Positions 1 to 64,000 of a stretch of 64,000 bases of DNA are shown here, piece after piece. This stretch comes from Sphingomonas natans. GTDB taxonomy: Bacteria; Pseudomonadota; Alphaproteobacteria; Sphingomonadales; Sphingomonadaceae. Made by a program: the position numbers and the translations under genes. Location of the stretch: positions 248,001-312,000 of the forward strand of contig NZ_JAUOTP010000001.1 in NCBI RefSeq assembly GCF_030546695.1, written 5' to 3'. The notes beneath the pieces were generated by a model. That model worked only from the letters and a program-made list of their open reading frames with translations. It was not told where the DNA came from and did not search any database. The stretch's first letter is position 1, and each line of letters starts with the position of its first letter.

Positions 1-702
1 GCGATCGAGGCGAAGACGGGCGTGCCCGAATCGGTCATGCTGGCGATCTACGGGCACGAGACGGGCTACGGCACCTTCACCGGCAATTACGATATCCTCC
101 GCTCCTTCGCGACATTGGCCTATGAGGGGCGCCGCCGCGCCTTGTTCACCGCGGAATTCATCGACACGCTCAAGCTGATCGACAAGGGTTTCCCGCGCTC
201 GGTGATGAAGGGCAGTTGGGCGGGGGCGACGGGCTTCCCGCAATTCCTGCCGAGCGTATATCTGCGGCTCGGCATCGATGGCGACGGCAATGGCAAGGCC
301 GATATCTGGCGCAGCGAGGCGGACGCGCTCGCCTCGATCGGCAATTATCTCGTCAATGCCGGGTGGAAGCCGAACGTGCCGTGGGGCGTCCCGGTGGTCG
401 TGCCCTCGACCTTCGACCGGACGGGGCTCGCCTCGTCGCTGACGAGCCCGCGCTGCCCGCGCGTCCATGTCCGGCTGAGCCGCTGGCTGACGATCGCCGA
501 GTGGCGCGGCAAGGGCGTGATGATCGCCGGCGCGCCGGTGCCGGCCGACAGCGAACTGGCGAGCCTGATCGAGCCCGACGGGCCGGGGGCGACCGCCTAT
601 CTGCTGACGACCAATTACCAGGCGATCCTCGATTACAATTGCTCGAACTTCTACGCGCTTTCGGTCGGGCTGCTAGCGGACGAGGTGTCGCGTCCTGAGT
701 AA
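1..702 (+). CDS. Lytic murein transglycosylase (MltB/SLT_2 family), 5' end cut by window edge
   Basis: The visible 233 codons are open from the first base, so the start lies upstream of the window. The family cleaves the glycan strand of peptidoglycan and leaves 1,6-anhydro-muramyl ends, usually in the periplasm. The motif GHETGYG early in the fragment carries the expected catalytic Glu, and the following NYDIL, GSWAGATGFPQFLPS and DGDGNGKADIW segments are typical of the MltB-type fold with its calcium-like loop. The C-terminal half is less conserved. The stop codon lies inside the start of the rlpA reading frame, so the two wall-active genes are likely co-translated. Family assignment is firm; the exact MltB subclass is not. 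Confidence 0.85.
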   Translation, partial: AIEAKTGVPESVMLAIYGHETGYGTFTGNYDILRSFATLAYEGRRRALFTAEFIDTLKLIDKGFPRSVMKGSWAGATGFPQFLPSVYLRLGIDGDGNGKADIWRSEADALASIGNYLVNAGWKPNVPWGVPVVVPSTFDRTGLASSLTSPRCPRVHVRLSRWLTIAEWRGKGVMIAGAPVPADSELASLIEPDGPGATAYLLTTNYQAILDYNCSNFYALSVGLLADEVSRPE

Positions 703-1213
703 GACAGGCCTTGGCCGGGTCGCGACGCTGGCGGCGGCGCTGCTGCTCGCATCGTGCGCGGGCAACCACATGGTGCCCGACACGCCGGTCAAGATCGGCA
801 AACCCTATCAGGTGCGCGGGCGGACCTATGTGCCCGCGGACGACGCGGATTATGACGAGGTCGGCTCCGCGTCCTGGTACGGTCCGGGGCAGGGTGGCCG
901 CACCGCCAACGGCGAGAAGTTCAAGCAGAACCGCGTCGGCGCCGCACACAAGACCTTGCCTTTGCCTTCCTATGTCGAGGTGACGGCGCTCGCCACGGGC
1001 CGCCGGATCATCGTGCGCGTCAACGATCGCGGGCCGTTCGTGGAGGGGCGGATCATCGATCTGTCGCGCGGCGCGGCCGAGGAACTGGGGATCGTGCGCA
1101 CGGGCACCGCGCGGGTGCGGGTGCGCCGCGTCTTCCCGAGCGAGAAAGTCAGGCGCGCGCTGCGATCGGGCCGCGCTGCCGAGCCGCTGTCGAGCGTCAC
1201 GCCGCAGCGGTGA
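695..1213 (+). CDS. rlpA: RlpA-like septal ring lipoprotein (double-psi beta-barrel)
   Basis: Predicted outer-membrane lipoprotein of the RlpA family, whose known members bind or cleave denuded glycan at the septum. The core GSASWYGPGQGG, RTANGEKF and VRVNDRGPF segments identify the double-psi beta-barrel. The first ATG (770) would begin after the lipobox: codons just upstream encode a hydrophobic run ending LLLASC, a signal peptidase II site at Cys21. No ATG, GTG or TTG exists in this frame between the in-frame stop at 674 and 770. I therefore propose CTG at 695, which overlaps the end of the upstream transglycosylase gene and has a GACGAGG-like Shine-Dalgarno 9 bases upstream. No SPOR domain is present, so this is a short RlpA of 172 residues. 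The function is sure; the start codon is inferred. Confidence 0.8.
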   Translation: MSKTGLGRVATLAAALLLASCAGNHMVPDTPVKIGKPYQVRGRTYVPADDADYDEVGSASWYGPGQGGRTANGEKFKQNRVGAAHKTLPLPSYVEVTALATGRRIIVRVNDRGPFVEGRIIDLSRGAAEELGIVRTGTARVRVRRVFPSEKVRRALRSGRAAEPLSSVTPQR

Positions 1214-1371
1214 GATGCGGCCGAGACCGCCTGCGCATGCGCCGAACCGCAGCGGGATCGGACGGACGGAGCGCCGCCCCCCTGTTCGGCCTGTCTTAAT
1301 CGCCTGATAACGCTGGTGTGGCACACGGCAGGAATGGCTGTCGGATGGCACGAAACGCTCAGGGGTGGGCA

Positions 1372-2073
1372 ATGATCTGGTTACGGAAACGGAGCGCCGT
1401 GCGCGCGGCCGGCGCGATCGCCGCGGCGTCTCTCGTCCTTGCGACGGTTCCGGCGACGGCGACGGTCGTCGGCGCGTCGACGGGGCTGGAAGCGCAGGTG
1501 TTCGCCGCGCTCAACGCGATGCGGGCCGAGCCCGGCGCGCATGTCGCGGATCTCAGAAGCTATCGCCAGCATCTGCGCGGCAAGATCGTAACGATGCCTG
1601 GCACACGGATCAGCTATCGTACGCGCGAGGGCGCGGTGCCGGTCGATGAGGCGCTGACGTTCCTGTCGGGCGCCGGGGGGCGGGTACAACTCGCGTCCGA
1701 TCCGGTGCTGGCGGCAGCGGCGGCGGATCATGTCGCGCAGCAAAGCCGATCCGGCCGGACGGGTCATTTCGGGGCGGACGGTTCGGGGCCGTGGTCACGG
1801 GTCGAGCGGCGCGGCGGCGGCGGGATGGTCACGGAGGTCATCGCTTACGGTGCGTTCGATGCGGCCGATGTCGTGCGCCAGCTCGTCGTCGACGATGGCG
1901 TGCCGAATCGTGGGCATCGCCGCGCGGTCTTCGCCAGCCATCTGCGCTATGCAGGCGTCGCGTGCGGTCCGCATCCCACCTTCCGGACGATGTGCGTCAT
2001 CGACATGGCGGATGCGCCGGGCGGACAGATGGACGACCGGAGCGCCCGCTTCAGGATCGCATCGGCGCGGTGA
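1372..2073 (+). CDS. CAP-domain (SCP/PR-1-like) secreted protein
   Basis: Probable exported protein of 233 residues with a cationic N-terminus (MIWLRKR) and a hydrophobic Ala-rich signal segment ending ATATVVG. The body carries the CAP-domain signatures: DHVAQQ, then TGHFG with the first His, TEVIAYG with the acidic residue, and NRGHRRAVF with the second His. Bacterial CAP proteins occur in calcium-dependent and wall-associated roles, but no biochemical function can be assigned here. An ATG exists 54 bases upstream, but the start at 1372 follows a strong AGGGGTGGG ribosome-binding sequence and gives a clean signal peptide. Its stop overlaps the following small gene (GTGA). Confidence 0.8.
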   Translation: MIWLRKRSAVRAAGAIAAASLVLATVPATATVVGASTGLEAQVFAALNAMRAEPGAHVADLRSYRQHLRGKIVTMPGTRISYRTREGAVPVDEALTFLSGAGGRVQLASDPVLAAAAADHVAQQSRSGRTGHFGADGSGPWSRVERRGGGGMVTEVIAYGAFDAADVVRQLVVDDGVPNRGHRRAVFASHLRYAGVACGPHPTFRTMCVIDMADAPGGQMDDRSARFRIASAR

Positions 2074-2225
2074 GCGGCGCTGTGTCGCGCTTGCTCTGCG
2101 GCCTCGGCCTGCACCGCTGGCGCACCCGATCGACCGCGCGGCCGGGAACGACGGTGTCGCGCTGCCGGCGCTGCGACCGCGCCAAGGTGCGTCACGCGCC
2201 GCCAAAGCCGACGCCGGAGGTCTGA
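2070..2225 (+). CDS. Small Cys-pair protein, 51 residues
   Basis: Short reading frame that starts with GTG inside the stop codon of the CAP-domain gene (GTGA overlap), the arrangement of a translationally coupled partner. The product is basic and contains LLCGLGLHRW near the N-terminus and CRRC near the middle. This spacing of one Cys, a His-Arg-Trp and a CxxC pair resembles very small zinc-ribbon-like proteins common in alphaproteobacteria. No signal peptide or membrane segment is apparent. The function is unknown. Support comes from the overlap and the motif pattern only, so it may be a chance frame. Confidence 0.45.
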   Translation: MSGAVSRLLCGLGLHRWRTRSTARPGTTVSRCRRCDRAKVRHAPPKPTPEV

Positions 2226-2343
2226 TACAAGGCGACGCAAGTCTGCCTTAGACGCGCCGCGTCCGCTTCATCCTTTCTAGCGGGTAAGGACGAGCGACGC
2301 GCGGGGATGACGGGCGGCGCCTTCCGCGTCTAGGATCGGGCGC

Positions 2344-3459
2344 ATGGAAAAGTTGCTCGCGATCGGCTTGATGTCCGGAACCTCGCTCGATGGCGTCGAT
2401 GCGGCGCTGATCAAGACGGACGGCGAAGGGCATGTCCGCCCGATCGAATTTGTCGGCGACGACTATACCGGCGACGAGCGCGCCGCGATCCGAGCCGCCG
2501 TCCAGCGCGCGCTGGAAATGGAGCGGCCGGGGGATGATCCGGTCATCGCCATCGCCGAGCGGATGCTGACCGCGCGCCATGCCGATGCGGTCGAGCGGCT
2601 GCTCGCTCAGGCGGGCACTGCTGCCGCCGATGTCGGCGTCGTCGGTTTTCACGGGCAGACGATCGCGCACCGCCCGGATCGCGGCTGGACGTGGCAGATC
2701 GGCGATGGCGCCGGCCTCGCCGAGCGGATCGGCATAACGGTCGTCGACCAGCTACGGATTGCCGATGTCGCGGCGGGCGGGCAGGGCGCGCCGCTTCTGC
2801 CGGTCTATCATCGCGCTCTCTGCGCGGGCCTGCCCCAGCCGGTGGCGGTGCTCAACCTCGGCGGGGTCGGCAATCTCACGTGGATCGGCGCGGATGAGGC
2901 GCTGATCGCGTTCGACACGGGCCCGGCCAACGGGCTCGTCAATCAGTGGGTCGAGCACCAGACGGGCGCCGCCTTCGATGCCGGCGGCGCGCTGGCGGCG
3001 GCGGGGAGCGTCCATCACAGCGTGCTCGATACGATGCTCGACAATCCGTGGTTCGATCTGCCCGCGCCGAAGAGCCTCGACCGGCACGATTTCACCGATC
3101 AGCCGGCGATGGGCCTCAGCCTGGAGGATGGCGCGGCGACGCTGACGCGCTTTACCGCCGAAACGGTGGCCCTGGCCTTGCGGCTGGTGCCCGAGCGGCC
3201 GGCGCGGATCATCGTCGCGGGCGGCGGGCGGCACAATCCGGTGCTGATGCGGATGATCGGAGAGGCCTGCGCGCTGGTGCCCGAGCCGATCGAGGCGCTG
3301 GGATGGAATGGCGACGCGACCGAGGCGGAGGGCTTTGCCTATATGGCGGTGCGCAGCCTGCGCGGGCTGCCGATCAGCTTTCCCGGAACGACCGGCGCTC
3401 CCGGCCCGATGACCGGCGGGACCATCCATACCCCGACCAAGAGGACGCAAGCGGCATGA
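2344..3459 (+). CDS. anmK: Anhydro-N-acetylmuramic acid kinase
   Basis: Cytoplasmic kinase of peptidoglycan recycling: it opens and phosphorylates 1,6-anhydro-MurNAc to MurNAc-6-phosphate. The N-terminal phosphate-binding loop GLMSGTSLDGVDAAL is diagnostic, and VGFHGQT, AFDTGPAN and the late VAGGGRHN segment follow in the expected order. At 371 residues the protein has normal family length. The substrate is the product of lytic transglycosylases, two of which are encoded in this window. The stop overlaps the next start (ATGA), suggesting an operon with the small gene downstream. Confidence 0.96.
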   Translation: MEKLLAIGLMSGTSLDGVDAALIKTDGEGHVRPIEFVGDDYTGDERAAIRAAVQRALEMERPGDDPVIAIAERMLTARHADAVERLLAQAGTAAADVGVVGFHGQTIAHRPDRGWTWQIGDGAGLAERIGITVVDQLRIADVAAGGQGAPLLPVYHRALCAGLPQPVAVLNLGGVGNLTWIGADEALIAFDTGPANGLVNQWVEHQTGAAFDAGGALAAAGSVHHSVLDTMLDNPWFDLPAPKSLDRHDFTDQPAMGLSLEDGAATLTRFTAETVALALRLVPERPARIIVAGGGRHNPVLMRMIGEACALVPEPIEALGWNGDATEAEGFAYMAVRSLRGLPISFPGTTGAPGPMTGGTIHTPTKRTQAA

Positions 3460-3785
3460 CGAGACGGATCCTCCTGCCGCTGGCGGCAATCGCGCTGACT
3501 CCCGTCGCCGCATCGACGCCCGCCGCGTGGAGCGCGATGCACATCGCGGCGCGGCGGGCGTGCATCGCCGCCGCCGGCCTGCGCGCGCCGAGCGTGTCGA
3601 ACGTACTCGATTTCTCCGACACGTCGGCCAAGACGGCCTTGCTCGTGCGCGGCACCTATACGCAGCGCTTCATGAAGGGCGCTTCGGGCACCTTCCTGTG
3701 CCTCTACGATCGCCGGACGAAGAAGGCCGAGGCGATGGAAGCGCCGGGCTTCGTGTTCGACGAAGCGGCTGCCGCCAAACCCTGA
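3456..3785 (+). CDS. Hypothetical exported protein downstream of anmK
   Basis: A 109-residue protein beginning MTRRILLPLAAIALTPVAA, a plausible Sec signal peptide with cleavage after Ala-rich residues. Two Cys residues (in ARRACIAAAG and TFLCLYD) could form a disulfide in the periplasm. The mature part has no motif I recognise. Its ATG overlaps the anmK stop by four bases, and this coupling is the best evidence that the gene is real. Function unknown. Confidence 0.65.
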   Translation: MTRRILLPLAAIALTPVAASTPAAWSAMHIAARRACIAAAGLRAPSVSNVLDFSDTSAKTALLVRGTYTQRFMKGASGTFLCLYDRRTKKAEAMEAPGFVFDEAAAAKP

Positions 3786-3801
3786 AGCGGGGGGGCGGCG
3801 T

Positions 3802-4746
3802 TCAGGCGCCGATCGTCATCCGCATCGCGATGACGCCGGCGGTGCGCGCCCGAACCGCGGGATCGGCGAGACAGGTGGCGAGCGCCTCGTACCCATGGCC
3901 GCCGGGCCAGGGCTCCACGAAGAGCGGCGGGCCGTGATTGGCGGCGCAGAGGATGATCGCCTCGTCAGGCGCCACCAGATCGCAATCGAGGATCGCGGTT
4001 GATCGCGTCATCAGGATCAGCATGTGGCCGTTGCGCCCGCCGGCGCGCAGATGCGCCACCAACGCTCGCTGGCTCGCGGTCGAGAGCCCGTCCTCGACCA
4101 TGTCGATCACGAAGGTCGAGGGAGCGTCCCTATCGAGCGCATCGACGAGCGCGCGCAAGGCATCCGACCGCTCGGCGCCGCGCGCCGCCAGCACGTCCAT
4201 CGCCTGATCCACGCGCGCGCTCGGCGCGGCCGCTCGGCGGTCGGGTCCCAGATAGAGCGCGCCGGGCAGTTCGGCCGCGAGCCGTTCGGCCAAGCGTGTC
4301 TTGCCGCTGCCGAGCGGGCCGGTGAGGAAGGTGAGCGGGCGCAATGCGGAAAGGTCGAACGTCTCGCCTTCCCACGGCCACGGGAGAACGATAGGGGCGG
4401 GCACGTTCGCGCTTGCCTGCCGCCGCGTGCGAAGGTTGGCGCGCGCGACCGCGATCGAGCGGGCCTGGTCGCGCAGCTTGCCGTCCTGCGCTGCGAGCCG
4501 CGCCGCCAGATCGTCGGCGCCGCCGTCGAGATGACGCGCCATATCGGCAAGCCCGATGCCGAGCGTGCGGAGCGCGACGATCTCGGCTGCGCGCGCCATG
4601 TCGGCGGGCGAATAGAGCCGCCAGCCAACGGCCGAGCGGCCCGGCGCGATCAGCCCGCTCCGCTCGTAGAGGCGCAGCGCCTTGATCGAGACGCCGAGGC
4701 GCGCGGCCGCCCGCGCGGGCGAAAGGTTTCGGCTGGCAGACCCCAT
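3802..4746 (-). CDS. MerR-type regulator fused to a P-loop ATPase domain
   Basis: A 314-residue protein with two modules. Residues about 7-75 form a MerR winged helix: LSPARAAARLGVS, LRLYERSGLI and the wing GWRLYSPADM are typical. Residues about 80-110 are a helical linker. From about 138 a nucleotide-binding domain follows with Walker A GPLGSGKT (143-150) and a Walker B-like strand TFVIDMVEDGLS (211-222) resembling the B-strand and D-loop of ABC-type AAA proteins. A later ILMTRSTAIL strand sits where the sensor or switch strand would be. The ABC signature LSGGQ is absent. Classical MerR proteins carry a small-ligand domain after the helix-turn-helix; here an ATPase replaces it. The gene converges on the anmK operon. 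Both domains are clearly visible; the role is unknown. Confidence 0.8.
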   Translation of the reverse strand: MGSASRNLSPARAAARLGVSIKALRLYERSGLIAPGRSAVGWRLYSPADMARAAEIVALRTLGIGLADMARHLDGGADDLAARLAAQDGKLRDQARSIAVARANLRTRRQASANVPAPIVLPWPWEGETFDLSALRPLTFLTGPLGSGKTRLAERLAAELPGALYLGPDRRAAAPSARVDQAMDVLAARGAERSDALRALVDALDRDAPSTFVIDMVEDGLSTASQRALVAHLRAGGRNGHMLILMTRSTAILDCDLVAPDEAIILCAANHGPPLFVEPWPGGHGYEALATCLADPAVRARTAGVIAMRMTIGA

Positions 4747-4826
4747 GAAGCACCCGATTGCGAGGGACGATGATCCTCTATCGGGCCGACCCCGGGGGCC
4801 GGGTCAAGCGGCGATATCCGGGTCGC

Positions 4827-5489
4827 TCAGCCCTGCCGTGCGCCCGCGCGAGTCGCGAGCAGATCGAGCAGGCACTGATGATGGAGCAGGATCTGGCGCG
4901 CGCCGAAGACGAGCGTGCGTTCGAGCCGTTCCCTGTCCGGCATGGCGGCGAGCATGTCGGCCGTATCCTCTTCGCTCGGCAGGCGCGGCGCGGTGAAATC
5001 GACGCCGAGGCGGGCCGCTGCGGTCTCGAGCGCGGCACGGATCGGCAGCCAATCGAAGAGCAGGCCCGCGACCGCGCCGATCGCGCAGCCGAATCGATCG
5101 GACCGGGCGATCGTCGCCATCGCCTGACGCTGCGCGATCACTGCGGAGACGGTCGCGGCCTCGCCGGGCGTGCTCGGAACCGGGCCGGCAGCGACGATTA
5201 GGGCGCCGAGATTGCCGCGCTCGGCCGCGAAGCCGCGCACCGCATCGGCGAGCCAGGCGTCACCGCCCGGCCAGATATTATGCTCGGCGACGAGCTCGAT
5301 CAGGCCCGGCTGGGGCCCGTGGAGCATCGTCAGCAGGTGGAGCATGTCCGAAAGGTTGCGCGTGGCGAGCGGCCCCGCATTCAGTTCGGCCGAATGCAGC
5401 CAGGCGTGGGTTGCGCTGCCCTCACCCGCGACGAGCGACGTGAGCAGTCCGCCCCGATCAAGGGCAGAGGGTTCCAGGGCGACGCGCAT
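4827..5489 (-). CDS. Conserved-looking hypothetical protein, alpha-helical
   Basis: A 220-residue soluble protein with no signal peptide or transmembrane segment. Hydrophobic stretches such as NLSDMLHLLTMLHG and AIGAVAGLLFDWLPI suggest an all-helical bundle. I chose the ATG at 5489 because GGAG lies six bases upstream; a TTG four codons earlier is the alternative. I recognise no catalytic motif. It is followed on the same strand by the MerR-ATPase gene at a distance of about 80 bases, so the two may be co-transcribed. Codon use fits its neighbours. Function unknown. Confidence 0.65.
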   Translation of the reverse strand: MRVALEPSALDRGGLLTSLVAGEGSATHAWLHSAELNAGPLATRNLSDMLHLLTMLHGPQPGLIELVAEHNIWPGGDAWLADAVRGFAAERGNLGALIVAAGPVPSTPGEAATVSAVIAQRQAMATIARSDRFGCAIGAVAGLLFDWLPIRAALETAAARLGVDFTAPRLPSEEDTADMLAAMPDRERLERTLVFGARQILLHHQCLLDLLATRAGARQG

Positions 5490-5607
5490 ACACAGCTCCA
5501 ATCAAAGTGCTTCACGACCCCTCGTGGCCGAACATTTATACCGGAGGGCGTAAAGGTCTGGTTTACGGAGCCTTTGCCATATTGCGCATCGCCCGGATTT
5601 CGATCCG

Positions 5608-6432
5608 TCAGGCCGCCGCGAACGACAGCAGATCGGCGGTAAAGCGATCTTTCTCGGTTACGTTCAGGCCGTGCGGCGCGCCATCATATTCGATGAGCTG
5701 CGCGCCAGCGATCCCTGCGGCGGCGGCGCGCGCGGAGGGCTTGATCGGGACGGTCTTGTCCGACGTGCCGTGGATGATCAGGGTCGGTACGCGGAAGGCG
5801 GACAGGTCCGGGCGGAAATCGGTCTTGCCGAACGAATCAATGCAGGCGAGCGTGCCGGGCAGGCCGGCGGCCATCGCCTGGGTCCAGAACAGATCGATCA
5901 TCTGCTGGCTGACGGGACTGCTGATGTAGCCGACGCCGTAGAATTGCTCGGCGAAGCTCGCGAAGAAGGCGGCGCGGTCCTTCAGGATCGGGGCCTTCAT
6001 TTGATCGTCGAACACGCTTTCGGGGACGCCGTCCGGATTGCTCTCGTCCTTCAGCAGATAGGCGACGACCGACGAGATCAGGCCCGCCTTGGCGATGCCC
6101 TTGCCGCCGTGGCGCGACATGTAGCGCGCGACCTCGCCGCCGCCCATCGAGAAGCCGACGAGAGTCGCATCCGTGACGCCGGTCGCGTCGATGACCTGCG
6201 CGAGATCGTCGGCGAGCGTGTCGTAATCGTAACCGCCGAAGGGCTGCGACGAACGGCCAAAGCCACGGCGGTCATAGGCGATGACCCGGTGGCCGGCCTG
6301 CGCGAGCGCAAGCGCCTGATCGTCCCAGCTGTCGGACGTAAGCGGCCAGCCGTGGAGCAGGATGACCGGGCGGCCACTGCCCCAATCCTTAACGTAGAGA
6401 TCGACATTGTCGCTGGTCTTGACGAAGGGCAC
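5608..6432 (-). CDS. Alpha/beta hydrolase (non-heme chloroperoxidase/arylesterase-like)
   Basis: A 274-residue cytoplasmic hydrolase. The oxyanion motif LLHGWPL, the nucleophile elbow GFSMGGGE with catalytic Ser, the acid in IIHGTSDKTVP and the late His in YDGAPHGLN form the complete catalytic set. The sequence closely resembles cofactor-free chloroperoxidases, enzymes that act as esterases and perhydrolases; the natural substrate cannot be read from sequence. The start is GTG at 6432, preceded by a GGAG-type ribosome-binding site; the open frame runs much further upstream but antisense to real coding sequence. It lies 53 bases downstream of the MFS gene on the same strand, so they may form an operon. 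Confidence 0.9.
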   Translation of the reverse strand: MPFVKTSDNVDLYVKDWGSGRPVILLHGWPLTSDSWDDQALALAQAGHRVIAYDRRGFGRSSQPFGGYDYDTLADDLAQVIDATGVTDATLVGFSMGGGEVARYMSRHGGKGIAKAGLISSVVAYLLKDESNPDGVPESVFDDQMKAPILKDRAAFFASFAEQFYGVGYISSPVSQQMIDLFWTQAMAAGLPGTLACIDSFGKTDFRPDLSAFRVPTLIIHGTSDKTVPIKPSARAAAAGIAGAQLIEYDGAPHGLNVTEKDRFTADLLSFAAA

Positions 6433-6485
6433 GGGATGTTTCTCCTGTCCGAGGAAGGGCTTAACGCCCGGACGGGAATTTGGTC

Positions 6486-7919
6486 TCAGGCGGCGCCGAT
6501 GCCGCCGTGCGCGCCGGGCTGGGCCGCTTCGGTTTCGCGGCTGGTCGGGTTGCGGAGCGACGGGCGCAGCCGCGCGATGCTGAACAGACCGGCGACGACC
6601 GCGAGGCCTGCGGCGACGAGCGGCGGCACATTCGTCGTCGCGAAGCCGAAAGCGAGGACCGTCGCGACCCCGGTCGCGCCCATCGTCTGGCCGACGAGGC
6701 GGGTGGTGGAGACGAGGCCCCCCGCCGAGGCGGCGCGCTCGCGCGGGGCGGAGCCGATGATGAGCCGCGCATTGGGCGACAGGAACATGCCGAAGCCCGC
6801 GCCGCACAGCGACATCCGCCAGGCGATATCGATATAGGTCGGGTGCAACGGCAGGAAGGCGAGGAAGACCAAGGCGGTGGTCGCGATGACCATGCCGATG
6901 CCGCCGAGCAGGCCCGCCGGATAACGATCGGAGAGCGAGCCGGCGATCGGCGCGACGATCATCGTCGTCAGCGGCCAGGGCGCGATCATCACGCCGACCT
7001 CGCTCGGCGGGAAGCCATAGCCGTGCTGGAGGCGGAAGGGCAGCGAGAGGATGATCATCTGCGAGGCGCTGAAGGCGAGGAAGGCGCCCGCCACCGAGAG
7101 CGCGAGGACAGGACGCGCAAGCAGATCGACCGGCAGGATCGGCACGGGTTCGCGCCGTTCGTGGAACACCAGGGCGACGCCGAACAATATGCCGATCGCG
7201 ACAACCGCGAGGCTGACGATCGGCGAATTGCCGTGTACGAGCGCCTCCAGCCCCGAGATGATCAGGCCGAACGTCGCCATGTTGAGCATCGCGCCGGCGA
7301 GATTGTAGGGACCGGTCTTGCGCGGCGGTACGTCGGGCAGGCCCCAGCGGCCGAGCGCGAGCGACAGGATCGCGAAGGGCGCGGCCATCGCGAACACCCA
7401 CGGCCAGGGCGCGACCGCGAGGATCAGCCCGCCCGCGGTCGGCGCGAGCGCGCCCGAGACCGAACCCATGATGTTGTTGAGCCCGAGCCCGCGGCCGAGA
7501 TGCTTGGGTGGATAGACGACGCGGATCATCGCCGCCATCACCGACAGGGCCGCTGCGGCGCCCGCCGCCTGCAGCGCGCGGACGACGAGCAGGAAGCCGA
7601 GGCTGTGCGCGAAGAAGCAGAGCACCGTCGCGATCGTGAAGACGATCTGCCCGCCCTGGTAGAGCCGCTTGAGCCCGATCCGGTCGCCGAGCGCCGAGAA
7701 GGGCAAGAGCGCCATGACGAGCACGAGTTGATAGACGGTGACGACGAGCACGGCGGACGAATTGTCGACGTGAAGGTCGCGCGAAATCGTCGGCAGGGCG
7801 ACGGTCGCGATCGCGCCGTCGATGATCGTAAGCATCGTGCCGAGGCTGATCGCTGCAACCGCGAGGGTGAAGCGCCATCCTTCGAGTCCGGCGGCGGGCA
7901 CGGCATCGTCAGTTTGCAT
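6486..7919 (-). CDS. MFS drug/metabolite transporter (DHA2-like)
   Basis: A 477-residue inner-membrane protein with many hydrophobic helices. The first helices read TLAVAAISLGTMLTIIDGAI followed by ATVALPTISRDL, the pattern of multidrug proton antiporters of the major facilitator superfamily. The cytoplasmic loop between helices 2 and 3 carries GDRIGLKRLY (the GxxxDRxGRK-type motif A). Helix content beyond 12 suggests the 14-helix DHA2 type, though I could not run a topology prediction. The substrate is unknown. The gene is divergent from asd with an 82-base gap that must hold both promoters. Confidence 0.88.
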   Translation of the reverse strand: MQTDDAVPAAGLEGWRFTLAVAAISLGTMLTIIDGAIATVALPTISRDLHVDNSSAVLVVTVYQLVLVMALLPFSALGDRIGLKRLYQGGQIVFTIATVLCFFAHSLGFLLVVRALQAAGAAAALSVMAAMIRVVYPPKHLGRGLGLNNIMGSVSGALAPTAGGLILAVAPWPWVFAMAAPFAILSLALGRWGLPDVPPRKTGPYNLAGAMLNMATFGLIISGLEALVHGNSPIVSLAVVAIGILFGVALVFHERREPVPILPVDLLARPVLALSVAGAFLAFSASQMIILSLPFRLQHGYGFPPSEVGVMIAPWPLTTMIVAPIAGSLSDRYPAGLLGGIGMVIATTALVFLAFLPLHPTYIDIAWRMSLCGAGFGMFLSPNARLIIGSAPRERAASAGGLVSTTRLVGQTMGATGVATVLAFGFATTNVPPLVAAGLAVVAGLFSIARLRPSLRNPTSRETEAAQPGAHGGIGAA

Positions 7920-8001
7920 GGGTCACAGATTCCTCGGGCGCGCGTCGCTGGACAAGGACGCCGTTATGCCTAAAGCCGCGCGCGTCATAGGAGCTTGAAG
8001 A

Positions 8002-9030
8002 ATGGGTTATCGTGTCGTCGTCGCAGGCGCGACCGGCAATGTCGGTCGCGAAATGCTGAACATCCTCGCCGAGCGGGAATTCCCGATCGACGCCATCGCC
8101 GTGCTCGCCTCGTCGCGCAGCCAGGGCCTGGAAGTGGATTTTGGCGACACCGGCCAGAAGTACAAGATCCAGAATATCGAGCATTTCGACTGGACCGGCT
8201 GGGACATGGCCCTGTTCGCGATCGGCTCCGAGGCGACCGCGAAATATGCGCCGATCGCGGCTGCTGCCGGCTGCATCGTCATCGACAACAGCTCGCTCTA
8301 CCGGATGGATCCGGACGTGCCCTTGATCGTGCCCGAGGTGAATCCGCAGGCGATCGACGGCTATCGCAAGCGCAACATCATCGCCAATCCGAACTGCTCG
8401 ACCGCGCAGATGGTCGTCGCGCTGAAGCCGCTCCACGACAAGGCGAAGATCACGCGCGTCGTCGTCTCGACCTACCAGTCGGTGTCCGGCGCGGGCAAGG
8501 AAGGCATGGACGAGCTGTTCGAGCAGAGCCGCAACATCTTCGTCGGTGATCCGGCCGAGGCGAAGAAGTTCACCAAGCAGATCGCGTTCAACGTGATCCC
8601 GCACATCGATAGCTTCCTGGACGACGGCTACACCAAGGAAGAGTGGAAGATGGTCGTCGAGACCAAGAAGATCCTCGATCCGAAGATCAAGGTGACCGCG
8701 ACCTGCGTGCGCGTGCCCGTGTTCGTCGGCCATTCGGAAGCGATCAACATCGAGTTTGAGGACGAGATTTCGGCCAAGGAAGCGCAGGACATATTGCGCG
8801 AGGCGCCGGGGATCATGCTGATCGATAAGCGCGAGGATGGTGGTTACATCACCCCGATCGAATGCGTCGGCGAGTTCGCGACCTTCGTCAGCCGCGTGCG
8901 CGAGGATCCGACCGTGGAGAACGGGCTCGTCCTGTGGTGCGTCTCGGATAATCTTCGCAAGGGCGCAGCGCTGAATGCGGTCCAGATCGCCGAACTGCTG
9001 GGGCGGCGCCACCTGAAAAAGGACGGCTGA
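8002..9030 (+). CDS. asd: Aspartate-semialdehyde dehydrogenase
   Basis: NADP-dependent reduction of aspartyl phosphate to aspartate semialdehyde, the branch-point step to lysine/diaminopimelate, threonine and methionine. The Rossmann loop VAGATGNVGREML is at the N-terminus, the catalytic Cys132 lies in NPNCSTAQ, and the substrate-binding segment VRVPVFVGHSEAINIEFE follows. The 342-residue length is standard. AGGAGCTTGAAGA provides a good ribosome-binding site before ATG at 8002. It feeds the pathway in which dapE, also in this window, acts. It is followed after three bases by a GFA-family gene. Confidence 0.97.
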   Translation: MGYRVVVAGATGNVGREMLNILAEREFPIDAIAVLASSRSQGLEVDFGDTGQKYKIQNIEHFDWTGWDMALFAIGSEATAKYAPIAAAAGCIVIDNSSLYRMDPDVPLIVPEVNPQAIDGYRKRNIIANPNCSTAQMVVALKPLHDKAKITRVVVSTYQSVSGAGKEGMDELFEQSRNIFVGDPAEAKKFTKQIAFNVIPHIDSFLDDGYTKEEWKMVVETKKILDPKIKVTATCVRVPVFVGHSEAINIEFEDEISAKEAQDILREAPGIMLIDKREDGGYITPIECVGEFATFVSRVREDPTVENGLVLWCVSDNLRKGAALNAVQIAELLGRRHLKKDG

Positions 9031-9033
9031 TCG

Positions 9034-9477
9034 ATGGTGGAGGGCGGCTGCCGCTGCGGCGCGGTGCGGTACACGCTGGCGCTGGACGCGCTGCCCTCCA
9101 CCTATGCCTGCCATTGCCATCTGTGCCAGCGCTGGACGGGAAGCGCCTTCAGCCTGCAGGCGCTCGTCCCCGAAGCCAGCCTGACCGTGACCGGGCCGAT
9201 CGCAATCTACGAGAAGACGACCGACGACCGGACATCGACGCAGCGGGTCTGCGCGGTCTGCCATGCGCGGATCTACAATACGAACACGCGCCGACCGGGC
9301 GTCGCTGTGGTGCGCGCCGGCACGCTCGATCGATCCGAAGAACTGGTCTGCACAGGCCATATCTTCACGGCCTATCGCCAGACGTGGTTCGTGCTTCCGG
9401 ACGGCGTGCCGCAATGGCCCGAGGCGCCGGCGCCGGCGGAGTTCGCGGCGCTTATGGCTAGGCCGCAAGCGACCTGA
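9034..9477 (+). CDS. GFA-family zinc-binding protein
   Basis: A 147-residue protein of the GFA family, named for glutathione-dependent formaldehyde-activating enzyme. The zinc ligands are visible: GGCRCGAVRY, CHCHLCQRWTGSAF and CAVCHARI. Most members have no demonstrated enzyme activity, so the name should be read as a fold assignment. It starts three bases after the asd stop and is probably translated from the same transcript, although a metabolic link to asd is not evident. Confidence 0.88.
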   Translation: MVEGGCRCGAVRYTLALDALPSTYACHCHLCQRWTGSAFSLQALVPEASLTVTGPIAIYEKTTDDRTSTQRVCAVCHARIYNTNTRRPGVAVVRAGTLDRSEELVCTGHIFTAYRQTWFVLPDGVPQWPEAPAPAEFAALMARPQAT

Positions 9478-9609
9478 CCTAGCTAACGTCGCGCTTATCC
9501 GTAGTTTCTCCTGATCGCCCCACTCGATCAAAATCTTTCAAAAAATCGTGTGTCCCGTTTAGTGGGTTCGGGCGTATTCCCTGTTCATCAGAAAACAGGG
9601 AGAGAGCCG

Positions 9610-11301
9610 ATGAGCCTCGATTTTTACCGCAGCGCGCGTCCGGCGCTGGCGATGCTGCTCGTATCGACCGCGTTGCCCGTGCTTGCTCAATCCGCCGATC
9701 CGGCAGCGACGCAGGTCGAAACCCGGATGAGTACCGTCGCCGAGCCGATCGCCGCCACCAAGCCGCGTGCCGCGCAAGCTGGAGTCGCCGGCACGGTCGA
9801 TACCCAGGCCGCGGGCGCCGTCGCGCCGCAGATGACGCGCGACAATGGCGCGCCGATCGGATCGAACCGCAATTCGCTTGCCGCCGGTGACGCCGGGCCG
9901 GTGCTGCTCGAGGACACGACGCTGATCGAGAAGCTTGCGCGCTTCGATCGCGAGCGCGTGCCCGAGCGCGTCGTCCATGCGCGCGGCACGGGCGCACTGG
10001 GCATATTCCGCGCGACCGCCGATATCTCGCCGCTGACCAAGGCGTCGTTGTTCACCGCCGGCAAGGAAACGCCGGTGTTTGTGCGCTTCTCGACCGTCAT
10101 CCATCCCTCGGGCAGCCCCGAAGGCCTGCGCGATCCGCACGGCTTCGCGGTCAAATTCTATACCGATCAGGGCAATTGGGATCTCGTCGGCAACAATCTG
10201 CCGATCTTCTTCATCCGCGACGCGATCCAGTTTCCGGACATGATCCATTCGCTCAAGCCGTCGCCGGTGACCAACAAGCAGGATCCGAACCGGCTGTTCG
10301 AGTTCTTCTCGGGCACGCCCGAGGCGACCAACATGCTGGTGCATGTCTATTCGAACCTCGGTACGCCGGCCTCGTACCGGACGATGGACGGCAATGGCGT
10401 CCACGCGTTCAAGCTCGTCAATGCGCAGGGCCAGACCGTCTTCGCCAAGTTCCGCTGGATCAGCCATCAGGGCGTGAAGAGCCTCAACGGCGATGCGGCG
10501 AACAAGGCGCCGTTCAATTATCTGACCGACGATCTCTATGGCGAGATCGCGGCGGGCAATTTTCCGACCTGGGACCTGATGGTGCAGACGCTGACCGCCG
10601 ACGAGGTGGGCAAGCTGCCTTACAATGGCTTCGACGACACGAAGGAGTGGCTGGGCGTGCCGTTCCGCAAGATCGGCGAGATGACGCTCAACAAGGTGCC
10701 GGAGAATTTCTTCCGCTGGACCGAGCAATCGGCGTTCGCGCCGGCCAATCTGGTGCCCGGCATCGAGCAGTCGCCCGATCGGATGCTGCAGGGCCGGCTC
10801 TTTTCCTATTCTGACACGCAGCGTTATCGTGTCGGCGCGAACGTGATGGACCTGCCGGTCAACCGCCCGCGCGTGCCGGTCGTCAACAACTATCAGGACG
10901 GGCAGCTGGATACGGCGACGGGCAAGGTCGACGTGAACTACTTCCCGTCGGTCACCCAGCAGAAGGCGGTCGATCCCAGCTTCGCGCCGACGCCGTACAA
11001 GGTCGATGCGATCGTCCAGACCGCGCCGATCTCGAAAACCGAGCCGTTCGATCAGGCGGGCGATTTCTATCGCTCGCTCAAGCCGATGGACAAGGCCGAC
11101 CTCGTCAAGAATCTGGCGGGTGACCTCAATGTCGTGACCTCGGCGCGGACCAAGACGATCATGGTCAGCTACTTCACCCAGGCCGACAAGGATCTGGGGA
11201 TGCGGCTCGCCAAGGCGGTCAACGTGCCGTCGAGCGACGTCAGCAAGGCGGTCGCGGATTATCAGGCGGCGGTCGACGCGCGTTACGCCGGCAAGCAGTG
11301 A
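9610..11301 (+). CDS. katB: Exported heme catalase (KatB-like)
   Basis: Monofunctional catalase, 563 residues, disproportionating hydrogen peroxide. ARPALAMLLVSTALPVLAQS is a clear Sec signal peptide, so the enzyme should be periplasmic. The distal His lies in VVHARGTGALG, the distal Asn in DLVGNNLPIFF, and the proximal Tyr ligand in RLFSYSDTQRYRVG. An Ala/Thr-rich segment separates the signal from the catalase core. The start at 9610 follows GGGAGAG; an earlier in-frame ATG at 9550 would bury the signal peptide. The stop overlaps the ankyrin gene start (TGATG), matching the katB-ankB pairing described in Pseudomonas aeruginosa, where the ankyrin protein is needed for full KatB activity. Confidence 0.95.
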   Translation: MSLDFYRSARPALAMLLVSTALPVLAQSADPAATQVETRMSTVAEPIAATKPRAAQAGVAGTVDTQAAGAVAPQMTRDNGAPIGSNRNSLAAGDAGPVLLEDTTLIEKLARFDRERVPERVVHARGTGALGIFRATADISPLTKASLFTAGKETPVFVRFSTVIHPSGSPEGLRDPHGFAVKFYTDQGNWDLVGNNLPIFFIRDAIQFPDMIHSLKPSPVTNKQDPNRLFEFFSGTPEATNMLVHVYSNLGTPASYRTMDGNGVHAFKLVNAQGQTVFAKFRWISHQGVKSLNGDAANKAPFNYLTDDLYGEIAAGNFPTWDLMVQTLTADEVGKLPYNGFDDTKEWLGVPFRKIGEMTLNKVPENFFRWTEQSAFAPANLVPGIEQSPDRMLQGRLFSYSDTQRYRVGANVMDLPVNRPRVPVVNNYQDGQLDTATGKVDVNYFPSVTQQKAVDPSFAPTPYKVDAIVQTAPISKTEPFDQAGDFYRSLKPMDKADLVKNLAGDLNVVTSARTKTIMVSYFTQADKDLGMRLAKAVNVPSSDVSKAVADYQAAVDARYAGKQ

Positions 11302-11855
11302 TGCTGAGCCTCGTGTTGGGGGCTGCGCTCGCCGGCGCGGCCCCGGCGCCTGCGGCGGCGCTGCCTCCGCCCGAGCGGCGGCAGGAACTGCTGTTCGAGG
11401 CGGCGAAGCTGGGGCGGGTCGATCTGATCCCGTTGCTCGTCAAGAACGGCGCCGACGTGAACGCCTATGAGGCGCGTGGCTTCACCCCGCTGATCCTGGC
11501 GGCCTATAATGGCCAGGCGGCGGCGGTGGAGGCCTTGCTCGCGGTCGGTGCCGATCCGTGCAAGCCCGACGCGACGCAGGGCAATACCGCGCAGATGGGC
11601 GTCGCCTTCAAGGGCGACGACGCAATCGCGGCGCGGCTGCTCAAGGAAAAATGCGACGTCAATGTCCGCAATCATGCGGGGCAGACGGCGCTGATGATGG
11701 CGGCTTTGTTCGCGCGCACGAAGCAGATCGACATGCTGCTGAAGGCAGGCGCGGATCCGGCGATCGCCGATGCCTCGGGCCGAACCGCGGCCGGCGTGGC
11801 GGCGGCGCAGGGGAGCGATGCCGTGGCGCAGACGCTGGGCGCGAAGCCGCAATAG
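11301..11855 (+). CDS. Ankyrin-repeat protein paired with catalase (AnkB-like)
   Basis: A 184-residue protein with an N-terminal hydrophobic signal-like segment (MLSLVLGAALAGAAPAPAAA) and about four ankyrin repeats. Repeat cores are seen as VDLIPLLVKNGADVNA, GFTPLILAAYNG, VEALLAVGADPC, CDVNVRNHAGQTALMMAA and IDMLLKAGADPA. Its start overlaps the catalase stop, so translation is coupled. In Pseudomonas the equivalent AnkB is proposed to protect or assemble the periplasmic catalase; the same role is inferred here. A GTG one codon earlier is an alternative start. Confidence 0.88.
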   Translation: MLSLVLGAALAGAAPAPAAALPPPERRQELLFEAAKLGRVDLIPLLVKNGADVNAYEARGFTPLILAAYNGQAAAVEALLAVGADPCKPDATQGNTAQMGVAFKGDDAIAARLLKEKCDVNVRNHAGQTALMMAALFARTKQIDMLLKAGADPAIADASGRTAAGVAAAQGSDAVAQTLGAKPQ

Positions 11856-11865
11856 CCTTCCTTTT

Positions 11866-11946
11866 CCCGTTCGCACTGAGCTTGTCGAAGTGCTGTTTTT
11901 CTTCTGACCGAGAAGGACGGTGCTTCGACAGGCCCAGCACGAACGG
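11866..11946. repeat. REP-like palindromic repeat, class A copy 1
   Basis: An imperfect inverted repeat of about 80 bases whose arms read CACTGAGCTTGTCGAAG and CTTCGACAGGCCCAGCAC, with an A/T- and purine-rich centre. It lies between the convergent ankyrin and amidohydrolase genes, where the hairpin could end transcription from both sides. Related copies occur at seven other places in the window. Confidence 0.9.
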
Positions 11947-11964
11947 TCTGGAACGAGTCCGCCC

Positions 11965-12825
11965 TCACAAACCGAAGGGCCAGACCTCCTGCACCGTGCG
12001 TCCTAAGATCTGCGCGCGCTCGTCGGGCGAGAGGAAGTCGAGATGGTCGCGATAGAGCGCGACGATGTCCGCATAATCGCGAAACGGCGCCGAGACTGGC
12101 CAGTCAGTCCCCCACATCAGCCGCTTCGGCCCGAACGCGTCGATCAGGCGCTTCAGCTGCCTGGTCATATCGTCATAGGGATAAGGCCCGCGCGAAAGCG
12201 ACCAGAGGTGCGAGATCTTGACGAACACCCGCGGGTAGCGCGCGAGCGCGACGAGTCTGGCGAGATCGTCCCCGCGGTCGGGAGCGATGTCGGCCATATG
12301 ATCGATGACGACGGTCAGATCGGGATTGGCCTCGATCAGCGGCACGATCTGCGGCAGGCGCGGCGCCTCGGTCAGCAATGTCATCGGCACCTTGAGCTCA
12401 GCGCAGCGGCGCCAGAGCGGCGACATCAGCGGCCCGCCGATCCAGTCGCCGTCCGGCTTTGCGGAGGGACTGAGGCGCACTCCGTGGAAGCCCCGCTCGA
12501 TGAGGCTAGCCAGCGTATCAGGCGAAGCCGGATCCTCGGGATCGACGCGGCACACGCCGAGGAAGCGCTTCGGATAGCGCGTCAGGACATCGGCCAGATA
12601 GCGATTGTCCCATTTGTAATGGATGACCTGAATCAGCACGGTCCGCGCGACGCGGTTGGTGGCCATCAGCGCGAGCAAGGTTTCCGCGGTCGCATCTGCG
12701 TCGGGCACCTTGCGGCCTGCCGCGAAGGGAAAGCGCGGATCGTGCTTCCAGACGTGGACATGCGAGTCGATCAGCAAGGGCGGGGCGGTCTTGGCGCGCA
12801 GCGCCGACGCCGGCCAGCCCGCCAC
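11965..12825 (-). CDS. Amidohydrolase-2 family metal-dependent hydrolase (N-terminus probably frameshifted)
   Basis: TIM-barrel amidohydrolase related to 2-pyrone-4,6-dicarboxylate and sugar lactonases. The metal motif DSHVHVWK, the HMADIAPD segment and the late WGTDWPVSAPF with catalytic Asp are present. The coordinates use GTG at 12825, which leaves the catalytic domain whole. However, codons upstream of this GTG in the same frame continue as LKGLAAPL, and a second frame just upstream encodes DRRRF immediately before a TGA at 12846-12848. Joined by one extra base they make a textbook Tat signal, RRRFLKGLAAPLVAG. The ancestral start may be ATG at 12914. The gene is either damaged at its signal peptide, cytoplasmic by re-initiation, or affected by a sequencing error. 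Confidence 0.8.
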   Translation of the reverse strand: MAGWPASALRAKTAPPLLIDSHVHVWKHDPRFPFAAGRKVPDADATAETLLALMATNRVARTVLIQVIHYKWDNRYLADVLTRYPKRFLGVCRVDPEDPASPDTLASLIERGFHGVRLSPSAKPDGDWIGGPLMSPLWRRCAELKVPMTLLTEAPRLPQIVPLIEANPDLTVVIDHMADIAPDRGDDLARLVALARYPRVFVKISHLWSLSRGPYPYDDMTRQLKRLIDAFGPKRLMWGTDWPVSAPFRDYADIVALYRDHLDFLSPDERAQILGRTVQEVWPFGL

Positions 12826-12874
12826 GAGGGGCGCGGCGAGCCCTTTCAGAACCGTCGGCGGTCCGCTCCATAGG

Positions 12875-12904
12875 AAAAGGGCGCCCCGTCGCCGGCACGC
12901 CCTT
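12875..12904 (-). terminator. Candidate intrinsic terminator of the DUF4136 gene
   Basis: On the minus strand a seven-base-pair stem AAGGGCG/CGCCCTT with a GC-rich 14-base loop is followed by TTTTCC. It sits 27 bases beyond the DUF4136 stop. It also overlaps the presumed upstream start region of the amidohydrolase, which could make that gene read-through dependent. Confidence 0.5.
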
Positions 12905-12930
12905 CCTCGTCCATTCGCCTACGGCCCGTG

Positions 12931-13644
12931 TCAGCGCGGCGCGGTGCCGGCCTTCGGCGGGGGCGCGACGGTGATCAGCACGTCCTCGCCCGAGCGGCCG
13001 GGGAAGCCCGTGAACATCGCGTCGATCAGGTTCGGCACGACCGTCGGCAGGCTGTCCGTGATCGAGCGCGCGCGCGCGCGGCCTTCGAACAGGGTCTTGC
13101 CGTCGGCGGCGCGGTTGATCTTCATGTCGAGGTGGCTGACATAATACGTGTAGCTGTTGACCTCGGGATAACCGAACGGCTGATACCAGAACGGATCGGC
13201 CCAGCCGTAGGAATAGCGGCCGAAGCCCCGTCCGTATCCGCCGCGCCCGAAGCCGCCGCCGAACCCGCCATAGCCGCCGAAACCACCGAAGCCGCCATAG
13301 CCCCAGCCGCCGCCATATCCGCCGAAGCCGGGCGTGGTCACGACCTTCTCATGGCCATTGTCGACGCCGTAATCAAGATTGACGATCAAGGTCGCCTTGG
13401 CGCCCGCATCGGCGGGACGATAGCCCTGCTGCGCGAGGCGCGCGGCGACCTGGCCGGCATAGTGGCTGAACTCGAGCCCGCCCTGCATCTGCGGATCGGC
13501 CGCCTGGATCGCGAAGGTCTGGCCCTCCGGCGCGGGCATCATCTGAAAGCGCGAAACATCGGCACGGAACGGCGTCGCGCACCCGCTCAAGGCGAGCAGT
13601 GCGACGGGGGCGGCGAGAGCGAGAAGCGAACGGCGGATCGTCAT
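12931..13644 (-). CDS. DUF4136 lipoprotein with Gly/Tyr/Phe-rich insert
   Basis: A 237-residue predicted lipoprotein: MTIRRSLLALAAPVALLALSGC gives a signal peptide with lipobox LSGC. The flanking parts (AIQAADPQMQGGLEFSHYAG, then LDMKINRAADGKTLFEGRARA) match the DUF4136 type seen in envelope lipoproteins of unknown role. Between them, about residues 103-150 are a low-complexity tract of GGYGG/GFGG repeats rich in Tyr and Phe, followed by WADPFWYQPFGYPE. Such tracts are surface-exposed or flexible. A GAAC-N7-GAAC element lies 46 bases upstream. Function unknown. Confidence 0.8.
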   Translation of the reverse strand: MTIRRSLLALAAPVALLALSGCATPFRADVSRFQMMPAPEGQTFAIQAADPQMQGGLEFSHYAGQVAARLAQQGYRPADAGAKATLIVNLDYGVDNGHEKVVTTPGFGGYGGGWGYGGFGGFGGYGGFGGGFGRGGYGRGFGRYSYGWADPFWYQPFGYPEVNSYTYYVSHLDMKINRAADGKTLFEGRARARSITDSLPTVVPNLIDAMFTGFPGRSGEDVLITVAPPPKAGTAPR

Positions 13645-13689
13645 GGAGCTTTCCCAAAATTTCCTGCGCTATCTAACAGGATAGCGGCT

Positions 13690-13704
13690 GAACCTGGATT
13701 GAAC
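13690..13704. promoter_or_regulatory. GAAC-N7-GAAC direct-repeat element (LexA-box-like)
   Basis: Two GAAC half-sites are separated by exactly seven bases; read on the minus strand this is GTTC-N7-GTTC, the form of the alphaproteobacterial LexA (SOS) box. It lies 46 bases upstream of the DUF4136 gene and about 135 bases before the divergent hydrolase. A chance match is possible because no surrounding symmetry was checked. Confidence 0.3.
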
Positions 13705-13840
13705 GTTCTGTGAACATTGCGGTTGCTCGATTCGTCGCCTGACGCGCCGGCCGCGAAACGATAAGCGCGTCGTGCCGATCTGGAAATGGCCGCCCGCCTC
13801 GGCTTATCGTGCGACGCGAGGAACGGAACGTGAGGTGCTG

Positions 13841-14902
13841 ATGGTCTGGTATCGGAACGCTCTTCTGGCCCTATGTTCGATCGCTGCCGCTCCCGCCGGA
13901 GCGGAGGTGCCGACCGTCGCACCGCCTTGGGCGATCGCCTCGCGCACGCCGATCGAGCGGCGCGAACTGGCTTTCACCAACGGCGGCAGCCTGTTGCGCG
14001 GCACGCTCTATGCGCCGCGCGGCGGACGGGAACTTCCCGTCGTCATTGCCTTCCATGGCGCGCAGGCCGCGTCGCGCGATCACCCGCTCTACGATCACCT
14101 GAAGACGATGCTGCCGCCACTTGGCGTCGCCGTCTTCGTGTTCGATCGCCGCGGCACGGGCGCGTCGGGCGGCGACGATGCGCGCAAGAGCGATTTCGAT
14201 CTGCTCGCCGCCGACGGCGTCGCCGCGTTCAGGATGCTCGCCGCCGACAACCAGATCGATCCGCGTCGCATCGGCTTCTGGGGGCTGAGCCAGGGCGGAT
14301 GGCTGACGCTGCTCGCGGCCGAAAAGGAACCGCGCGCCGCCTTCGCGGTGGCGGTCTCGGCGCCGATGGCGGGGGCGGGGGTGCAGATGAACTTCGCCGT
14401 CGCGAACGTCATGCGGATCAAGGGCTATAAGCAGGCCGACATCGATGCGGCGATCGCCGCGCGCGAGACGATCGATCGCTACGCGCGCGGCGAGGGCGAT
14501 CGCGCGAGCGCCGAGCGCGCCGATGCCGAGGCGCGCAAGCAACCGTGGTGGCGCGACAGCTACCTCTCCGGCAATCTCGACGATCCGACGTGGCGCGGGC
14601 AGATGGCGGCAGATCCGCTCCGCGCGCTGGACGGATCGCGCGTGCCGACGCTGATGATCTTCGGCCAGGCGGATCCGTGGGTGCCGGTCGCGCCGTCGCT
14701 GGCCGCGCTCGATGCCTCGGCCGCGCGACACCCCAACGTCACGCTGCGCGTGATCGACGGCGCGGATCATTCGATGATGCTCGGCGTGGATCCCAAGGCG
14801 CAAATCGATCCGGCCGGCTTCGGCAAGCTCGCGCCGGATGCGCCCGCTTATCTGGGGCTGCTGGCGAGCTGGCTGACCGAGCGAGGCGTGATGAGGCCGT
14901 AA
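13841..14902 (+). CDS. Exported alpha/beta hydrolase (dienelactone hydrolase/prolyl-oligopeptidase-like)
   Basis: A 353-residue protein with signal peptide MVWYRNALLALCSIAAAPAGA. The fold markers are PVVIAFHGAQAASRDHPLYD (oxyanion region), the nucleophile elbow GFWGLSQGGW, the acid strand PTLMIFGQADPWVP and the His in IDGADHSMML. A probable helical cap lies around residues 200-250. Homologous proteins include secreted acyl hydrolases and peptidases; no substrate can be given. The ATG at 13841 is chosen for its signal peptide and a GAGG site upstream, over an earlier in-frame ATG at 13772. It is convergent with trpS. Confidence 0.85.
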   Translation: MVWYRNALLALCSIAAAPAGAEVPTVAPPWAIASRTPIERRELAFTNGGSLLRGTLYAPRGGRELPVVIAFHGAQAASRDHPLYDHLKTMLPPLGVAVFVFDRRGTGASGGDDARKSDFDLLAADGVAAFRMLAADNQIDPRRIGFWGLSQGGWLTLLAAEKEPRAAFAVAVSAPMAGAGVQMNFAVANVMRIKGYKQADIDAAIAARETIDRYARGEGDRASAERADAEARKQPWWRDSYLSGNLDDPTWRGQMAADPLRALDGSRVPTLMIFGQADPWVPVAPSLAALDASAARHPNVTLRVIDGADHSMMLGVDPKAQIDPAGFGKLAPDAPAYLGLLASWLTERGVMRP

Positions 14903-14903
14903 C

Positions 14904-15034
14904 ATTCCTCCCCGGTACGGGGAGGGGGACCATGCAGCGCATGGTGGAGGGGGCGTGCGGCGAAGCGATACGCTCGTGGTGATCCCCCTCCGTCACGCCT
15001 GCGGCGTGCCACCTCCCCGTGCCGGGGAGGAATT
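14904..15034. repeat. Long palindromic repeat, class D
   Basis: A 131-base element bounded by ATTCCTCCCCGG and its complement CCGGGGAGGAAT. Inside are GGAGGGGGACCATGC, a second run CCCCCTCCGTCACGC and CCTGCGGCGTGCCACCTCCCC, which suggest nested hairpins. It fills the gap between a convergent hydrolase gene and trpS. Nothing else of this class was seen in the window. Confidence 0.8.
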
Positions 15035-16034
15035 ACAGTCCCATCGCCTCATACGTGGCGGCGAGCGTCGGCGCGGCGAGCGCGCGCGCTTTCTCGGCGC
15101 CCTTCGCGAGCAGGCGATCCAGCTCGGCCGGATTGCCCTGGAGCGCGGTCAGCCGCGTCGCGATCGGCGCCAGCACCGAGACAGCGAGATCGGCGAGCGC
15201 CGGCTTGAATGCGCCGAACCCTTGCCCGCCATATTGGCCGAGCACGGCGGCGACATTCGTGCCCGCGAGAGCGGCATAGATGTCGACGAGATTCTTCGCT
15301 TCCGGCCGCCCTTCGAGTCCCGCCGCCTCGGACGGCAATGGCTCGGGATCGGTGCGCGCCTTGCGCAGCTTGGCGGCGATCGCATCGGCATCGTCGGTCA
15401 GGTTGATCCGGCTCTGATCGGACGGGTCGGACTTGGACATCTTCGCCGATCCGTCGCGCAGGCTCATGATCCGCGCCGCATCGGGCGGGATGATCGGCTC
15501 GGGCAAGGTGAACAGGTCGACGCCGTAATCGCTGTTGAACTTGGTCGCGATGTCGCGCGCCAGCTCCAGATGCTGTTTCTGGTCCTGACCGACGGGGACG
15601 TGCGTCGCCTGATACAGCAGCACGTCGGCCGCCTGCAGCACCGGATAGGTATAGAGCGCGACGCTCGCGCCCTCGCGATTCTTGCCCGATTTGTCCTTGA
15701 ACTGCGTCATCCGGTTGAGCCAGCCGACGCGGGCGGTGCCGTTGAGCAGCCATTGGAGCTGGGCATGTTCGGTGACGGCGCGCTGGCGGAACAGGATCGA
15801 GCGATCCGGATCGATGCCGCAGGCGATGAGCGCGGCGGCCATCTCGCGAATGCCCTGCGCGAACGCCTTGGGCTCCTGATATTCGCTGATCGCGTGGAGA
15901 TCGGCCAAAAAGAACAGGCATTCACCGCCGTCCGCGGCCAGCCGATCCTGCATGACCACCCAGTTGCGGATGGCCCCCAGATAGTTGCCGAGATGGAGGT
16001 TGCCGGTGGGCTGGATGCCGGAGACGGTGCGCAT
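15033..16034 (-). CDS. trpS: Tryptophanyl-tRNA synthetase
   Basis: Class I aminoacyl-tRNA synthetase that charges tRNA-Trp. The N-terminus carries SGIQPTGNLHLGNYLGAI, containing the HxGN version of the HIGH motif, and KMSKSD provides the KMSKS loop. VPVGQDQKQHLELARDIA is typical of bacterial TrpRS. Length 333 residues is normal. The stop codon touches the end of a palindromic repeat that also separates it from the convergent hydrolase gene. Confidence 0.97.
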   Translation of the reverse strand: MRTVSGIQPTGNLHLGNYLGAIRNWVVMQDRLAADGGECLFFLADLHAISEYQEPKAFAQGIREMAAALIACGIDPDRSILFRQRAVTEHAQLQWLLNGTARVGWLNRMTQFKDKSGKNREGASVALYTYPVLQAADVLLYQATHVPVGQDQKQHLELARDIATKFNSDYGVDLFTLPEPIIPPDAARIMSLRDGSAKMSKSDPSDQSRINLTDDADAIAAKLRKARTDPEPLPSEAAGLEGRPEAKNLVDIYAALAGTNVAAVLGQYGGQGFGAFKPALADLAVSVLAPIATRLTALQGNPAELDRLLAKGAEKARALAAPTLAATYEAMGL

Positions 16035-16165
16035 AAGGCGGCCGTGTCGGCCAGCGATCCGCGGCGGTCAAGCATCTCCGATAGGGGACGCGTCTTAACC
16101 TTACGGAAGGGATGAGCGCTTAGGGTTCGGCTTCGAGCATTTCCACCCTTGGTCGCAGGCGAACA

Positions 16166-16807
16166 ATGACCAGTCTCAAAAGCGCATTGTCGAACGACTA
16201 CGAGCATATCGAGGTGGAAACGCACGAGCGCCGCCGCGCGATGCGCCACACCACGGTTTTCCAGGTGGCCAAGCTCTGCACGGATCGATCGGAGGAGCTC
16301 TGCATCCTGCGCGACATCTCGGACACGGGGCTGCGCGCCGAGGTTTACTGCAAGATGGAGCCCGGCGAACATGTCGTGCTCGAGATGCGCACCGGCCACC
16401 GCGTCGCCGGCACGATCATCTGGAGCCGCGAGCCCTCGATCGGCGTCCGTTTCGACAAGGAGATCTCGGTTCCCGAGGTGCTCGCCCATTGCTCGTTCGA
16501 CGACCGGCTCGGCCGGATCCGCCCGCCGCGGATCGACGTCGCGATGAGCGCCCTGCTCCTGTCGGGGCGACAGCTCATCGATATCGCCATCCGCAACATC
16601 TCGCAGGCGGGCCTCAAGGTCGCGTCGGCCGAGACGCTGCTGGCGGGTTCGGAAGTAACTGTGCGCCTGCAGGGCATCGGCCAGCGCGGCGCGAAGGTGC
16701 GCTGGTATCGCGACGGCGAGGCGGGGCTCCAGCTTCTCGCGCCGCTGACCTATGCCGAATTCGCGGCCTGGCGCGTCGAGTGCCTGACCGAGACCGCGGC
16801 GGCTTGA
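16166..16807 (+). CDS. Tandem PilZ-domain protein
   Basis: A 213-residue soluble protein with two PilZ-like beta-barrels. The first has the cyclic-di-GMP binding pattern RRRAMR (22-27) and DISDTG (50-55). The second carries NISQAG (144-149) but lacks a strict RxxxR box, so it probably does not bind the nucleotide on its own. Proteins of this type act as c-di-GMP receptors in motility or polysaccharide control. No other c-di-GMP gene lies nearby. It is convergent with murJ across a palindromic repeat. Confidence 0.85.
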   Translation: MTSLKSALSNDYEHIEVETHERRRAMRHTTVFQVAKLCTDRSEELCILRDISDTGLRAEVYCKMEPGEHVVLEMRTGHRVAGTIIWSREPSIGVRFDKEISVPEVLAHCSFDDRLGRIRPPRIDVAMSALLLSGRQLIDIAIRNISQAGLKVASAETLLAGSEVTVRLQGIGQRGAKVRWYRDGEAGLQLLAPLTYAEFAAWRVECLTETAAA

Positions 16808-16842
16808 TCGCTATCGGGCCATTGCGAACCTGAAATCCCATT

Positions 16843-16930
16843 CCGTTTGCCCTGAGCTTGTCGAAGGGCGGTACTTGTCTCGAAGCCTTCGAGAGAAGGA
16901 CGGTGCTTCGACAAGCTCAGCACGAGCGGT
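16843..16930. repeat. REP-like palindromic repeat, class A copy 2
   Basis: Arms CCTGAGCTTGTCGAAGG and GCTTCGACAAGCTCAGCAC surround a centre with its own small inverted repeat (CTCGAAGCCTTCGAG). The element lies between the convergent PilZ and murJ genes and is followed on the plus strand by a run of five Ts, so it may serve as the PilZ terminator. Confidence 0.9.
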
Positions 16931-16954
16931 TTTTCGAGCTTTGCAACGATCCCT

Positions 16955-18520
16955 TTAGCGGCGTCGCCGGGCGAATTGCGCCTTGAACTCGGCCGGCCGG
17001 AACGCGCCTAGCGCGATCGCCACGCCGAAATAGACGATCGCCGCGACGGTCATCAGCGCGCCGAGCCAGATCGCGCGTTCCAGCAGCGCGCCCGTCATGT
17101 GCGGCGTCGTCCAGGGCGCCGCGGCGAGCAGCACGCCCGCCATTGCCAGCGTCGCGATCGTGAGCCGGACCAGCACGCGCCGGAGCCGCGCATCCATCCG
17201 GAAATGGCCGCGGCGATGGAGCGTCGCATAAAGCAGCCCGGCATTGACCCACGCCGAGATCGCCGTGGAAAGCGCGAGCCCGACATGCTGGAGCGGCCAG
17301 ATCAGGATCAGATTGCCGATCAGATTGGCGAGCATCGCGACGAGCGCGATCCGGACCGGTGTCTTCGTGTCCGCGCGCGCATAGAAGCCCGGCACCAGCA
17401 CCTTGATCAGGATGTAAGCGGGCAGGCCGAGCGAGAAGGCGGCGAGCGCGCGCGCGCTGGCGATCGTGTCGGTCGCGGTGAAGGCGCCGTGCTGGAGCAG
17501 CGCCTGGATGATCGGCAAGGCCGCGACCATCAAGGCCGCGGTCGCCGGCAATGTCAGGATCAGCGACAATTCGATCGCGCGATTCTGCGTGGTGTTGGCC
17601 GCGGCCGTGTCGCCGCCGCCGATCTGGCGCGAGAGGCCGGGCAGCATCGCCGTGCCGACGCCGATGCCGATCAGGCCGAGCGGCAGCTGGTTCAGCCGGT
17701 CCGCATAATAAAGATAGGAGACCGCGCCCTGCGGCAGGAAGCGCGCGGCGAGGCTCGTCGAGATGAGGAGGTTGAACTGGACCGCGCCCGCACCGAGCGC
17801 GGCGGGCCAGATGATGCGTAGCAGCTGGCGGACCTTCGGGTTGAGCCGAGGTTTGCGGATGCGCAGCGACGTGCCCGCGCGCTTGCAGGCCCAGGCGAGC
17901 CAGAGCAGCTGCGCGACGCCGGAGACGGTGACCGAGATCGCCTGGGTGTAGGCCGTTTCGACGGGATTGCTCCCGCGGAAGAAGACCAGGCCGATGATCA
18001 TGCAGATGTTGAGCAGGATCGGCGCCGCCGCATTCACCCAGAAGCGATCGACCGAATTGAGGATCCCGCCGAGCAGCGACACAAGGCTGATCAGCGCCAG
18101 ATAGGGGAAGGTGATGCGCGTCAGCGCGACGGCGAGAGCGAACTTGTCGGGTCCGCCGTCGGGGAAGCCGCCCGTCATCGCCCAGACGATCGGCGCGGTC
18201 GCGGCCATCATCAGGATCGTGAAGACGAGCAGGAATGGGAACAGGATCGCCAGCACCTGCTCGGCGAAATCGAGCGCGGCCGGTAGCCCGCCATCCTCGC
18301 GCCCGACCTCGCGGTTGAACATCGGCACGAAGGCGGAGGCGAAGGCGCCTTCGGCGAAGAGCGCGCGGAACAGATTGGGCAGGCGCCAGGCGATCAGGAA
18401 CGCATCGTTGGCGAAGCCAGCGCCGACGAACTGCGCCATCAGCATGTCGCGGACGAAACCGAGCACGCGGCTGACGAGCGTCAGCCCGCCGATCGTCGCG
18501 GTGTTGCGGACGAGGCTCAT
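16955..18520 (-). CDS. murJ: Lipid II flippase MurJ
   Basis: Inner-membrane flippase (MviN family) that moves lipid II across the membrane for wall synthesis. The 521-residue sequence has about 14 hydrophobic helices, starting with SLVRNTATIGGLTLVSRVLG and VRDMLMAQFVGAGFANDAF, both typical of MurJ, plus FRALFAEGAFASAFVPMF. It is a single gene transcribed away from the secB region; a palindromic repeat follows on each side. It complements the other wall genes in the window (murA, alr, anmK). Confidence 0.95.
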   Translation of the reverse strand: MSLVRNTATIGGLTLVSRVLGFVRDMLMAQFVGAGFANDAFLIAWRLPNLFRALFAEGAFASAFVPMFNREVGREDGGLPAALDFAEQVLAILFPFLLVFTILMMAATAPIVWAMTGGFPDGGPDKFALAVALTRITFPYLALISLVSLLGGILNSVDRFWVNAAAPILLNICMIIGLVFFRGSNPVETAYTQAISVTVSGVAQLLWLAWACKRAGTSLRIRKPRLNPKVRQLLRIIWPAALGAGAVQFNLLISTSLAARFLPQGAVSYLYYADRLNQLPLGLIGIGVGTAMLPGLSRQIGGGDTAAANTTQNRAIELSLILTLPATAALMVAALPIIQALLQHGAFTATDTIASARALAAFSLGLPAYILIKVLVPGFYARADTKTPVRIALVAMLANLIGNLILIWPLQHVGLALSTAISAWVNAGLLYATLHRRGHFRMDARLRRVLVRLTIATLAMAGVLLAAAPWTTPHMTGALLERAIWLGALMTVAAIVYFGVAIALGAFRPAEFKAQFARRRR

Positions 18521-18560
18521 GCGCGGCGGCCAGATTTATTCGACATCGGGCCTTCTACGC

Positions 18561-18651
18561 CGTTCGCACTGAACTTGTCGAAGTGCCGTCCTTCTTTCCG
18601 TCGCTGCGAGCAGAAGGAAATACGGTGCTTCGACAGGCTCAGCACGAACGG
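18561..18651. repeat. REP-like palindromic repeat, class A copy 3
   Basis: Arms CACTGAACTTGTCGAAGTG and GCTTCGACAGGCTCAGCAC with a purine-rich centre. It lies between secB and murJ, both on the minus strand. Confidence 0.9.
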
Positions 18652-18674
18652 GAGAATTTCTGTATTGCCGGTGA

Positions 18675-19184
18675 TCAGGCCTGACCCGCCGGCTCCGCAT
18701 TGGCGAGCGCGGCCTCGGCGGTCTGCTGCTGATAGAGCGCGCCGAAATCGATCGGATCGAGCAGCAGGGGCGGGAAATTGCCATCGCGGATCGTCTCAGC
18801 GACGACGCGCCGCGCGAATGGGAACAGCAGGCGCGGTGCCTCCGCATAGAGGAACGGGTGCAGCATCTCGTCCGGCACGTTCTGCGCGGCGAACAGCCCG
18901 GCATAGACGAGTTCGAGCGCGAAGGCGGTGTTGCCGGATGCGATCGCGCGCACCTCGATCTTCATCGCCACTTCGTGGACGCCTTCGGCCGGCGCGGTCG
19001 TGCCGATGTTGAACTGCACGTCGATCTGCGGCTGCTCCTGCCACTGATACACGGCGGGCGCGTTCGGATTCTCGAAGGACAGATCCTTCACATATTGCGT
19101 GATAAGGCCGAGCTGCGGGCCCGCGTCCAGGCCATTGGCCTGCGGATCGAGGGTGCTGCCATTGTCCGCAAAATCTTCGGCCAT
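18675..19184 (-). CDS. secB: Protein-export chaperone SecB
   Basis: Cytosolic tetrameric chaperone that keeps preproteins unfolded and delivers them to SecA. The 169-residue product contains QYVKDLSFENPNAP, VYAGLFAAQNVP, HPFLYAEAPRLLFPFARRVV and DGNFPPLLLDPIDF, all strongly conserved in SecB. I set the start at MAEDFAD (ATG 19184); a longer open frame upstream has no SecB-like sequence. It is divergent from the Tim44-like gene, an arrangement I recall as common in alphaproteobacteria. Confidence 0.96.
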   Translation of the reverse strand: MAEDFADNGSTLDPQANGLDAGPQLGLITQYVKDLSFENPNAPAVYQWQEQPQIDVQFNIGTTAPAEGVHEVAMKIEVRAIASGNTAFALELVYAGLFAAQNVPDEMLHPFLYAEAPRLLFPFARRVVAETIRDGNFPPLLLDPIDFGALYQQQTAEAALANAEPAGQA

Positions 19185-19388
19185 TGCCACTTGCTTTCCT
19201 GTCCTGGGATGTCGGATGGCACCGTCCCCGGACGATGCGGGCCGCGCGCTAGCAGCCTGCATGGAACAGGGCAATCCGGAACCCGATCATGGCCGCCATC
19301 GTATAGGTGGCAAGAAATTTGAATCTGAAGCGGCGTGCGCCTATGTTGGCGGTCTCGCGTCGCCATGTCGATGCTGGCAGGAGGCTGG

Positions 19389-20042
19389 GTGACCACGGTA
19401 ATCGTCCTTGCAATGGTGTTCGTTTTCGTCGCGCTGCGCTTGTGGAGCGTGCTCGGCCGGCGGACGGGCCATGAACAGACACTGGCGAAACCGCTGGAGC
19501 GGGTCCCTGCGGCGCGCGCCGGCGTTCCGGTGACGTTGCCGGGCAAGGACGCGCCCGTCGTGGCCGGCCCCGAGCAGGCCAATACGCCGGCGGTGACCGC
19601 CGGGCTGCGCACGATCGCGGCGGCGGACTCCAAGTTCGATGCGGCGCATTTCGTCGAGGGTGCCAAGGGCGCCTATCGGATGATCCTGGAAGCCTTCTGG
19701 CGCGGTGACGAGGACGAGCTGCGCCAGCTCGTCGACGGCGAAGTCGCCGATGCGTTCGCCTCGGCAATCGCCGAGCGCAAGGCGGCCGGCCACACGCTCG
19801 AGAACCGGCTCGTTACCGTCGAGAATGCGCAGATCGAAGATGCGACCGTCGATGGCGCGACCGCGCACATCAAGATGCGCTTCGATGCCGATATCGCCGC
19901 GGTGACGCGCGATGCCGACGGCAATGTCATCGCCGGCTCGCTCGACGATGCCGTGCCGACGCACGATGTCTGGACGTTCAGCCGGGCGTTGCGCTCGCCC
20001 GATCCGAACTGGACGCTGACCGAGACCGACGAAGCGATCTGA
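19389..20042 (+). CDS. Tim44/TimA-family membrane-anchored protein
   Basis: A 217-residue protein with one N-terminal membrane helix (VTTVIVLAMVFVFVALRLW) and a C-terminal Tim44-like domain (FVEGAKGAYRMILEAFWRGD through VWTFSRALRSPDPNWTLTET). The fold is shared with mitochondrial Tim44. Bacterial TimA is thought to be membrane associated, but its role is not established. GTG at 19389 is selected because AGGAGG lies four bases upstream; ATGs at 19365 and 19371 would add a few residues. It leads the mltA-smr cluster and is divergent from secB, consistent with a link to protein export. Confidence 0.88.
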   Translation: MTTVIVLAMVFVFVALRLWSVLGRRTGHEQTLAKPLERVPAARAGVPVTLPGKDAPVVAGPEQANTPAVTAGLRTIAAADSKFDAAHFVEGAKGAYRMILEAFWRGDEDELRQLVDGEVADAFASAIAERKAAGHTLENRLVTVENAQIEDATVDGATAHIKMRFDADIAAVTRDADGNVIAGSLDDAVPTHDVWTFSRALRSPDPNWTLTETDEAI

Positions 20043-20058
20043 GCCGGCGGACGGCTGC

Positions 20059-21300
20059 GTGCCCCGCCTGGTCTTTCGCAAGGTCGCGGTCTTCGCGGCG
20101 CTGCTGCTCTTGGCTGCTTGCGCGAGCACGCCCAAGCCCAGCCGCCCCGCGCCGCCGCACAGGCCGACTGCACCTGCCGCCAAGCCCGAGCCGCCGAAGC
20201 CGCTGACCGCGGTGGATGTGGGCGTCGTGGCCGGCCCGGCGATCGAGACGCTCGGCCTCACCCCCGACACTGCGCGCAAGGCGATGGCGGCGTTTCGCCT
20301 GTCGTGCCCGGTGCTGGTCCGCCGCACCGATGCGAGCGGCCTGACCTTGCCGCAGGACTGGCGCGACGCGTGCGACGACGCGGCGGGGCGGCTCGATATC
20401 GATGGGCCGGCCTTCTTCGCGCAGCGCTTCGACGCGGTCGTCGTCGGCGACGGCAAGGCATTCGCGACCGGCTATTACGAGCCCGAGATCGAGGGCTCGC
20501 GCACGCATATTCCAGGCTACGACACGCCGGTCTATCGCCGCCCGCCCGATCTCGTCGAGGTCGATCCAGGCGCGCTCGGCGGCACGCCGACCGGCAAGAA
20601 GCAGCGCGGCCGCGTCGTCGACGGGCGCTTCCAGCTTTATTACGACCGCGCGCAGATCGAAGGCGGGGCGCTGGCCAACCAAGGCCTCGAAATCGCCTGG
20701 GCGCGCGATCCGATCGAATTCTTCTTCCTCCAGATCCAGGGATCGGGCCGGCTGCTCCAGCCCGACGGCACGGTCATGCGGATCGGCTATGACGGGCAGA
20801 ATGGCCGCGACTATGTCGGCATCGGCAAGGTCATGCGCGACAAGGGGCTGATCGGGCAAGGCACCGATTATGCGACCTCGATGCAGGGCATGATGGGCTG
20901 GCTGCGCGGACATCCCGACCAGATCGATTCGGTGCTCAATGAGAATAAGAGCTTCGTCTTCTTTCGCGAACTGACCGGCGCGGGGCCGATCGGCGCGCTC
21001 GGCGTCGCGGTCACGGGCAAGGGCAGCGTCGCCGCCGACCCGAAGTTCATTCCCTTGGGCGCACCCGTATTGCTGTCGCTCGACCGCGCCGAGGCGAGCG
21101 GCCTGTGGGTCGCGCAGGATACGGGCGGCGCGATCAAGGGCGCCAACCGCGTCGATACCTTCTGGGGCGCGGGGCAGGCCGCGCGGACGACGGCAGGCGG
21201 CATGTCGGGCCGGGGGCAGGCGTGGCTGCTGCTCCCCAAGGGGGCGCTGGCAAGAATTGCCGCGCGGCGGGGCAGTGCGCGACCGTCGCCTCAGCGCTGA
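20059..21300 (+). CDS. mltA: Membrane-bound lytic murein transglycosylase A
   Basis: Outer-membrane lipoprotein that cleaves peptidoglycan glycan. The signal peptide ends in LLAAC (lipobox), followed by a Pro-rich linker. The MltA barrel (FATGYYEPEIEGSRTH, FFLQIQGSGRLLQPDG) and the 3D domain with catalytic Asp in WVAQDTGGAIKGANRVD are intact. Length 413 residues is normal. The start is GTG, 16 bases after the Tim44-like stop. The 3' end overlaps the smr gene by 26 bases. Confidence 0.95.
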   Translation: MPRLVFRKVAVFAALLLLAACASTPKPSRPAPPHRPTAPAAKPEPPKPLTAVDVGVVAGPAIETLGLTPDTARKAMAAFRLSCPVLVRRTDASGLTLPQDWRDACDDAAGRLDIDGPAFFAQRFDAVVVGDGKAFATGYYEPEIEGSRTHIPGYDTPVYRRPPDLVEVDPGALGGTPTGKKQRGRVVDGRFQLYYDRAQIEGGALANQGLEIAWARDPIEFFFLQIQGSGRLLQPDGTVMRIGYDGQNGRDYVGIGKVMRDKGLIGQGTDYATSMQGMMGWLRGHPDQIDSVLNENKSFVFFRELTGAGPIGALGVAVTGKGSVAADPKFIPLGAPVLLSLDRAEASGLWVAQDTGGAIKGANRVDTFWGAGQAARTTAGGMSGRGQAWLLLPKGALARIAARRGSARPSPQR

Positions 21301-21817
21301 GGAGCGCACGCTCTGGTCGCGCGTCGCGGCGACAGTGCGCCCGCTCGGCAAGACGATGCGCGTCGCGGCGGAGCCGGATCCGCCGGTGGATGATGCCAAG
21401 GGTCCGTCGAAGGTTGCCGCGAAGCCCGCAGCGCCGTCCGTCCGCGCGGTCGGACCGGTGGCGAAGGTATTACCCGGCGAGACGCTCGACGGAGGCTGGG
21501 ACAAGAGGCTCGGGCGCGGAATGGTCGCCCCCGATCGCTCGATCGATCTCCACGGCCACAATCTCGCCGGCGCGCATGCCGCGCTCGATCAGGCGCTCGG
21601 CCGCGCGCTCCAGGACGGCGCCCGACTGCTGCTGATCGTGACGGGGCGGCCGCCGCGCAAGGGCGACGTCGAGCCGCGGCGCGGGCTGATCCGCGCGAGC
21701 TTCGGCGACTGGCTGGCGCTTTCGCCTTATGCGGGGCGGATCGCGGCGGTCCGCAACGCGCATCCGCGGCACGGCGGGGCGGGCGCGCTCTATGTGGTGC
21801 TGCGGCGGAAACGGTAG
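21275..21817 (+). CDS. smr: Smr/MutS2-C domain protein
   Basis: A 180-residue protein with a C-terminal Smr domain: SIDLHGHNLAGAHAALDQAL carries the LDLHG motif, followed by LLIVTGRPP and GALYVVLRR. Smr domains are nucleases or nucleic-acid binders; MutS2-independent forms like this are of uncertain cellular role. The N-terminal 70 residues (RRLSAEERTLWSRVAATV plus an Ala/Pro linker) match alphaproteobacterial stand-alone Smr proteins. I chose GTG 21275; a TTG 18 bases earlier is the alternative. It ends the Tim44-mltA-smr run. Confidence 0.88.
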   Translation: MRDRRLSAEERTLWSRVAATVRPLGKTMRVAAEPDPPVDDAKGPSKVAAKPAAPSVRAVGPVAKVLPGETLDGGWDKRLGRGMVAPDRSIDLHGHNLAGAHAALDQALGRALQDGARLLLIVTGRPPRKGDVEPRRGLIRASFGDWLALSPYAGRIAAVRNAHPRHGGAGALYVVLRRKR

Positions 21818-21831
21818 AGTGCGTTCCTATT

Positions 21832-21941
21832 CCCTTCGGTTGGAGCAACTTCGAGCTTGTCGAGAAGCGCCCGTCGAGAACGTCGTGCTGACTTCTCGAC
21901 TGCGATCTCGACAGACTCGATCTCCGCTCGAAGCGAACGGG
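21832..21941. repeat. Palindromic repeat, class B copy 1
   Basis: Contains TTCGAGCTTGTCGAGAAG, its near complement CTTCTCGACTGCGATCTCGA and a third arm ATCTCCGCTCGAAGCGAACGG, so more than one hairpin can form. It is related to class A in the core GCTTGTCGA but longer and differently arranged. It separates the convergent smr and dapE genes. Confidence 0.8.
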
Positions 21942-21950
21942 GGAGTGAAT

Positions 21951-23078
21951 TCAAGCCAACGCGCGCCTGATAATCGCCGCGTAAATATCGGTCAGCGCTA
22001 GCAGATCCGGGATCGCGACCGCCTCGTCCAATTTGTGCATCGTCGCGTTGACGAGCCCGAACTCCACCGTCGGCGCGATGCGCGACAGGAAGCGCGCGTC
22101 GGAGGTGCCGCCGCTGGTCGAGAGTTCGGGCGCGAGCCCCGTGCAATCACCGATCGCGTCCGACACGAGCCCCGACAGTGTCCCCGGCGCGGTCAGGAAC
22201 GCCTCGCCCGAGATGCGCGCGGTGACGATCGCCTCGGGCGCGCGCGCCAGCACGATCTCGCGCACCTGCTCCACCAGGTCCGCGCCCGTGTGGAGATCGT
22301 TGAAACGGATGTTGAGCCGCGCGCGCGCACTGCCGGGGATGACATTGGCGGCGGGATTGCCGGTGGCGATGTCGGTGACTTCGAGGTTCGAGGGCTGGAA
22401 CCAGTCGGTCCCCGAATCGAGGTGCAGCGCCGACAGGTCGCCGATGACCGCGGCCAGCGCAGGGATCGGATTGCTGGCGAGGTGCGGGTAGGCGGCGTGG
22501 CCCTGCACGCCCGGCACCTCGATCCAGATATTGACCGATCCGCGCCGCCCGATCTTGATCGTATCGCCCAGCCGCGCCGAGGAGGTCGGCTCGCCGACGA
22601 GGATCATGTCGGGGCGAATGCCGCGCTCGGCCATCCACGCGATCAGCGCCTTCGTGCCGAACGTGGCGGGGCCTTCCTCGTCGCCGGTGATGATGAGGCT
22701 GACGGTGCCGTTATCGGGCTGGCCGCGCGAGGCGGCGGCGACGAAGGCGGCGACCGCGCCCTTCATGTCGACCGCGCCGCGCCCATAAAGCAGATTGCCG
22801 CGGACCGTCGGCACGAACGGATCGCTCTCCCAGCCGGTGCCGGGAGGCACGACATCGGTGTGGCCGGCGAAGGCGAAGTGGCGGCCGCCTTTGCCGCGCG
22901 TCGCGAACAGATTTTCGATCGGGCCGTCGGGCGCCTCGCCCGTGCTGAAGCGGTGCACGTCGAAGCCGATCGACGTCAGCGCCTCGGCCAGCACCGCCTG
23001 CGCGCCGCCGTCGGCCGGCGTGACGCTGTTGCACGCAAGCAGCCGCTTCGTGAGATCCACGGGATCGAGGATCGTCAT
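21951..23078 (-). CDS. dapE: Succinyl-diaminopimelate desuccinylase
   Basis: Dinuclear zinc peptidase-family enzyme that releases succinate from N-succinyl-LL-diaminopimelate in lysine and peptidoglycan-precursor synthesis. Metal ligands sit in FAFAGHTDVVPPG, YGRGAVDMKG and TGDEEGPA, with STSGGTSDARF and the late NATMHKLDE completing the site. The 375-residue size is normal. Its ATG overlaps the stop of the upstream glutathione S-transferase gene (ATGA), so the two are coupled. Confidence 0.96.
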   Translation of the reverse strand: MTILDPVDLTKRLLACNSVTPADGGAQAVLAEALTSIGFDVHRFSTGEAPDGPIENLFATRGKGGRHFAFAGHTDVVPPGTGWESDPFVPTVRGNLLYGRGAVDMKGAVAAFVAAASRGQPDNGTVSLIITGDEEGPATFGTKALIAWMAERGIRPDMILVGEPTSSARLGDTIKIGRRGSVNIWIEVPGVQGHAAYPHLASNPIPALAAVIGDLSALHLDSGTDWFQPSNLEVTDIATGNPAANVIPGSARARLNIRFNDLHTGADLVEQVREIVLARAPEAIVTARISGEAFLTAPGTLSGLVSDAIGDCTGLAPELSTSGGTSDARFLSRIAPTVEFGLVNATMHKLDEAVAIPDLLALTDIYAAIIRRALA

Positions 23079-23743
23079 TGCGGCGCCGGCTGCTCGAACT
23101 TCTCGATGACCCATGGCTCGTTCTGCGCACCCGCGAGCCAGTCGGCGACGAACGGGTGAGTCAGCACCGCGGCGCCATAGACCGCGGCAAATCGCGGGAT
23201 CGGTAGCGAGTAGGTGATGAAGCGCGTGACGACGGGCGCGAACATGATGTCGGCGGCCGAGAAGCGCCCGAACAGGAACGGCCCGCCACTCCCCCAGCGC
23301 GAGCGCGCCTCGGCCCAGAGCGAGACGATCCGCTCGATATCGGCGGCTGCCGCCGGGCTGACGGGGGCGGCCGCGAAGGAGCGGCGCACGTTCATCCCAT
23401 ATTCGCGGCGCAGCGCGACGAAGCTCGAATGCATCTCGGCGGCCATCGATCGGGCGCAGGCGCGCGCGGCCTCGTCGGCGGGCCAGAAGAGGTCGCGGCC
23501 GACCTTGTCGGCGAGATAGTCGATGATCGCGAGACTGTCCCAGACGACCGCCTCGCCGTCCCACAGGATCGGCACCTTGCCCGACGAGGGCGCGAATTCG
23601 GCGCCCTCGCGGCGCTTGTCCCAGGCGTCGTCATAGAGCGGGACGACGATCTCCTCGAAGAGCAGTCCCGATTGCTTGAGCGCGAGCCAGCCGCGCATGG
23701 ACCAGCTGGAATAGGCCTTGTTGCCGATGATGAGCTTGAGCAT
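23075..23743 (-). CDS. Glutathione S-transferase
   Basis: A 222-residue GST with an N-terminal thioredoxin-like domain (LIIGNKAYSSWSMRGWLAL, where a Ser is the likely glutathione-activating residue, and GKVPILWDGEAVVWDSLAI, the cis-Pro/Asp-Ser glutathione-binding loop) and an all-helical C-terminal domain. The closest family I recognise is the bacterial group annotated as maleylacetoacetate isomerase-like or zeta/theta GST; the substrate is not evident. It precedes and overlaps dapE. Confidence 0.9.
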   Translation of the reverse strand: MLKLIIGNKAYSSWSMRGWLALKQSGLLFEEIVVPLYDDAWDKRREGAEFAPSSGKVPILWDGEAVVWDSLAIIDYLADKVGRDLFWPADEAARACARSMAAEMHSSFVALRREYGMNVRRSFAAAPVSPAAAADIERIVSLWAEARSRWGSGGPFLFGRFSAADIMFAPVVTRFITYSLPIPRFAAVYGAAVLTHPFVADWLAGAQNEPWVIEKFEQPAPQ

Positions 23744-23791
23744 GGCGACCGCCTTAGCGGTCCCTAACGGGGTTCGTCGAGGCAGGTCGGC

Positions 23792-24076
23792 TCAGGTGCG
23801 GCGATGCCCGTCGCTCGCGAAGAGCGAGGCGGCGGGCAGGAGCAGCAGGATCGTGACGATCGCGGCGACGATCGGCTCGCCGATCGAGGCGAAGGCCAGC
23901 GCGAAGACGAGCGCGATCGCGACGGCGGCCATACCGACGCCGATCCACAGCGTGCCCCGCGGCGTTTTGAGGGGAGCTGCCGGAGTGTGCGAGCGCGAGG
24001 CGGCCGCGTCCTTCGCGACGGGCCCTTGTGCCTCGTCGGCGGACGGCACTCGCATGTTGAAATCGACGAACGCCAT
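23792..24076 (-). CDS. Small two-helix membrane protein, unknown function
   Basis: A 94-residue protein: a hydrophilic N-terminal 40 residues, then TLWIGVGMAAVAIALVFALA and IVAAIVTILLLLPAASLFA as two membrane helices, then a short basic tail. No family is recognised. Codon pattern is consistent with a real gene, and it lies 49 bases upstream of the glutathione S-transferase gene on the same strand, so it may open that operon. Confidence 0.6.
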   Translation of the reverse strand: MAFVDFNMRVPSADEAQGPVAKDAAASRSHTPAAPLKTPRGTLWIGVGMAAVAIALVFALAFASIGEPIVAAIVTILLLLPAASLFASDGHRRT

Positions 24077-24249
24077 CCGAACCTCCGATCCGGCCCCGCG
24101 ATCCCCACCACGACGCGCCGAATCCGCATGATCGGTTTACGGGCGAAACGATTACGAAGTTGCGACGAAGGTGCAGCGGCGGGCGATTAAGTTCGGGAGG
24201 GTGCGACGGGGACTGCGTTCGGTGCGATCATTCGGTTCGCTTTCACTGG

Positions 24250-24369
24250 CCGTTTGCTTCGAGCGGAGATCGAGTTCGTCGAGATCGTAGTCGAGAAGGC
24301 AGTGCCCGGTGGACGCTTCTCGACTTCGCTCGAAGCTGCGAGGTTCTCGACAAGCTCGAACCAAACGGG
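24250..24369. repeat. Palindromic repeat, class B copy 2
   Basis: Built like the copy at 21832-21941: GCTTCGAGCGGAGATCGAG, TCGTAGTCGAGAAGGC, GCTTCTCGACTTCGCTCGAAG and GGTTCTCGACAAGCTCGAAC. It accounts for most of the 314-base gap between the small membrane protein gene and engB; the rest of the gap shows no gene. Confidence 0.8.
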
Positions 24370-24390
24370 GTGGGGCGGCGTGAGCGGCCG

Positions 24391-25056
24391 TCAGGCCTTC
24401 ATCGCATCCAGCACGGCGGCGCGCAGCTCCGGGATGCCGCCGCCTTTCTCGCTCGACGTGGCGAGGATCTCGGGATGCGCCGCGGCATGCTTGCGCGCCT
24501 CGGCGACGACCGCGGCGGAGACCGCCTCGAGCGCGCTTGCCTTGATCTTGTCCGACTTGGTCAGGACAAGCCGATAGGAGACGGCCGCCTTGTCGAGCAT
24601 TTCCATCATCTCGAGATCGGGCGGCTTCACGCCGTGGCGGCTGTCGATCAGCACGAGCGCGCGCTTGAGCGTCGGGCGTCCGCGCAGGAAATCGTTGACG
24701 AGGAATTTCCAGCGGCGGACGACATCCTTGGGCGCCTCGGCAAAGCCGTAGCCGGGCATGTCGACGAGGCGCAGGATCGGCGGCTCGCCGACATCGAAGA
24801 AATTGAGCTCCTGCGTCCGGCCCGGCGTGTTCGACGTGCGCGCCAGACCGTTGCGGTTGGTCAGCGCGTTGAGCAGCGACGATTTGCCGACATTCGATCG
24901 GCCCGCAAAGGCGACCTCGGGCAGATCGGGATCGGGCAGGAACTGCAGCCCCGGCGCGGACTTGAGAAAATTGATCGGGCCGGCGAACAGCTTGCGCGCT
25001 GCCTCGATCCGCTCGCCATTGTCCTCTTCGGAGCCGTCGGGCCCGGGTCCGTTCAC
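24391..25056 (-). CDS. engB: Ribosome biogenesis GTPase EngB (YihA/YsxC)
   Basis: Essential GTPase acting on 50S subunit assembly. G1 is [10 protein letters not shown]2 region [15 protein letters not shown]3 [12 protein letters not shown]4 TKSDK, in order along 221 residues. GTG at 25056 overlaps the yidC stop (GTGA), tying it to the yidC operon. The gene order rpmH-rnpA-yidD-yidC-engB is widespread in alphaproteobacteria. Confidence 0.96.
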
Positions 25057-26768
25057 TTGCCCGTCGCCTGCGCCGACATGCTCTCGCGCAGGCCCGGCGT
25101 GCGCCGGTAGAGATATTGCTGCTGCGCCAGGCTCAGCAGATTATTCGCGACATAATAAAGCTGCAGCCCGGCCGCGAGCGGGGCGAAGAACAGCATCATC
25201 ATCCATGGCATGATCTGCATCACCTGCTGCTGCGCCGGATCGCCGGCGGGCGGGTTCATCTTGAACTGCAGCCACATGGTGACACCGAGCAGGATCGCGA
25301 GCACGCCAAGATGGAGGAAGCCCGGCGGATCGAAGGGCAGCACGCCGAACAGGTTGATCGGCGTCAGCGGATCGGGCGACGAGAGATCGCGGATCCAAAG
25401 CGCGAACGGCTGGTGACGCATCTCGATCGACAGCATCAGCACTTTGTAGAGCGCGATGAAGATCGGCATCTGGATGAAAATCGGCAGGCAGCCCGCGACC
25501 GGATTGACCTTCTCCGCCTGATACAGCTTCAGCATTTCCTGCTGGAGCCGCGGCTTGTCGTCCTTGTGGCGTTCCTGCAGCGCCTTCATCTTGGGCTGCA
25601 CCTTGCGCATCGAGGCCATCGACGCGAACTGCTTCTGCGCGACGGGGAAAAGCAGCGCGCGCACGCAGCAGGTGAGCAAGATGATCGCGACACCGAAATT
25701 GCCCACATGGGTGAACAGCCAGTCGAGCAAATAGAAGATCGGCTTCTCGAACCAGACGAACCAGCCCCAATCGACCGCGCGATCGAATTTGGCGACGCCC
25801 TGCGCCTGATAGGCGTCGAGCACCGACACTTCCTTGGCGCCCGCGAAGAAGCGCTGCTCGACCGAAGCGCTGCTGCGCGGCGCGATCTTCTGGAGCGGGG
25901 CGGCGACATCGGCCTGATAGCGGCCGCCGTCGCCGGCACGGAAGCCCGCGCCGACCGGAATATTCTGCGGCGGGACCAGAGCGGTCTGCCAATATTTGTC
26001 GCCGAAGCCGATCCAGCCGCCCGTCGTCTCGAAACGCTGGCCCGGAGCGCCCGCCTTATCGAGATCCTTGAAGCTCACCGAATAATCGGTCGCGCCGTTG
26101 AACGTGCCGATCGGGCCGGTGTGCATCGTCCAGCTCGAGGGATCCTTCGAGATGCCGACGCGGCTGACGAGCCCATAAGGACGGACGCCGATCGCCTGCG
26201 GCGCGAGATTCTCGACCGTCTGGGTGACGGTGAACATGTAGTTGGCGTCGATCGCGACACGCATCGCGAAGCGCTGGCCCTGGCCATTGTCCCAGCGGAG
26301 CGTGACCGGCGTGGTCGGCGTCAGGCGCGTGCCGTCCGCGGTCCAGACCGTATCGTCGCCGGGGAGCGCGATATTGTCGCCGCTCCAGCCGAAGCCCGCG
26401 AAATAGGCATCGGGCGTGCCGCGCGGCGAGAGCAAGCGGACGGGGGGCGAATTCTTGGCAACCGTCTCACGATGATCGAGCAGCACGAGATCGTCGATCC
26501 GGGCGCCCTTCAGGTTGATCGATCCGGCGACGCGCGGCGTGGCGATGGCGACGCGCGGCGTCTCGCGCATCACCAGCGCGCGATCGCGCACCGTCGTGGC
26601 GCTGTCGGGCATCGCCTCGGGCTTGGGCAAGGGCACGATCTTGCCGTCGACGATCTTGGTCGCCGGCGGATTCGACGGCGGCAGGAACCGTTCCGAAAGG
26701 AAGGTCCAGCCGATGAGCACGATCGCCGAGAGCACGATCGCCAGGATCAGGTTGCGCTGATTTTGCAC
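25053..26768 (-). CDS. yidC: Membrane protein insertase YidC
   Basis: Inner-membrane insertase and chaperone working alone or with SecYEG. The N-terminal anchor [18 protein letters not shown] is followed by a large periplasmic beta domain and the conserved five-helix core, including [34 protein letters not shown] and the terminal helix [20 protein letters not shown]. Length 571 residues is typical of Gram-negative YidC. The start is GTG at 26768. Confidence 0.97.
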
Positions 26769-26788
26769 GGTGTTTCAAGAACCTCGGG

Positions 26789-27001
26789 TCAGGGGACCGG
26801 ATCGTGGCCGCATCCGCCCCACGGTTGGCAGCGCAGGATGCGTTTCACCGCCAGCCAGGTGCCGGCGAGCGCCCCATAGCGCGTCCAGGCCTCGATCGCA
26901 TAGGCCGAGCATGAAGGCGAGTAGCGGCAGGTGGGCGGCAGCAGCCGGGACGGGCCGATCTGCCAGAATCGGGCGACCCAGATGAGGGGCGCCACGATCA
27001 T
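26789..27001 (-). CDS. yidD: Membrane protein insertion efficiency factor YidD
   Basis: A 70-residue membrane-associated protein that aids YidC-dependent insertion. PTCRYSPSCSAYAIEAW and LRCQPWGGCGHDPVP are diagnostic. The ATG overlaps the rnpA stop (ATGA). Confidence 0.95.
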   Translation of the reverse strand: MIVAPLIWVARFWQIGPSRLLPPTCRYSPSCSAYAIEAWTRYGALAGTWLAVKRILRCQPWGGCGHDPVP

Positions 27002-27354
27002 TTCGCGAGATCGCGCCGGATACGGCCGAGCGCCTTGGTGAGGTCCTGGACGAGCCCCGCATGATCGCGCGTGAGCGCGGCGGAGCGACCGATCAGGATA
27101 TGATCGGCCCCGGCGACGCCTTCGATCGGGTAGAGCGTGCGCGCCAGAGCGCGGAAACGCCGCTTGATCCGGTTGCGGACGACGGCGTTGCCGATCTTCT
27201 TGGTCACCGTGAAGCCCATGCCGAGCGTCGCATCCCCATCGCCACGCGGACGGACGAGGAGGACGAAGGCGGGCATCGCGGCGCGCTTTCCGCTATTGGC
27301 GGCGAGAAATTCGGAGCGTATCCGAAGTCCCCGCAGCGAATGCGTCTCGCTCAG
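26998..27354 (-). CDS. rnpA: Ribonuclease P protein component
   Basis: Protein subunit of RNase P, which matures tRNA 5' ends together with the catalytic [22 protein letters not shown] is the RNA-binding signature. The first ATG (27276) would drop the conserved N-terminal strand: codons upstream read [20 protein letters not shown], which matches the usual RnpA N-terminus. Between that segment and the rpmH stop there is no ATG, GTG or TTG in frame. I therefore extend the gene to CTG at 27354, which overlaps the rpmH stop (CTGA) and gives 118 residues, the normal length. A second CTG at 27336 is possible. Confidence 0.85.
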
Positions 27355-27485
27355 GCGGAGAGCTTGTTGCGGCCGCGCGAACGGCGGGCGGCGAGCACCT
27401 TGCGGCCGCCGGGCGTTGCGCTCCGGCTGCGGAAACCGTGGCGACGCTTGCGCACCAGGTTGCTCGGCTGAAAGGTCCGCTTCAT
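27351..27485 (-). CDS. rpmH: Ribosomal protein bL34
   Basis: A 44-residue, highly basic protein: [18 protein letters not shown] and the C-terminal [18 protein letters not shown] are near-invariant in bL34. First gene of the rpmH-rnpA-yidD-yidC-engB run. The stop overlaps the proposed rnpA start. Confidence 0.98.
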
Positions 27486-27530
27486 CTCAATCAATCCCTC
27501 TGGCGTCGTGTCCCGCAGGACCCGCAATGC

Positions 27531-27555
27531 AAAAGGCCGCCCAAAAACGGCGGCC
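27531..27555 (-). terminator. Intrinsic terminator upstream of rpmH
   Basis: On the minus strand GGCCGCC and GGCGGCC pair over seven bases around a loop of seven (GTTTTTG), followed by TTTTGC. It would end transcription coming from the PGPGW membrane protein gene and insulate rpmH. Confidence 0.65.
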
Positions 27556-27608
27556 GTCAGGGCGGTGCCACTATGGGCAAGGCGGCGGAAAGTCAATCCG
27601 GGCGATGA

Positions 27609-27920
27609 TCAATCGGCACCGGCGATCCGCGCCTTGGCGATCGCGCGGCGGCGGAGCGCGCTGCGCCGTCGCATCGCATGATCGCACACCGATCCCGTCT
27701 TCGGCCAACGGCGCTTGAGCTGCGCGTAACGCCGCCGCGCCCAGGCGGAATTGCGCAGCAGCAGGACAAGACCCGCGGCGAAGACGAAGATCCCGCCTGG
27801 CCCCGGCAGCACGCCGACGAAGGGCGACAGCACGACCAGGAACCAGCCCAGGCCGAGCAGGCAGAGCCGCATATGGCCAGTCTGCGCTTTCATCATGGAA
27901 GGATATGGGGTGTCCGCCAT
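27609..27920 (-). CDS. PGPGW-type small membrane protein
   Basis: A 103-residue protein with two hydrophobic segments, MRLCLLGLGWFLVVLSPFVG and IFVFAAGLVLLLRNSAWA, linked by VLPGPGG, the core of the family named after a PGPGW motif. The C-terminal third is strongly basic (RRRRSALRRRAIAKAR-like composition). The function of the family is unknown. Internal ATGs at codons 9, 10 and 17 are alternative starts. Confidence 0.75.
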   Translation of the reverse strand: MADTPYPSMMKAQTGHMRLCLLGLGWFLVVLSPFVGVLPGPGGIFVFAAGLVLLLRNSAWARRRYAQLKRRWPKTGSVCDHAMRRRSALRRRAIAKARIAGAD

Positions 27921-28030
27921 GACAAGGGCAAGTCGCGGGGCCGCAGGAAGGTTCCGGTTCGTCGCGCGGCAATGATTTGCAACGGCGGAAAACCCGCTAT
28001 CGTCGGCGCGGGGCAGGGGGAGTTCCGAAC

Positions 28031-29539
28031 TTGGTCGCGCATGTCTCGACGGTGGCGTTCCTGGGGCTGGAGGCGCGCGGCGTCGAAGTGCAGGTGCAGG
28101 TGGCGCCGGGCGTGCCGTCGTTCGTGGTCGTCGGTCTGCCCGACAAGGCTGTCGCCGAGAGCCGCGAGCGGGTGCGCGCCGCGCTCCAGGCGATCGGCCT
28201 CGCCCTCCCGCCCAAGCGGATCACGGTCAACCTCTCGCCCGCGGACCTGCCCAAGGAGGGCTCGCATTACGATCTGCCGATCGCGCTCGGGCTGCTCGGC
28301 GCGATGGGCGTCGTCGATGCCGAGACGCTGGCCGGCTATCTCGTCGTCGGCGAGCTCGGGCTCGACGGGCGGATCGCCGCCTCGCCCGGCGTGCTGCTGG
28401 CCGCGATCCACGCGGCCGAACGGTCGCTCGGCCTGATCTGCCCCGCCGCGCAAGGCCCGGAAGCGGCGTGGGCGGGATCGGTCGAGGTGATCACCGCCCC
28501 CGATCTGATGGCCTTGCTCGATCATTTCCGCGGCGCCAGCGCGCTGGTCCCGTCGCAGCCGGGGCGGGCCGAACTCCAGGCGCACGGCCCCGATCTCGCG
28601 CAGGTCAAAGGGCAGGAGACCGCCAAGCGCGCGCTGGAGATCGCCGCCGCCGGCGGACACAATCTGCTGTTCGTCGGCCCGCCCGGCGCGGGCAAGTCGC
28701 TGATGGCCGCCTGCCTTCCCGGCATCCTCCCGCCGCTCACCCCGGCCGAGGCGCTGGAAGTGTCGATGGTGTCGAGCGTCGCGGGCACGCTGGAGGGCGG
28801 CAAGCTCTCGCGCAGCCGCCCGTTCCGCAGCCCGCATCATTCCGCCTCGATGGCCGCGCTCGTCGGCGGCGGGCTCAAGGTCAAGCCGGGCGAGGTCAGC
28901 CTCGCGCATCTCGGCGTGCTGTTCCTCGACGAACTGCCCGAATTCCAGCGGCCCGTGCTCGATTCGCTCCGCCAGCCGCTGGAGACGGGGCGCGTCTCGG
29001 TCGCGCGCGCCAACAGCCACGTCACCTTCCCGGCGCGCGTCCAGCTGATTGCGGCAATGAATCCGTGCCGCTGCGGGCATCTCGGCGATCCCGGCCAAGC
29101 CTGCTCGCGCGCGCCGCGCTGCGCCGCCGATTATCAGGCGAAGGTCTCGGGACCGCTGCTCGACCGGATCGACATGCATGTCGAGGTGGCGAGCGTCAGC
29201 GCCGCCGATCTCGTCCTCCCGCCGCCCGCCGAGGGATCGACGCAGGTCCGCGCGCGCGTCGCCGCGGCCCGCGCGCTCCAGACCGCGCGCTTCGCCGGCG
29301 AGCCCGTACGGACCAATGCCGAGGCCGACGGCGAACTGCTCGATCGGTTCGCCACGCCCGACGATCCCGGCCGCAAACTGCTGGCGCAGGCAGCCGAAGC
29401 GATGCGGCTGTCGGCGCGGGGCTATCACCGCGTGCTGCGCGTCGCGCGGACGATTGCGGACCTTGGCGGCAGCGAAGGCGTTGGTCGCATCCATGTCGCC
29501 GAAGCGCTCAGCTATCGGCGGCAACCGCCGCGCGCCTGA
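28031..29539 (+). CDS. comM: YifB/ComM-family Mg-chelatase-like AAA ATPase
   Basis: A 502-residue AAA+ protein. The N-terminal Lon-protease-like fold (STVAFLGLEARGVEVQV, FVVVGLPDKAVAESRERVRA) precedes the ATPase with Walker A GPPGAGKS, Walker B VLFLDELPEF, and a zinc-type segment MNPCRCGHLGD. ComM is a branch-migration helicase assisting integration during natural transformation where it has been studied. TTG at 28031 is chosen because conserved sequence begins there and GGGGAG lies about eight bases upstream. Confidence 0.92.
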   Translation: MVAHVSTVAFLGLEARGVEVQVQVAPGVPSFVVVGLPDKAVAESRERVRAALQAIGLALPPKRITVNLSPADLPKEGSHYDLPIALGLLGAMGVVDAETLAGYLVVGELGLDGRIAASPGVLLAAIHAAERSLGLICPAAQGPEAAWAGSVEVITAPDLMALLDHFRGASALVPSQPGRAELQAHGPDLAQVKGQETAKRALEIAAAGGHNLLFVGPPGAGKSLMAACLPGILPPLTPAEALEVSMVSSVAGTLEGGKLSRSRPFRSPHHSASMAALVGGGLKVKPGEVSLAHLGVLFLDELPEFQRPVLDSLRQPLETGRVSVARANSHVTFPARVQLIAAMNPCRCGHLGDPGQACSRAPRCAADYQAKVSGPLLDRIDMHVEVASVSAADLVLPPPAEGSTQVRARVAAARALQTARFAGEPVRTNAEADGELLDRFATPDDPGRKLLAQAAEAMRLSARGYHRVLRVARTIADLGGSEGVGRIHVAEALSYRRQPPRA

Positions 29540-29550
29540 GGTGATTCCAC

Positions 29551-29958
29551 GTGAACGAGATGCTGACCCCGATCCGCCGCTTCGCCGATTTCCGCGGCCG
29601 ATCCGATCGCTCGGAATTCTGGCTGTTCATGCTCGGCGTCGTCATCGCCGAGGCGATCCTTGCGACGATCGATCAGGCGCTCGGCTTCGGCCGGCTCGAT
29701 CGCAGCTGGCAGACCTTCAACTGGGGCATGGCCGGCATGGCCGATTGGAATGGCGGCTTCCTGTCCGCGATATTCTGGCTGGCGATGCTGATTCCGCTCC
29801 TGTCGGTGTCGGTCCGTCGCCTGCACGACGCCAATCACAGCGGCGCGTGGCTGCTCCTGTTCTTCGTCCCGGTGATTGGCTGGCTCGTGCTGCTGATCTT
29901 CTACACGCAGGCCTCGTGGCCGGTCGTCAATCGCTGGGGTCCGCCGCGGACGCTTTGA
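29551..29958 (+). CDS. DUF805 inner-membrane protein
   Basis: A 135-residue protein with the DUF805 pattern: FADFRGRSDRSEFWLFML at the N-terminus, LIPLLSVSVRRLHDANHSGAW in the middle, then PVIGWLVLLIFYTQ. Three to four membrane helices are apparent. The family has no settled function. GTG at 29551 is preceded by GAGGTG; an ATG three codons later is possible. It follows comM by 11 bases, likely in one transcript. Confidence 0.88.
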   Translation: MNEMLTPIRRFADFRGRSDRSEFWLFMLGVVIAEAILATIDQALGFGRLDRSWQTFNWGMAGMADWNGGFLSAIFWLAMLIPLLSVSVRRLHDANHSGAWLLLFFVPVIGWLVLLIFYTQASWPVVNRWGPPRTL

Positions 29959-30002
29959 CGCAGTTGCGAGCCGGCGTCCGCTCGGCTAACCGCACCCCGC
30001 GT

Positions 30003-30086
30003 GCCCCTGTGGTGAAATGGTAGACGCGTCCGACTCAAAATCGGATTCCGCAAGGAGTGCTGGTTCGAGTCCGGCCAGGGGCACCA
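30003..30086 (+). tRNA. tRNA-Leu(CAA)
   Basis: The acceptor arm GCCCCTG pairs with CAGGGGC, followed by A and an encoded CCA. The anticodon stem TCCGA/TCGGA encloses the loop CTCAAAA with anticodon CAA. A long variable arm and T-loop TTCGAGT are as expected for a class II leucine tRNA. Confidence 0.95.
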
Positions 30087-30108
30087 CGCAATAACAGCGG
30101 GAGGATCG

Positions 30109-30708
30109 ATGAGCGGAACCACCGAGCCCGAGCCCCCCGCCAAGCTGCCCGTGCCGCAGGAGGTCGCCGATGCGGTCCGCACGCTCATCCGTTGGTCCGG
30201 CGACGATCCCGAGCGCGAGGGCCTGCTCGATACGCCCAACCGCGTCGCGCGCGCGTGGAAGGAATATTGCCAGGGCTATCTCGAGGATCCCGCGTACCAT
30301 CTGAGCCGGACCTTCGAGGAGGTGGGCGGCTATGACGAGATCGTGCTGCTGAAGGCGATCCCGTTCCAGTCGCATTGCGAGCATCATATGGCGCCGATCG
30401 TCGGCACCGCCTCGATCGCCTATCTGCCGCGCGATCGCGTCGTCGGCATCTCGAAGCTCGCGCGCGTGCTCCACGGTTTCGCGAGCCGGCTGCAGGTGCA
30501 GGAGCGGCTCACCGCCGAGGTCGCCGACTGCATCTGGGAGCATCTTCATCCGCACGGCGTCGCGGTCGTCGTCGAGGCACAGCATGGCTGCATGACCGGG
30601 CGCGGCGTGCGCGTCCACGGCGTCGGCATGACGACGAGCCGGATGATGGGCGTGTTCCGCGAAGATGAGAGAAGCCGCCGCGAAGTGCTTGCTTTGATGG
30701 GATATTGA
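30109..30708 (+). CDS. folE: GTP cyclohydrolase I
   Basis: Converts GTP to 7,8-dihydroneopterin triphosphate, the entry step of folate synthesis. The zinc ligands lie in SHCEHHMAP and AQHGCMTGRG, and VVGISKLARVLHGFASRLQVQ is the conserved helix. The N-terminal EREGLLDTPNRVARAWKEY segment fits the family. Length 199 residues. It follows the tRNA-Leu gene by 22 bases. Confidence 0.97.
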   Translation: MSGTTEPEPPAKLPVPQEVADAVRTLIRWSGDDPEREGLLDTPNRVARAWKEYCQGYLEDPAYHLSRTFEEVGGYDEIVLLKAIPFQSHCEHHMAPIVGTASIAYLPRDRVVGISKLARVLHGFASRLQVQERLTAEVADCIWEHLHPHGVAVVVEAQHGCMTGRGVRVHGVGMTTSRMMGVFREDERSRREVLALMGY

Positions 30709-30722
30709 TTACTCTCAAAAAG

Positions 30723-30808
30723 TTCCGCTTGTCCTGAGCTTGTCGAAGGGCCGTCCTTTCTTTCGCGGAACAGAAGAACGGTGCTTCGACAGGCTCAGCA
30801 CGAACGGT
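30723..30808. repeat. REP-like palindromic repeat, class A copy 4
   Basis: Arms GTCCTGAGCTTGTCGAAGGG and GCTTCGACAGGCTCAGCACG, with a centre holding TTTCTTTCGCGGAACAGAAG. Located between the convergent folE and ligD genes. This copy is the closest in the window to the one inside ligD. Confidence 0.92.
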
Positions 30809-30819
30809 TCATGTGAAGC

Positions 30820-33423
30820 TCAAAGCTCCGGCAGCCTTTGCTTCGCCTGTGCCCAGCCCTTGAGCGCCTTCGAGCCCGCCCGCTTCAGCAGCTCCTCCAC
30901 GTCGAGGATCGTGAAGCGGCCGCCGCTCTCGGTCTCCTCCAGCTCGTCCCATGTGATCGGCGCGGCGACCGGCGCATTGGTGCGCGCCCGCGCCGAATAG
31001 GGCAATACCGCGGTCGCGCCGCGCTGGTTGCGCAGCCAGTCGAGGAAGATGCGGCCCTTGCGCTCGGTTTTCTTCATGTTGGCGGTGAAGCGATCGGGAT
31101 GCGCTTCGGAGATGGCGCGCGCGAAGCGGCTCGCGAAATCCTTGACCTCGGGCCAGGCGCGGCTCGCATCGAGCGGCACGACGACATGCACGCCCTTACC
31201 GCCCGAGAGGAGAGGCCAGCTCGCCAGCCCCATCTCGCCGAGCACGTCGCGCAGCTGGGAGGCGGCGCGGCGCACCGCATCGAAGCCCAGCCCTTCGTCG
31301 GGATCGAGATCGAAGACGAGCCGATCGGGCATCTCGACGTCGGCGACCTTCGATCCCCAGCCATGGAATTCGATCGCGCCCATCTGGACGCAGGTCAGCA
31401 GGCCCTTGGCATCGTCGAGATAGAGATAGGGCTCGTCATGCCCGTCTTTCTCGCGGATCGGGACATGCTTGACCGCGTCGCCGAAGCTGCCCGCATCATG
31501 CTTCTGGAAGAAGCACGCTTTGGCGCGGCCCTGCGGGCAGCGGACGAGGCTCACCGGACGATCGCCGAGCCATTCCAGCATCGGATCGACGATGCGCAGA
31601 TAATAATCGGCGAGCTGGCCCTTGGTCAGCCCGCTCTCGGGATAGATGACGCGATCGGGATTGGTGATCGTGACGGGAGAGGGCGTTGCTTTGCCCTTCT
31701 TCTCTTCCGCTTGTGTTGAGCTTGTCGAAGCGCCGCTTTTCTTCTTTTTTGCGTTCGACGAAGAGGATGACGGCGCTTCGACAAGCTCAGGGCGAACGGG
31801 CGAGGGTGTCTCCAGTACCACCTCGCTGGCCGGCTTGTCCTCTCGCAGCGCGATAAAGCTCGGATGACGCAGCACGCCCTCGTCGGTGAATTCGGTGAAG
31901 GCGACTTCGGCGACGAGCTTGGGAGCGATCCAGTGCGCGCCGCGGACGGCCGCGCGCGGGGCGGGGACGGTGGCTGTCTTCTGTTCGAGCGGCGCCATTC
32001 GCTCCATCAGCATGTCGATCGTCTTCATGTCGAAGCCGGTGCCCGCCTTGCCGGCGTAACGCAGCGCGCCATTTTCGTGCAGGCCGAGCAGCAGCGAGCG
32101 GAAGCCGCGCCCCTTGTCCGAGGGCGTCCAGCCGACGATGACAAATTCCTGGCGGTGGATGCACTTAATCTTGAGCCAGCTCTGCGAGCGTCGGCCGACG
32201 CGATAGGGCGCATCCGCGCGCTTCGAAATGATGCCCTCGAGGCCTTGCCCGCAGAGACTTGCGAACAGTTTCTCGCCTTGCCCGGCGATGTGATCGGCAT
32301 AATGGAACGGCGCATCGACACCTTCCAGCAGCGCCGCGAGCCGCGCCTTGCGATCGAGATTGGAGAGGGCGGTCAGATCCGCGCCATCCTGTTCGAGGAT
32401 GTCAAAGGCGAAATAGGCCAGCGTGCCGCCGCCTCCCTTCAGGCTCGCCTGCAGCGCCTGGAAGCTCGGATGGCCCTGCGCATCGAGCGCGACGACCTCG
32501 CCGTCGATCAGCGCCGATCCGGGCAGCGCCGCGGCTGCGGCGACGATGGGCGAGAAGCGATCCGACCAGTCGAGCCCGGTGCGGGTGAACGCCTTGGCCT
32601 TGCCGCCGCCGATCGCGAGCAGGGTCCGGTATCCGTCATATTTGACCTCGTGGATCCAGTCCGATCCCGTCGGCACATGATCGACGAGCGTCGCGAGCTG
32701 TGGTTCGCGAAAAGCGGCCAGGGGCAGGGCCTTACCGGGCTTCTTTGCCTTCTTCTTGGACAGAGGCTCGGCGGTAGCAACCTCAGTCTGCTGGTCCGCA
32801 GCCTGATCCGAATGCCACACGCTCTTGCCGCCGGCGCCCGCCGCGATCTCGACCATCGTCCGCCCGGTCTCGACCGAGGTCAGCGCCTGATCGACGAGAT
32901 CGCCGCTGCCGCCCGCAAACTCGTCCTGGATCTTGCGCAGCAGCCAGTTCTCGCGCTTCTCGCCGGGGCGGGGCTTGAGGCGGATCATCAGCCATTCGCC
33001 CTTCATCCGCTCGCCCTGCAGCGTGAAGTGGAGATGGCCTTCGAGGATCGTCTTGCGTGGATCCTTGTCCGGGTGCGGCGTCCAAGTGCCGCGATCCCAC
33101 AGCATCACCGTTCCGCCGCCATACTCGCCCTTGGGGATCGTCCCCTCGAAGGTCGCATAGCCCAGCGGATGATCCTCGGTGCGGACCGCAAGGCGCTTGT
33201 CGTCGGGGTCGAGGCTGGGGCCGCGCGTCACCGCCCAGCTCTTGAGCACCCCGTCCAGCTCCAGCCGGAAATCCCAATGCAGCCGCGTCGCATCATGCTT
33301 CTGGACCATGAACAAATGGCTGCCCGCCGCGCCGATCGTGCCGGCGGGCTCGGCAGTCTTCTTGAAGTCGCGCTTGGCATTGTAGGTCGCGAGCGGATCG
33401 GCGGCGGGCGCGGCGCGGGCCAT
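30820..33423 (-). CDS. ligD: ATP-dependent DNA ligase D (PE-LIG-POL)
   Basis: An 867-residue multidomain enzyme of bacterial non-homologous end joining. The order is 3'-phosphoesterase (MVQKHDATRLHWDFRLELDG, about 10-170), ATP-dependent ligase (HEVKYDGYRTLLAI with the active Lys in EVKYDGYR, about 240-540) and archaeo-eukaryotic primase-like polymerase (from about 575, TNPDRVIYPESG, RCPQGRAKACFFQKH, VFDLDPDEG with metal Asps). Residues about 542-572, the linker between ligase and polymerase, are encoded by an inserted palindromic repeat. The partner ku gene follows upstream on the same strand, 11 bases apart. The reading frame is intact across the repeat. Confidence 0.96.
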   Translation of the reverse strand: MARAAPAADPLATYNAKRDFKKTAEPAGTIGAAGSHLFMVQKHDATRLHWDFRLELDGVLKSWAVTRGPSLDPDDKRLAVRTEDHPLGYATFEGTIPKGEYGGGTVMLWDRGTWTPHPDKDPRKTILEGHLHFTLQGERMKGEWLMIRLKPRPGEKRENWLLRKIQDEFAGGSGDLVDQALTSVETGRTMVEIAAGAGGKSVWHSDQAADQQTEVATAEPLSKKKAKKPGKALPLAAFREPQLATLVDHVPTGSDWIHEVKYDGYRTLLAIGGGKAKAFTRTGLDWSDRFSPIVAAAAALPGSALIDGEVVALDAQGHPSFQALQASLKGGGGTLAYFAFDILEQDGADLTALSNLDRKARLAALLEGVDAPFHYADHIAGQGEKLFASLCGQGLEGIISKRADAPYRVGRRSQSWLKIKCIHRQEFVIVGWTPSDKGRGFRSLLLGLHENGALRYAGKAGTGFDMKTIDMLMERMAPLEQKTATVPAPRAAVRGAHWIAPKLVAEVAFTEFTDEGVLRHPSFIALREDKPASEVVLETPSPVRPELVEAPSSSSSNAKKKKSGASTSSTQAEEKKGKATPSPVTITNPDRVIYPESGLTKGQLADYYLRIVDPMLEWLGDRPVSLVRCPQGRAKACFFQKHDAGSFGDAVKHVPIREKDGHDEPYLYLDDAKGLLTCVQMGAIEFHGWGSKVADVEMPDRLVFDLDPDEGLGFDAVRRAASQLRDVLGEMGLASWPLLSGGKGVHVVVPLDASRAWPEVKDFASRFARAISEAHPDRFTANMKKTERKGRIFLDWLRNQRGATAVLPYSARARTNAPVAAPITWDELEETESGGRFTILDVEELLKRAGSKALKGWAQAKQRLPEL
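31705..31800. repeat. REP-like palindromic repeat, class A copy 5, inside ligD
   Basis: GTTGAGCTTGTCGAAGCGCCG and CGGCGCTTCGACAAGCTCAGG form perfect-looking arms around a centre rich in T on the plus strand. The 96 bases lie wholly in the ligD coding region and are a multiple of three. They encode a linker beginning RPELVEAP and ending GASTSSTQAEE, with a SSSSSNAKKKK centre. Identity to the intergenic copy at 30723 is obvious by eye. Confidence 0.9.
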
Positions 33424-33434
33424 GAGCTACGCCG

Positions 33435-34367
33435 TCACCCGACCGCGCGTTTGCGTGCCGGCGCCTTGCGCGGCGCGCGGCGCGGTGCCGGCTTGGCATC
33501 CTCGCTCGCCGCCTTCTTCGCCGCGGTCGGCTTGGCCGAGGCCTTCGCCGGCTTCGTCGCCACGGCGTCGTCGGTCGCCGCGCCCGGCTTTTCCAGCGAG
33601 CGCTTCAGCGCCGCCATCAGATCGACCACGTTGGATCCGCGCGACTGCGCCGGCGCCTCCTCCTCGACATCGAGCGTCTTGCCCTTGCGCTTCTTGTCGA
33701 TCAGCTCCTTCAGCGCATCGACATAGCGATCGTGGAATTCGCCCGCGTCGAAGGTCGCAGTCTTCTTGTCGATCAACGTCGTCGCCAGATCGAGGAGGTC
33801 GGCTTCGGGTTTCTGGTCGGGGATGTCGCGGAAATAGGCCTGCGCCTTGTTGACCTCGTCCGAATAACGCAGCGTCTCCAGTACCATGCCGCGCCCGCAC
33901 GGCTTGAGGCTGACGACATATTCGCGGCCGCGCAGCGCGAGCTGGCCCAAGCCCACCTTCTTCGCCCGGCGCAGCGCCTCGCGCAGGACGATGAACGCCT
34001 CCTCGGCGAGATCGTCGGCGGGCACCACGAAATAGGGCTTGTCGTAATAGATGGCGTCGATCTCGCTCTGATCGACGAACTGGGTCAGATCGAGCGTCTT
34101 CTTGCTCTCCAGCTTCACGCTTTCGATCTCTTCGTCGCTGATCAGGACATATTTGCCCTTCTCATATTCGAAGCCCTTGACGATCTCGTCGGGATCGACC
34201 GGCCCGATGCCGGGAGCGACCTTCTCATATTTGATGCGCTTGCCCGAAGGCTCGTGGATCTGGTTGAAGGCGACGGTCGCGCCGCTGCGCGTGGCCGAAT
34301 AGATCTCGACGGGGATCGAGACAAGCGCGAGGCGGATCTGCCCCTGCCAGTAGGCGCGCGCGGCCAT
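33435..34367 (-). CDS. ku: Non-homologous end-joining protein Ku
   Basis: Homodimeric Ku that encircles DNA ends and recruits LigD. The N-terminus RAYWQGQIRLALVSIPVEIY and the segments HEPSGKRIKYEKV and AYYDKPYFVVP-like core are characteristic. The C-terminal 60 residues are Ala/Lys-rich, the DNA-binding tail expected of bacterial Ku. Length 310 residues. It is transcribed just ahead of ligD. Confidence 0.96.
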   Translation of the reverse strand: MAARAYWQGQIRLALVSIPVEIYSATRSGATVAFNQIHEPSGKRIKYEKVAPGIGPVDPDEIVKGFEYEKGKYVLISDEEIESVKLESKKTLDLTQFVDQSEIDAIYYDKPYFVVPADDLAEEAFIVLREALRRAKKVGLGQLALRGREYVVSLKPCGRGMVLETLRYSDEVNKAQAYFRDIPDQKPEADLLDLATTLIDKKTATFDAGEFHDRYVDALKELIDKKRKGKTLDVEEEAPAQSRGSNVVDLMAALKRSLEKPGAATDDAVATKPAKASAKPTAAKKAASEDAKPAPRRAPRKAPARKRAVG

Positions 34368-34440
34368 GTGCGTGATCCCCTTCGTTGCGAAGCCGATTCA
34401 AAGCGCGAAAGGGGTGGGAGTTCCGGCTGTGGTCGCAGGC

Positions 34441-35364
34441 TCAGCTCTGTCCGATCGCGCCATCACCGACCCGGAAGCGGACCTCCCGCCGTTTAAAGTC
34501 GACCGCGACCCGCTCGAAGCCGCGCAACACGTCCATCCCGACGAGGATCGCCGGCTTGTCGTCGATCCCGAACAAGGCGAAGGTCCGCACGTCGGCATAG
34601 GTGATCGGCATGTTCACGAGCTGCAGTCCGCCCAGCCGGATGCGCGCGATGCTCGATGCCTCGGCGGGCATTTCGGCGCCGGTCACGCCGATGATCGTGG
34701 TCATCTCGCCGGCGATCGGCCCGCGCTTCGCCATCACCTTGCGCAGCGCGAGATTGCCGATCGTGTTCTCCGCACCGGTGTCGATGATCGCGTGGACCTT
34801 GATCCCGCCGACGCGCGCATCGGTCAGGATCAATTGCCCGAAGCGGCTGCGCCCGGTCACGACGATCACGCCTTCCTCGCCTTCCATCGCCTCTCGTGCC
34901 GAGGTCGCGAACGTGATCCGCTTGTGCTTGAAATCCATCAATACGCGCTGGTCGCGCATCGCATCGATGCCGAGGAAGCCCGACGAGCCGAGCGATCGCT
35001 CGGGCAGGACCGGTGCGGCGATGTCCCTGCTCTCGCGCTGGCCGACGCGGATCGAGGCGACGTTGACGGTCGAGACGGAGGACGGTCCGGCGATGCCGTA
35101 GATGGTGACAATCCGGCCGATCGGCAGGCTCAGATGCGAGGCGAGCCGGTCCGAGACAACGCTGCGATCAGATCCGGTGTCGATCGTGAAGCTGAAGGGG
35201 CCCGCGCCGTTGACATGGGTGTCGACGGTCATGCGCGTGGCGAGATCGGTCGCAGTGGCGAGCGTCTCCTCGCCGGGATCGCTGCCGAGGACGAAAGAGG
35301 GCAGGACCGGCGTCGTGACCGATGCGAGCCCGGCCAGCCACAAAGCGAAAGCATGCACCGCCAC
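34441..35364 (-). CDS. Two-lobed retropepsin-like aspartyl protease
   Basis: A 307-residue probable exported protein: MAVHAFALWLAGLASVTTPV is a weak signal peptide. Two aspartyl-protease lobes are present, each with a DTG: FTIDTGSDRSVV (Asp62) and AIIDTGAENTI (Asp195), each followed downstream by a hydrophobic Gly motif (GFLGIDAM and AILVGMDVL). Having both lobes in one chain mimics pepsins, whereas many bacterial retropepsins have one lobe and dimerise. The substrate is unknown. Confidence 0.85.
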   Translation of the reverse strand: MAVHAFALWLAGLASVTTPVLPSFVLGSDPGEETLATATDLATRMTVDTHVNGAGPFSFTIDTGSDRSVVSDRLASHLSLPIGRIVTIYGIAGPSSVSTVNVASIRVGQRESRDIAAPVLPERSLGSSGFLGIDAMRDQRVLMDFKHKRITFATSAREAMEGEEGVIVVTGRSRFGQLILTDARVGGIKVHAIIDTGAENTIGNLALRKVMAKRGPIAGEMTTIIGVTGAEMPAEASSIARIRLGGLQLVNMPITYADVRTFALFGIDDKPAILVGMDVLRGFERVAVDFKRREVRFRVGDGAIGQS

Positions 35365-35433
35365 GACAACCTCCCGGGCCGCTATGCTGCGGCTATTCGG
35401 AGAGTGCGCCCGATCCGGGCCTTTCGCAAGCGA

Positions 35434-36327
35434 TCACTCGACCCAGTCGAGCCCGATGTCGCGATAGAGCGAGCGATCCTCCTCCCAGCGCGGATTGACC
35501 TTCACGTGGAGGAACAGGTGGACGGGCTTGCCGATGATGTTCGAAAGTTCGGCTCGCGCCCGCGATCCGATCTCCTTCAGCCGCACGCCCTTCGCGCCGA
35601 GCACGATCGCCTTCTGCGTCTCGCGGCCGACGAGGATCTGCTGGTGGATCGCAACCGACCCGTCCTTGCGCTCCTCATATTTCTCGGTCTCGATCGCGCT
35701 GGCATAAGGCAGCTCGGCGTGGAGCTGAAGATAGAGCTGCTCGCGCGTCACCTCGGCGGCGAGCATCCGGTCGGTCGCGTCGGAGACCTGATCCTCGGGG
35801 AAGTGCCACGGCCCTTCCGGCATCCGCTTGGCAAGCTCGGTCTTGAGCTCCGGAATGCCGTCCCCCGTCATCGCCGAGACGAAGTAGATCGTCTCGGGAT
35901 TGAGCATTCCCTGCAGTTCGGAGGCGAGCGTGAGCAGATGGCCCTTGTCGGCGACATCGACTTTGTTGAGGATCACGATCTTCGGCTCGGCGAGCGCCGC
36001 CACCTGATCGACAAGCGTGCGCGTCTTGCTGTTGAACTTGGCCTTGGCGTCGATCACGAGCGCGATCACGTCGGCGCCGTCGGTGCCGCCCCACGCCGCC
36101 GAGACCATCGCCCGATCCAGCCGCCGCTGCGGATCGAAGATGCCCGGCGTGTCGACGAGCAGCAACTGGCTCTCGCCCTCGATCGCGAGCCCCATCAGCC
36201 GCGCGCGCGTGGTCTGCGCCTTGGGGCTGACGATCGCCACCTTCTGGCCGACGAGCGCATTGACCAAGGTGGATTTGCCCGCATTCGGCGCACCGAGCAC
36301 CGCGACGAGGCCGCATTTCTGACTCAC
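35434..36327 (-). CDS. era: GTPase Era
   Basis: Essential GTPase that binds 16S rRNA during 30S maturation. G1 is GAPNAGKST, G3 DTPGIF, G4 NKVD, G5 region VSAMTGDG; the C-terminal KH domain contains VGRETQKAIVLGAKGVRLKEIG. GTG at 36327 overlaps the rnc stop (GTGA). Length 297 residues is standard. Confidence 0.97.
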   Translation of the reverse strand: MSQKCGLVAVLGAPNAGKSTLVNALVGQKVAIVSPKAQTTRARLMGLAIEGESQLLLVDTPGIFDPQRRLDRAMVSAAWGGTDGADVIALVIDAKAKFNSKTRTLVDQVAALAEPKIVILNKVDVADKGHLLTLASELQGMLNPETIYFVSAMTGDGIPELKTELAKRMPEGPWHFPEDQVSDATDRMLAAEVTREQLYLQLHAELPYASAIETEKYEERKDGSVAIHQQILVGRETQKAIVLGAKGVRLKEIGSRARAELSNIIGKPVHLFLHVKVNPRWEEDRSLYRDIGLDWVE

Positions 36328-36995
36328 GTAAGTTGTCCCAACAAGGTGATGGCGGCGGCGGTCTCCGCCTCCTGTTTCGATGTGCCCTCGGCCTTCGCGC
36401 TGCCGCCGCCGCGTCCGGCCACGGTGACGGTGACGGTGAAGCTGGGGGCATGATGCGGGCCGGAGCGGCTTTCGGTCGTATAGACGGGCGGCTTGCAGCG
36501 GTGCGCTGCCGCCCATTCCTGGAGCGCGGACTTGGGATGCTTGGGCGCGCGGGTGAGCGTCTCGACCTTCTGCTCCCAGGCGCGGTGGATGAAGCGTTCG
36601 GCAACGTCGATCCCGCCATCCAGATAGAGCGCGCCGATCAGCGCCTCGACGACGTCGCCGACGACATTGTCGCTGCCCTGCGCGCCATCGTCGCGCGCCT
36701 GCTTGCCGAGGATCATCATCGCCGGCACGCCGATATCGCGCCCGATCTCGGCGCAGGCCTCGCCGCTGACGATCGCGTTGAAGCGCATCGACAGATTCCC
36801 CTCGGGCTCGTTGGGATAGCGACGGTACAGCCAGGCCGAGGCGACGAGGCCGAGCACGCGATCGCCGAGAAACTCGAGCCGCTCGTAATTGGCCTCGCCA
36901 TGGCTGCCATGCGTGAGCGCGCGGCGGAACAGCGCGGCGTCGCGGGGTGTGTGATCCAGGCTCTGTGCGATCCAGGCGCCGAGATTGTCCGTCAT
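36324..36995 (-). CDS. rnc: Ribonuclease III
   Basis: Endonuclease that processes rRNA and regulatory double-stranded RNA. The signature ERLEFLGDRVLGLVASAWLY holds the catalytic acidic residues; DVVEALIGALYLDGG is the second catalytic segment. The dsRNA-binding domain follows (PKSALQEWAAAHRCKPPVY). Middle gene of the lepB-rnc-era operon. Confidence 0.96.
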   Translation of the reverse strand: MTDNLGAWIAQSLDHTPRDAALFRRALTHGSHGEANYERLEFLGDRVLGLVASAWLYRRYPNEPEGNLSMRFNAIVSGEACAEIGRDIGVPAMMILGKQARDDGAQGSDNVVGDVVEALIGALYLDGGIDVAERFIHRAWEQKVETLTRAPKHPKSALQEWAAAHRCKPPVYTTESRSGPHHAPSFTVTVTVAGRGGGSAKAEGTSKQEAETAAAITLLGQLT

Positions 36996-37042
36996 GCCGT
37001 TCGGGTGGGGGCGGGGGCGGGGGCTGTCAAGCCGAGGCGCGT

Positions 37043-37831
37043 TCAGAGCGGCTTCCCGATCCGCTCGCGCCGGAGCGCCGCGCGCCCAGTGGACGGTGCG
37101 GTCCAGCGCCAGCGGCCGTCGGTCGAGAACAGCACGATCCGCGCCCGGCCGATCAAATTTTTGATGGGCACCATGCCGACCGCGCCGCCGTCCTTAGCCG
37201 GGAAGCGGCTGTCGGCCGAGCGATCGCGATTGTCGCCCAGCACGAAGACTCGGTCGGCGGGGACCGTCCGCTCGGGCATGTCGTCCGCATCATCGTCGGC
37301 GATATCGAGGATCGGATAGGCTCGGCCGTCGGGCAGCATCTCGCGGAAGCGCGGATAGCGGCAGAGGCTTCCGCCGTCGTCTGACTCCAGTTTCACCCGG
37401 GTGCCCGGATCCGGGCGGCACGGGCTGTTCGGCGTGACGCGCTCGACGAAGTCGGCGATCCGCCAGCGCGCGATCGGCTTGCCGTTCAGGATGACGATGC
37501 CGCCCCTAAGCGCGACGCGATCGCCGGGCAGGCCGATCAGACGCTTCACATAGGTCTGCCGTCCCGCCGGCGGCGCGCGGAATACGACGATGTCGCCCCG
37601 CGCGGGCAATTCCGGCTCGTTTCGTCCCACAAAGGCCGAAAGCCGACGCGCCGGGCCGAGACGCCACTTTTCGACGAGCAAAGTATCGTCCACCATCAAC
37701 GTCGGCAGCATCGATTCCGACGGGATCGAATATGGCGCTGCGACGAACGATCGGATCAGGAACGCCGCGAGAGCGGCAGCGGCGAGCGTGAGGAGCTCCA
37801 CGACCAGACGGCGCGACATCGGCGCGGGCAT
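37043..37831 (-). CDS. lepB: Signal peptidase I
   Basis: Inner-membrane peptidase that removes signal peptides. After the anchor VVELLTLAAAALAAFLIRSF comes PYSIPSESMLPTL with the catalytic Ser, then RQTYVKRLIGLPGDRV with the catalytic Lys and VFVLGDNRDRSADSR (box E). Length 262 residues with ATG 37831; an ATG at 37819 and a GTG at 37843 are alternatives. It leads rnc and era. Confidence 0.95.
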   Translation of the reverse strand: MPAPMSRRLVVELLTLAAAALAAFLIRSFVAAPYSIPSESMLPTLMVDDTLLVEKWRLGPARRLSAFVGRNEPELPARGDIVVFRAPPAGRQTYVKRLIGLPGDRVALRGGIVILNGKPIARWRIADFVERVTPNSPCRPDPGTRVKLESDDGGSLCRYPRFREMLPDGRAYPILDIADDDADDMPERTVPADRVFVLGDNRDRSADSRFPAKDGGAVGMVPIKNLIGRARIVLFSTDGRWRWTAPSTGRAALRRERIGKPL

Positions 37832-37917
37832 TGCGGCCCGCACCGTCGCCGGTCAAGGGTGGGGCCAAGCGGCGCTTGCTGCGTTTGAGCCGGGCGAATG
37901 CCGCTGGAGGACGATAT

Positions 37918-39417
37918 ATGGTGACCAAGACCGACTATGCCCCGATCTTCGAACTTCCGCAGCGGCGGCTGACCGACCTGTTCAGCGCCGAGCCCGATCG
38001 CCTCTCGCAGCTTTCGTTCGATGCGGCGGGCATGCATTTCGATTTCTCGAAGACGCATCTCGATCAGCCGATGATCGCCGCCTTCCTCGCACTGTCGGGC
38101 AAGCTCGGCTTCGAGGAGCATCGCCGCGCTTTGTTCGCGGGCGAGATCGTCAATCCGACCGAAGGCCGCCCCGCCGAGCATCCAGCCGAGCGCGGCGTGG
38201 GCAAGGCGGAATCGGTCGAGTTGGCAAAGGGCTATCAGTCGCGGATGCGGGCGCTGATCGATGCGATCGAGGGCGAAGCGCTCGGGCCGATCCGGCACGT
38301 GATCCATGTCGGCATCGGCGGATCCGCGCTGGGGCCGAACCTCTTGGTCGATGCGCTCGGGCGCGACGTCGATCGCTATGACGTCGCGATCGTCTCGAAT
38401 GTCGATGGCGCGGCGCTGGAGGCAGTGTTCCGCAAGTTCGATCCGACCGCGACTTTGCTTGCCGTGGCCTCGAAGACCTTCACGACTACCGAGACGATGA
38501 TGAACGCCGAGAGCGTTATCGCCTGGATGCAGGAAGGCGGCGTCGAAGATCCCTATGGCCGCGCGGTGGCGCTCACCGCCGCGCCCGACAAGGCGATGGA
38601 GTGGGGCGTCGACGAGACGCGGATCCTGCCTTTCTCGGAGAGTGTCGGCGGCCGTTATTCGCTCTGGTCGTCGATCGGCTTTCCCGCGGCGCTCGGCCTC
38701 GGCTGGGACGCCTACGAGTCGCTGCTGGAAGGCGCAGCCGAGATGGACCGTCATTTCAAGCTGACGCCGCCCGAGCAGAATCTGCCGCTGATCGCGGCTT
38801 TCGCCGATCGCTATTATGCGGTGGTGCGCGGGCTCGAGACGCGCGCCGTCTTCGCCTATGATGAGCGACTGCGGCTGCTGCCCTCCTATCTCCAGCAGCT
38901 CGAGATGGAATCGAACGGCAAGAGCGTGACGATCGAGGGCGAGGCGCTCGACATTCCGTCGTCGCCGATCACGTGGGGCGGGGTCGGCACGGACGCGCAG
39001 CATGCCGTGTTCCAGCTGCTTCACCAGGGCACGCATGTCGTGCCGGTCGAATTCATCGCCTCGATCGATCCGGGGCACGCGCTGGACGATGGGCATCACC
39101 ATGCGCTGCTCGCGAGCTGCTTCGCGCAGGGCGCGGCGCTGATGACCGGCAAGGGCAATGACGATCCGGCCCGCGCCTATCCGGGCAACCGCCCGTCGAG
39201 CACCATCCTGCTCGATCAGGTCGATCCGCGGACGCTGGGCGCGCTGATCGCCTTTTACGAGCATCGCACCTTCTGCAACGCGGTGCTGACGGGGATCAAT
39301 CCGTTCGACCAGTTCGGCGTCGAACTCGGCAAGCAGATGGCCAAGGAAATCTCGACCGAGGGAACCGGCAATTTCGACGTATCGACGAAGGATCTGATCG
39401 CGCGCGCGTTCGGCTGA
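37918..39417 (+). CDS. pgi: Glucose-6-phosphate isomerase
   Basis: Interconverts glucose-6-phosphate and fructose-6-phosphate. IHVGIGGSALGPNLLVDAL, SKTFTTTETMMNA, GGRYSLWSSIGFPAAL and HHALLASCFAQGAAL are family signatures. The 499-residue length is on the short side of the family and similar to other sphingomonad enzymes as I recall. CTGGAGG stands eight bases before ATG 37918. It is divergent from lepB. Confidence 0.96.
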   Translation: MVTKTDYAPIFELPQRRLTDLFSAEPDRLSQLSFDAAGMHFDFSKTHLDQPMIAAFLALSGKLGFEEHRRALFAGEIVNPTEGRPAEHPAERGVGKAESVELAKGYQSRMRALIDAIEGEALGPIRHVIHVGIGGSALGPNLLVDALGRDVDRYDVAIVSNVDGAALEAVFRKFDPTATLLAVASKTFTTTETMMNAESVIAWMQEGGVEDPYGRAVALTAAPDKAMEWGVDETRILPFSESVGGRYSLWSSIGFPAALGLGWDAYESLLEGAAEMDRHFKLTPPEQNLPLIAAFADRYYAVVRGLETRAVFAYDERLRLLPSYLQQLEMESNGKSVTIEGEALDIPSSPITWGGVGTDAQHAVFQLLHQGTHVVPVEFIASIDPGHALDDGHHHALLASCFAQGAALMTGKGNDDPARAYPGNRPSSTILLDQVDPRTLGALIAFYEHRTFCNAVLTGINPFDQFGVELGKQMAKEISTEGTGNFDVSTKDLIARAFG

Positions 39418-39425
39418 GGCGAGCA

Positions 39426-39453
39426 ATCCGGCGGTCCGCCGTGGCCGCCGGAT
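39426..39453 (+). terminator. Hairpin after pgi, possible terminator
   Basis: ATCCGGCGG and CCGCCGGAT pair perfectly over nine bases around a ten-base loop, nine bases after the pgi stop. No T-run follows, so termination is uncertain. Confidence 0.4.
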
Positions 39454-39482
39454 CGTTGCATCCGACGATGCGTTGAAGCGCG

Positions 39483-41177
39483 ATGTCCGAAACCGTCGCG
39501 CACCTGCTTGTCGATACGCTCGCGCGGATCGGCGTTCGTCATATCTTCGGCATCGTCGGCGATGCACTGAACCCGTTCACCGAAGCGATCCGCGCCGACG
39601 GACGGCTCGAATGGATCGGCGTCCGCCACGAAGAGGGGGCGGCGCTCGCGGCGGCGGGGCAGGCGAAGCTGACCGGCCGGCTCGGCGTCTGCTGCGGCAC
39701 GACGGGTCCGGGCGGCAACCATCTGGTCGCGGGCCTCTACGAAGCGCGCAAGGATCATGCGCCGGTGCTGGCCATCTCCGGCGGTGTGCCGAGCGGGCTG
39801 CGCGGGACCGATTATCTGCAGGAGGACGATCCGGTCAGCCTGTTCCGCGACGTCTCGGTCTATTCGGAATTGCTCGCGTCCGCCGAGCAGGCGCCCGCGC
39901 TGATCCACCAGGCGATCGCGATGGCCTATGGCGAGCGCGGCGTCGCGCATATCTCGATCCCTCCCGACATCTTCGCGGCCAACGCGTCCGGACCGTTGAC
40001 GAGCCTTGCCACGCTCCGGCCGCGTCCGGACGTGCTGCCGGACCCCGCGGACATCGCGCTGGCCGCTTCGATGATCGGCGAGGCGAAGACGGTCGCGATC
40101 TTTTGCGGCGAAGGCTGTCGCGGCGCCGGCGACGAATTGCGCGCGCTGGCGGGCCTGCTGAAGGCGCCTTTGCTCCATAGCTATCGCGGCAAGGATATCA
40201 TGCCGCATGACGAACCGCTGTGGATGGGCGGCGTCGGCCTGATCGGCGGGAAGCCCGGCGTGGACGCGCTCAACGATGCCGATCTGCTGCTCATGCTCGG
40301 CACCGATTATCCGTACGGGGAATTCCTGCCGAGCCACGGACGCGTAATCCAGATCGACGAGCGGGCCGGCGTAATGGGGCGGCGCGCGCCGATCTCGCTG
40401 GGGGTCGTCGGATCGGTGCGGCCCGCGCTCCTGGGCTTGCTCGAGCGCCTGCCCGGGCGATTAGATACCGCCTTCAGCGACGGCATCTTTCAAGCTCGCC
40501 AGAGCTGGGACGATAAGTTGGATGCGCGCGCAGATCCGGCGCGAAGCGACGATCGCATCCATCCGCCCCGGCTCGCGCGCCTGCTGTCGGACCTGTCCGA
40601 GGAAAACGCCGTGATCGTGACCGACACCGGCGAGGTCACGTTGTGGGCGGGCAACTGGACGCGGCAGAAGCGCGGCCAGCGGATCTGCGGCTCGTTCAAC
40701 AATGCGGCGGTTGGCACCGGGCTCGGCATCGCCAACGGCATTCAGGCGCTCGATCGCAAGCGGCAGGTGATCCTGCATGTCGGCGACGGCGGCATGTCGA
40801 TGCTGATGAGCGAGTTCATCACCGCGGTGGAGCATGACCTTCCGATCAAGGTCGTCGTCTATGACAATCAGGGATGGGGGCTCGTCCATCTTGAGATGGA
40901 GGGGGCGGGCAACCCCGCGCCGAAGGGAGCGAGCCTGATGTCGGTCGACTTTGCTGCGTTCGCGCTGGCATGCGGCGCGGACGGCTTCCGGGTGCGCGAG
41001 CCGGCGCGGCTGGAGGAATCGATTCGCACTTTCCTCGCTTTGCCGGGTCCGGCGATCCTCCACGTCGATGTCGATCCGAACGAAATCCCGCTCATGCCGC
41101 GGCTCGACATCGGTCAGGCGGCTCGCTTCGGGCTGGCAAAAGCGAAGGAAATCCTGCTCGGAATCTCGGGCGCATGA
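39483..41177 (+). CDS. Thiamine-diphosphate enzyme, pyruvate oxidase (PoxB)-like
   Basis: A 564-residue ThDP enzyme. The activating Glu lies in GVRHEEGAALAAAG, the PYR domain has GTTGPGGNHLVAGLYEA, and the cofactor pyrophosphate motif is VGDGGMSMLMSEFITAVEHD with VYDNQGWGL. Sequence layout matches pyruvate dehydrogenase (quinone)/pyruvate oxidase, which yields acetate and CO2, but acetolactate synthase-like or other decarboxylase activity cannot be excluded. It is read in the same direction as pgi, across a hairpin. Confidence 0.85.
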   Translation: MSETVAHLLVDTLARIGVRHIFGIVGDALNPFTEAIRADGRLEWIGVRHEEGAALAAAGQAKLTGRLGVCCGTTGPGGNHLVAGLYEARKDHAPVLAISGGVPSGLRGTDYLQEDDPVSLFRDVSVYSELLASAEQAPALIHQAIAMAYGERGVAHISIPPDIFAANASGPLTSLATLRPRPDVLPDPADIALAASMIGEAKTVAIFCGEGCRGAGDELRALAGLLKAPLLHSYRGKDIMPHDEPLWMGGVGLIGGKPGVDALNDADLLLMLGTDYPYGEFLPSHGRVIQIDERAGVMGRRAPISLGVVGSVRPALLGLLERLPGRLDTAFSDGIFQARQSWDDKLDARADPARSDDRIHPPRLARLLSDLSEENAVIVTDTGEVTLWAGNWTRQKRGQRICGSFNNAAVGTGLGIANGIQALDRKRQVILHVGDGGMSMLMSEFITAVEHDLPIKVVVYDNQGWGLVHLEMEGAGNPAPKGASLMSVDFAAFALACGADGFRVREPARLEESIRTFLALPGPAILHVDVDPNEIPLMPRLDIGQAARFGLAKAKEILLGISGA

Positions 41178-41180
41178 CAG

Positions 41181-41199
41181 TTTTGTGCACTGCACAAAA
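41181..41199. promoter_or_regulatory. Perfect 19-base palindrome upstream of the phasin gene (possible PhaR operator)
   Basis: TTTTGTGCA and TGCACAAAA flank a single C, a perfect 9+1+9 inverted repeat four bases after the PoxB-like stop and about 63 bases before the phasin start. The one-base loop makes an RNA hairpin terminator unlikely, so a protein operator is the better reading. PhaR repressors bind TGC/GCA-type palindromes ahead of phasin genes; that link is inferred. Confidence 0.6.
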
Positions 41200-41261
41200 A
41201 ACCAGTTGAAATCGATTCGGGATTCGCATATTTCTTGCTCACAGCAAGGGCGGAGAGACCC

Positions 41262-42113
41262 GTGGATAAAGACAGTGCGCCAGTGAAGCCGAAGGACGCC
41301 GCAGAGAAATCTGATGCGCAGGCTGCGAAAACGCCGACCGTTCCCGCAAACAAAAGTGCCGTCGATGCGCCTGCCGCGAAGACGCCGGAAACGGTCGCCA
41401 AAGTGACGGAGGCGCCCGCCAAAGCGGTGGCCGAAGTCAAGCCGCAGGCCGTTGCCAAAGCGCCGGCGCCGAGGAAATCTGCTTCCCCCAAAACGCGCGC
41501 AGCCAGCAAGTCGCCCGCGCCCTTGAAAGCGGTGATCCCGGCCAAGCCGGCAGCCGTCGCAAAGACAGTGATCAAGGCCGCCGCGTCGCCGGCCAGAGTG
41601 ATGACACCGAAATCGGCGAAGCCCGCGACGTTCGCCGCCACCTTGGAAGGAAAAGATCAGATGGCTACCGTTACGAAGCCCGCAGCCGAGGCCACCGACA
41701 AGGCGAAGGCCATGCTCGGCGAAATGAACACGCGCTTCAAGAGCGCGGTCGAGAAGAGCAGCAAGCTCAACGAGGAAATGACCGAGTTCACGAAGGGCAA
41801 TGTCGAGGCGCTCGTCGCATCGGCGCGCATCGCGGCGAAGGCCAGCGAGACGATCGGCAAGGAAACCGCCGAGTACAGCAAGAAGAGCTTCGAAAGCGCG
41901 ATGGCGATGTTCAAGAGCTTCGCCGCCGCCAAGTCGCCGACCGAGCTGTTCCAGCTTCAGTCCGATTTCGCGAAGTCGTCGTTCGACAGCGCCGTGGCCG
42001 AGGCTTCGAAGCTGTCCGAATCGATCATGAAGGTTGCGAGCGAAGTCGCCCAGCCGCTGTCGACGCGCTACGCGCTCGCCGCGGAAAAGGTGAAGTCCGC
42101 GACCAAGATCTGA
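41262..42113 (+). CDS. Phasin-family protein with Ala/Lys/Pro-rich N-terminal extension
   Basis: A 283-residue protein. Residues 1-130 are low-complexity Ala, Lys and Pro (KAVAEVKPQAVAKAPAPRKS type), resembling histone H1-like tails. The rest is a phasin 2 domain: NTRFKSAVEKSSKLNEEMTE, FTKGNVEALVASARIAAKAS and SPTELFQLQSDFAKSSFDSA, amphipathic helices that coat polyhydroxyalkanoate granules. GTG 41262 has GGCGGAGAG upstream. An internal ATG at 41661 with AAGGAAAAG before it would give a phasin of about 150 residues, so two forms may be made. Confidence 0.85.
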   Translation: MDKDSAPVKPKDAAEKSDAQAAKTPTVPANKSAVDAPAAKTPETVAKVTEAPAKAVAEVKPQAVAKAPAPRKSASPKTRAASKSPAPLKAVIPAKPAAVAKTVIKAAASPARVMTPKSAKPATFAATLEGKDQMATVTKPAAEATDKAKAMLGEMNTRFKSAVEKSSKLNEEMTEFTKGNVEALVASARIAAKASETIGKETAEYSKKSFESAMAMFKSFAAAKSPTELFQLQSDFAKSSFDSAVAEASKLSESIMKVASEVAQPLSTRYALAAEKVKSATKI

Positions 42114-42251
42114 GCCGCTCACCATTAATTGAGCGTCCTGACGGGCGGTCGCGGCGACGCGGCCGCCCGCTTCATTTCGGGCATGAGGCTTGCGGCAAGC
42201 CGCCTCCCTGCATATTCTCATGACCTTGATGCTCCGGGACATTCACACGCG

Positions 42252-42605
42252 ATGATCGATCGTTCTCCTCCGCCGCTGTCGATGGCCGTGCGCCGCGGCG
42301 ACGACGAGGGCACGGGTCTGGGCGTCGCCACCCGCACGCGTTCCAAGACCAAGCAGCCATCGCCTTACAAGGTGCTGATGCTGAACGACGATTATACTCC
42401 GATGGAATTCGTCGTCCTCTGCCTGCAGCGCTTCTTCAAGATGAGCATCGAGGATGCGACGCGGGTTATGCTCCACGTCCACCAGACCGGCGTCGGCGTC
42501 TGCGGCGTGTTCAGCTACGAGGTCGCCGAGACCAAGGTGACGCAGGTCATGGATTTCGCCCGTCAGAACCAGCATCCGCTCCAGTGCACGTTGGAGAAAG
42601 CCTGA
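42252..42605 (+). CDS. clpS: ATP-dependent Clp protease adaptor ClpS
   Basis: Delivers N-degron substrates to Clp[43 protein letters not shown] and the terminal QCTLEKA are the conserved ClpS core. The first 40 residues are a variable tail. Start ATG 42252 gives 117 residues; the frame is open further upstream without ClpS-like sequence. Confidence 0.95.
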
Positions 42606-42719
42606 ACGCCTCTGCGTCCAGCGGAAAGAAGGCCTGACCGGCTGAGCCGTTGGCAGGAAAAGACGGGATTGCGGCCCAGGCATCTCGCATAGCGCTTCGC
42701 CGCGCGATAAGGCGGCGAA

Positions 42720-44006
42720 ATGGATCGCATCATCATTCGCGGCGGCAAGCCGCTCATCGGCACCGTCCCCATCTCCGGCGCGAAGAATGCCGCGCTCACC
42801 CTGCTGCCTTGTGCGCTGCTGACGGACGGGAAACTCACGCTTTCCAATCTTCCGCGCCTCGCTGACGTCGACAGCTTCGGGCATCTTCTGAACGGCCTCG
42901 GCGTCTCGACCACGATCGCGGGCGCGACATCGTCCAACGGCATCAATCGCGCGATGACGATGCACGCGGCCGATATCGCATCGACCGTCGCCCCCTATGA
43001 TATCGTTCGCAAGATGCGTGCCTCGATCCTCGTACTCGGGCCGCTGCTGGCGCGGGCGGGCGAGGCGACGGTGTCGCTGCCCGGCGGCTGCGCGATCGGC
43101 AACCGGCCGATCGATCTGCATCTGAAGGGCCTCGAGGCGCTGGGCGCCGAGATCGAGCTGGCGGCCGGCTATGTGAAGGCGACTGCCCCGAGCGGCGGGC
43201 TGCGCGGCGGACGCGTGAGCTTCCCGATCGTCTCGGTCGGCGCGACCGAGAATGTGTTGATGGCCGCCGTGCTCGCACGCGGCGAGACCGTGATCGAGAA
43301 TGCTGCGCGCGAGCCCGAGATCGCCGATCTGTGCCGGTGCCTCGTGGCGATGGGTGCGGACATTTCGGGCATCGGCACCGAACGGCTGGTGGTGCAGGGT
43401 CAGGAGAGCCTGCACGGCGCCGACTATCGCGTGATGCCCGACCGGATTGAGGCGGGCAGCTATGCCTGCGCGGCGGGGATCACGGGCGGTGACCTGCTGC
43501 TGGCAGGCGCCAATGCCGACGATATGGGCGCCATCCTCGATCCGCTCGTCGAGGCAGGGCTGGAGGTGAGCAACGAGCCGGGTGGCCTGCGCGTGCGGGC
43601 GGCCTCGCGACCACGCGCGCTCACAATCTCGACTGCGCCGTTCCCGGCTTTCCCGACCGACATGCAGGCGCAGTTCATGGCGATGCTGGCGCTGGGGGAA
43701 GGGACCAGCGTGCTGACTGAGACGATCTTCGAAAATCGCTATATGCACGTCCCCGAGCTGACCCGGATGGGCGCGGACATCCAGGTGCATGGCCGCACCG
43801 CGATCGTGAAGGGCGTGGACAAATTGGTCGGCGCACCGGTGATGGCGACGGACCTGCGCGCCTCGATGAGCCTCGTGCTCGCGGGGCTTGCTGCGGAAGG
43901 CGAGACGCAGGTTCTGCGCATTTACCATCTCGACCGCGGCTATGAGCGGCTGGAAGAGAAACTGTCGGCGGTCGGCGCCGATATCGAGCGCGACGGCGAC
44001 GGCTGA
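42720..44006 (+). CDS. murA: UDP-N-acetylglucosamine 1-carboxyvinyltransferase
   Basis: First committed step of peptidoglycan precursor synthesis: transfer of enolpyruvate to UDP-GlcNAc. [13 protein letters not shown] is the substrate loop and Cys124 in [11 protein letters not shown] is the catalytic, fosfomycin-sensitive residue. Other signatures include [17 protein letters not shown] and [18 protein letters not shown]. Length 428 residues is normal. It is convergent with the Rid-family gene. Confidence 0.97.
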
Positions 44007-44013
44007 GGGCGAG

Positions 44014-44044
44014 GGGCGGGTGGGCCGCGAACGACCACCCGCCC
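44014..44044. terminator. Hairpin between convergent murA and Rid-family gene
   Basis: GGGCGGGTGG and CCACCCGCCC pair perfectly over ten bases around an 11-base loop, eight bases after the murA stop and just before the end of the opposite gene. There is no T-run, so it may be a weak or bidirectional terminator. Confidence 0.45.
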
Positions 44045-44051
44045 GCGCGCA

Positions 44052-44558
44052 TCACTTCACCTTGGCGGCGGTCACCTCGATCTCGACGAGGAAGTTCGGG
44101 CCGGCCAGCGCACTGACCTGAAACGCCGAACGCGCGACCGTGTTGGGGTTGCCGGGTACGTTGAAGAAGGTCTCGAACGCGGCGTTGACGCCGTCGAAGT
44201 CCATCTTGCCGAGCTTGGGATCGGGCGCGAGGAAGAGCGTCATCTTGATGATGTCCGACATCGCATAGCCGTGGCTCTCGACGATCTTCTTGATCTTGTT
44301 GAGCGTGCTCAGCGCCTGCGTCTTGGTGTCGCCGAAGTCGGCGATCGTCGTCGCCGGCTTGCTGGGATCGATCGGCGAGGCGAGCTGGCCGGACACGTAC
44401 AGCGTCGTCGCGCCTGCGGGCACCTCGACGCTTTCCAGAATGCGCGCGGGCTTGCCGTTGGTCGCGGGCAGCGTGTTGCGGGTGATGCCGGCCGCCGGCG
44501 CGGCGGTGGCGCCGAGCGCGGCAAGGGCGATGAGCGACGACGCGACGAGCTTGTTCAT
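44052..44558 (-). CDS. Exported Rid-family (YjgF/YER057c/UK114) protein
   Basis: A 168-residue protein with signal peptide MNKLVASSLIALAALGATAAPA followed by a Rid fold (VPAGATTLYVSGQLA, FGDTKTQALSTLNKIKKIVE, MSDIIKMTLFLAPD, SAFQVSALAGPNFLVEIEV). Cytosolic RidA uses an Arg in the VARLPKD-like segment to deaminate imines; here that place reads VSALAGP, without Arg, so imine deaminase activity is not expected. Export adds to the difference. The start at 44558 is preceded by GGAGG. It lies downstream of a TonB receptor gene beyond a strong terminator. Confidence 0.85.
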   Translation of the reverse strand: MNKLVASSLIALAALGATAAPAAGITRNTLPATNGKPARILESVEVPAGATTLYVSGQLASPIDPSKPATTIADFGDTKTQALSTLNKIKKIVESHGYAMSDIIKMTLFLAPDPKLGKMDFDGVNAAFETFFNVPGNPNTVARSAFQVSALAGPNFLVEIEVTAAKVK

Positions 44559-44639
44559 TGGGGAAGCCTCCTGGAAAAAATCGGAACCGGCGCGGCAGAG
44601 TGAAGCCCACTCGTTGCCGCGCCGCAATGGTGACGTACG

Positions 44640-44675
44640 AAAAAAGCCCGGGACGAGGCTTGCTCGTCCCGGGCC
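44640..44675 (-). terminator. Strong intrinsic terminator of the TonB receptor gene
   Basis: On the minus strand a 12-base-pair perfect stem (GCCCGGGACGAG/CTCGTCCCGGGC) with a five-base loop is followed by seven Ts. It starts 17 bases beyond the receptor stop. Confidence 0.9.
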
Positions 44676-44691
44676 GGGTATGACGGGAAGA

Positions 44692-47370
44692 TCAGAAGCG
44701 GACACCGATCTTTCCGTAATAATAGCCGCCCATCACGCCATAAGGCGAGCTGACCGGATATTTGGTGATGAAGGCCGTCGAGCTCGTCTCATACTGCGCG
44801 GCGCGGAACTCGTCCGGATATGCCTTCGGATATTTGTTGAGAAGATTGTTGGCGCCGATCGAGAATTTGATCGGGCCGAATTTAACGCTGGCTTCCAGAT
44901 CGGTGATGAAGGCCTTGCCCGCGCTGATATAATAAGCGCGGTTCGCATTGGTCGGGAAGGTCGTGAGGAACCCGCTATTCCCGTAATAGGATTCGCGCAG
45001 GTTGATCTCAAACCGGTCGAACGTCCACAAGGCGCCGGCCGTGGCGCGGATCTTGGGCGTCGTGTTGGTGATCTGCGACTGGGCATAGACGTCCAGGATC
45101 GCCGTCGACTGGTTCACGCCCGATGGCGGCGGGGCCACCTTCTTGATCTTGGTCTTGTTGTAATTAACGGCCAGCGACCAATCGACGCGCCCCATGCCGT
45201 CGATCGGGGTGAAATAATTGGCGAGGAAATCCAGGCCCGTGGTCTGCGTCTTCACGCCGTTGACGAAGCTGTTGACCGCAAGCGACCCCGACGCGCCGCC
45301 GTTGATCGTGCCGATCACCGAGGTGATGGGCACACCGTTGTTGAACAGCGCGGTCAAAACACTCGGGGAGATCGTGCCCGTGCAGGTGCCGCCGGCCGCA
45401 ACGAAGGCGGTATAAGCGGCCTGCACGTTCGTGGCGGAGGTGTAACCGCCTGGCAGGTATCGGCAGTTGTTCGAATAGCCGGTGAAGCCGCCGGACTGGA
45501 CGATCCGATCCCGGATCGTCAGGCGATACCCATCGAGAGTCACGGTCAGACGCGAGACGGGGTGCGCGACGATACCGCCGCTGAACGAAGTCGACTTTTC
45601 AGGCTTCAGGCCACCCAGACCAAGCGCGGCCGCGCCCGCCGAATTTGGTGCAAAGATGCCTGACAGCGACGAGACGCTGACATTGATGCCCGAGTAGAAG
45701 CCCTCCGCCAGAGTGGGTGCGCGAAAACCGGTCGAGACCGTGCCGCGCACGGCAAATTCGGGAACGATGTCGTAGCGGCTCGTCAGCTTGAAGACCGTCG
45801 TGTCGCCGAAATCCGAATAATGTTCGTGGCGCGCCGCACCGTCGATCAGCCAGGCCTCGACCGGCTTCACCGACACATCGACATATTGGGAGAAGTTGTT
45901 GCGGCTATTCACGCTTGCGTTGGACGGTGCGTAGCCGAAAAAGGATTGGATCCCGCCGCCCGGTGCCGCGGTGTTCGTGCTGACATAATAAGAGGCCAGT
46001 TCACCCGCGCGGAGCTGATATTCCTCCCAGCGATATTCGAGACCGCCAGCGACCGTGACAGGCCCAGCGAGGCCGACGTCGAATTCATGTGTCAGGTCCA
46101 AATTCGAAACAAATTGCGTCGAGATGAAGTCGCCGTTGTGAACATTGCGCGGCGTGAAGCCCGGTGAGGTGAGCGTCGACGTATCGTAGTAAAGCGCGGC
46201 GTTGGCCGAATTCTCGACGTAGATCTTGTTGACGTCGCGCGCATAGGTGGCGCTCAGGTCGACCGTCGTCGCCTCGAACGTCCCCTTGGCGCCGGCGGTT
46301 GCGGAATAATCGAGTTCGCGCAGCACTTCCTGCGGCGAAAAGCCCTGCGGGAACGGGATGTCGCCGGTCGGCACGGCAATGTTGGGCGACGCCGATTTGC
46401 CGAAGACGACGTTCGGGAGACGATAGTTCTGGAAAGTACGGCCGACGCGGCGCGAGATGCTGCCGAACGAATAGAGCTCGATATCCTTGAAGCCCGAATA
46501 ACCCCAATTGTAGAAGCCGTTGGTCAGCTCCATCCGGCCATCGCCGAAGATCCGGTTCACATAGGGATAGTTCGCGAAATTCTTGACTCCGGGATAGCGG
46601 GCGAGGATCGTCCGGCCACCGCTATTGCCGGTATTGGCGGCGGTGTTCAGCCCGGTATCGACGACGCGCGGATCCACGTCGCCGCGGAAGCTGTAATTGT
46701 GGAATTTGTACTCGCCGGTCAGCGACAGGAACATGTCCTCGATCGGAGCGATGCCGATATTGCCGGAGATGTGATATTGCTCGCCATCGCCTGCGAAATA
46801 TTGGCCGCCATCGATATTGATCGTGCCGCCATGATCGTTCTTCTTCAGGATGAAGTTCACGACGCCGGCGATCGCGTCCGTGCCGTACTGGGCGGCGGCG
46901 CCATCCTGCAGCACTTCGACATGATCGATCATGTCGCCCGGGATGAGGCCGAGATCGGGGGCCGCTCCGCCCGTCCAGACTGCATTGGTGACCGCGACAT
47001 TGGCGGTACCGTGACGACGCTTGCCATCGATCATGATCAAAGTGTGGTTCGGGCTGACGCCGCGCAGCTTGATCGACGGATGGAAGGCAGTCTGGTCGTT
47101 GCCGAACGCCTGTGCCTGGATCGACGGGATCTGCTGGGCAAGCGCCTGATTGAGATCCGGCTGGCCGACGCGACTGAGCGCATCGCTGCCGAGGATCTGG
47201 ATCGGCGCCGGGCTGTCGGAGGCCTTGAAGCCAGTCGTGCGCGTGCCGGTGACGATGATCGCGTCCGCGTCCGATGCGGCGCCCGATGTGGCTTGTGCGA
47301 ACGCGGCCTGGCCCGACGCCGCCAGCGCCATCGCCAGCGCACCGCGCGAAATAATCCCGATCTTCCTCAT
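44692..47370 (-). CDS. TonB-dependent outer-membrane receptor
   Basis: An 892-residue receptor that imports an unknown substrate with TonB-ExbBD energy. The signal peptide ends AAFAQA, the TonB box-like segment IIVTGTR follows, and the plug has SIKLRGVSPNHTLIMIDGKR and DHVEVLQDGAAAQYGTDAIA. The beta-barrel ends in ...YGKIGVRF with a terminal Phe. No regulator or anti-sigma gene is adjacent to suggest the substrate. A hairpin lies in its presumed 5' leader. Confidence 0.93.
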   Translation of the reverse strand: MRKIGIISRGALAMALAASGQAAFAQATSGAASDADAIIVTGTRTTGFKASDSPAPIQILGSDALSRVGQPDLNQALAQQIPSIQAQAFGNDQTAFHPSIKLRGVSPNHTLIMIDGKRRHGTANVAVTNAVWTGGAAPDLGLIPGDMIDHVEVLQDGAAAQYGTDAIAGVVNFILKKNDHGGTINIDGGQYFAGDGEQYHISGNIGIAPIEDMFLSLTGEYKFHNYSFRGDVDPRVVDTGLNTAANTGNSGGRTILARYPGVKNFANYPYVNRIFGDGRMELTNGFYNWGYSGFKDIELYSFGSISRRVGRTFQNYRLPNVVFGKSASPNIAVPTGDIPFPQGFSPQEVLRELDYSATAGAKGTFEATTVDLSATYARDVNKIYVENSANAALYYDTSTLTSPGFTPRNVHNGDFISTQFVSNLDLTHEFDVGLAGPVTVAGGLEYRWEEYQLRAGELASYYVSTNTAAPGGGIQSFFGYAPSNASVNSRNNFSQYVDVSVKPVEAWLIDGAARHEHYSDFGDTTVFKLTSRYDIVPEFAVRGTVSTGFRAPTLAEGFYSGINVSVSSLSGIFAPNSAGAAALGLGGLKPEKSTSFSGGIVAHPVSRLTVTLDGYRLTIRDRIVQSGGFTGYSNNCRYLPGGYTSATNVQAAYTAFVAAGGTCTGTISPSVLTALFNNGVPITSVIGTINGGASGSLAVNSFVNGVKTQTTGLDFLANYFTPIDGMGRVDWSLAVNYNKTKIKKVAPPPSGVNQSTAILDVYAQSQITNTTPKIRATAGALWTFDRFEINLRESYYGNSGFLTTFPTNANRAYYISAGKAFITDLEASVKFGPIKFSIGANNLLNKYPKAYPDEFRAAQYETSSTAFITKYPVSSPYGVMGGYYYGKIGVRF

Positions 47371-47442
47371 AGTAATCCCCCGTTGAGCCTAAGGCCTTTC
47401 CAGGACATCCCCAATCGTCGGCACGACAGCCGATCTCTATCG

Positions 47443-47462
47443 CGCACCAGCCCCCTGGTGCG
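47443..47462 (-). promoter_or_regulatory. Hairpin in the leader of the TonB receptor gene
   Basis: CGCACCAG and CTGGTGCG pair perfectly over eight bases around a four-base loop (GGGG on the minus strand), about 73 bases upstream of the receptor start. It may be a leader RNA element or an operator. The rest of the 204-base gap (47371-47574) shows no gene or recognised riboswitch. Confidence 0.35.
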
Positions 47463-47574
47463 GTGTAAAATAGCAGCTACATATACGACAACTCAAGCTA
47501 TCTAAACTTCCCGATCCCGCAAGCAAGTCCAGAGTCAGCTACGATCAAGCTCGTCGATTCCTCGCTCGATTGTG

Positions 47575-48186
47575 TCATATCCGCAACAATTCTTTAGACA
47601 TAGGAACGAAGCAAACCGATATGTCTCCGCATCGCTGCGAGATCGGCTCTCCCGCGACATAGTCGTGGCGCGCATAGAACGGGACGCCCGGCAAAGTTGC
47701 CATCAGCGCGGTACGCGTGAAGCCGGCATTGCGCGCACGATCCTCGCAGGCGGCAAGCAAGGCAGCGCCCACGCCGCGGCGGGCGGCCTCGGGCGCGACG
47801 AAGAAGGCGCGGATGCGCGCGGCATCGCTGGCGGGATCGAGGAAGCCCGGCGTCCGCGCCGCAAAGCGATCGCCGCCGAACAAGGTCCGCTGGCGGCTCC
47901 AGCCTCCGCAGCCGAGCAATTGCCCGTCCTGCTCGACGAGGAGATACGTGCCGTCATCGACGAGATCGGTATCGACGCCGAAGACATGCGAGATCGCCGC
48001 CTCGGTCTCCTCTTCGGAATAGAAGCCGCGGCTCAGAATGCGCGCAGAGACGGCGATCAGCGATTCGAGCGCCGGAACCTCATCGCGACGCGCGGGGCGG
48101 ATCGTCAGCCCGGACGCGATCCAGGGCGCCTCGACCATCATTTCGGACGAGCGCGCACCGGTCGCGGGCCGATTGCCCGACCACAT
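47575..48186 (-). CDS. GNAT-family N-acetyltransferase
   Basis: A 203-residue acetyl-CoA-dependent transferase. LTIRPARRDEVPALESLI opens the fold and IRAFFVAPEAARRGVGAALL is the acetyl-CoA loop (R/QxxGxG/A type: RRGVGA). The middle part YLLVEQDGQLLGCGGWSR is typical of stand-alone GNATs. The acceptor is unknown. ATG codons at 48141 and 48138 may be the true start. The 228-base gap toward purA contains nothing recognised. Confidence 0.85.
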   Translation of the reverse strand: MWSGNRPATGARSSEMMVEAPWIASGLTIRPARRDEVPALESLIAVSARILSRGFYSEEETEAAISHVFGVDTDLVDDGTYLLVEQDGQLLGCGGWSRQRTLFGGDRFAARTPGFLDPASDAARIRAFFVAPEAARRGVGAALLAACEDRARNAGFTRTALMATLPGVPFYARHDYVAGEPISQRCGDISVCFVPMSKELLRI

Positions 48187-48414
48187 CGGATAGCCCCTGC
48201 AGCATTGGTCCGATCGATCACGACGTCACTTCCCCTGGTCAGGCGCGTCCCCCGAAGCGCCCAGCTGACGATCCGCGAGCTTTGGGCTTCGCGCTGTCAT
48301 CCAAGGGTAATCAATCCCAATCGACCCGACACCGCAAGAGGCGACGCCTATCTAGCCGCTTATTGCTCGAAAGCGCCGCGGCACCGGCATGTAGCGCCGC
48401 TTTTCGGCCTGCGA

Positions 48415-49704
48415 TCAATCCCGGAAGGGATCCCGCACGAGAATCGTGTCTTCGCGCTCCGGGCTGGTCGAGACGAGCGACACCGGGCAGCCGATCAGCT
48501 CCTCGATCCGACGGATATATTTGATCGCGGGGGCCGGCAGATCCGCCCAGCTGCGCGCGCCATAGGTGGATTCGGACCAACCGGGGATCGTCTCATAGAC
48601 GGGCTCGGCCAGCGCCTGATCGCGCGCATGCGGGGGGAGATAATCGTAATCGCGCCCGGCAAGCTTGTAGCCGACGCAGATCTTGAGCCGGTCGAACCCG
48701 TCGAGGACGTCGAGCTTGGTCAAGGCGATGCCGGTGATGCCGGAGACGGCGACCGCCTGGCGGACGAGCACCGAATCGAACCAGCCGCAGCGCCGCTTGC
48801 GCCCCGTGACCGTCCCGAATTCGTGGCCGCGCGTGCCGAGCCGCTCGCCGACATCATTGGCCTGCTCGGTCGGGAAGGGGCCGCCGCCGACGCGCGTCGT
48901 ATAGGCCTTGGTGATCCCCAGCACGAAGCCGGCCGCCGAAGGACCCATGCCCGAGCCGCCCGCCGCGGTGCCCGCGATCGTGTTCGACGAGGTGACGAAC
49001 GGATAGGTGCCGTGATCGACATCGAGCAATACGCCCTGCGCGCCTTCGAACAGGATCCGCCGGCCGCGCGCGCTCGCCTCGTCCAGCGTCCGCCAGACGG
49101 GGCGGGCATAAGGTAGCAGGAAGGTGGCGACCTCGCGCAGATCCGCCATCAGCGTCTCGCGATCGACCGGCGGCTGGCCGAAACCGGCGCGCAGTGCATC
49201 ATGGTGCGCGCACAGGCGATCGAGCTGGGGGCCGAGATCGTCCAGATGCGCCAGATCGCAGACGCGGATCGCGCGGCGGCCGACCTTGTCCTCGTAAGCC
49301 GGGCCGATGCCGCGCCGCGTGGTGCCGATCTTGCCCGCACCGCTCGCATCCTCGCGCAGACCATCGAGATCGCGGTGCAGCGGGAGGATGAGCGGGCAGG
49401 TCTCGGCGACCTGCAAGGTCTCCGGACTGATCTTGACGCCCTGACCCTCGAGCTTGGCGACCTCATCACGGAAGTGCCAGGGATCGAGGACGACGCCATT
49501 GCCGATCACCGACAAGGTGCCGCGGACGATGCCCGATGGCAGCAGGCTCAGCTTGTAGACCTGATCGCCGACGACGAGCGTGTGGCCGGCATTGTGGCCG
49601 CCCTGGAAGCGCACGACGACATCGGCGCGGCTGGCGAGCCAGTCGACGATCTTGCCCTTGCCCTCATCGCCCCACTGGGCGCCGATGACGGTCACGTTAG
49701 CCAT
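48415..49704 (-). CDS. purA: Adenylosuccinate synthetase
   Basis: Joins IMP and aspartate using GTP in AMP synthesis. The GTP loop [43 protein letters not shown] and [20 protein letters not shown]-type segments are intact. Length 429 residues is normal. It is the last gene of the serC-serA-hisZ-purA run, 196 bases after hisZ; that gap may hold its own promoter, but none is obvious. Confidence 0.97.
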
Positions 49705-49900
49705 GGATATGAGTCTCCGCCTGCCGAAGCGGATCCGGATCGCCCTTCGACAGGACTCGACGATCGGACGGGACAGGATCTGCGCGCGGCAGTGCGGGGG
49801 CGCCAGTGCCGGGCGGGGGCAGCGGTGTCAAGGAACCGGAGCGCGCGGGACGAGGACGAAACGACCTCGCTCGGGAAGAACAGGAGCGAATCGCGGGTTG

Positions 49901-51010
49901 TCAGAAAGCGCGCGGGCCGTCCGTTTCGAGGATGTGCGAGCAATCGGCGGGGGCGTCGTCCTCGCCGAGCGCGGCGATCGTCGTCCAGCCTTCGGAGCGG
50001 AGACGCGCCGCGGTCGCCGCGTCGTGGCCGAGCGCGAGGAATATACGCCGCGCGGGTTCGGTGCCGAGGCCGATATCGACCAGCGGATCGAGATAGAGCG
50101 AGAAGCCGATCGCCGGCTCCTCGGTGCCGTCGTCATGCATCAGCGCGTAGCTGCCGCCCCGGCCGATCTCTCCGGTCAGCCCCTCGCCAAACAAGGAGAA
50201 GCCGATCCAGCTCTGATATTCGAAGCCGTGGCGCTCGGTGGGATCGAGCGTGAGCGTGGCGCGCGTGCCGATCGCGGCGGCGATCTGCTCGATGGCGAGC
50301 AGGCGGCTGTCGAGGATCTCGAGGCCGTTCAGGCTGCGGAGCTTCGAGAGGGCGGTGTCGATCGGGCCGCAGGCGGAGAGCAGGGGCAGATAGGCCTCGG
50401 CGCCGGCCGCGGCCAGCGCGCCGGCATCCTTGGCGTCGAGCAATTCGCGCACCTCATCGGCGCGGCTGGCGGGCAACGGCAAGGCGCCGGACGCGAGCGT
50501 ATCGACGAGATCGGGCAAGGTGAGGTCGATCGTCACATCGGTGACGCCGGCCGCCGCGAGCGCATCGAGCGCGACGTTAAGGATCTCGATCGCGGCGGCG
50601 ACGGTGTCGCGGCCGATCAGTTCGGCGCCGACCTGGGCGAGTTCGCGTTCGGGGCGAAGCTGAGTCGCGCGCAGCTTCACGACCTGGCCGCCATAGGCCA
50701 AGCGCAGCGGGCGGGGTGCGTGCGAGAGGCGCGTGGCGGCGATGCGCCCGACCTGCGCGGTCATGTCGGGGCGGAGCGCGAGCATGCGCTGCGAGACGGG
50801 ATCGACCATCCGCAGCAGATCCTGCGCACGCGCGGCCTTCAACCGACCGACGAGGCTCTCCTCGAATTCGGCGAGCGGCGGCGAGACGCGCGCATAACCG
50901 TGCCGGCCGATCGCGACGATCGTGCGGTGCATGAGCCGCGATGCCGCTTCCGCGCTGGGCGGGAGGCGATCGCGAAGCCCTTCGGGGAGGAGGCCGGCGG
51001 GGATGGTCAT
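49901..51010 (-). CDS. hisZ: ATP phosphoribosyltransferase regulatory subunit HisZ
   Basis: A HisRS paralogue without tRNA-charging function that activates the short form of HisG at the first step of histidine synthesis. The class II-synthetase fold is seen in LLRMVDPVSQRMLALRPDMT (motif 2 region), LRLAYGGQVVKLRATQLRPERE and GRGGSYALMHDDG. At 369 residues it is shorter than HisS and lacks an anticodon-binding domain. Its presence predicts a short HisG elsewhere in the genome. Confidence 0.9.
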   Translation of the reverse strand: MTIPAGLLPEGLRDRLPPSAEAASRLMHRTIVAIGRHGYARVSPPLAEFEESLVGRLKAARAQDLLRMVDPVSQRMLALRPDMTAQVGRIAATRLSHAPRPLRLAYGGQVVKLRATQLRPERELAQVGAELIGRDTVAAAIEILNVALDALAAAGVTDVTIDLTLPDLVDTLASGALPLPASRADEVRELLDAKDAGALAAAGAEAYLPLLSACGPIDTALSKLRSLNGLEILDSRLLAIEQIAAAIGTRATLTLDPTERHGFEYQSWIGFSLFGEGLTGEIGRGGSYALMHDDGTEEPAIGFSLYLDPLVDIGLGTEPARRIFLALGHDAATAARLRSEGWTTIAALGEDDAPADCSHILETDGPRAF

Positions 51011-51068
51011 ATCGCGAGGCGCTTTAGCGTCGTTTCACGGGCATGCTACCCGCGATCGACGGTTTTAT

Positions 51069-51146
51069 CCGTTGGTCCTGAGCCTGTCGAAGGACTGTCC
51101 TTCCTGGAAAGAAGGACGATGCTTCGACAAGCTCAGCATGAACGGG
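51069..51146. repeat. REP-like palindromic repeat, class A copy 6
   Basis: Arms GTCCTGAGCCTGTCGAAGGA and GCTTCGACAAGCTCAGCAT, centre CTTCCTGGAAAGAAGGAC with its own inverted symmetry. Located between serA and hisZ, which are read in the same direction, so it may modulate read-through. Confidence 0.9.
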
Positions 51147-51161
51147 TGGGTGGGGAGGGGC

Positions 51162-52736
51162 CTAGAAGCTCAGCGCTTTCACGAACTTCACGCCCGGCAG
51201 CGCGCGCAGCTTCTCGAGCGCGGGGCCGACCGGCTGGTCGACCGAGAGCAAGAGAACCGCTTCGCCACCGGCGGCGCGGCGGCCGAGGTGGAAGGTGCCG
51301 ATGTTGATGCTCGCTTCGCCGAGCGTCGTGCCGAGCCGACCGATGAAGCCGGGGGCGTCCTCGTTGACGATATAGAGCATTTCGCCCGCGAGATCCGCCT
51401 CGACCTTCACGCCGAAGATTTCGACCAGGCGCGGCTCGGCATTGGCGAAGAGCGTCCCCGCGACCGAGCGTTCGCCGTTCGGGGTGCCGACAGTGACGCG
51501 GACCAGCGTATGGTAATCGCCCTCGCGATCGTGGCGCACTTCGCGCACGTCGAGCCCGCGCTCCTTGGCGAGGAACGGCGCGTTGACCATGTTCACGGTC
51601 TGCGAATAGACGCCCATCAGCCCGGCGAGCACCGCGCCGGTGATCGGCTTCTGGTTGAGCTCGGCGGCGGCGCCCTCGACTTCGATCGCGACCGACTGGA
51701 TCGCATCGCCCTGCAACTGGCCGACGAGGCGGCCGAGCCGCTCGGCGAGCGCCATATAGGGCTTGAGCTTGGGCGCTTCCTCGGCCGAGAGGCTCGGCAT
51801 GTTGAGCGCGTTGGTGACGCCGCCCGACATGAGGAAATCGGCCATCTGTTCGGCGACCTGGATGGCGACGTTGACCTGCGCTTCGGACGTGGAGGCGCCG
51901 AGGTGGGGCGTCGAGATGAAGTTGGGCGTGCCGAACAAGGGGCTCGCCTCGGCGGGTTCCTTGGCGAACACGTCCAGCGCGGCGCCGCCGACATGGCCGC
52001 TGTCGAGCGCGGCCTTCAGCGCCTCCTCGTCGATCAGCCCGCCGCGCGCGCAATTGATGATGCGCACACCCTTCTTGGTCTTGGCGAGATTCTCGGCCGA
52101 AAGGATGTTGCGCGTCTGATCGGTCAGCGGCGTGTGGAGCGTGATGAAGTCGGCGCGCGCGAGCAACTCATCGAGCGTGGCCTTCTCGACGCCCATTTCC
52201 AGCGCGCGCTCGGGCGTCAGGAACGGATCGTAGGCGACGACCTTCATCTTCAGCCCGCGCGCGCGATCGGCGACGATCGAGCCGATATTGCCCGCACCGA
52301 TCAGGCCGAGCGTCTTGGACGTGACCTCGACACCCATGAAGCGGTTCTTCTCCCACTTGCCCGCCTGCGTAGACTTGTCGGCCTCGGGCAGATCGCGGGC
52401 CAGCGCGAACATAAGCGCGATGGCGTGCTCGGCGGTCGTGATCGAATTGCCGAAGGGGGTGTTCATGACGACGACGCCTGCGGCCGAGGCCGAGGGGATG
52501 TCGACATTGTCAACGCCGATGCCGGCGCGGCCGACGACCTTGAGGTTCTTCGCGGCGGCGAGGACGTCCTTGGTGACCTTGGTCGAGGAGCGGATCGCGA
52601 GCCCGTCATACTCGCCAATCATCGCGATCAGCTCGTCCTTGGTCTTGCCGGTAATCTCATCAACCTGCACGCCGCGCTCGCGGAAGATCTTGGCGGCGAG
52701 GGGATCCATCTTGTCGGAAATCAGTACCTTGGGCAT
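51162..52736 (-). CDS. serA: D-3-phosphoglycerate dehydrogenase
   Basis: First step of serine synthesis. The NAD Rossmann motif GLIGAGNIGSIVADRARGL, the catalytic Arg/Glu/His region (INCARGGLIDEEAL, and HLGASTSEAQVNVA) and the substrate domain VVGRAGIGVDNVDIPSA are present. After the catalytic part come an allosteric substrate-binding domain and a C-terminal ACT domain (VNEDAPGFIGRLGTTLGEAS), as in long SerA enzymes feedback-controlled by serine. 524 residues. serC lies upstream on the same strand. Confidence 0.97.
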   Translation of the reverse strand: MPKVLISDKMDPLAAKIFRERGVQVDEITGKTKDELIAMIGEYDGLAIRSSTKVTKDVLAAAKNLKVVGRAGIGVDNVDIPSASAAGVVVMNTPFGNSITTAEHAIALMFALARDLPEADKSTQAGKWEKNRFMGVEVTSKTLGLIGAGNIGSIVADRARGLKMKVVAYDPFLTPERALEMGVEKATLDELLARADFITLHTPLTDQTRNILSAENLAKTKKGVRIINCARGGLIDEEALKAALDSGHVGGAALDVFAKEPAEASPLFGTPNFISTPHLGASTSEAQVNVAIQVAEQMADFLMSGGVTNALNMPSLSAEEAPKLKPYMALAERLGRLVGQLQGDAIQSVAIEVEGAAAELNQKPITGAVLAGLMGVYSQTVNMVNAPFLAKERGLDVREVRHDREGDYHTLVRVTVGTPNGERSVAGTLFANAEPRLVEIFGVKVEADLAGEMLYIVNEDAPGFIGRLGTTLGEASINIGTFHLGRRAAGGEAVLLLSVDQPVGPALEKLRALPGVKFVKALSF

Positions 52737-52768
52737 GGCTGTTCCTAAGGGAATAAAAGTAGAATGGT

Positions 52769-52846
52769 GTGCTCCGGCGCAGGCCGGAGCGCTGGACGAT
52801 CGAGTGTGTTCGGGTGCCTACAGCGCTCCGGCCTTCGCCGGAGCAC
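52769..52846. repeat. Double-hairpin palindromic repeat, class C copy 1
   Basis: Two perfect eight-base-pair hairpins: GCTCCGGC-GCAG-GCCGGAGC and GCTCCGGC-CTTC-GCCGGAGC, separated by about 35 bases. The two arms can also pair with each other. It lies between serC and serA and may tune expression of serA relative to serC. Confidence 0.9.
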
Positions 52847-52856
52847 GGCGGGGCCG

Positions 52857-54056
52857 TCAGCCGCGTGCGGCGTGGAAGGCCCAGTCGAGCCAGGGGCCGA
52901 GCGCCTCGATGTCGGCGGTCTCGACCGTGGCGCCGCACCAGACGCGAAGCCCCGGAGGCGCATCGCGATAGCCGGCGACGTCGTATGCGGCGTCCTCGGC
53001 TTCCAGCAGGCTGGCGATCTTCTTGACGAGCGCGAGCTGCGCTTCCTCGTCGAGCCCTTCGACCGCGGACGGCGCGAACTTGAGGCAGACGCTCGTGTTC
53101 GAGCGCGTCGCCGGATCGACCGCGAGATGCTCGATCCACGGCGTCTTTTCCACCCAAGCGTCGAGCGCGCGGGCATTGGCATCTGCCCGCTCGATGAGCG
53201 CAGAGAGGCCACCCTGACCCAAAGCCCATTCGAGGCTCCAGATCACGTCCTCGACCGCGAGCATCGAGGGCGTGTTGATCGTGTCGCCCTTGAAGATCGA
53301 GGCGTTGAACTTGCCGCCCTTCGTCATGCGGAAGATCTTGGGGAGCGGCCAGGCGGGCTGATAGCTTTCGAGCCGCTCGATGGCGCGAGGTCCCAAGACA
53401 AGCACGCCGTGGCCGCCTTCGCCGCCGAGAACCTTCTGCCACGAGAAGGTCGTCACATCGAGCTTGTCCCACGGCAGGTCCGCCGCGAACACGCCCGAGG
53501 TCGCATCGCAGATCGAGAGGCCGGCGCGATCGTCGGCGATCCAGTCGCCGTTCGGCACGCGCACGCCCGAAGTGGTGCCGTTCCAGGTAAAGACGACGTC
53601 GGTCGACCAATCGGTCGCGGCGAGATCGGGAATTTCGCCATAGCCGGCCTTGACGACCTTCGCGTCGATCTTGAGCTGCTTGACGACATCGGTGACCCAA
53701 CCTTCGCCGAAGCTCTCCCACGCCATCATCGTCGCGGGGCGGGCGCCGAGCATCGACCAGAGCGCCATCTCGACCGCACCGGTATCGGAGGCAGGGACTA
53801 TGCCGAGGACGTGCGTGTCGGGGATGCCGAGGATGCGCTTGGTCAGCTCCATCGCATGGACGATGCGGCTCTTGCCGATCTTGGAGCGATGCGAGCGGCC
53901 GAGGCTGGCGGTGGCGAGCCCGTCGGCATGCCAGCCGGGCGGCTTGGCGCAGGGGCCGGAAGAGAAGAAGGGGCGGGCCGGCTTGAGATCCGGCTTGTCC
54001 GGAAGCGCGGAAGTCGCGGCGGCCAACGTGGCAGCCGAAGTGGCAATATCAGTCAT
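52857..54056 (-). CDS. serC: Phosphoserine aminotransferase
   Basis: PLP enzyme converting 3-phosphohydroxypyruvate to phosphoserine. [15 protein letters not shown] and [14 protein letters not shown] open the protein, and the PLP Lys lies in [16 protein letters not shown]. This 399-residue sequence is the alphaproteobacterial SerC type rather than the shorter enterobacterial type. The start at 54056 is preceded by a hairpin that contains GAGGAG. Together with serA it makes the serine pathway except for the phosphatase. Confidence 0.96.
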
Positions 54057-54061
54057 GTAGA

Positions 54062-54142
54062 CTCTCCTCACAGAGAGCACGCGCGGCGTTGGGACCGCGT
54101 GGCCCGTTGACGGGAATAGACGCGCAGCGTGGCCTGTCAACG
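54062..54142 (-). ncRNA. Probable serC leader RNA element
   Basis: Read on the minus strand, CGTTGAC (54142-54136) pairs with GTCAACG (54111-54105), and GGCCACGC occurs as a direct repeat beside each arm. Just before the start codon CTCTC-TGTGAG-GAGAG forms a hairpin that holds the ribosome-binding GAGGAG. This layout fits the serC RNA motif known upstream of serC in alphaproteobacteria, but I could not compare it with the covariance model. Confidence 0.5.
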
Positions 54143-54205
54143 CGGTTGCGGTGGATTCCTTCGCGAGGCGGATAAATTTGCCGGAAACGAAAACGAAGTG
54201 CGGCT

Positions 54206-54281
54206 GTGCTCCGGCGGAGGCCGGAGTGCTGTCGGCCAGCGGACCGCCTTTCGCGCAACGCTCGGGCCTTCGCAGGAGCAC
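54206..54281. repeat. Palindromic repeat, class C copy 2 (degenerate)
   Basis: Starts GTGCTCCGGCGGAGGCCGGAG and ends GGGCCTTCGCAGGAGCAC, the same design as the copy at 52769 but with a decayed second hairpin. It lies between the serC leader and the divergent extensin-like gene; the rest of that 285-base gap has no recognised gene. Confidence 0.8.
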
Positions 54282-54342
54282 CGGGCTCGTTCGACGAGAC
54301 GCGGGGCAGTGACGTGTCGGCCTCCGCCTGCCACAAGACGGC

Positions 54343-54984
54343 GTGCGCCTCTCTTCCGCCATCGCCGTATTTTCTCTTCTCACCATCCTGCTGTCCGGCT
54401 GCGGCGGCGGCCCGCGTCCGCGTCGCGCCGCCGCGCCGCCGGACGATGCGCGCGCCTATCGCCAGTGCATGGCCGAGGTCGGCAAGCTCGACGTACAGGT
54501 CCAGCCGCTGCCCGATCGGACCTTCGCCAATGGCTGCTCGGCGACTCATGCGATAAAGCTCGTCGCGATCGGCATTCCCATCACCAATCTCGGCGCGATG
54601 AAGTGCATGACGGCTTTGCCCTTCATGCAGTGGGTCCGCCAGACCGTGTCGCAGCAGGCCGAGACGACGTTGGGCAAGCCGGTCGTGAAGATAGAGAGTT
54701 TCGGGACCTTCGCGTGTCGGCCGAAGAACAATGTGAAGGGCGCCGATCTGTCCGAACATGGCAAGGCCAATGCGGTCGATATCGCCGCGTTCGTCTTGCA
54801 GGGCGGGCGGCGGATTACGGTGCTGAAGGACTGGAACGGGCCCGATCCCCAGGCGCGGGCGTTCCTTCGCGCGGTGCATCAGGCGGCGTGCAAGCGCTTC
54901 AACATCGTGCTGGGGCCCGACGCCAACGCCTATCACCGCGACCACATGCATTTTGACATGGGCATGGGCCGTTATTGCCGCTAA
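54343..54984 (+). CDS. Extensin-like C-terminal domain lipoprotein
   Basis: A 213-residue predicted lipoprotein: [20 protein letters not shown] with lipobox LSGC, then a Pro/Arg/Ala linker and the extensin-like domain ([49 protein letters not shown]). [10 protein letters not shown] and the DHMHFD metal-like motif resemble D,D-peptidases of the LAS group, so a wall-related activity is possible but unproved. The start is GTG 54343. Confidence 0.85.
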
Positions 54985-55029
54985 CGACGCGCGTTTTTCC
55001 GGCGGGCATGCCCCGCCCCCAGAGGTTGC

Positions 55030-55935
55030 ATGATGGCCAAGAAGCAGGAACTGCCCGAGCGCGTCTTCCCCAAGGCGAAGGACGATGCGGCCGCCGCGCG
55101 GTCCGCGGGCGTGCTGCCGCAGACCTCCGATCCGGCTTACCGGCTCGCTTACGCGGACAGCGAATTCCTGATGCGCGACGATCTGCGCCCGGTGCGCTTC
55201 CAGCTCGAATTGCTGAAGCCCGAACTGCTGCTGGACGAAGCGGGCATCGGATCGACCTTCGTCTTCTACGGATCGGCGCGCATCCCCGCGCCCGACAAGG
55301 CCGACGCGATCGTCGATGCCGCCAAGACCGAGACGCAGCAGCGAATCGCGGGCAAGCTCAAGGCGAAATCGCATTATTACGAAGTCGCGCGCGAGCTCGC
55401 GCAGATCGCCAGCCGCGAGGGCGGCGAGGAGGACGGAAAGCACCAGTTCGTCGTCTGCTCTGGCGGCGGGCCTTCGATCATGGAGGCGGCCAATCGCGGC
55501 GCGCGCGATGTCGGCGCTGAGACGGTCGGGCTCAACATAGCCTTGCCGTTCGAGCAGGCGCCGAACGATTATGTGACGCCGCACCTGAGCTTCAACTTCC
55601 ACTATTTCGCGCTGCGCAAGATGCACTTCCTGATGCGCGCGCGCGCGGTGGCGGTGTTCCCGGGCGGCTTCGGCACGTTCGATGAGTTCTTCGAGCTGCT
55701 GACCCTGATCCAGACGGGCAAGATGGCGGTCATTCCGATCATCCTCTACGGCAAGGACTTCTGGAGCCGCGTCGTCGATTTCGATGCGCTGGTGGAGGAG
55801 GGCGTGGTCGCGCCGCAGGATCTGGACCTGATCCATTATTGCGAGACCGCCGAGGAAGGCTGGGCCTATGTCCAGGATTACTATCAGCGCTACACCGAGA
55901 AGCGCTTCCGCAAGGGCCGCGGCGAGAAGCACTGA
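55030..55935 (+). CDS. LOG-family (TIGR00730-type Rossmann) protein
   Basis: A 301-residue member of the lysine-decarboxylase-like family that includes cytokinin-activating LOG phosphoribohydrolases. The motifs GGGPSIMEAANRGA and FPGGFGTFDEFFE (PGGxGTxxE) are present; TFVFYGSARIPAP starts the Rossmann core. Bacterial homologues are nucleotide 5'-monophosphate nucleosidases. ATG at 55030 is followed by a second at 55033. It lies 13 bases before alr. Confidence 0.9.
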   Translation: MMAKKQELPERVFPKAKDDAAAARSAGVLPQTSDPAYRLAYADSEFLMRDDLRPVRFQLELLKPELLLDEAGIGSTFVFYGSARIPAPDKADAIVDAAKTETQQRIAGKLKAKSHYYEVARELAQIASREGGEEDGKHQFVVCSGGGPSIMEAANRGARDVGAETVGLNIALPFEQAPNDYVTPHLSFNFHYFALRKMHFLMRARAVAVFPGGFGTFDEFFELLTLIQTGKMAVIPIILYGKDFWSRVVDFDALVEEGVVAPQDLDLIHYCETAEEGWAYVQDYYQRYTEKRFRKGRGEKH

Positions 55936-55948
55936 TCGGGACGCCGCG

Positions 55949-57022
55949 ATGGTGACGCCGGACGGGCGAGCGGCTATCGGCCGGCGCGTGTCCGCTCCCC
56001 TTCGTCTCGATCTCGACGGCGCCGCATTGGTTGCCAACTGGCGCTGGCTCGCGGCGCGCACGCCGGGTGCGGCCTGCGGCGCGGCGATCAAGGCGGATGG
56101 CTATGGGCTGGGCGCGCGCGCGGTGATGACGCGGTTGGCGGCGGCGGGCTGCCGCGATTTCTTCGTCGCGACCTGGGACGAGGCCGAGCGGCTCGGCACC
56201 TTGCCCAAAGGCGTGGCCCTATCGGTGCTGCACGGACCGCGCGAGGCGGATATGGCGGTGGCGCTCGCACATCCGGCGCGGCCGGTCCTCAACACTGCCG
56301 AGCAGGTGCGCCGCTGGCGCGTGGGCGGCGGGGGCGCGTGCGACGTGATGGTCGATACGGGCATGAACCGGCTCGGGCTGAGCGTCGCGGAGGCTACGTC
56401 CGGCCTGCTCGACGGGCTTGGCATCGAGACGCTGATGAGCCACCTCGCCTGCGCCGACGAGCCGGAGCATCCGATGAACGCGCGGCAGCTTGGCGCCTTC
56501 GCAGGGATTGCCGGGCGGATCGGCGCGCGGCGACGCAGCCTCGCCAATTCCGCGGGCGTGCTGCTCGGGCCCGATTATGGCTTCGACCTGACCCGGCCGG
56601 GACTGGCGCTCTATGGCGGGATCGCGGCGCCGGGCTCAGCCGGGATCGCGCCGGTGGTCAGCGTCTCGGCGCAGATCCTCCAGCTGCGCGAGATCGCAGC
56701 GGGCGAGAGCGTCGGCTATGGCGCAACATGGACGGCAAAGCGGCCGACGCGCGTGGCGATCGCGAATATCGGCTATGCGGACGGTTTCCTCCGCGCGCTC
56801 GGGCCTTCGGGCATGGGGCGCATCGCGGATGCCGCGCTGCCGGTCATCGGCCGCGTCTCGATGGATCTGCTCGCCTTCGACGCGACCGACGCGGACGGCG
56901 CCGGCGAGGGCGAATGGATCGCGCTCGATTACGATTTGCCGCGTCTTGCCAAGGCGAGCGGGCTTTCGCAATATGAACTGCTGACCGGGCTCGGCGATCG
57001 CTTCGAGCGGCGATGGCGGTGA
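55949..57022 (+). CDS. alr: Alanine racemase
   Basis: PLP enzyme providing D-alanine for peptidoglycan. The PLP Lys lies in AAIKADGYGLGA, and the opposite-face Tyr in GYGATWTAKRP. MVDTGMNRLGL and NIGYADGFLRAL are signatures. The 357-residue length is normal. I start at ATG 55949; GTG 55952 is possible. The long open frame upstream overlaps the LOG gene and is not coding. Confidence 0.95.
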   Translation: MVTPDGRAAIGRRVSAPLRLDLDGAALVANWRWLAARTPGAACGAAIKADGYGLGARAVMTRLAAAGCRDFFVATWDEAERLGTLPKGVALSVLHGPREADMAVALAHPARPVLNTAEQVRRWRVGGGGACDVMVDTGMNRLGLSVAEATSGLLDGLGIETLMSHLACADEPEHPMNARQLGAFAGIAGRIGARRRSLANSAGVLLGPDYGFDLTRPGLALYGGIAAPGSAGIAPVVSVSAQILQLREIAAGESVGYGATWTAKRPTRVAIANIGYADGFLRALGPSGMGRIADAALPVIGRVSMDLLAFDATDADGAGEGEWIALDYDLPRLAKASGLSQYELLTGLGDRFERRWR

Positions 57023-57098
57023 GCGCGCGCGCAGCCTGTCGCGCTTATAGCATAAGCGGTTGCGGTGGCGCGGGCCGCGCCGCTATGCGGGGACGTTC

Positions 57099-57896
57099 AT
57101 GACCGCCGCGCCCCTCAACATGCTCGTCCTGCCCTTCGCCGCGATCGGCCGCAGCCTGATCGGGCTGCTCGCCGCGATCGGCCGCGTCGCGCGCTTCACC
57201 GGGCTGACGATCTCGCGCGGGCTGACGCCGCCTTATTATCCGGCCCGCTTCGCCGAGCAGATCGCGCATATCGGCTGGTTCTCGCTGCCCGTGGTCGGGC
57301 TCACCGCCGTCTTTACCGGCGCAGCGCTGGCGCAGCAGATCTTCACCGCCGGATCGCGCTTCTCGGCGCAATCGACCGTGCCGGCGGTGGTCGTGATCGG
57401 CATCGTCCGCGAACTGGGGCCGGTGCTGGTCGGGCTGATGGTGGCGGGGCGGGTCTCGTCGGCGATGGCGGCCGAGATCGGGACGATGCGCGTTACCGAG
57501 CAGCTCGATGCGCTCGCGACGCTCCGCACCGATGCCTATCGCTATCTGATGGCGCCGCGGCTGTTCGCGGCGATCCTGTCGCTGCCGCTAATGGTGCTCG
57601 TCGCCAACGCGATCGGCATCTTCGGCGGCTGGCTGCTCGCGGTGCAGAAGCTCGGCTTCAATTCGGCGAATTACCTGAACGTCACGCGCCGCTTCGTCAG
57701 CTGGGACGATTTCCAGATGGCGCTCGTCAAGGCGGCCGTGTTCGGCTTCTTCATCGCTTTGATGGGCTGCTACCATGGCTATCGCGCGGGCGGTGGTGCG
57801 GCCGGCGTGGGCAATGCGACGCGGACGGCGGTCGTCTCGGCGTTCATGCTGATCCTCGGCTCGAACTTCCTCATCACCGCGATGGTATTCGGCTGA
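57099..57896 (+). CDS. mlaE: MlaE/YrbE-family ABC transporter permease
   Basis: Inner-membrane permease of phospholipid transport between the membranes (Mla/MCE system). The core VRELGPVLVGLMVAGRVSSA and GTMRVTEQLDALATLRTDAY is diagnostic, with GGGAAGVGNATRTAVVSAF near the end. About five to six membrane helices in 265 residues. Its stop overlaps the ATPase gene start (TGATG). The substrate-binding MCE protein is not in the window up to this point. Confidence 0.93.
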   Translation: MTAAPLNMLVLPFAAIGRSLIGLLAAIGRVARFTGLTISRGLTPPYYPARFAEQIAHIGWFSLPVVGLTAVFTGAALAQQIFTAGSRFSAQSTVPAVVVIGIVRELGPVLVGLMVAGRVSSAMAAEIGTMRVTEQLDALATLRTDAYRYLMAPRLFAAILSLPLMVLVANAIGIFGGWLLAVQKLGFNSANYLNVTRRFVSWDDFQMALVKAAVFGFFIALMGCYHGYRAGGGAAGVGNATRTAVVSAFMLILGSNFLITAMVFG

Positions 57897-58651
57897 TGGC
57901 CGAGGCCAAGATCGTCCTCGATGGGCTCAGCAAGTCCTTCGCCGGGCGGGCCGTGCTCGACGGCGTCAACCTGACCGTCGAGAAGGGCGAGAGCCTCGCG
58001 ATCATCGGCCAGTCGGGCAGCGGCAAATCGGTGACGCTCAAGTGCATCCTCGGCTTGCTCCAGCCCGATTCCGGATCGATCCTGCTGGACGGCGAGGAGA
58101 TCGTCGGCGCGAAGGGCGCGCGGCTGGAGCGGATCCGCGCCAAGTTCGGGATGCTGTTCCAGGGATCGGCCTTGTTCGATTCGATGCCGATCTGGCGCAA
58201 CGTGACCTTCGCGCTGACGCACGGCCAGCGGATCGACGGCGCGCGGATGCGCAAAATCGCGGAAGAGAATTTGGAGCGGGTGGGCTTGCCCGCCCGGATC
58301 CTGGACCTGCGGCCGAGCGAGCTTTCGGGCGGGATGCAGAAGCGCGTGGCGCTGGCCCGCGCGATCGCGCCGCGCCCCGAGATCATCTTCTTCGACGAGC
58401 CCACGACCGGCCTCGATCCGATCCGCGCCGACGTCATCAACGATCTCATCGTCAGCCTCGTCGACGATCTGGGCATCACCGCGCTGACGATCACGCACGA
58501 CATGGCCTCCGCGCGCAAGATCGCGCACCGCGTGGCGATGCTCTACGAGGGCAAGATCATCTGGCGGGGGCCGCGCGATCGTTTGTACGACAGCGGCAAC
58601 CCCTATGTAGATCAGTTCGTTCAGGGGCGTGCCGAAGGGCCGATCCAGTAA
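57896..58651 (+). CDS. mlaF: MlaF-family ABC transporter ATPase
   Basis: ATP-binding subunit partnering MlaE. Walker A is GQSGSGKS, the Q-loop is in FGMLFQGSALFDSM, the signature LSGGMQKRVALARAI, Walker B IIFFDEPTTGLDP, and the switch His in TITHDM. The GMLFQGSALFDSM wording is typical of Mla ATPases. 251 residues; overlaps mlaE by one base. Confidence 0.95.
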   Translation: MAEAKIVLDGLSKSFAGRAVLDGVNLTVEKGESLAIIGQSGSGKSVTLKCILGLLQPDSGSILLDGEEIVGAKGARLERIRAKFGMLFQGSALFDSMPIWRNVTFALTHGQRIDGARMRKIAEENLERVGLPARILDLRPSELSGGMQKRVALARAIAPRPEIIFFDEPTTGLDPIRADVINDLIVSLVDDLGITALTITHDMASARKIAHRVAMLYEGKIIWRGPRDRLYDSGNPYVDQFVQGRAEGPIQ

Positions 58652-58699
58652 AGCGGACGGTCCCGATCCAAATGTGAATCAGCAACGGGAGCTTCAGTG

Positions 58700-59236
58700 A
58701 TGATCGGACGCGACGTACCGGATATCGTCTTCAAGACGCGGGTCCGCGACGAGACGGTCGAAGGACCGAACCCGTTCCGCTGGCAGGACGTGAAGACCAG
58801 CGACATTTTCGCGGGCAAGCGCATCGTCGTCTTCTCGCTGCCCGGCGCGTTCACGCCAACCTGCTCGAACGAGCAATGCCCGGCTTATGAGCGCTATTTC
58901 GCCGATTTCCAGAAGCAGGGCGTCTCGGACGTCTATTGCATCTCGGTCAACGACGCGTTCGTGATGTACCAGTGGGGCAAGCAGCTCGGCGTCGACAAGA
59001 TCAAGCTGCTGCCGGACGGCTCGGCCGATTTCACGCGGCGCATGGGCATGCTGATCCGCAAGGACCATGTCGGCTTCGGCGAGCGCAGCTGGCGCTATGC
59101 GATGATCGTCGACGACGGCAAGATCACCGGCTGGTTCGAGGAACCGGGCATCAACGATCAGGGCCTGGACGACGATCCGTATGGCGAGAGCGCACCGGAC
59201 AAGGTGCTCGCCTGGCTGGAAACCCATCCGGCCTGA
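58700..59236 (+). CDS. Peroxiredoxin (Prx5-like)
   Basis: A 178-residue thiol peroxidase reducing peroxides. The peroxidatic Cys55 lies in LPGAFTPTCSNEQC; a Cys at 60 is present and no classical C-terminal resolving Cys is obvious, as in many Prx5-type enzymes that use glutathione or glutaredoxin. The ATG at 58700 has GGGAG eight bases upstream; a GTG one codon earlier is the alternative. It follows the mla genes and precedes the SH3 protein. Confidence 0.93.
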   Translation: MIGRDVPDIVFKTRVRDETVEGPNPFRWQDVKTSDIFAGKRIVVFSLPGAFTPTCSNEQCPAYERYFADFQKQGVSDVYCISVNDAFVMYQWGKQLGVDKIKLLPDGSADFTRRMGMLIRKDHVGFGERSWRYAMIVDDGKITGWFEEPGINDQGLDDDPYGESAPDKVLAWLETHPA

Positions 59237-59241
59237 CGGGC

Positions 59242-59727
59242 ATGCGGCGCTTCGGCATGACATTGGCGGTATCCGCGGCGGCGGCGAGCGTCGCCGCGCC
59301 CGTCGTCGCGCAGGAGCGGGCGGTGCCCTATTGGGCGTCGATCGCGGCGGGGCAGGCGATGATGCGCTCGGGCCCCGATCGCAGTTATCCGGGCATCTGG
59401 CTGTACAAGCGCCGCGATCTGCCGGTGCGCGTCGTCCAGGTTCACGGCGCGTGGCGCCGCGTGCAGGACATGGACGGCGCGACCGGCTGGATGCTGGCGA
59501 TCCTGCTGGCGGCGCGCCGATCGGCGGTGGTGACAGGCGACGGCTATCGACCGATCCGCGCCGAGCCGAATGACGGCGCGGCCCTGCTTTGGCAGGCGCA
59601 GGCGGGCGTGGTCGGGCGTATCTCGAAATGCGACGGCACATGGTGCCGGATCGAGATCGGCGAACGCAAGGGCTGGATCCACGAGGATGCCATGTGGGGG
59701 ACCGATCCGGCTGAACGGATCGAGTGA
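59242..59727 (+). CDS. Exported SH3-domain protein
   Basis: A 161-residue protein with signal peptide RRFGMTLAVSAAAASVAAPV and two SH3-like repeats: YWASIAAGQAMMRSGPDRSY to GATGWMLA and NDGAALLWQAQAGVVGRISK to ERKGWIHED. Bacterial SH3 domains of this type often bind peptidoglycan or partner proteins. Unlike the common form it has no transmembrane tail. It lies six bases after the peroxiredoxin gene. Confidence 0.8.
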   Translation: MRRFGMTLAVSAAAASVAAPVVAQERAVPYWASIAAGQAMMRSGPDRSYPGIWLYKRRDLPVRVVQVHGAWRRVQDMDGATGWMLAILLAARRSAVVTGDGYRPIRAEPNDGAALLWQAQAGVVGRISKCDGTWCRIEIGERKGWIHEDAMWGTDPAERIE

Positions 59728-59787
59728 CAGCGGCGGGCTGACGTCAAGCCGGCGCGATGTCATCGGTCGCCCTGCGGGCAAAGAGCG

Positions 59788-60394
59788 TCAGGGCGTGGTT
59801 CGTCCTCCATTCTCGACGGTTGACGGCGGTCCGGGTCCCAGAAGCGCCAATATGTGGTTTCGGCAGATATCGAGCGTGAAGTTGACGATATGCCGGGCCT
59901 TCGGGAACTCCCGGTCCGCGGTCGTCAGCTCCAGTTCGCGGTAGACACACGGGCCCCGCCCAATCCTGACTCTTCGCGTAAGCTATATGTTCGAAGCTAT
60001 TGTTATGCGGGGCTTCGTTGAAGTTCAGGATCCGATAATCGTTCGGGTCGTGACGAAGCCGGGCGTGCCGTTCGGGCTGGTAGATGAACTCCCTCACATG
60101 CCTTGGCGAGCGGCTGGGATCGCGCAGGCTCACGATATCCTGATCGGAGCAATTGATCAGGAGGAGCACGCCGCTCGCGTTCGTCCGCTTCGGCGCCGGG
60201 ATCGCCATCAGGCTGAAGCCGTCGCCGGGCCGGACGAAAGCGTGCTGCCGGCACACGATATCCTTCAACGTGCCTGGATCCTGGACGGCGGGACGCTCGC
60301 TTCGGGCCGGCGGACAGCCGGTCGCGATGCCCAGGACCAGCGACAGGGCAACGGCGCGCGACGCGAGACGGATCGGAAGGCGGCACCGCATCAT
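59788..60394 (-). pseudogene. Putative lipoprotein gene with a frameshift near its 3' end
   Basis: The 5' part encodes MMRCRLPIRLASRAV then VLGIATGC, a lipoprotein signal with Cys, followed by a region of no recognised family ending EHIAYAKSQDWAGP. In that frame the C-terminus continues as a Pro/Arg-rich string unlike a real protein. The next frame instead gives CVYRELELTTADREFPKARH and a further natural-looking tail ending at TGA 59790-59788. A single-base change in the C/G run at 59950-59957 (or by 59975) would join them. The gene is either broken, frameshift-regulated, or affected by a sequencing error. Function unknown. Confidence 0.55.
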
Positions 60395-60521
60395 CCCGTC
60401 GTCCGTAGCTTCACAAGGAGCCAGGCCAGCAGCCGAAGAGTCGCTCCTATCATGTCCGCGCGCCGGCGGAGCATCGCGCGTTGGCTTGGCCGTCGCGACG
60501 GGCTCGGCCCCGTCGACATAG

Positions 60522-60551
60522 AAAAGGCCGGCGGAGCATCCCCCGCCGGCC
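60522..60551 (-). terminator. Intrinsic terminator of the Oar-like TonB receptor gene
   Basis: On the minus strand GGCCGGCGG and CCGCCGGCC form nine perfect base pairs around an eight-base loop and are followed by TTTTC. It lies about 25 bases after the receptor stop. Confidence 0.75.
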
Positions 60552-60575
60552 AATTCCCACTTCGGACGTGTCCGA

Positions 60576-63500
60576 TCAGAAGCTGAAGCGTGCGCCGACC
60601 CGAACCGAATAGAGCGACTGGTTCACATAGACCTGATCGGCCGGGTTGGTGAACGCAGCGCCACCGCCGGTCGGCGAGTAGCGATACTGGGCGCAGGCCT
60701 GCGCGGCCGAAGCTGCGACGGTTCCGGTCGGTGCGGCGGTGCCCGTGGGCGTCGCGTTGCCGGTGGTCGTCAGGCACTGCACGCGGGTAACGGCGACGTT
60801 GTACGGGAAGACGTACTCGCGCTGCTGACCCCAGTTCTTGTTGATGAAGTTCGTGAAGTTCTCGATGTCCGCGAACAGGGTGATCCGCGAGCTGCCGAGG
60901 CCGGTCGGGATTTCCTGTGCGAGATGGATATCGAAACGCGTGAACCACTTCGAGTGGAAGGCATTACGCGGCGCGACCTTGCCGCGATACTTGCTGAGCC
61001 CGGTCGCGTCGATGAACTGGTTCAGCGCCGTGCGATAGGCTTCGCTGCTATACTGGACGAGCGGGTCGTTCACGGTCGGCACGTACATCAGGTAGCGATT
61101 GCCGCCCGTGCCCGTGCCCGAGCTCACGCCGGTCGTGCCGAACACCGCCGAGCGGGTGCCGCCAAAATCCTGGAACGTGTAGCTGTAGGGATGGCCGATG
61201 CGGGTCTCGCCGAACAGCGCGATCGTCGACTTGTAATCGCCAAAGAAGGCGTGATCGAAGTTCACGCCATATTTGAAGAAGTACTTAACCTGATCGTTCG
61301 AGATGCCGTAGGCGACATTGTTCGGATCGACGAACGCACCGTTCGAATAGTTCGAGCCTGCGGTCGACGAGGTCGCCGGTGCTGCGTCCTTCACGTCCTG
61401 ATAGGTGAAGCTGCCGTTAATGCTGACGCCGAAATCCCAGCTCTTATCGAAGCGGGCGATCGCGATGTAGGTGCGGCCCTTCTTGGTGTTGGCCAGAAGG
61501 ATGTCGGTGTTGGTGTTGGTGCTGCCCGCGCCATCGATCACGTTGGCATAACGCTGGCGGCCGTCGGGCGTGAGCGCGTTGGCGCCGGTCAGGATCGGCG
61601 TCGAGCGGATGTCGGTGAAATATACCTGGTTGCGGACCTTCGAGTAGAGAAGGTCGCCGCCGAACGTCCAATTGTCGCCGAGCGGTCCGAGATCGGCCGT
61701 ATATTCGGCCGAGATCGTGGCGCGCCATTGCGACGGGATCTTGAAGTTCTTGGACAGCGCATTGACCGTCGAGGCGGTCGAGACCGTCGCGTTGGTCAGT
61801 GCGGCATTGACGGCACCGGGGATCGTCGTCCCGGTGACGCCGTTCAGCGCGGCGGCGCAGGCGCCGGCGGCGGTCAGCGTGGTGCAGGTGACGGCCGCCA
61901 GATTGGTGGCCGAGGTGCGGTTGCTCGAGATCGAGTTGGTCAGGACGCCCGTGTTCGAGAAGCTGTTCGACACATAGACGTCGGGAGTGCCGCCGCCGAA
62001 GATGCCGCCGCCGCCGCGGATGTTGACGCGCGACACCGGCTTCCAGTCGAAGCCCAGGCGCGGCTGGAAGAGACCGAGGCCGCTGATATTCTCGGTATTG
62101 TCGCCGACCTGCGTCAGCACGCCGTTCACATAGGCGCCATTGGCGTAGCGCGCGGCGTAAGCGGCGCTGCGCGCCGGGCGGCTGGGCATCCCGTAGAGGT
62201 CGTAGCGCGCGCCGTAGCTGACGTTCAGCTCCGGCGTGACGTGCCACGAGTCCATGATGCCGAAGACGTAGCTCTGATATTTGAACTTCGCCGCGGCATC
62301 GTCCGGCACCAGCGTCGGGATCGCATTGCCGTAAGCGAGCGAGCCCGCCTGGCGGTTCTGGAAGTCCGCGATCGAGTCGAAGTAATAATTGCCGGCGCTG
62401 TTCTGCAGGAACGAGTTGAAGACCGTGACGCGGGCCATCTCGGTGAAGACGCGCAGATCATGATCGTTCATCGTCAGGCGTGCCTGGAAGGCACCGCCCC
62501 ACGTCTCGGAATTGAGCTGGTTGGTCTGGCGCGAATTGTCCGGACCGAAGGAGACGACGCCCGCATTGTTGTCGCAGGCCGTCAGCGAACCGCCCGCCGG
62601 GTTGGTCGGGTTGGTGCAGACGCGGAACTGCGCGAAGCCGCGGCCCAGCAGCGGATCCTGGATGCGGACATAATTCTTGTAGAAGCCGCGAACTTCGGTC
62701 GAGAAGCTGTCCGACCATTCCGAGTTCAGCTGACCGACGCCCGTGTGCAGGCGGTTGCCCTGGATATAGGCGTTCGACGCGAGGCCGAGGCCGAAGGGCG
62801 CGGTGGTGAATGTGTTGTTGAGAAGGTTAATCTGGTCCTTCGCATAGGTGTAGGTCAGCGCGAGACGCTGCGTATCGGACAGGTTGGCGTCGATCTTGGC
62901 GACGAGACGATCATCCTTGTCGCCCGAACTCTGCTGAACGCCGCCCGTGTCATAATTGTAGACGGTCTGCGCGATCTGCGAGATCTGATCGACCTGTGCC
63001 TGGGTGATGCCGGGAATGACCGTACCGGAGTTGGTTTCCGGCGTGCCTTCGGCGATCGGACGGCCGCCGCGCAGGCGCTCGCCGGCAATCATGAAGAACA
63101 ATTTGTCCTTGATGATCGGGCCGGCAATCTCGGCACCGTAATTCTCGACCTTGAAGTTCGGGACGTTGACCGAGAGGTTCTTGGTCTTGTCGCCGACGAA
63201 CTCGTCGCCCGACCGGGCGTAGAAGCCGGTGCCGTGGAAATCGTTGGTGCCCGACTTCAGGACGATGTTGATCGAACCGCCCTGGAAATTGCCTTCGCGC
63301 ACGTCGAACGGAGCGACCTTGGCCTGGAACTGGCCGATCGCATCGAACGGGATCGGCGAGCGGCGGCTGGGAAGACCATCCGTGTTCAGGCCGAAATTGT
63401 CGGTGATTGCGACGCCGTCGACCGAGAAGCGGTTGTAGCGGGCATTCTGGCCGGCGAAGCTGATCGCGCGACCGCCGGTCGGCGTATCGTCGAGACGGGC

Positions 63501-63986
63501 GAACGGATCGCGGCGTGAAAGATCGCGGATGTCGCGGTTCAGCGAGGCAACGTTGGCGATCTGGGCCGCGTTCAGGACCGTCGCCGGTCCCTGGCTGACG
63601 GTGCGCGCGTTCGGCAGCTTGGCCGCGGTGATGACGATCTCGTCGCTGCCGCCGGTTGCGGACGGCTGCAGCTCGATCGGCAAGCTAAAGGTCTGGGCGG
63701 CAACGGTCTGGATCTCCGTGACCGATGCATCCGTATAGCCGGTGGCGCGGACCGTGACCGTGTAGGGTCCTCCCGCGCGCAGGCCGTTGGCGTTGAAATT
63801 ACCGTCAGTCGCCGTGACGGTGGTGGAGCGGGTTCCGGAATTTACATCGACGATCTCGACGGTCGCACCTGCGACCGGAGCGCCCGATGCGGTCACGGAG
63901 CCGCGAATCGTCGACGTGGTTTCCTGGCCATATGCGGCCGTCGCCACCAAGGCGCTGAGCGCGCAGCCGACGAACAGATTTCTCAT
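60576..63986 (-). CDS. Oar-like TonB-dependent receptor with N-terminal carboxypeptidase-regulatory domain
   Basis: An 1136-residue outer-membrane protein. MRNLFVGCALSALVATAAYG is the signal peptide, residues about 22-110 form a CarboxypepD_reg-like beta sandwich (STIRGSVTASGAPVAGATVE, TVRATGYTDASVTEI), then comes a plug (FSVDGVAITDNFGLNTDGL, GGSINIVLKSGTNDFHG) and a long barrel ending VRVGARFSF with terminal Phe. This is the Oar/OmpA-related subgroup of TonB receptors, associated in other bacteria with import of peptides or glycans or with surface secretion. The substrate is unknown. Its promoter region lies at or beyond the window edge. Confidence 0.92.
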   Translation of the reverse strand: MRNLFVGCALSALVATAAYGQETTSTIRGSVTASGAPVAGATVEIVDVNSGTRSTTVTATDGNFNANGLRAGGPYTVTVRATGYTDASVTEIQTVAAQTFSLPIELQPSATGGSDEIVITAAKLPNARTVSQGPATVLNAAQIANVASLNRDIRDLSRRDPFARLDDTPTGGRAISFAGQNARYNRFSVDGVAITDNFGLNTDGLPSRRSPIPFDAIGQFQAKVAPFDVREGNFQGGSINIVLKSGTNDFHGTGFYARSGDEFVGDKTKNLSVNVPNFKVENYGAEIAGPIIKDKLFFMIAGERLRGGRPIAEGTPETNSGTVIPGITQAQVDQISQIAQTVYNYDTGGVQQSSGDKDDRLVAKIDANLSDTQRLALTYTYAKDQINLLNNTFTTAPFGLGLASNAYIQGNRLHTGVGQLNSEWSDSFSTEVRGFYKNYVRIQDPLLGRGFAQFRVCTNPTNPAGGSLTACDNNAGVVSFGPDNSRQTNQLNSETWGGAFQARLTMNDHDLRVFTEMARVTVFNSFLQNSAGNYYFDSIADFQNRQAGSLAYGNAIPTLVPDDAAAKFKYQSYVFGIMDSWHVTPELNVSYGARYDLYGMPSRPARSAAYAARYANGAYVNGVLTQVGDNTENISGLGLFQPRLGFDWKPVSRVNIRGGGGIFGGGTPDVYVSNSFSNTGVLTNSISSNRTSATNLAAVTCTTLTAAGACAAALNGVTGTTIPGAVNAALTNATVSTASTVNALSKNFKIPSQWRATISAEYTADLGPLGDNWTFGGDLLYSKVRNQVYFTDIRSTPILTGANALTPDGRQRYANVIDGAGSTNTNTDILLANTKKGRTYIAIARFDKSWDFGVSINGSFTYQDVKDAAPATSSTAGSNYSNGAFVDPNNVAYGISNDQVKYFFKYGVNFDHAFFGDYKSTIALFGETRIGHPYSYTFQDFGGTRSAVFGTTGVSSGTGTGGNRYLMYVPTVNDPLVQYSSEAYRTALNQFIDATGLSKYRGKVAPRNAFHSKWFTRFDIHLAQEIPTGLGSSRITLFADIENFTNFINKNWGQQREYVFPYNVAVTRVQCLTTTGNATPTGTAAPTGTVAASAAQACAQYRYSPTGGGAAFTNPADQVYVNQSLYSVRVGARFSF

Positions 63987-64000
63987 GATTGTGAATCCCC

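Follow-up and report, generated by a model that had tools for sequence, protein, structure and literature searches.

Results

The window analysed here is a stretch of 64,000 nucleotides from Sphingomonas natans, part of a 4.56-Mb genome (G000). On its reverse strand it contains ligD (30820–33423), which encodes an 867-residue protein with phosphoesterase (residues 41–148), ligase (243–530, with Pfam ligase C at 438–530) and Prim-Pol (600–850) domains in one chain. Beside it, also on the reverse strand, lies ku (PF02735, 33435–34367), whose low-complexity C-terminal tail serves below as a negative control. The comparison uses 80 named LigD loci, the best among 261 relatives; 79 of these 80 have a ku match. 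AlphaFold2, run with 31 sequences, gives pLDDT <50 at residues 196–230 and 540–579, the two linkers of LigD; elsewhere in the protein only the short segments 1–6, 100–103, and 169–176 fall that low. A LigD review likewise describes the interdomain loops as probably flexible (PMC8656161). The genome also carries a second ligD-like gene (C7:14385–16196; L121, L127), with ligase and polymerase parts at about 62–63% identity, one of which has a stop inside the match.

The segment 31705–31800 of ligD has two inverted arms that pair in a perfect stem of 19 nt, TGAGCTTGTCGAAGCGCCG. The palindrome folds with −49.6 kcal/mol on the mRNA-sense strand (z = −8.9; equalled by 0 of 200 shuffles) and with −60.5 kcal/mol on the opposite strand (z = −9.5). 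Its arms align with those of an intergenic copy at 30723–30808, over 31 nt at 90% and 51 nt at 76%; that copy (element limits 30725–30807) lies where the gene for GTP cyclohydrolase I (30109–30708) and ligD converge, between their ends. Stem, folding, and arm alignment thus confirm the claim of the sequence-only reading that a palindromic repeat in ligD shares its arms with this intergenic element. That reading had taken the ligD copy to be 96 bases long. The palindrome is there, but the termini CCGTT..AACGG, the consensus of 144 copies, place the element at 31707–31799 on the reverse strand, so that its true length is 93 nt and the earlier limits ran 2 nt too far at the low end and 1 nt at the high end. 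The length remains a multiple of three, as had been proposed, and its 31 codons are open in the ligD frame. Arm 1, GTG-TT-GAGCTTGTCGAAG-CGC, occupies 31713–31733 (forward strand), and arm 2, GCC-CT-GAGCTTGTCGAAG-CGC, inverted relative to arm 1, occupies 31773–31793 (reverse strand).

The 96-nt segment encodes LigD residues 542–573, PVRPELVEAPSSSSSNAKKKKSGASTSSTQAE. Since solved ligase domains match LigD up to residue 538 and polymerase-domain matches start at 576–584, the site was correctly placed, also by the Pfam limits, between the ligase and polymerase domains. The strong hairpin expected in the middle of the message is likewise predicted by the folding, and it stands as a prediction.

The repeat, here called family A, is dispersed. 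With ≤2 mismatches allowed, its core GAGCTTGTCGAAG is present 21 times in the window; 2.03 copies are expected, and 0 of 100 shuffles reach 21. Besides the copy next to ligD, intergenic copies are found at 11867–11946 (L029), 16843–16929 (L030), 18560–18651, and 51069–51145. In the whole genome, the exact 13-nt core occurs 82 times, compared with 2 for the reversed control, and the 15-nt arm CTGAGCYTGTCGAAG 125 times, compared with 1. That a Ser/Lys-rich linker resembles the repeat by chance, or that the assembly is in error, is therefore vanishingly improbable, and nothing was found in favour of either: the core counts, the perfect 19-nt arms, and the matching termini of the ligD copy all speak against it, as do the analogous inserts seen across many independent assemblies (below).

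The paired copies of family A in G000 number 64, of which 62 were sequenced and two more were located, both outside called genes. The classification covers the 62 paired copies, with 15 unpaired exact cores left out, and uses gene calls near the elements from a codon-usage model trained on the window; the counts by gene position in the other genomes and loci below rest on the same model. Fifty-six are intergenic (22 convergent, 31 co-directional, and 3 divergent). Of the others, 4 overlap the end of a gene and 2, in ligD and dnaE, are internal. Two of the 4 gene-end overlaps, in an Rrf2 regulator and a hydantoinase B protein, resemble C-terminal tails. The 57 elements classified in G003 (paired pattern count 74) comprise 19 convergent, 35 co-directional, and 1 divergent, with a single internal copy, in addB. 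For the 25 classified in G006 (paired pattern count 59), taken to be S. vulcanisoli, the corresponding numbers are 11, 9, and 4, and the one internal copy is in the gene for a Uup-like ABC-F ATPase. Overall, 4 of 144 copies in the three genomes are internal. Thus, the statement that such repeats are mostly excluded from genes holds, with 2 of 62 classified copies internal in the genome of the window. Short arm matches of 17–23 nt within genes (L282, L303, and L315) were judged to be chance.

The sequence of the arms bears on the kind of repeat. The triplets that flank CTGAGCYTGTCGAAG pair with each other within each arm, at 2.77 of 3 positions compared with ≤1.82 in 1000 shuffles (144 elements, three genomes), and the triplets mostly differ between the two arms of an element. 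Family A thus looks less like one long stem than like two separate hairpins joined in a dimer, as in REP dimers. Its elements are mostly extragenic and near gene 3′ ends, their stems covary, and they consist of two inverted units, as in REP dimers and BIME-like elements. The ligD copy itself is without this pairing, its triplets being GTG/CGC and GCC/CGC, so the outer triplets of arm 1 are no longer fully paired, unlike in most copies. REPs of the CGTC superfamily have a CGTC tag at one end, an AT-first stem, and a CCA tail. Family A does not belong there; its arms begin CCGTTCG, mostly with GTG, GCC, or GCA triplets. A longer variant, with ends TCCTGAGGAG, inner part CGTCTCGAAGGAC, and the family A core, forms a second subfamily in G000 (L015, L164, L167, L170, and L174).

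Is the repeat specially suited to coding? Across 126 elements, 0.558 of the frames are open, compared with 0.559 for dinucleotide shuffles, and only 0.205 of the length–frame combinations are viable. We therefore rejected the view that stop avoidance has pre-adapted the repeat to coding.

The second internal copy in G000, which the sequence-only reading had missed, lies in dnaE, the gene for DNA polymerase III alpha (C5:409 kb; L145:996–1080), between the PHP domain, which ends at 176, and the polymerase domain, which starts at 350. The alignment with E. coli DnaE is interrupted around the element, at 309/344. This copy is 85 nt long, not a multiple of three, so neighbouring bases must also have been needed to keep the frame. 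At the same site G005 and G006 have a different palindrome, family C (CCGTTCGTCCCGAGCGAAGTCGAGG...), and G001, G002, G003, and G004 have none.

In the ligase–polymerase linker (linker 2) or elsewhere in the gene, a paired family A core was found in none of the 80 named LigDs (best 80 of 261) and in none of those of the congeners. Comparison of LigD orthologues, as the sequence-only reading had suggested, thus shows the repeat to be absent from the other linkers examined, which vary in sequence and length; the condition named there as refuting, a shared linker in unrelated codons, did not arise. Furthermore, residues 505–600 comprise 96 residues in the LigD of the window, against a median of 65 among LigDs, and 96 minus the 31 encoded by the element is 65. 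The other LigDs being without family A in this linker, the insertion in the ligD of the window is real and derived. The broader claim, that a dispersed repeat has become coding sequence at a domain junction, is thereby supported.

At the matching site, a palindrome of another kind, family B (CCCTCYCCCCTTGTGGG..., with the peptide PSPLVGE...), stands in an open frame in both S. vulcanisoli and G004. Family B arms, with ≤2 mismatches, occur 41 times in S. vulcanisoli, 22 times in G004, and twice in the genome of the window. On the LigD tree, each carrier of family B has an insert-free sister (G006–G005 and G004–G001), and linker 2 is without a palindrome in G001, G002, and G005. In G003, which has 220 family A arms, the maximum for the genus, no palindrome was found in the linkers of those of its LigD genes that were checked. 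Among the matches listed for G006 and G004, family B is also found within ileS and gluQ of S. vulcanisoli. In this species, a family B palindrome also lies directly beside the start of ligD (L301, G006:C1:31256–31404), besides the palindromes in both linkers. The G004 insert holds in its right part a third, nested palindrome (L187, G004:C147, about 4940–4990), which has one genome match and whose dispersal is unsupported.

Many family A elements share flanking bases. In 39 of 123 elements CCC is found within 4–10 nt ahead of the left end, and in 38 GGG follows the right end; the opposite arrangement is seen in 1 and 0 (G000, G003, and G006); the flank concerned in the ligD copy is 31800–31810. 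Because CCC is this common in family A flanks, we dropped the idea that the CCC beside the ligD element is a remnant of family B.

The phosphoesterase–ligase linker (linker 1) was compared across 91 LigD rows, in which G006 and G005 occur twice; 89 rows (G005 twice) could be used for linker 1 and 88 for linker 2. Palindromes were scored ungapped at +1/−2, with a main cut-off of ≥14. At this cut-off, 44 of 89 rows have a palindrome in linker 1, and 3 of 88 have one in linker 2 (the genome of the window, S. vulcanisoli, and G004); control windows in the domains give 0 of 894, with a maximum score of 13. Linker 1 of the genome of the window is itself plain. The 80 named loci (best 80 of 261) have 43 palindromes in linker 1, 1 in linker 2, and 0 in the remaining LigD sequence (199 kb of LigD in total), compared with 10 in 406 kb of other genes, nine of which score 14–15 and one 33, and 96 in 56 kb of intergenic or gene-edge sequence. 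At a score of ≥20, the same loci have 33 in linker 1, 1 in linker 2, 0 in the rest of LigD, 1 in other genes, and 60 in intergenic or edge sequence. The single strong case outside LigD is near the C-terminus of a 518-residue frame in L103. The C-terminal tails of Ku, whose disorder is assumed from composition, contain no palindrome even at score 12 (78 loci of the best 80 of 261, 3631 residues). Thus, low complexity alone does not explain the LigD site.

Simple pattern labels, applied to the linker-1 elements with a score of ≥12, give 22 that are CGTC-like, 24 of family E (TCCTCCCCGGCACGGGGAGGGGGACC and relatives), and 2 of family C. One S. vulcanisoli element (L031), labelled E by pattern, was set apart as B-like by eye, so B is tentative in linker 1. 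Linker 1 therefore hosts at least three palindrome families. With ≤2 mismatches and LigD copies included, the family E arm occurs 27–63 times per genome in 9 genomes with a LigD copy and 4–9 times in 3 others, and the reversed control gives 0. The family E elements are thus genomic repeats and not the product of a coding constraint on LigD.

Near-identical LigDs can carry unrelated elements in linker 1. The ligase parts of L063 (CGTC) and L098 (E) are 98.6% identical (92% in DNA); further such pairs are L065 and L070 (96.0%, DNA 93%), L048 and L088 (96.7%, DNA 93%), and L075 and L079, both named S. faeni (96.0%, DNA 90%). In these pairs, the identity stops at linker 1 and returns beyond it. 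On a quick LigD tree (LG+G4, linkers excluded; 88 rows, of which 85 were scored, three score-11 rows, L050, L069, and L096, being left out), five linker-1 states require at least 23 changes and presence alone requires 13. Shuffled labels give a mean of 40.6, so there is also clustering of the states by descent. From this recurrence, and from the unrelated palindromes in near-identical genes, the LigD linkers look like a hot spot where repeats are captured and exchanged.

These comparisons also bear on the age of the ligD copy. If the LigD linker were ancestrally palindromic, relatives would have lost or eroded their copies, and the copy in the window would be an old resident. S. vulcanisoli and G004 do have another palindrome at the matching site, the three score-11 elements look decayed, and change counts on the tree do not distinguish gain from loss. 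Against this, the sequences of the families differ, and linker 2 is free of palindromes in G001, G002, and G005, of which G001 and G005 are sisters of carriers. We consider an old resident very unlikely and infer that the direction of change was gain.

A second alternative is that the elements are selected rather than tolerated, either since ribosomes would slow at the mRNA hairpin between domains or since the peptide would be a useful flexible, basic linker. It would agree with the confinement of LigD palindromes to the linkers in the 80 loci (44, compared with 0 elsewhere), with the strength of the predicted ligD hairpin, and with the net positive charge that palindromic linkers keep (+0.158 per residue, compared with +0.214 for plain ones). 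However, linker 1 is plain in 36 of 85 scored LigDs, the ligD copy is without the triplet pairing that most copies keep, and the same place hosts unrelated families. Selection is thus possible but rather unlikely as the main explanation.

What moves the repeats? The sequence-only reading had suggested spread by a RAYT. REPINs are built of two hairpins, paired REPs in inverted order, and family A has two inverted hairpins as well; S. vulcanisoli also has one strong Y1_Tnp gene (142 bits; a 185-residue frame, L320, G006:C10:495–851), which may encode an IS200-type transposase or a RAYT. However, PF01797 (Y1_Tnp) has no match in G000 or in G003, despite the 220 arm cores of the latter, while the control search finds matches in 5 of 14 named genomes; the match in G001 is weak and has an internal stop. 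RAYT-driven spread is therefore not supported, and a RAYT or other Y1 transposase as the mover is highly unlikely, a lost or very divergent enzyme being conceivable. Exact direct repeats of 3–6 nt, as expected from target-site duplication, show no significant excess at 123 elements with intact termini, and the per-base excess at 3–4 nt is small, about 2.5 sd (126 elements). Insertion by a conventional transposase is thus unsupported, and family A differs in this from MITEs.

Discussion

We suggest that a dispersed, inverted-dimer repeat inserted in the LigD linker and was kept, as one event of a wider process at LigD linkers, with a probability of about 0.87. An inverted dimer of REP-like hairpins would have entered the ligase–polymerase linker in the lineage of the window. 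The insert would have been kept because its 93 nt are divisible by three and its frame is open, and it now encodes 31 linker residues. Its survival fits tolerance by a disordered linker, which would accept changes of length and sequence, and LigD may function with the insert in place. In the wider process, both LigD linkers would repeatedly capture, exchange, and lose unrelated palindrome families in sphingomonads. Tolerance alone does not explain the excess in LigD over Ku tails and neighbouring coding sequence. The source of this excess may be targeting, or selection acting either on the mRNA hairpin or on the linker itself. A stronger form of this proposal is that LigD linkers are a privileged cassette site, where unrelated dispersed families are inserted, swapped whole, and removed at near the rate of speciation, well beyond what disorder of the linker would account for. 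The linker of a repair protein would then be continually rewritten by the repeats of its own genome, possibly with targeting or selection tied to LigD function. We regard the chances of this stronger form as even.

In-frame insertions of REPs are already known, many of them in DNA-repair genes (Di Nocera et al. 2013, PMC3733652), so the single ligD case is of a known kind. The CGTC- and GTAG-tagged REPs described there lie mostly between convergent or co-directional genes, form dimers, and are in some cases intragenic and in frame; their hosts include many DNA replication and repair genes, with a DNA ligase of O. terrae listed, and also tRNA synthetases. The recB genes of two Xanthomonas have different REPs at about one site, and flexible linkers were proposed as sites that tolerate REPs (PMC3733652). 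The hosts found here, except the uup-like gene, fit these classes of replication and repair proteins and tRNA synthetases. Family A is without the 5′ CGTC tag, unlike those REPs, although the 22 linker-1 elements elsewhere are CGTC by pattern. In the available text of that paper, LigD linkers as a recurrent site and differences of family between near-identical orthologues are not described.

Three other systems invite comparison. The palindromic elements of Rickettsia (Ogata et al. 2000, 2002) are in-frame palindromes in many proteins (PMC10969869, PMC3733652); they belong to another organism, the portions available name no single protein linker as a repeated target, and the likeness is one of in-frame behaviour alone. 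REPIN–RAYT systems (PMC8049555) are alike in their genome-wide repeat populations and differ in that a RAYT-type gene was not found in G000. Bacterial MITEs (PMC10969869) share short inverted repeats and in-frame fusions, whereas family A is without target-site duplication. A search of titles and abstracts, with most subscription journals outside its range, found no description of palindromic repeats in LigD linkers. What is new is the surrounding pattern: LigD linkers are often built from several kinds of repeat, and these differ between near-identical genes.

The occurrence of in-frame palindromes in DNA-repair genes was remarked on in 2013, with no mechanism given in the text available. Linker 1 of LigD provides a dense natural data set for this question, in which matched orthologues are plain, have a CGTC-type REP, or have another palindrome, and the Ku tail is an internal control within the same loci. 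With matched orthologues and this control, tolerance, targeting, and selection become directly testable against each other, as does the movement of repeats without a known transposase.
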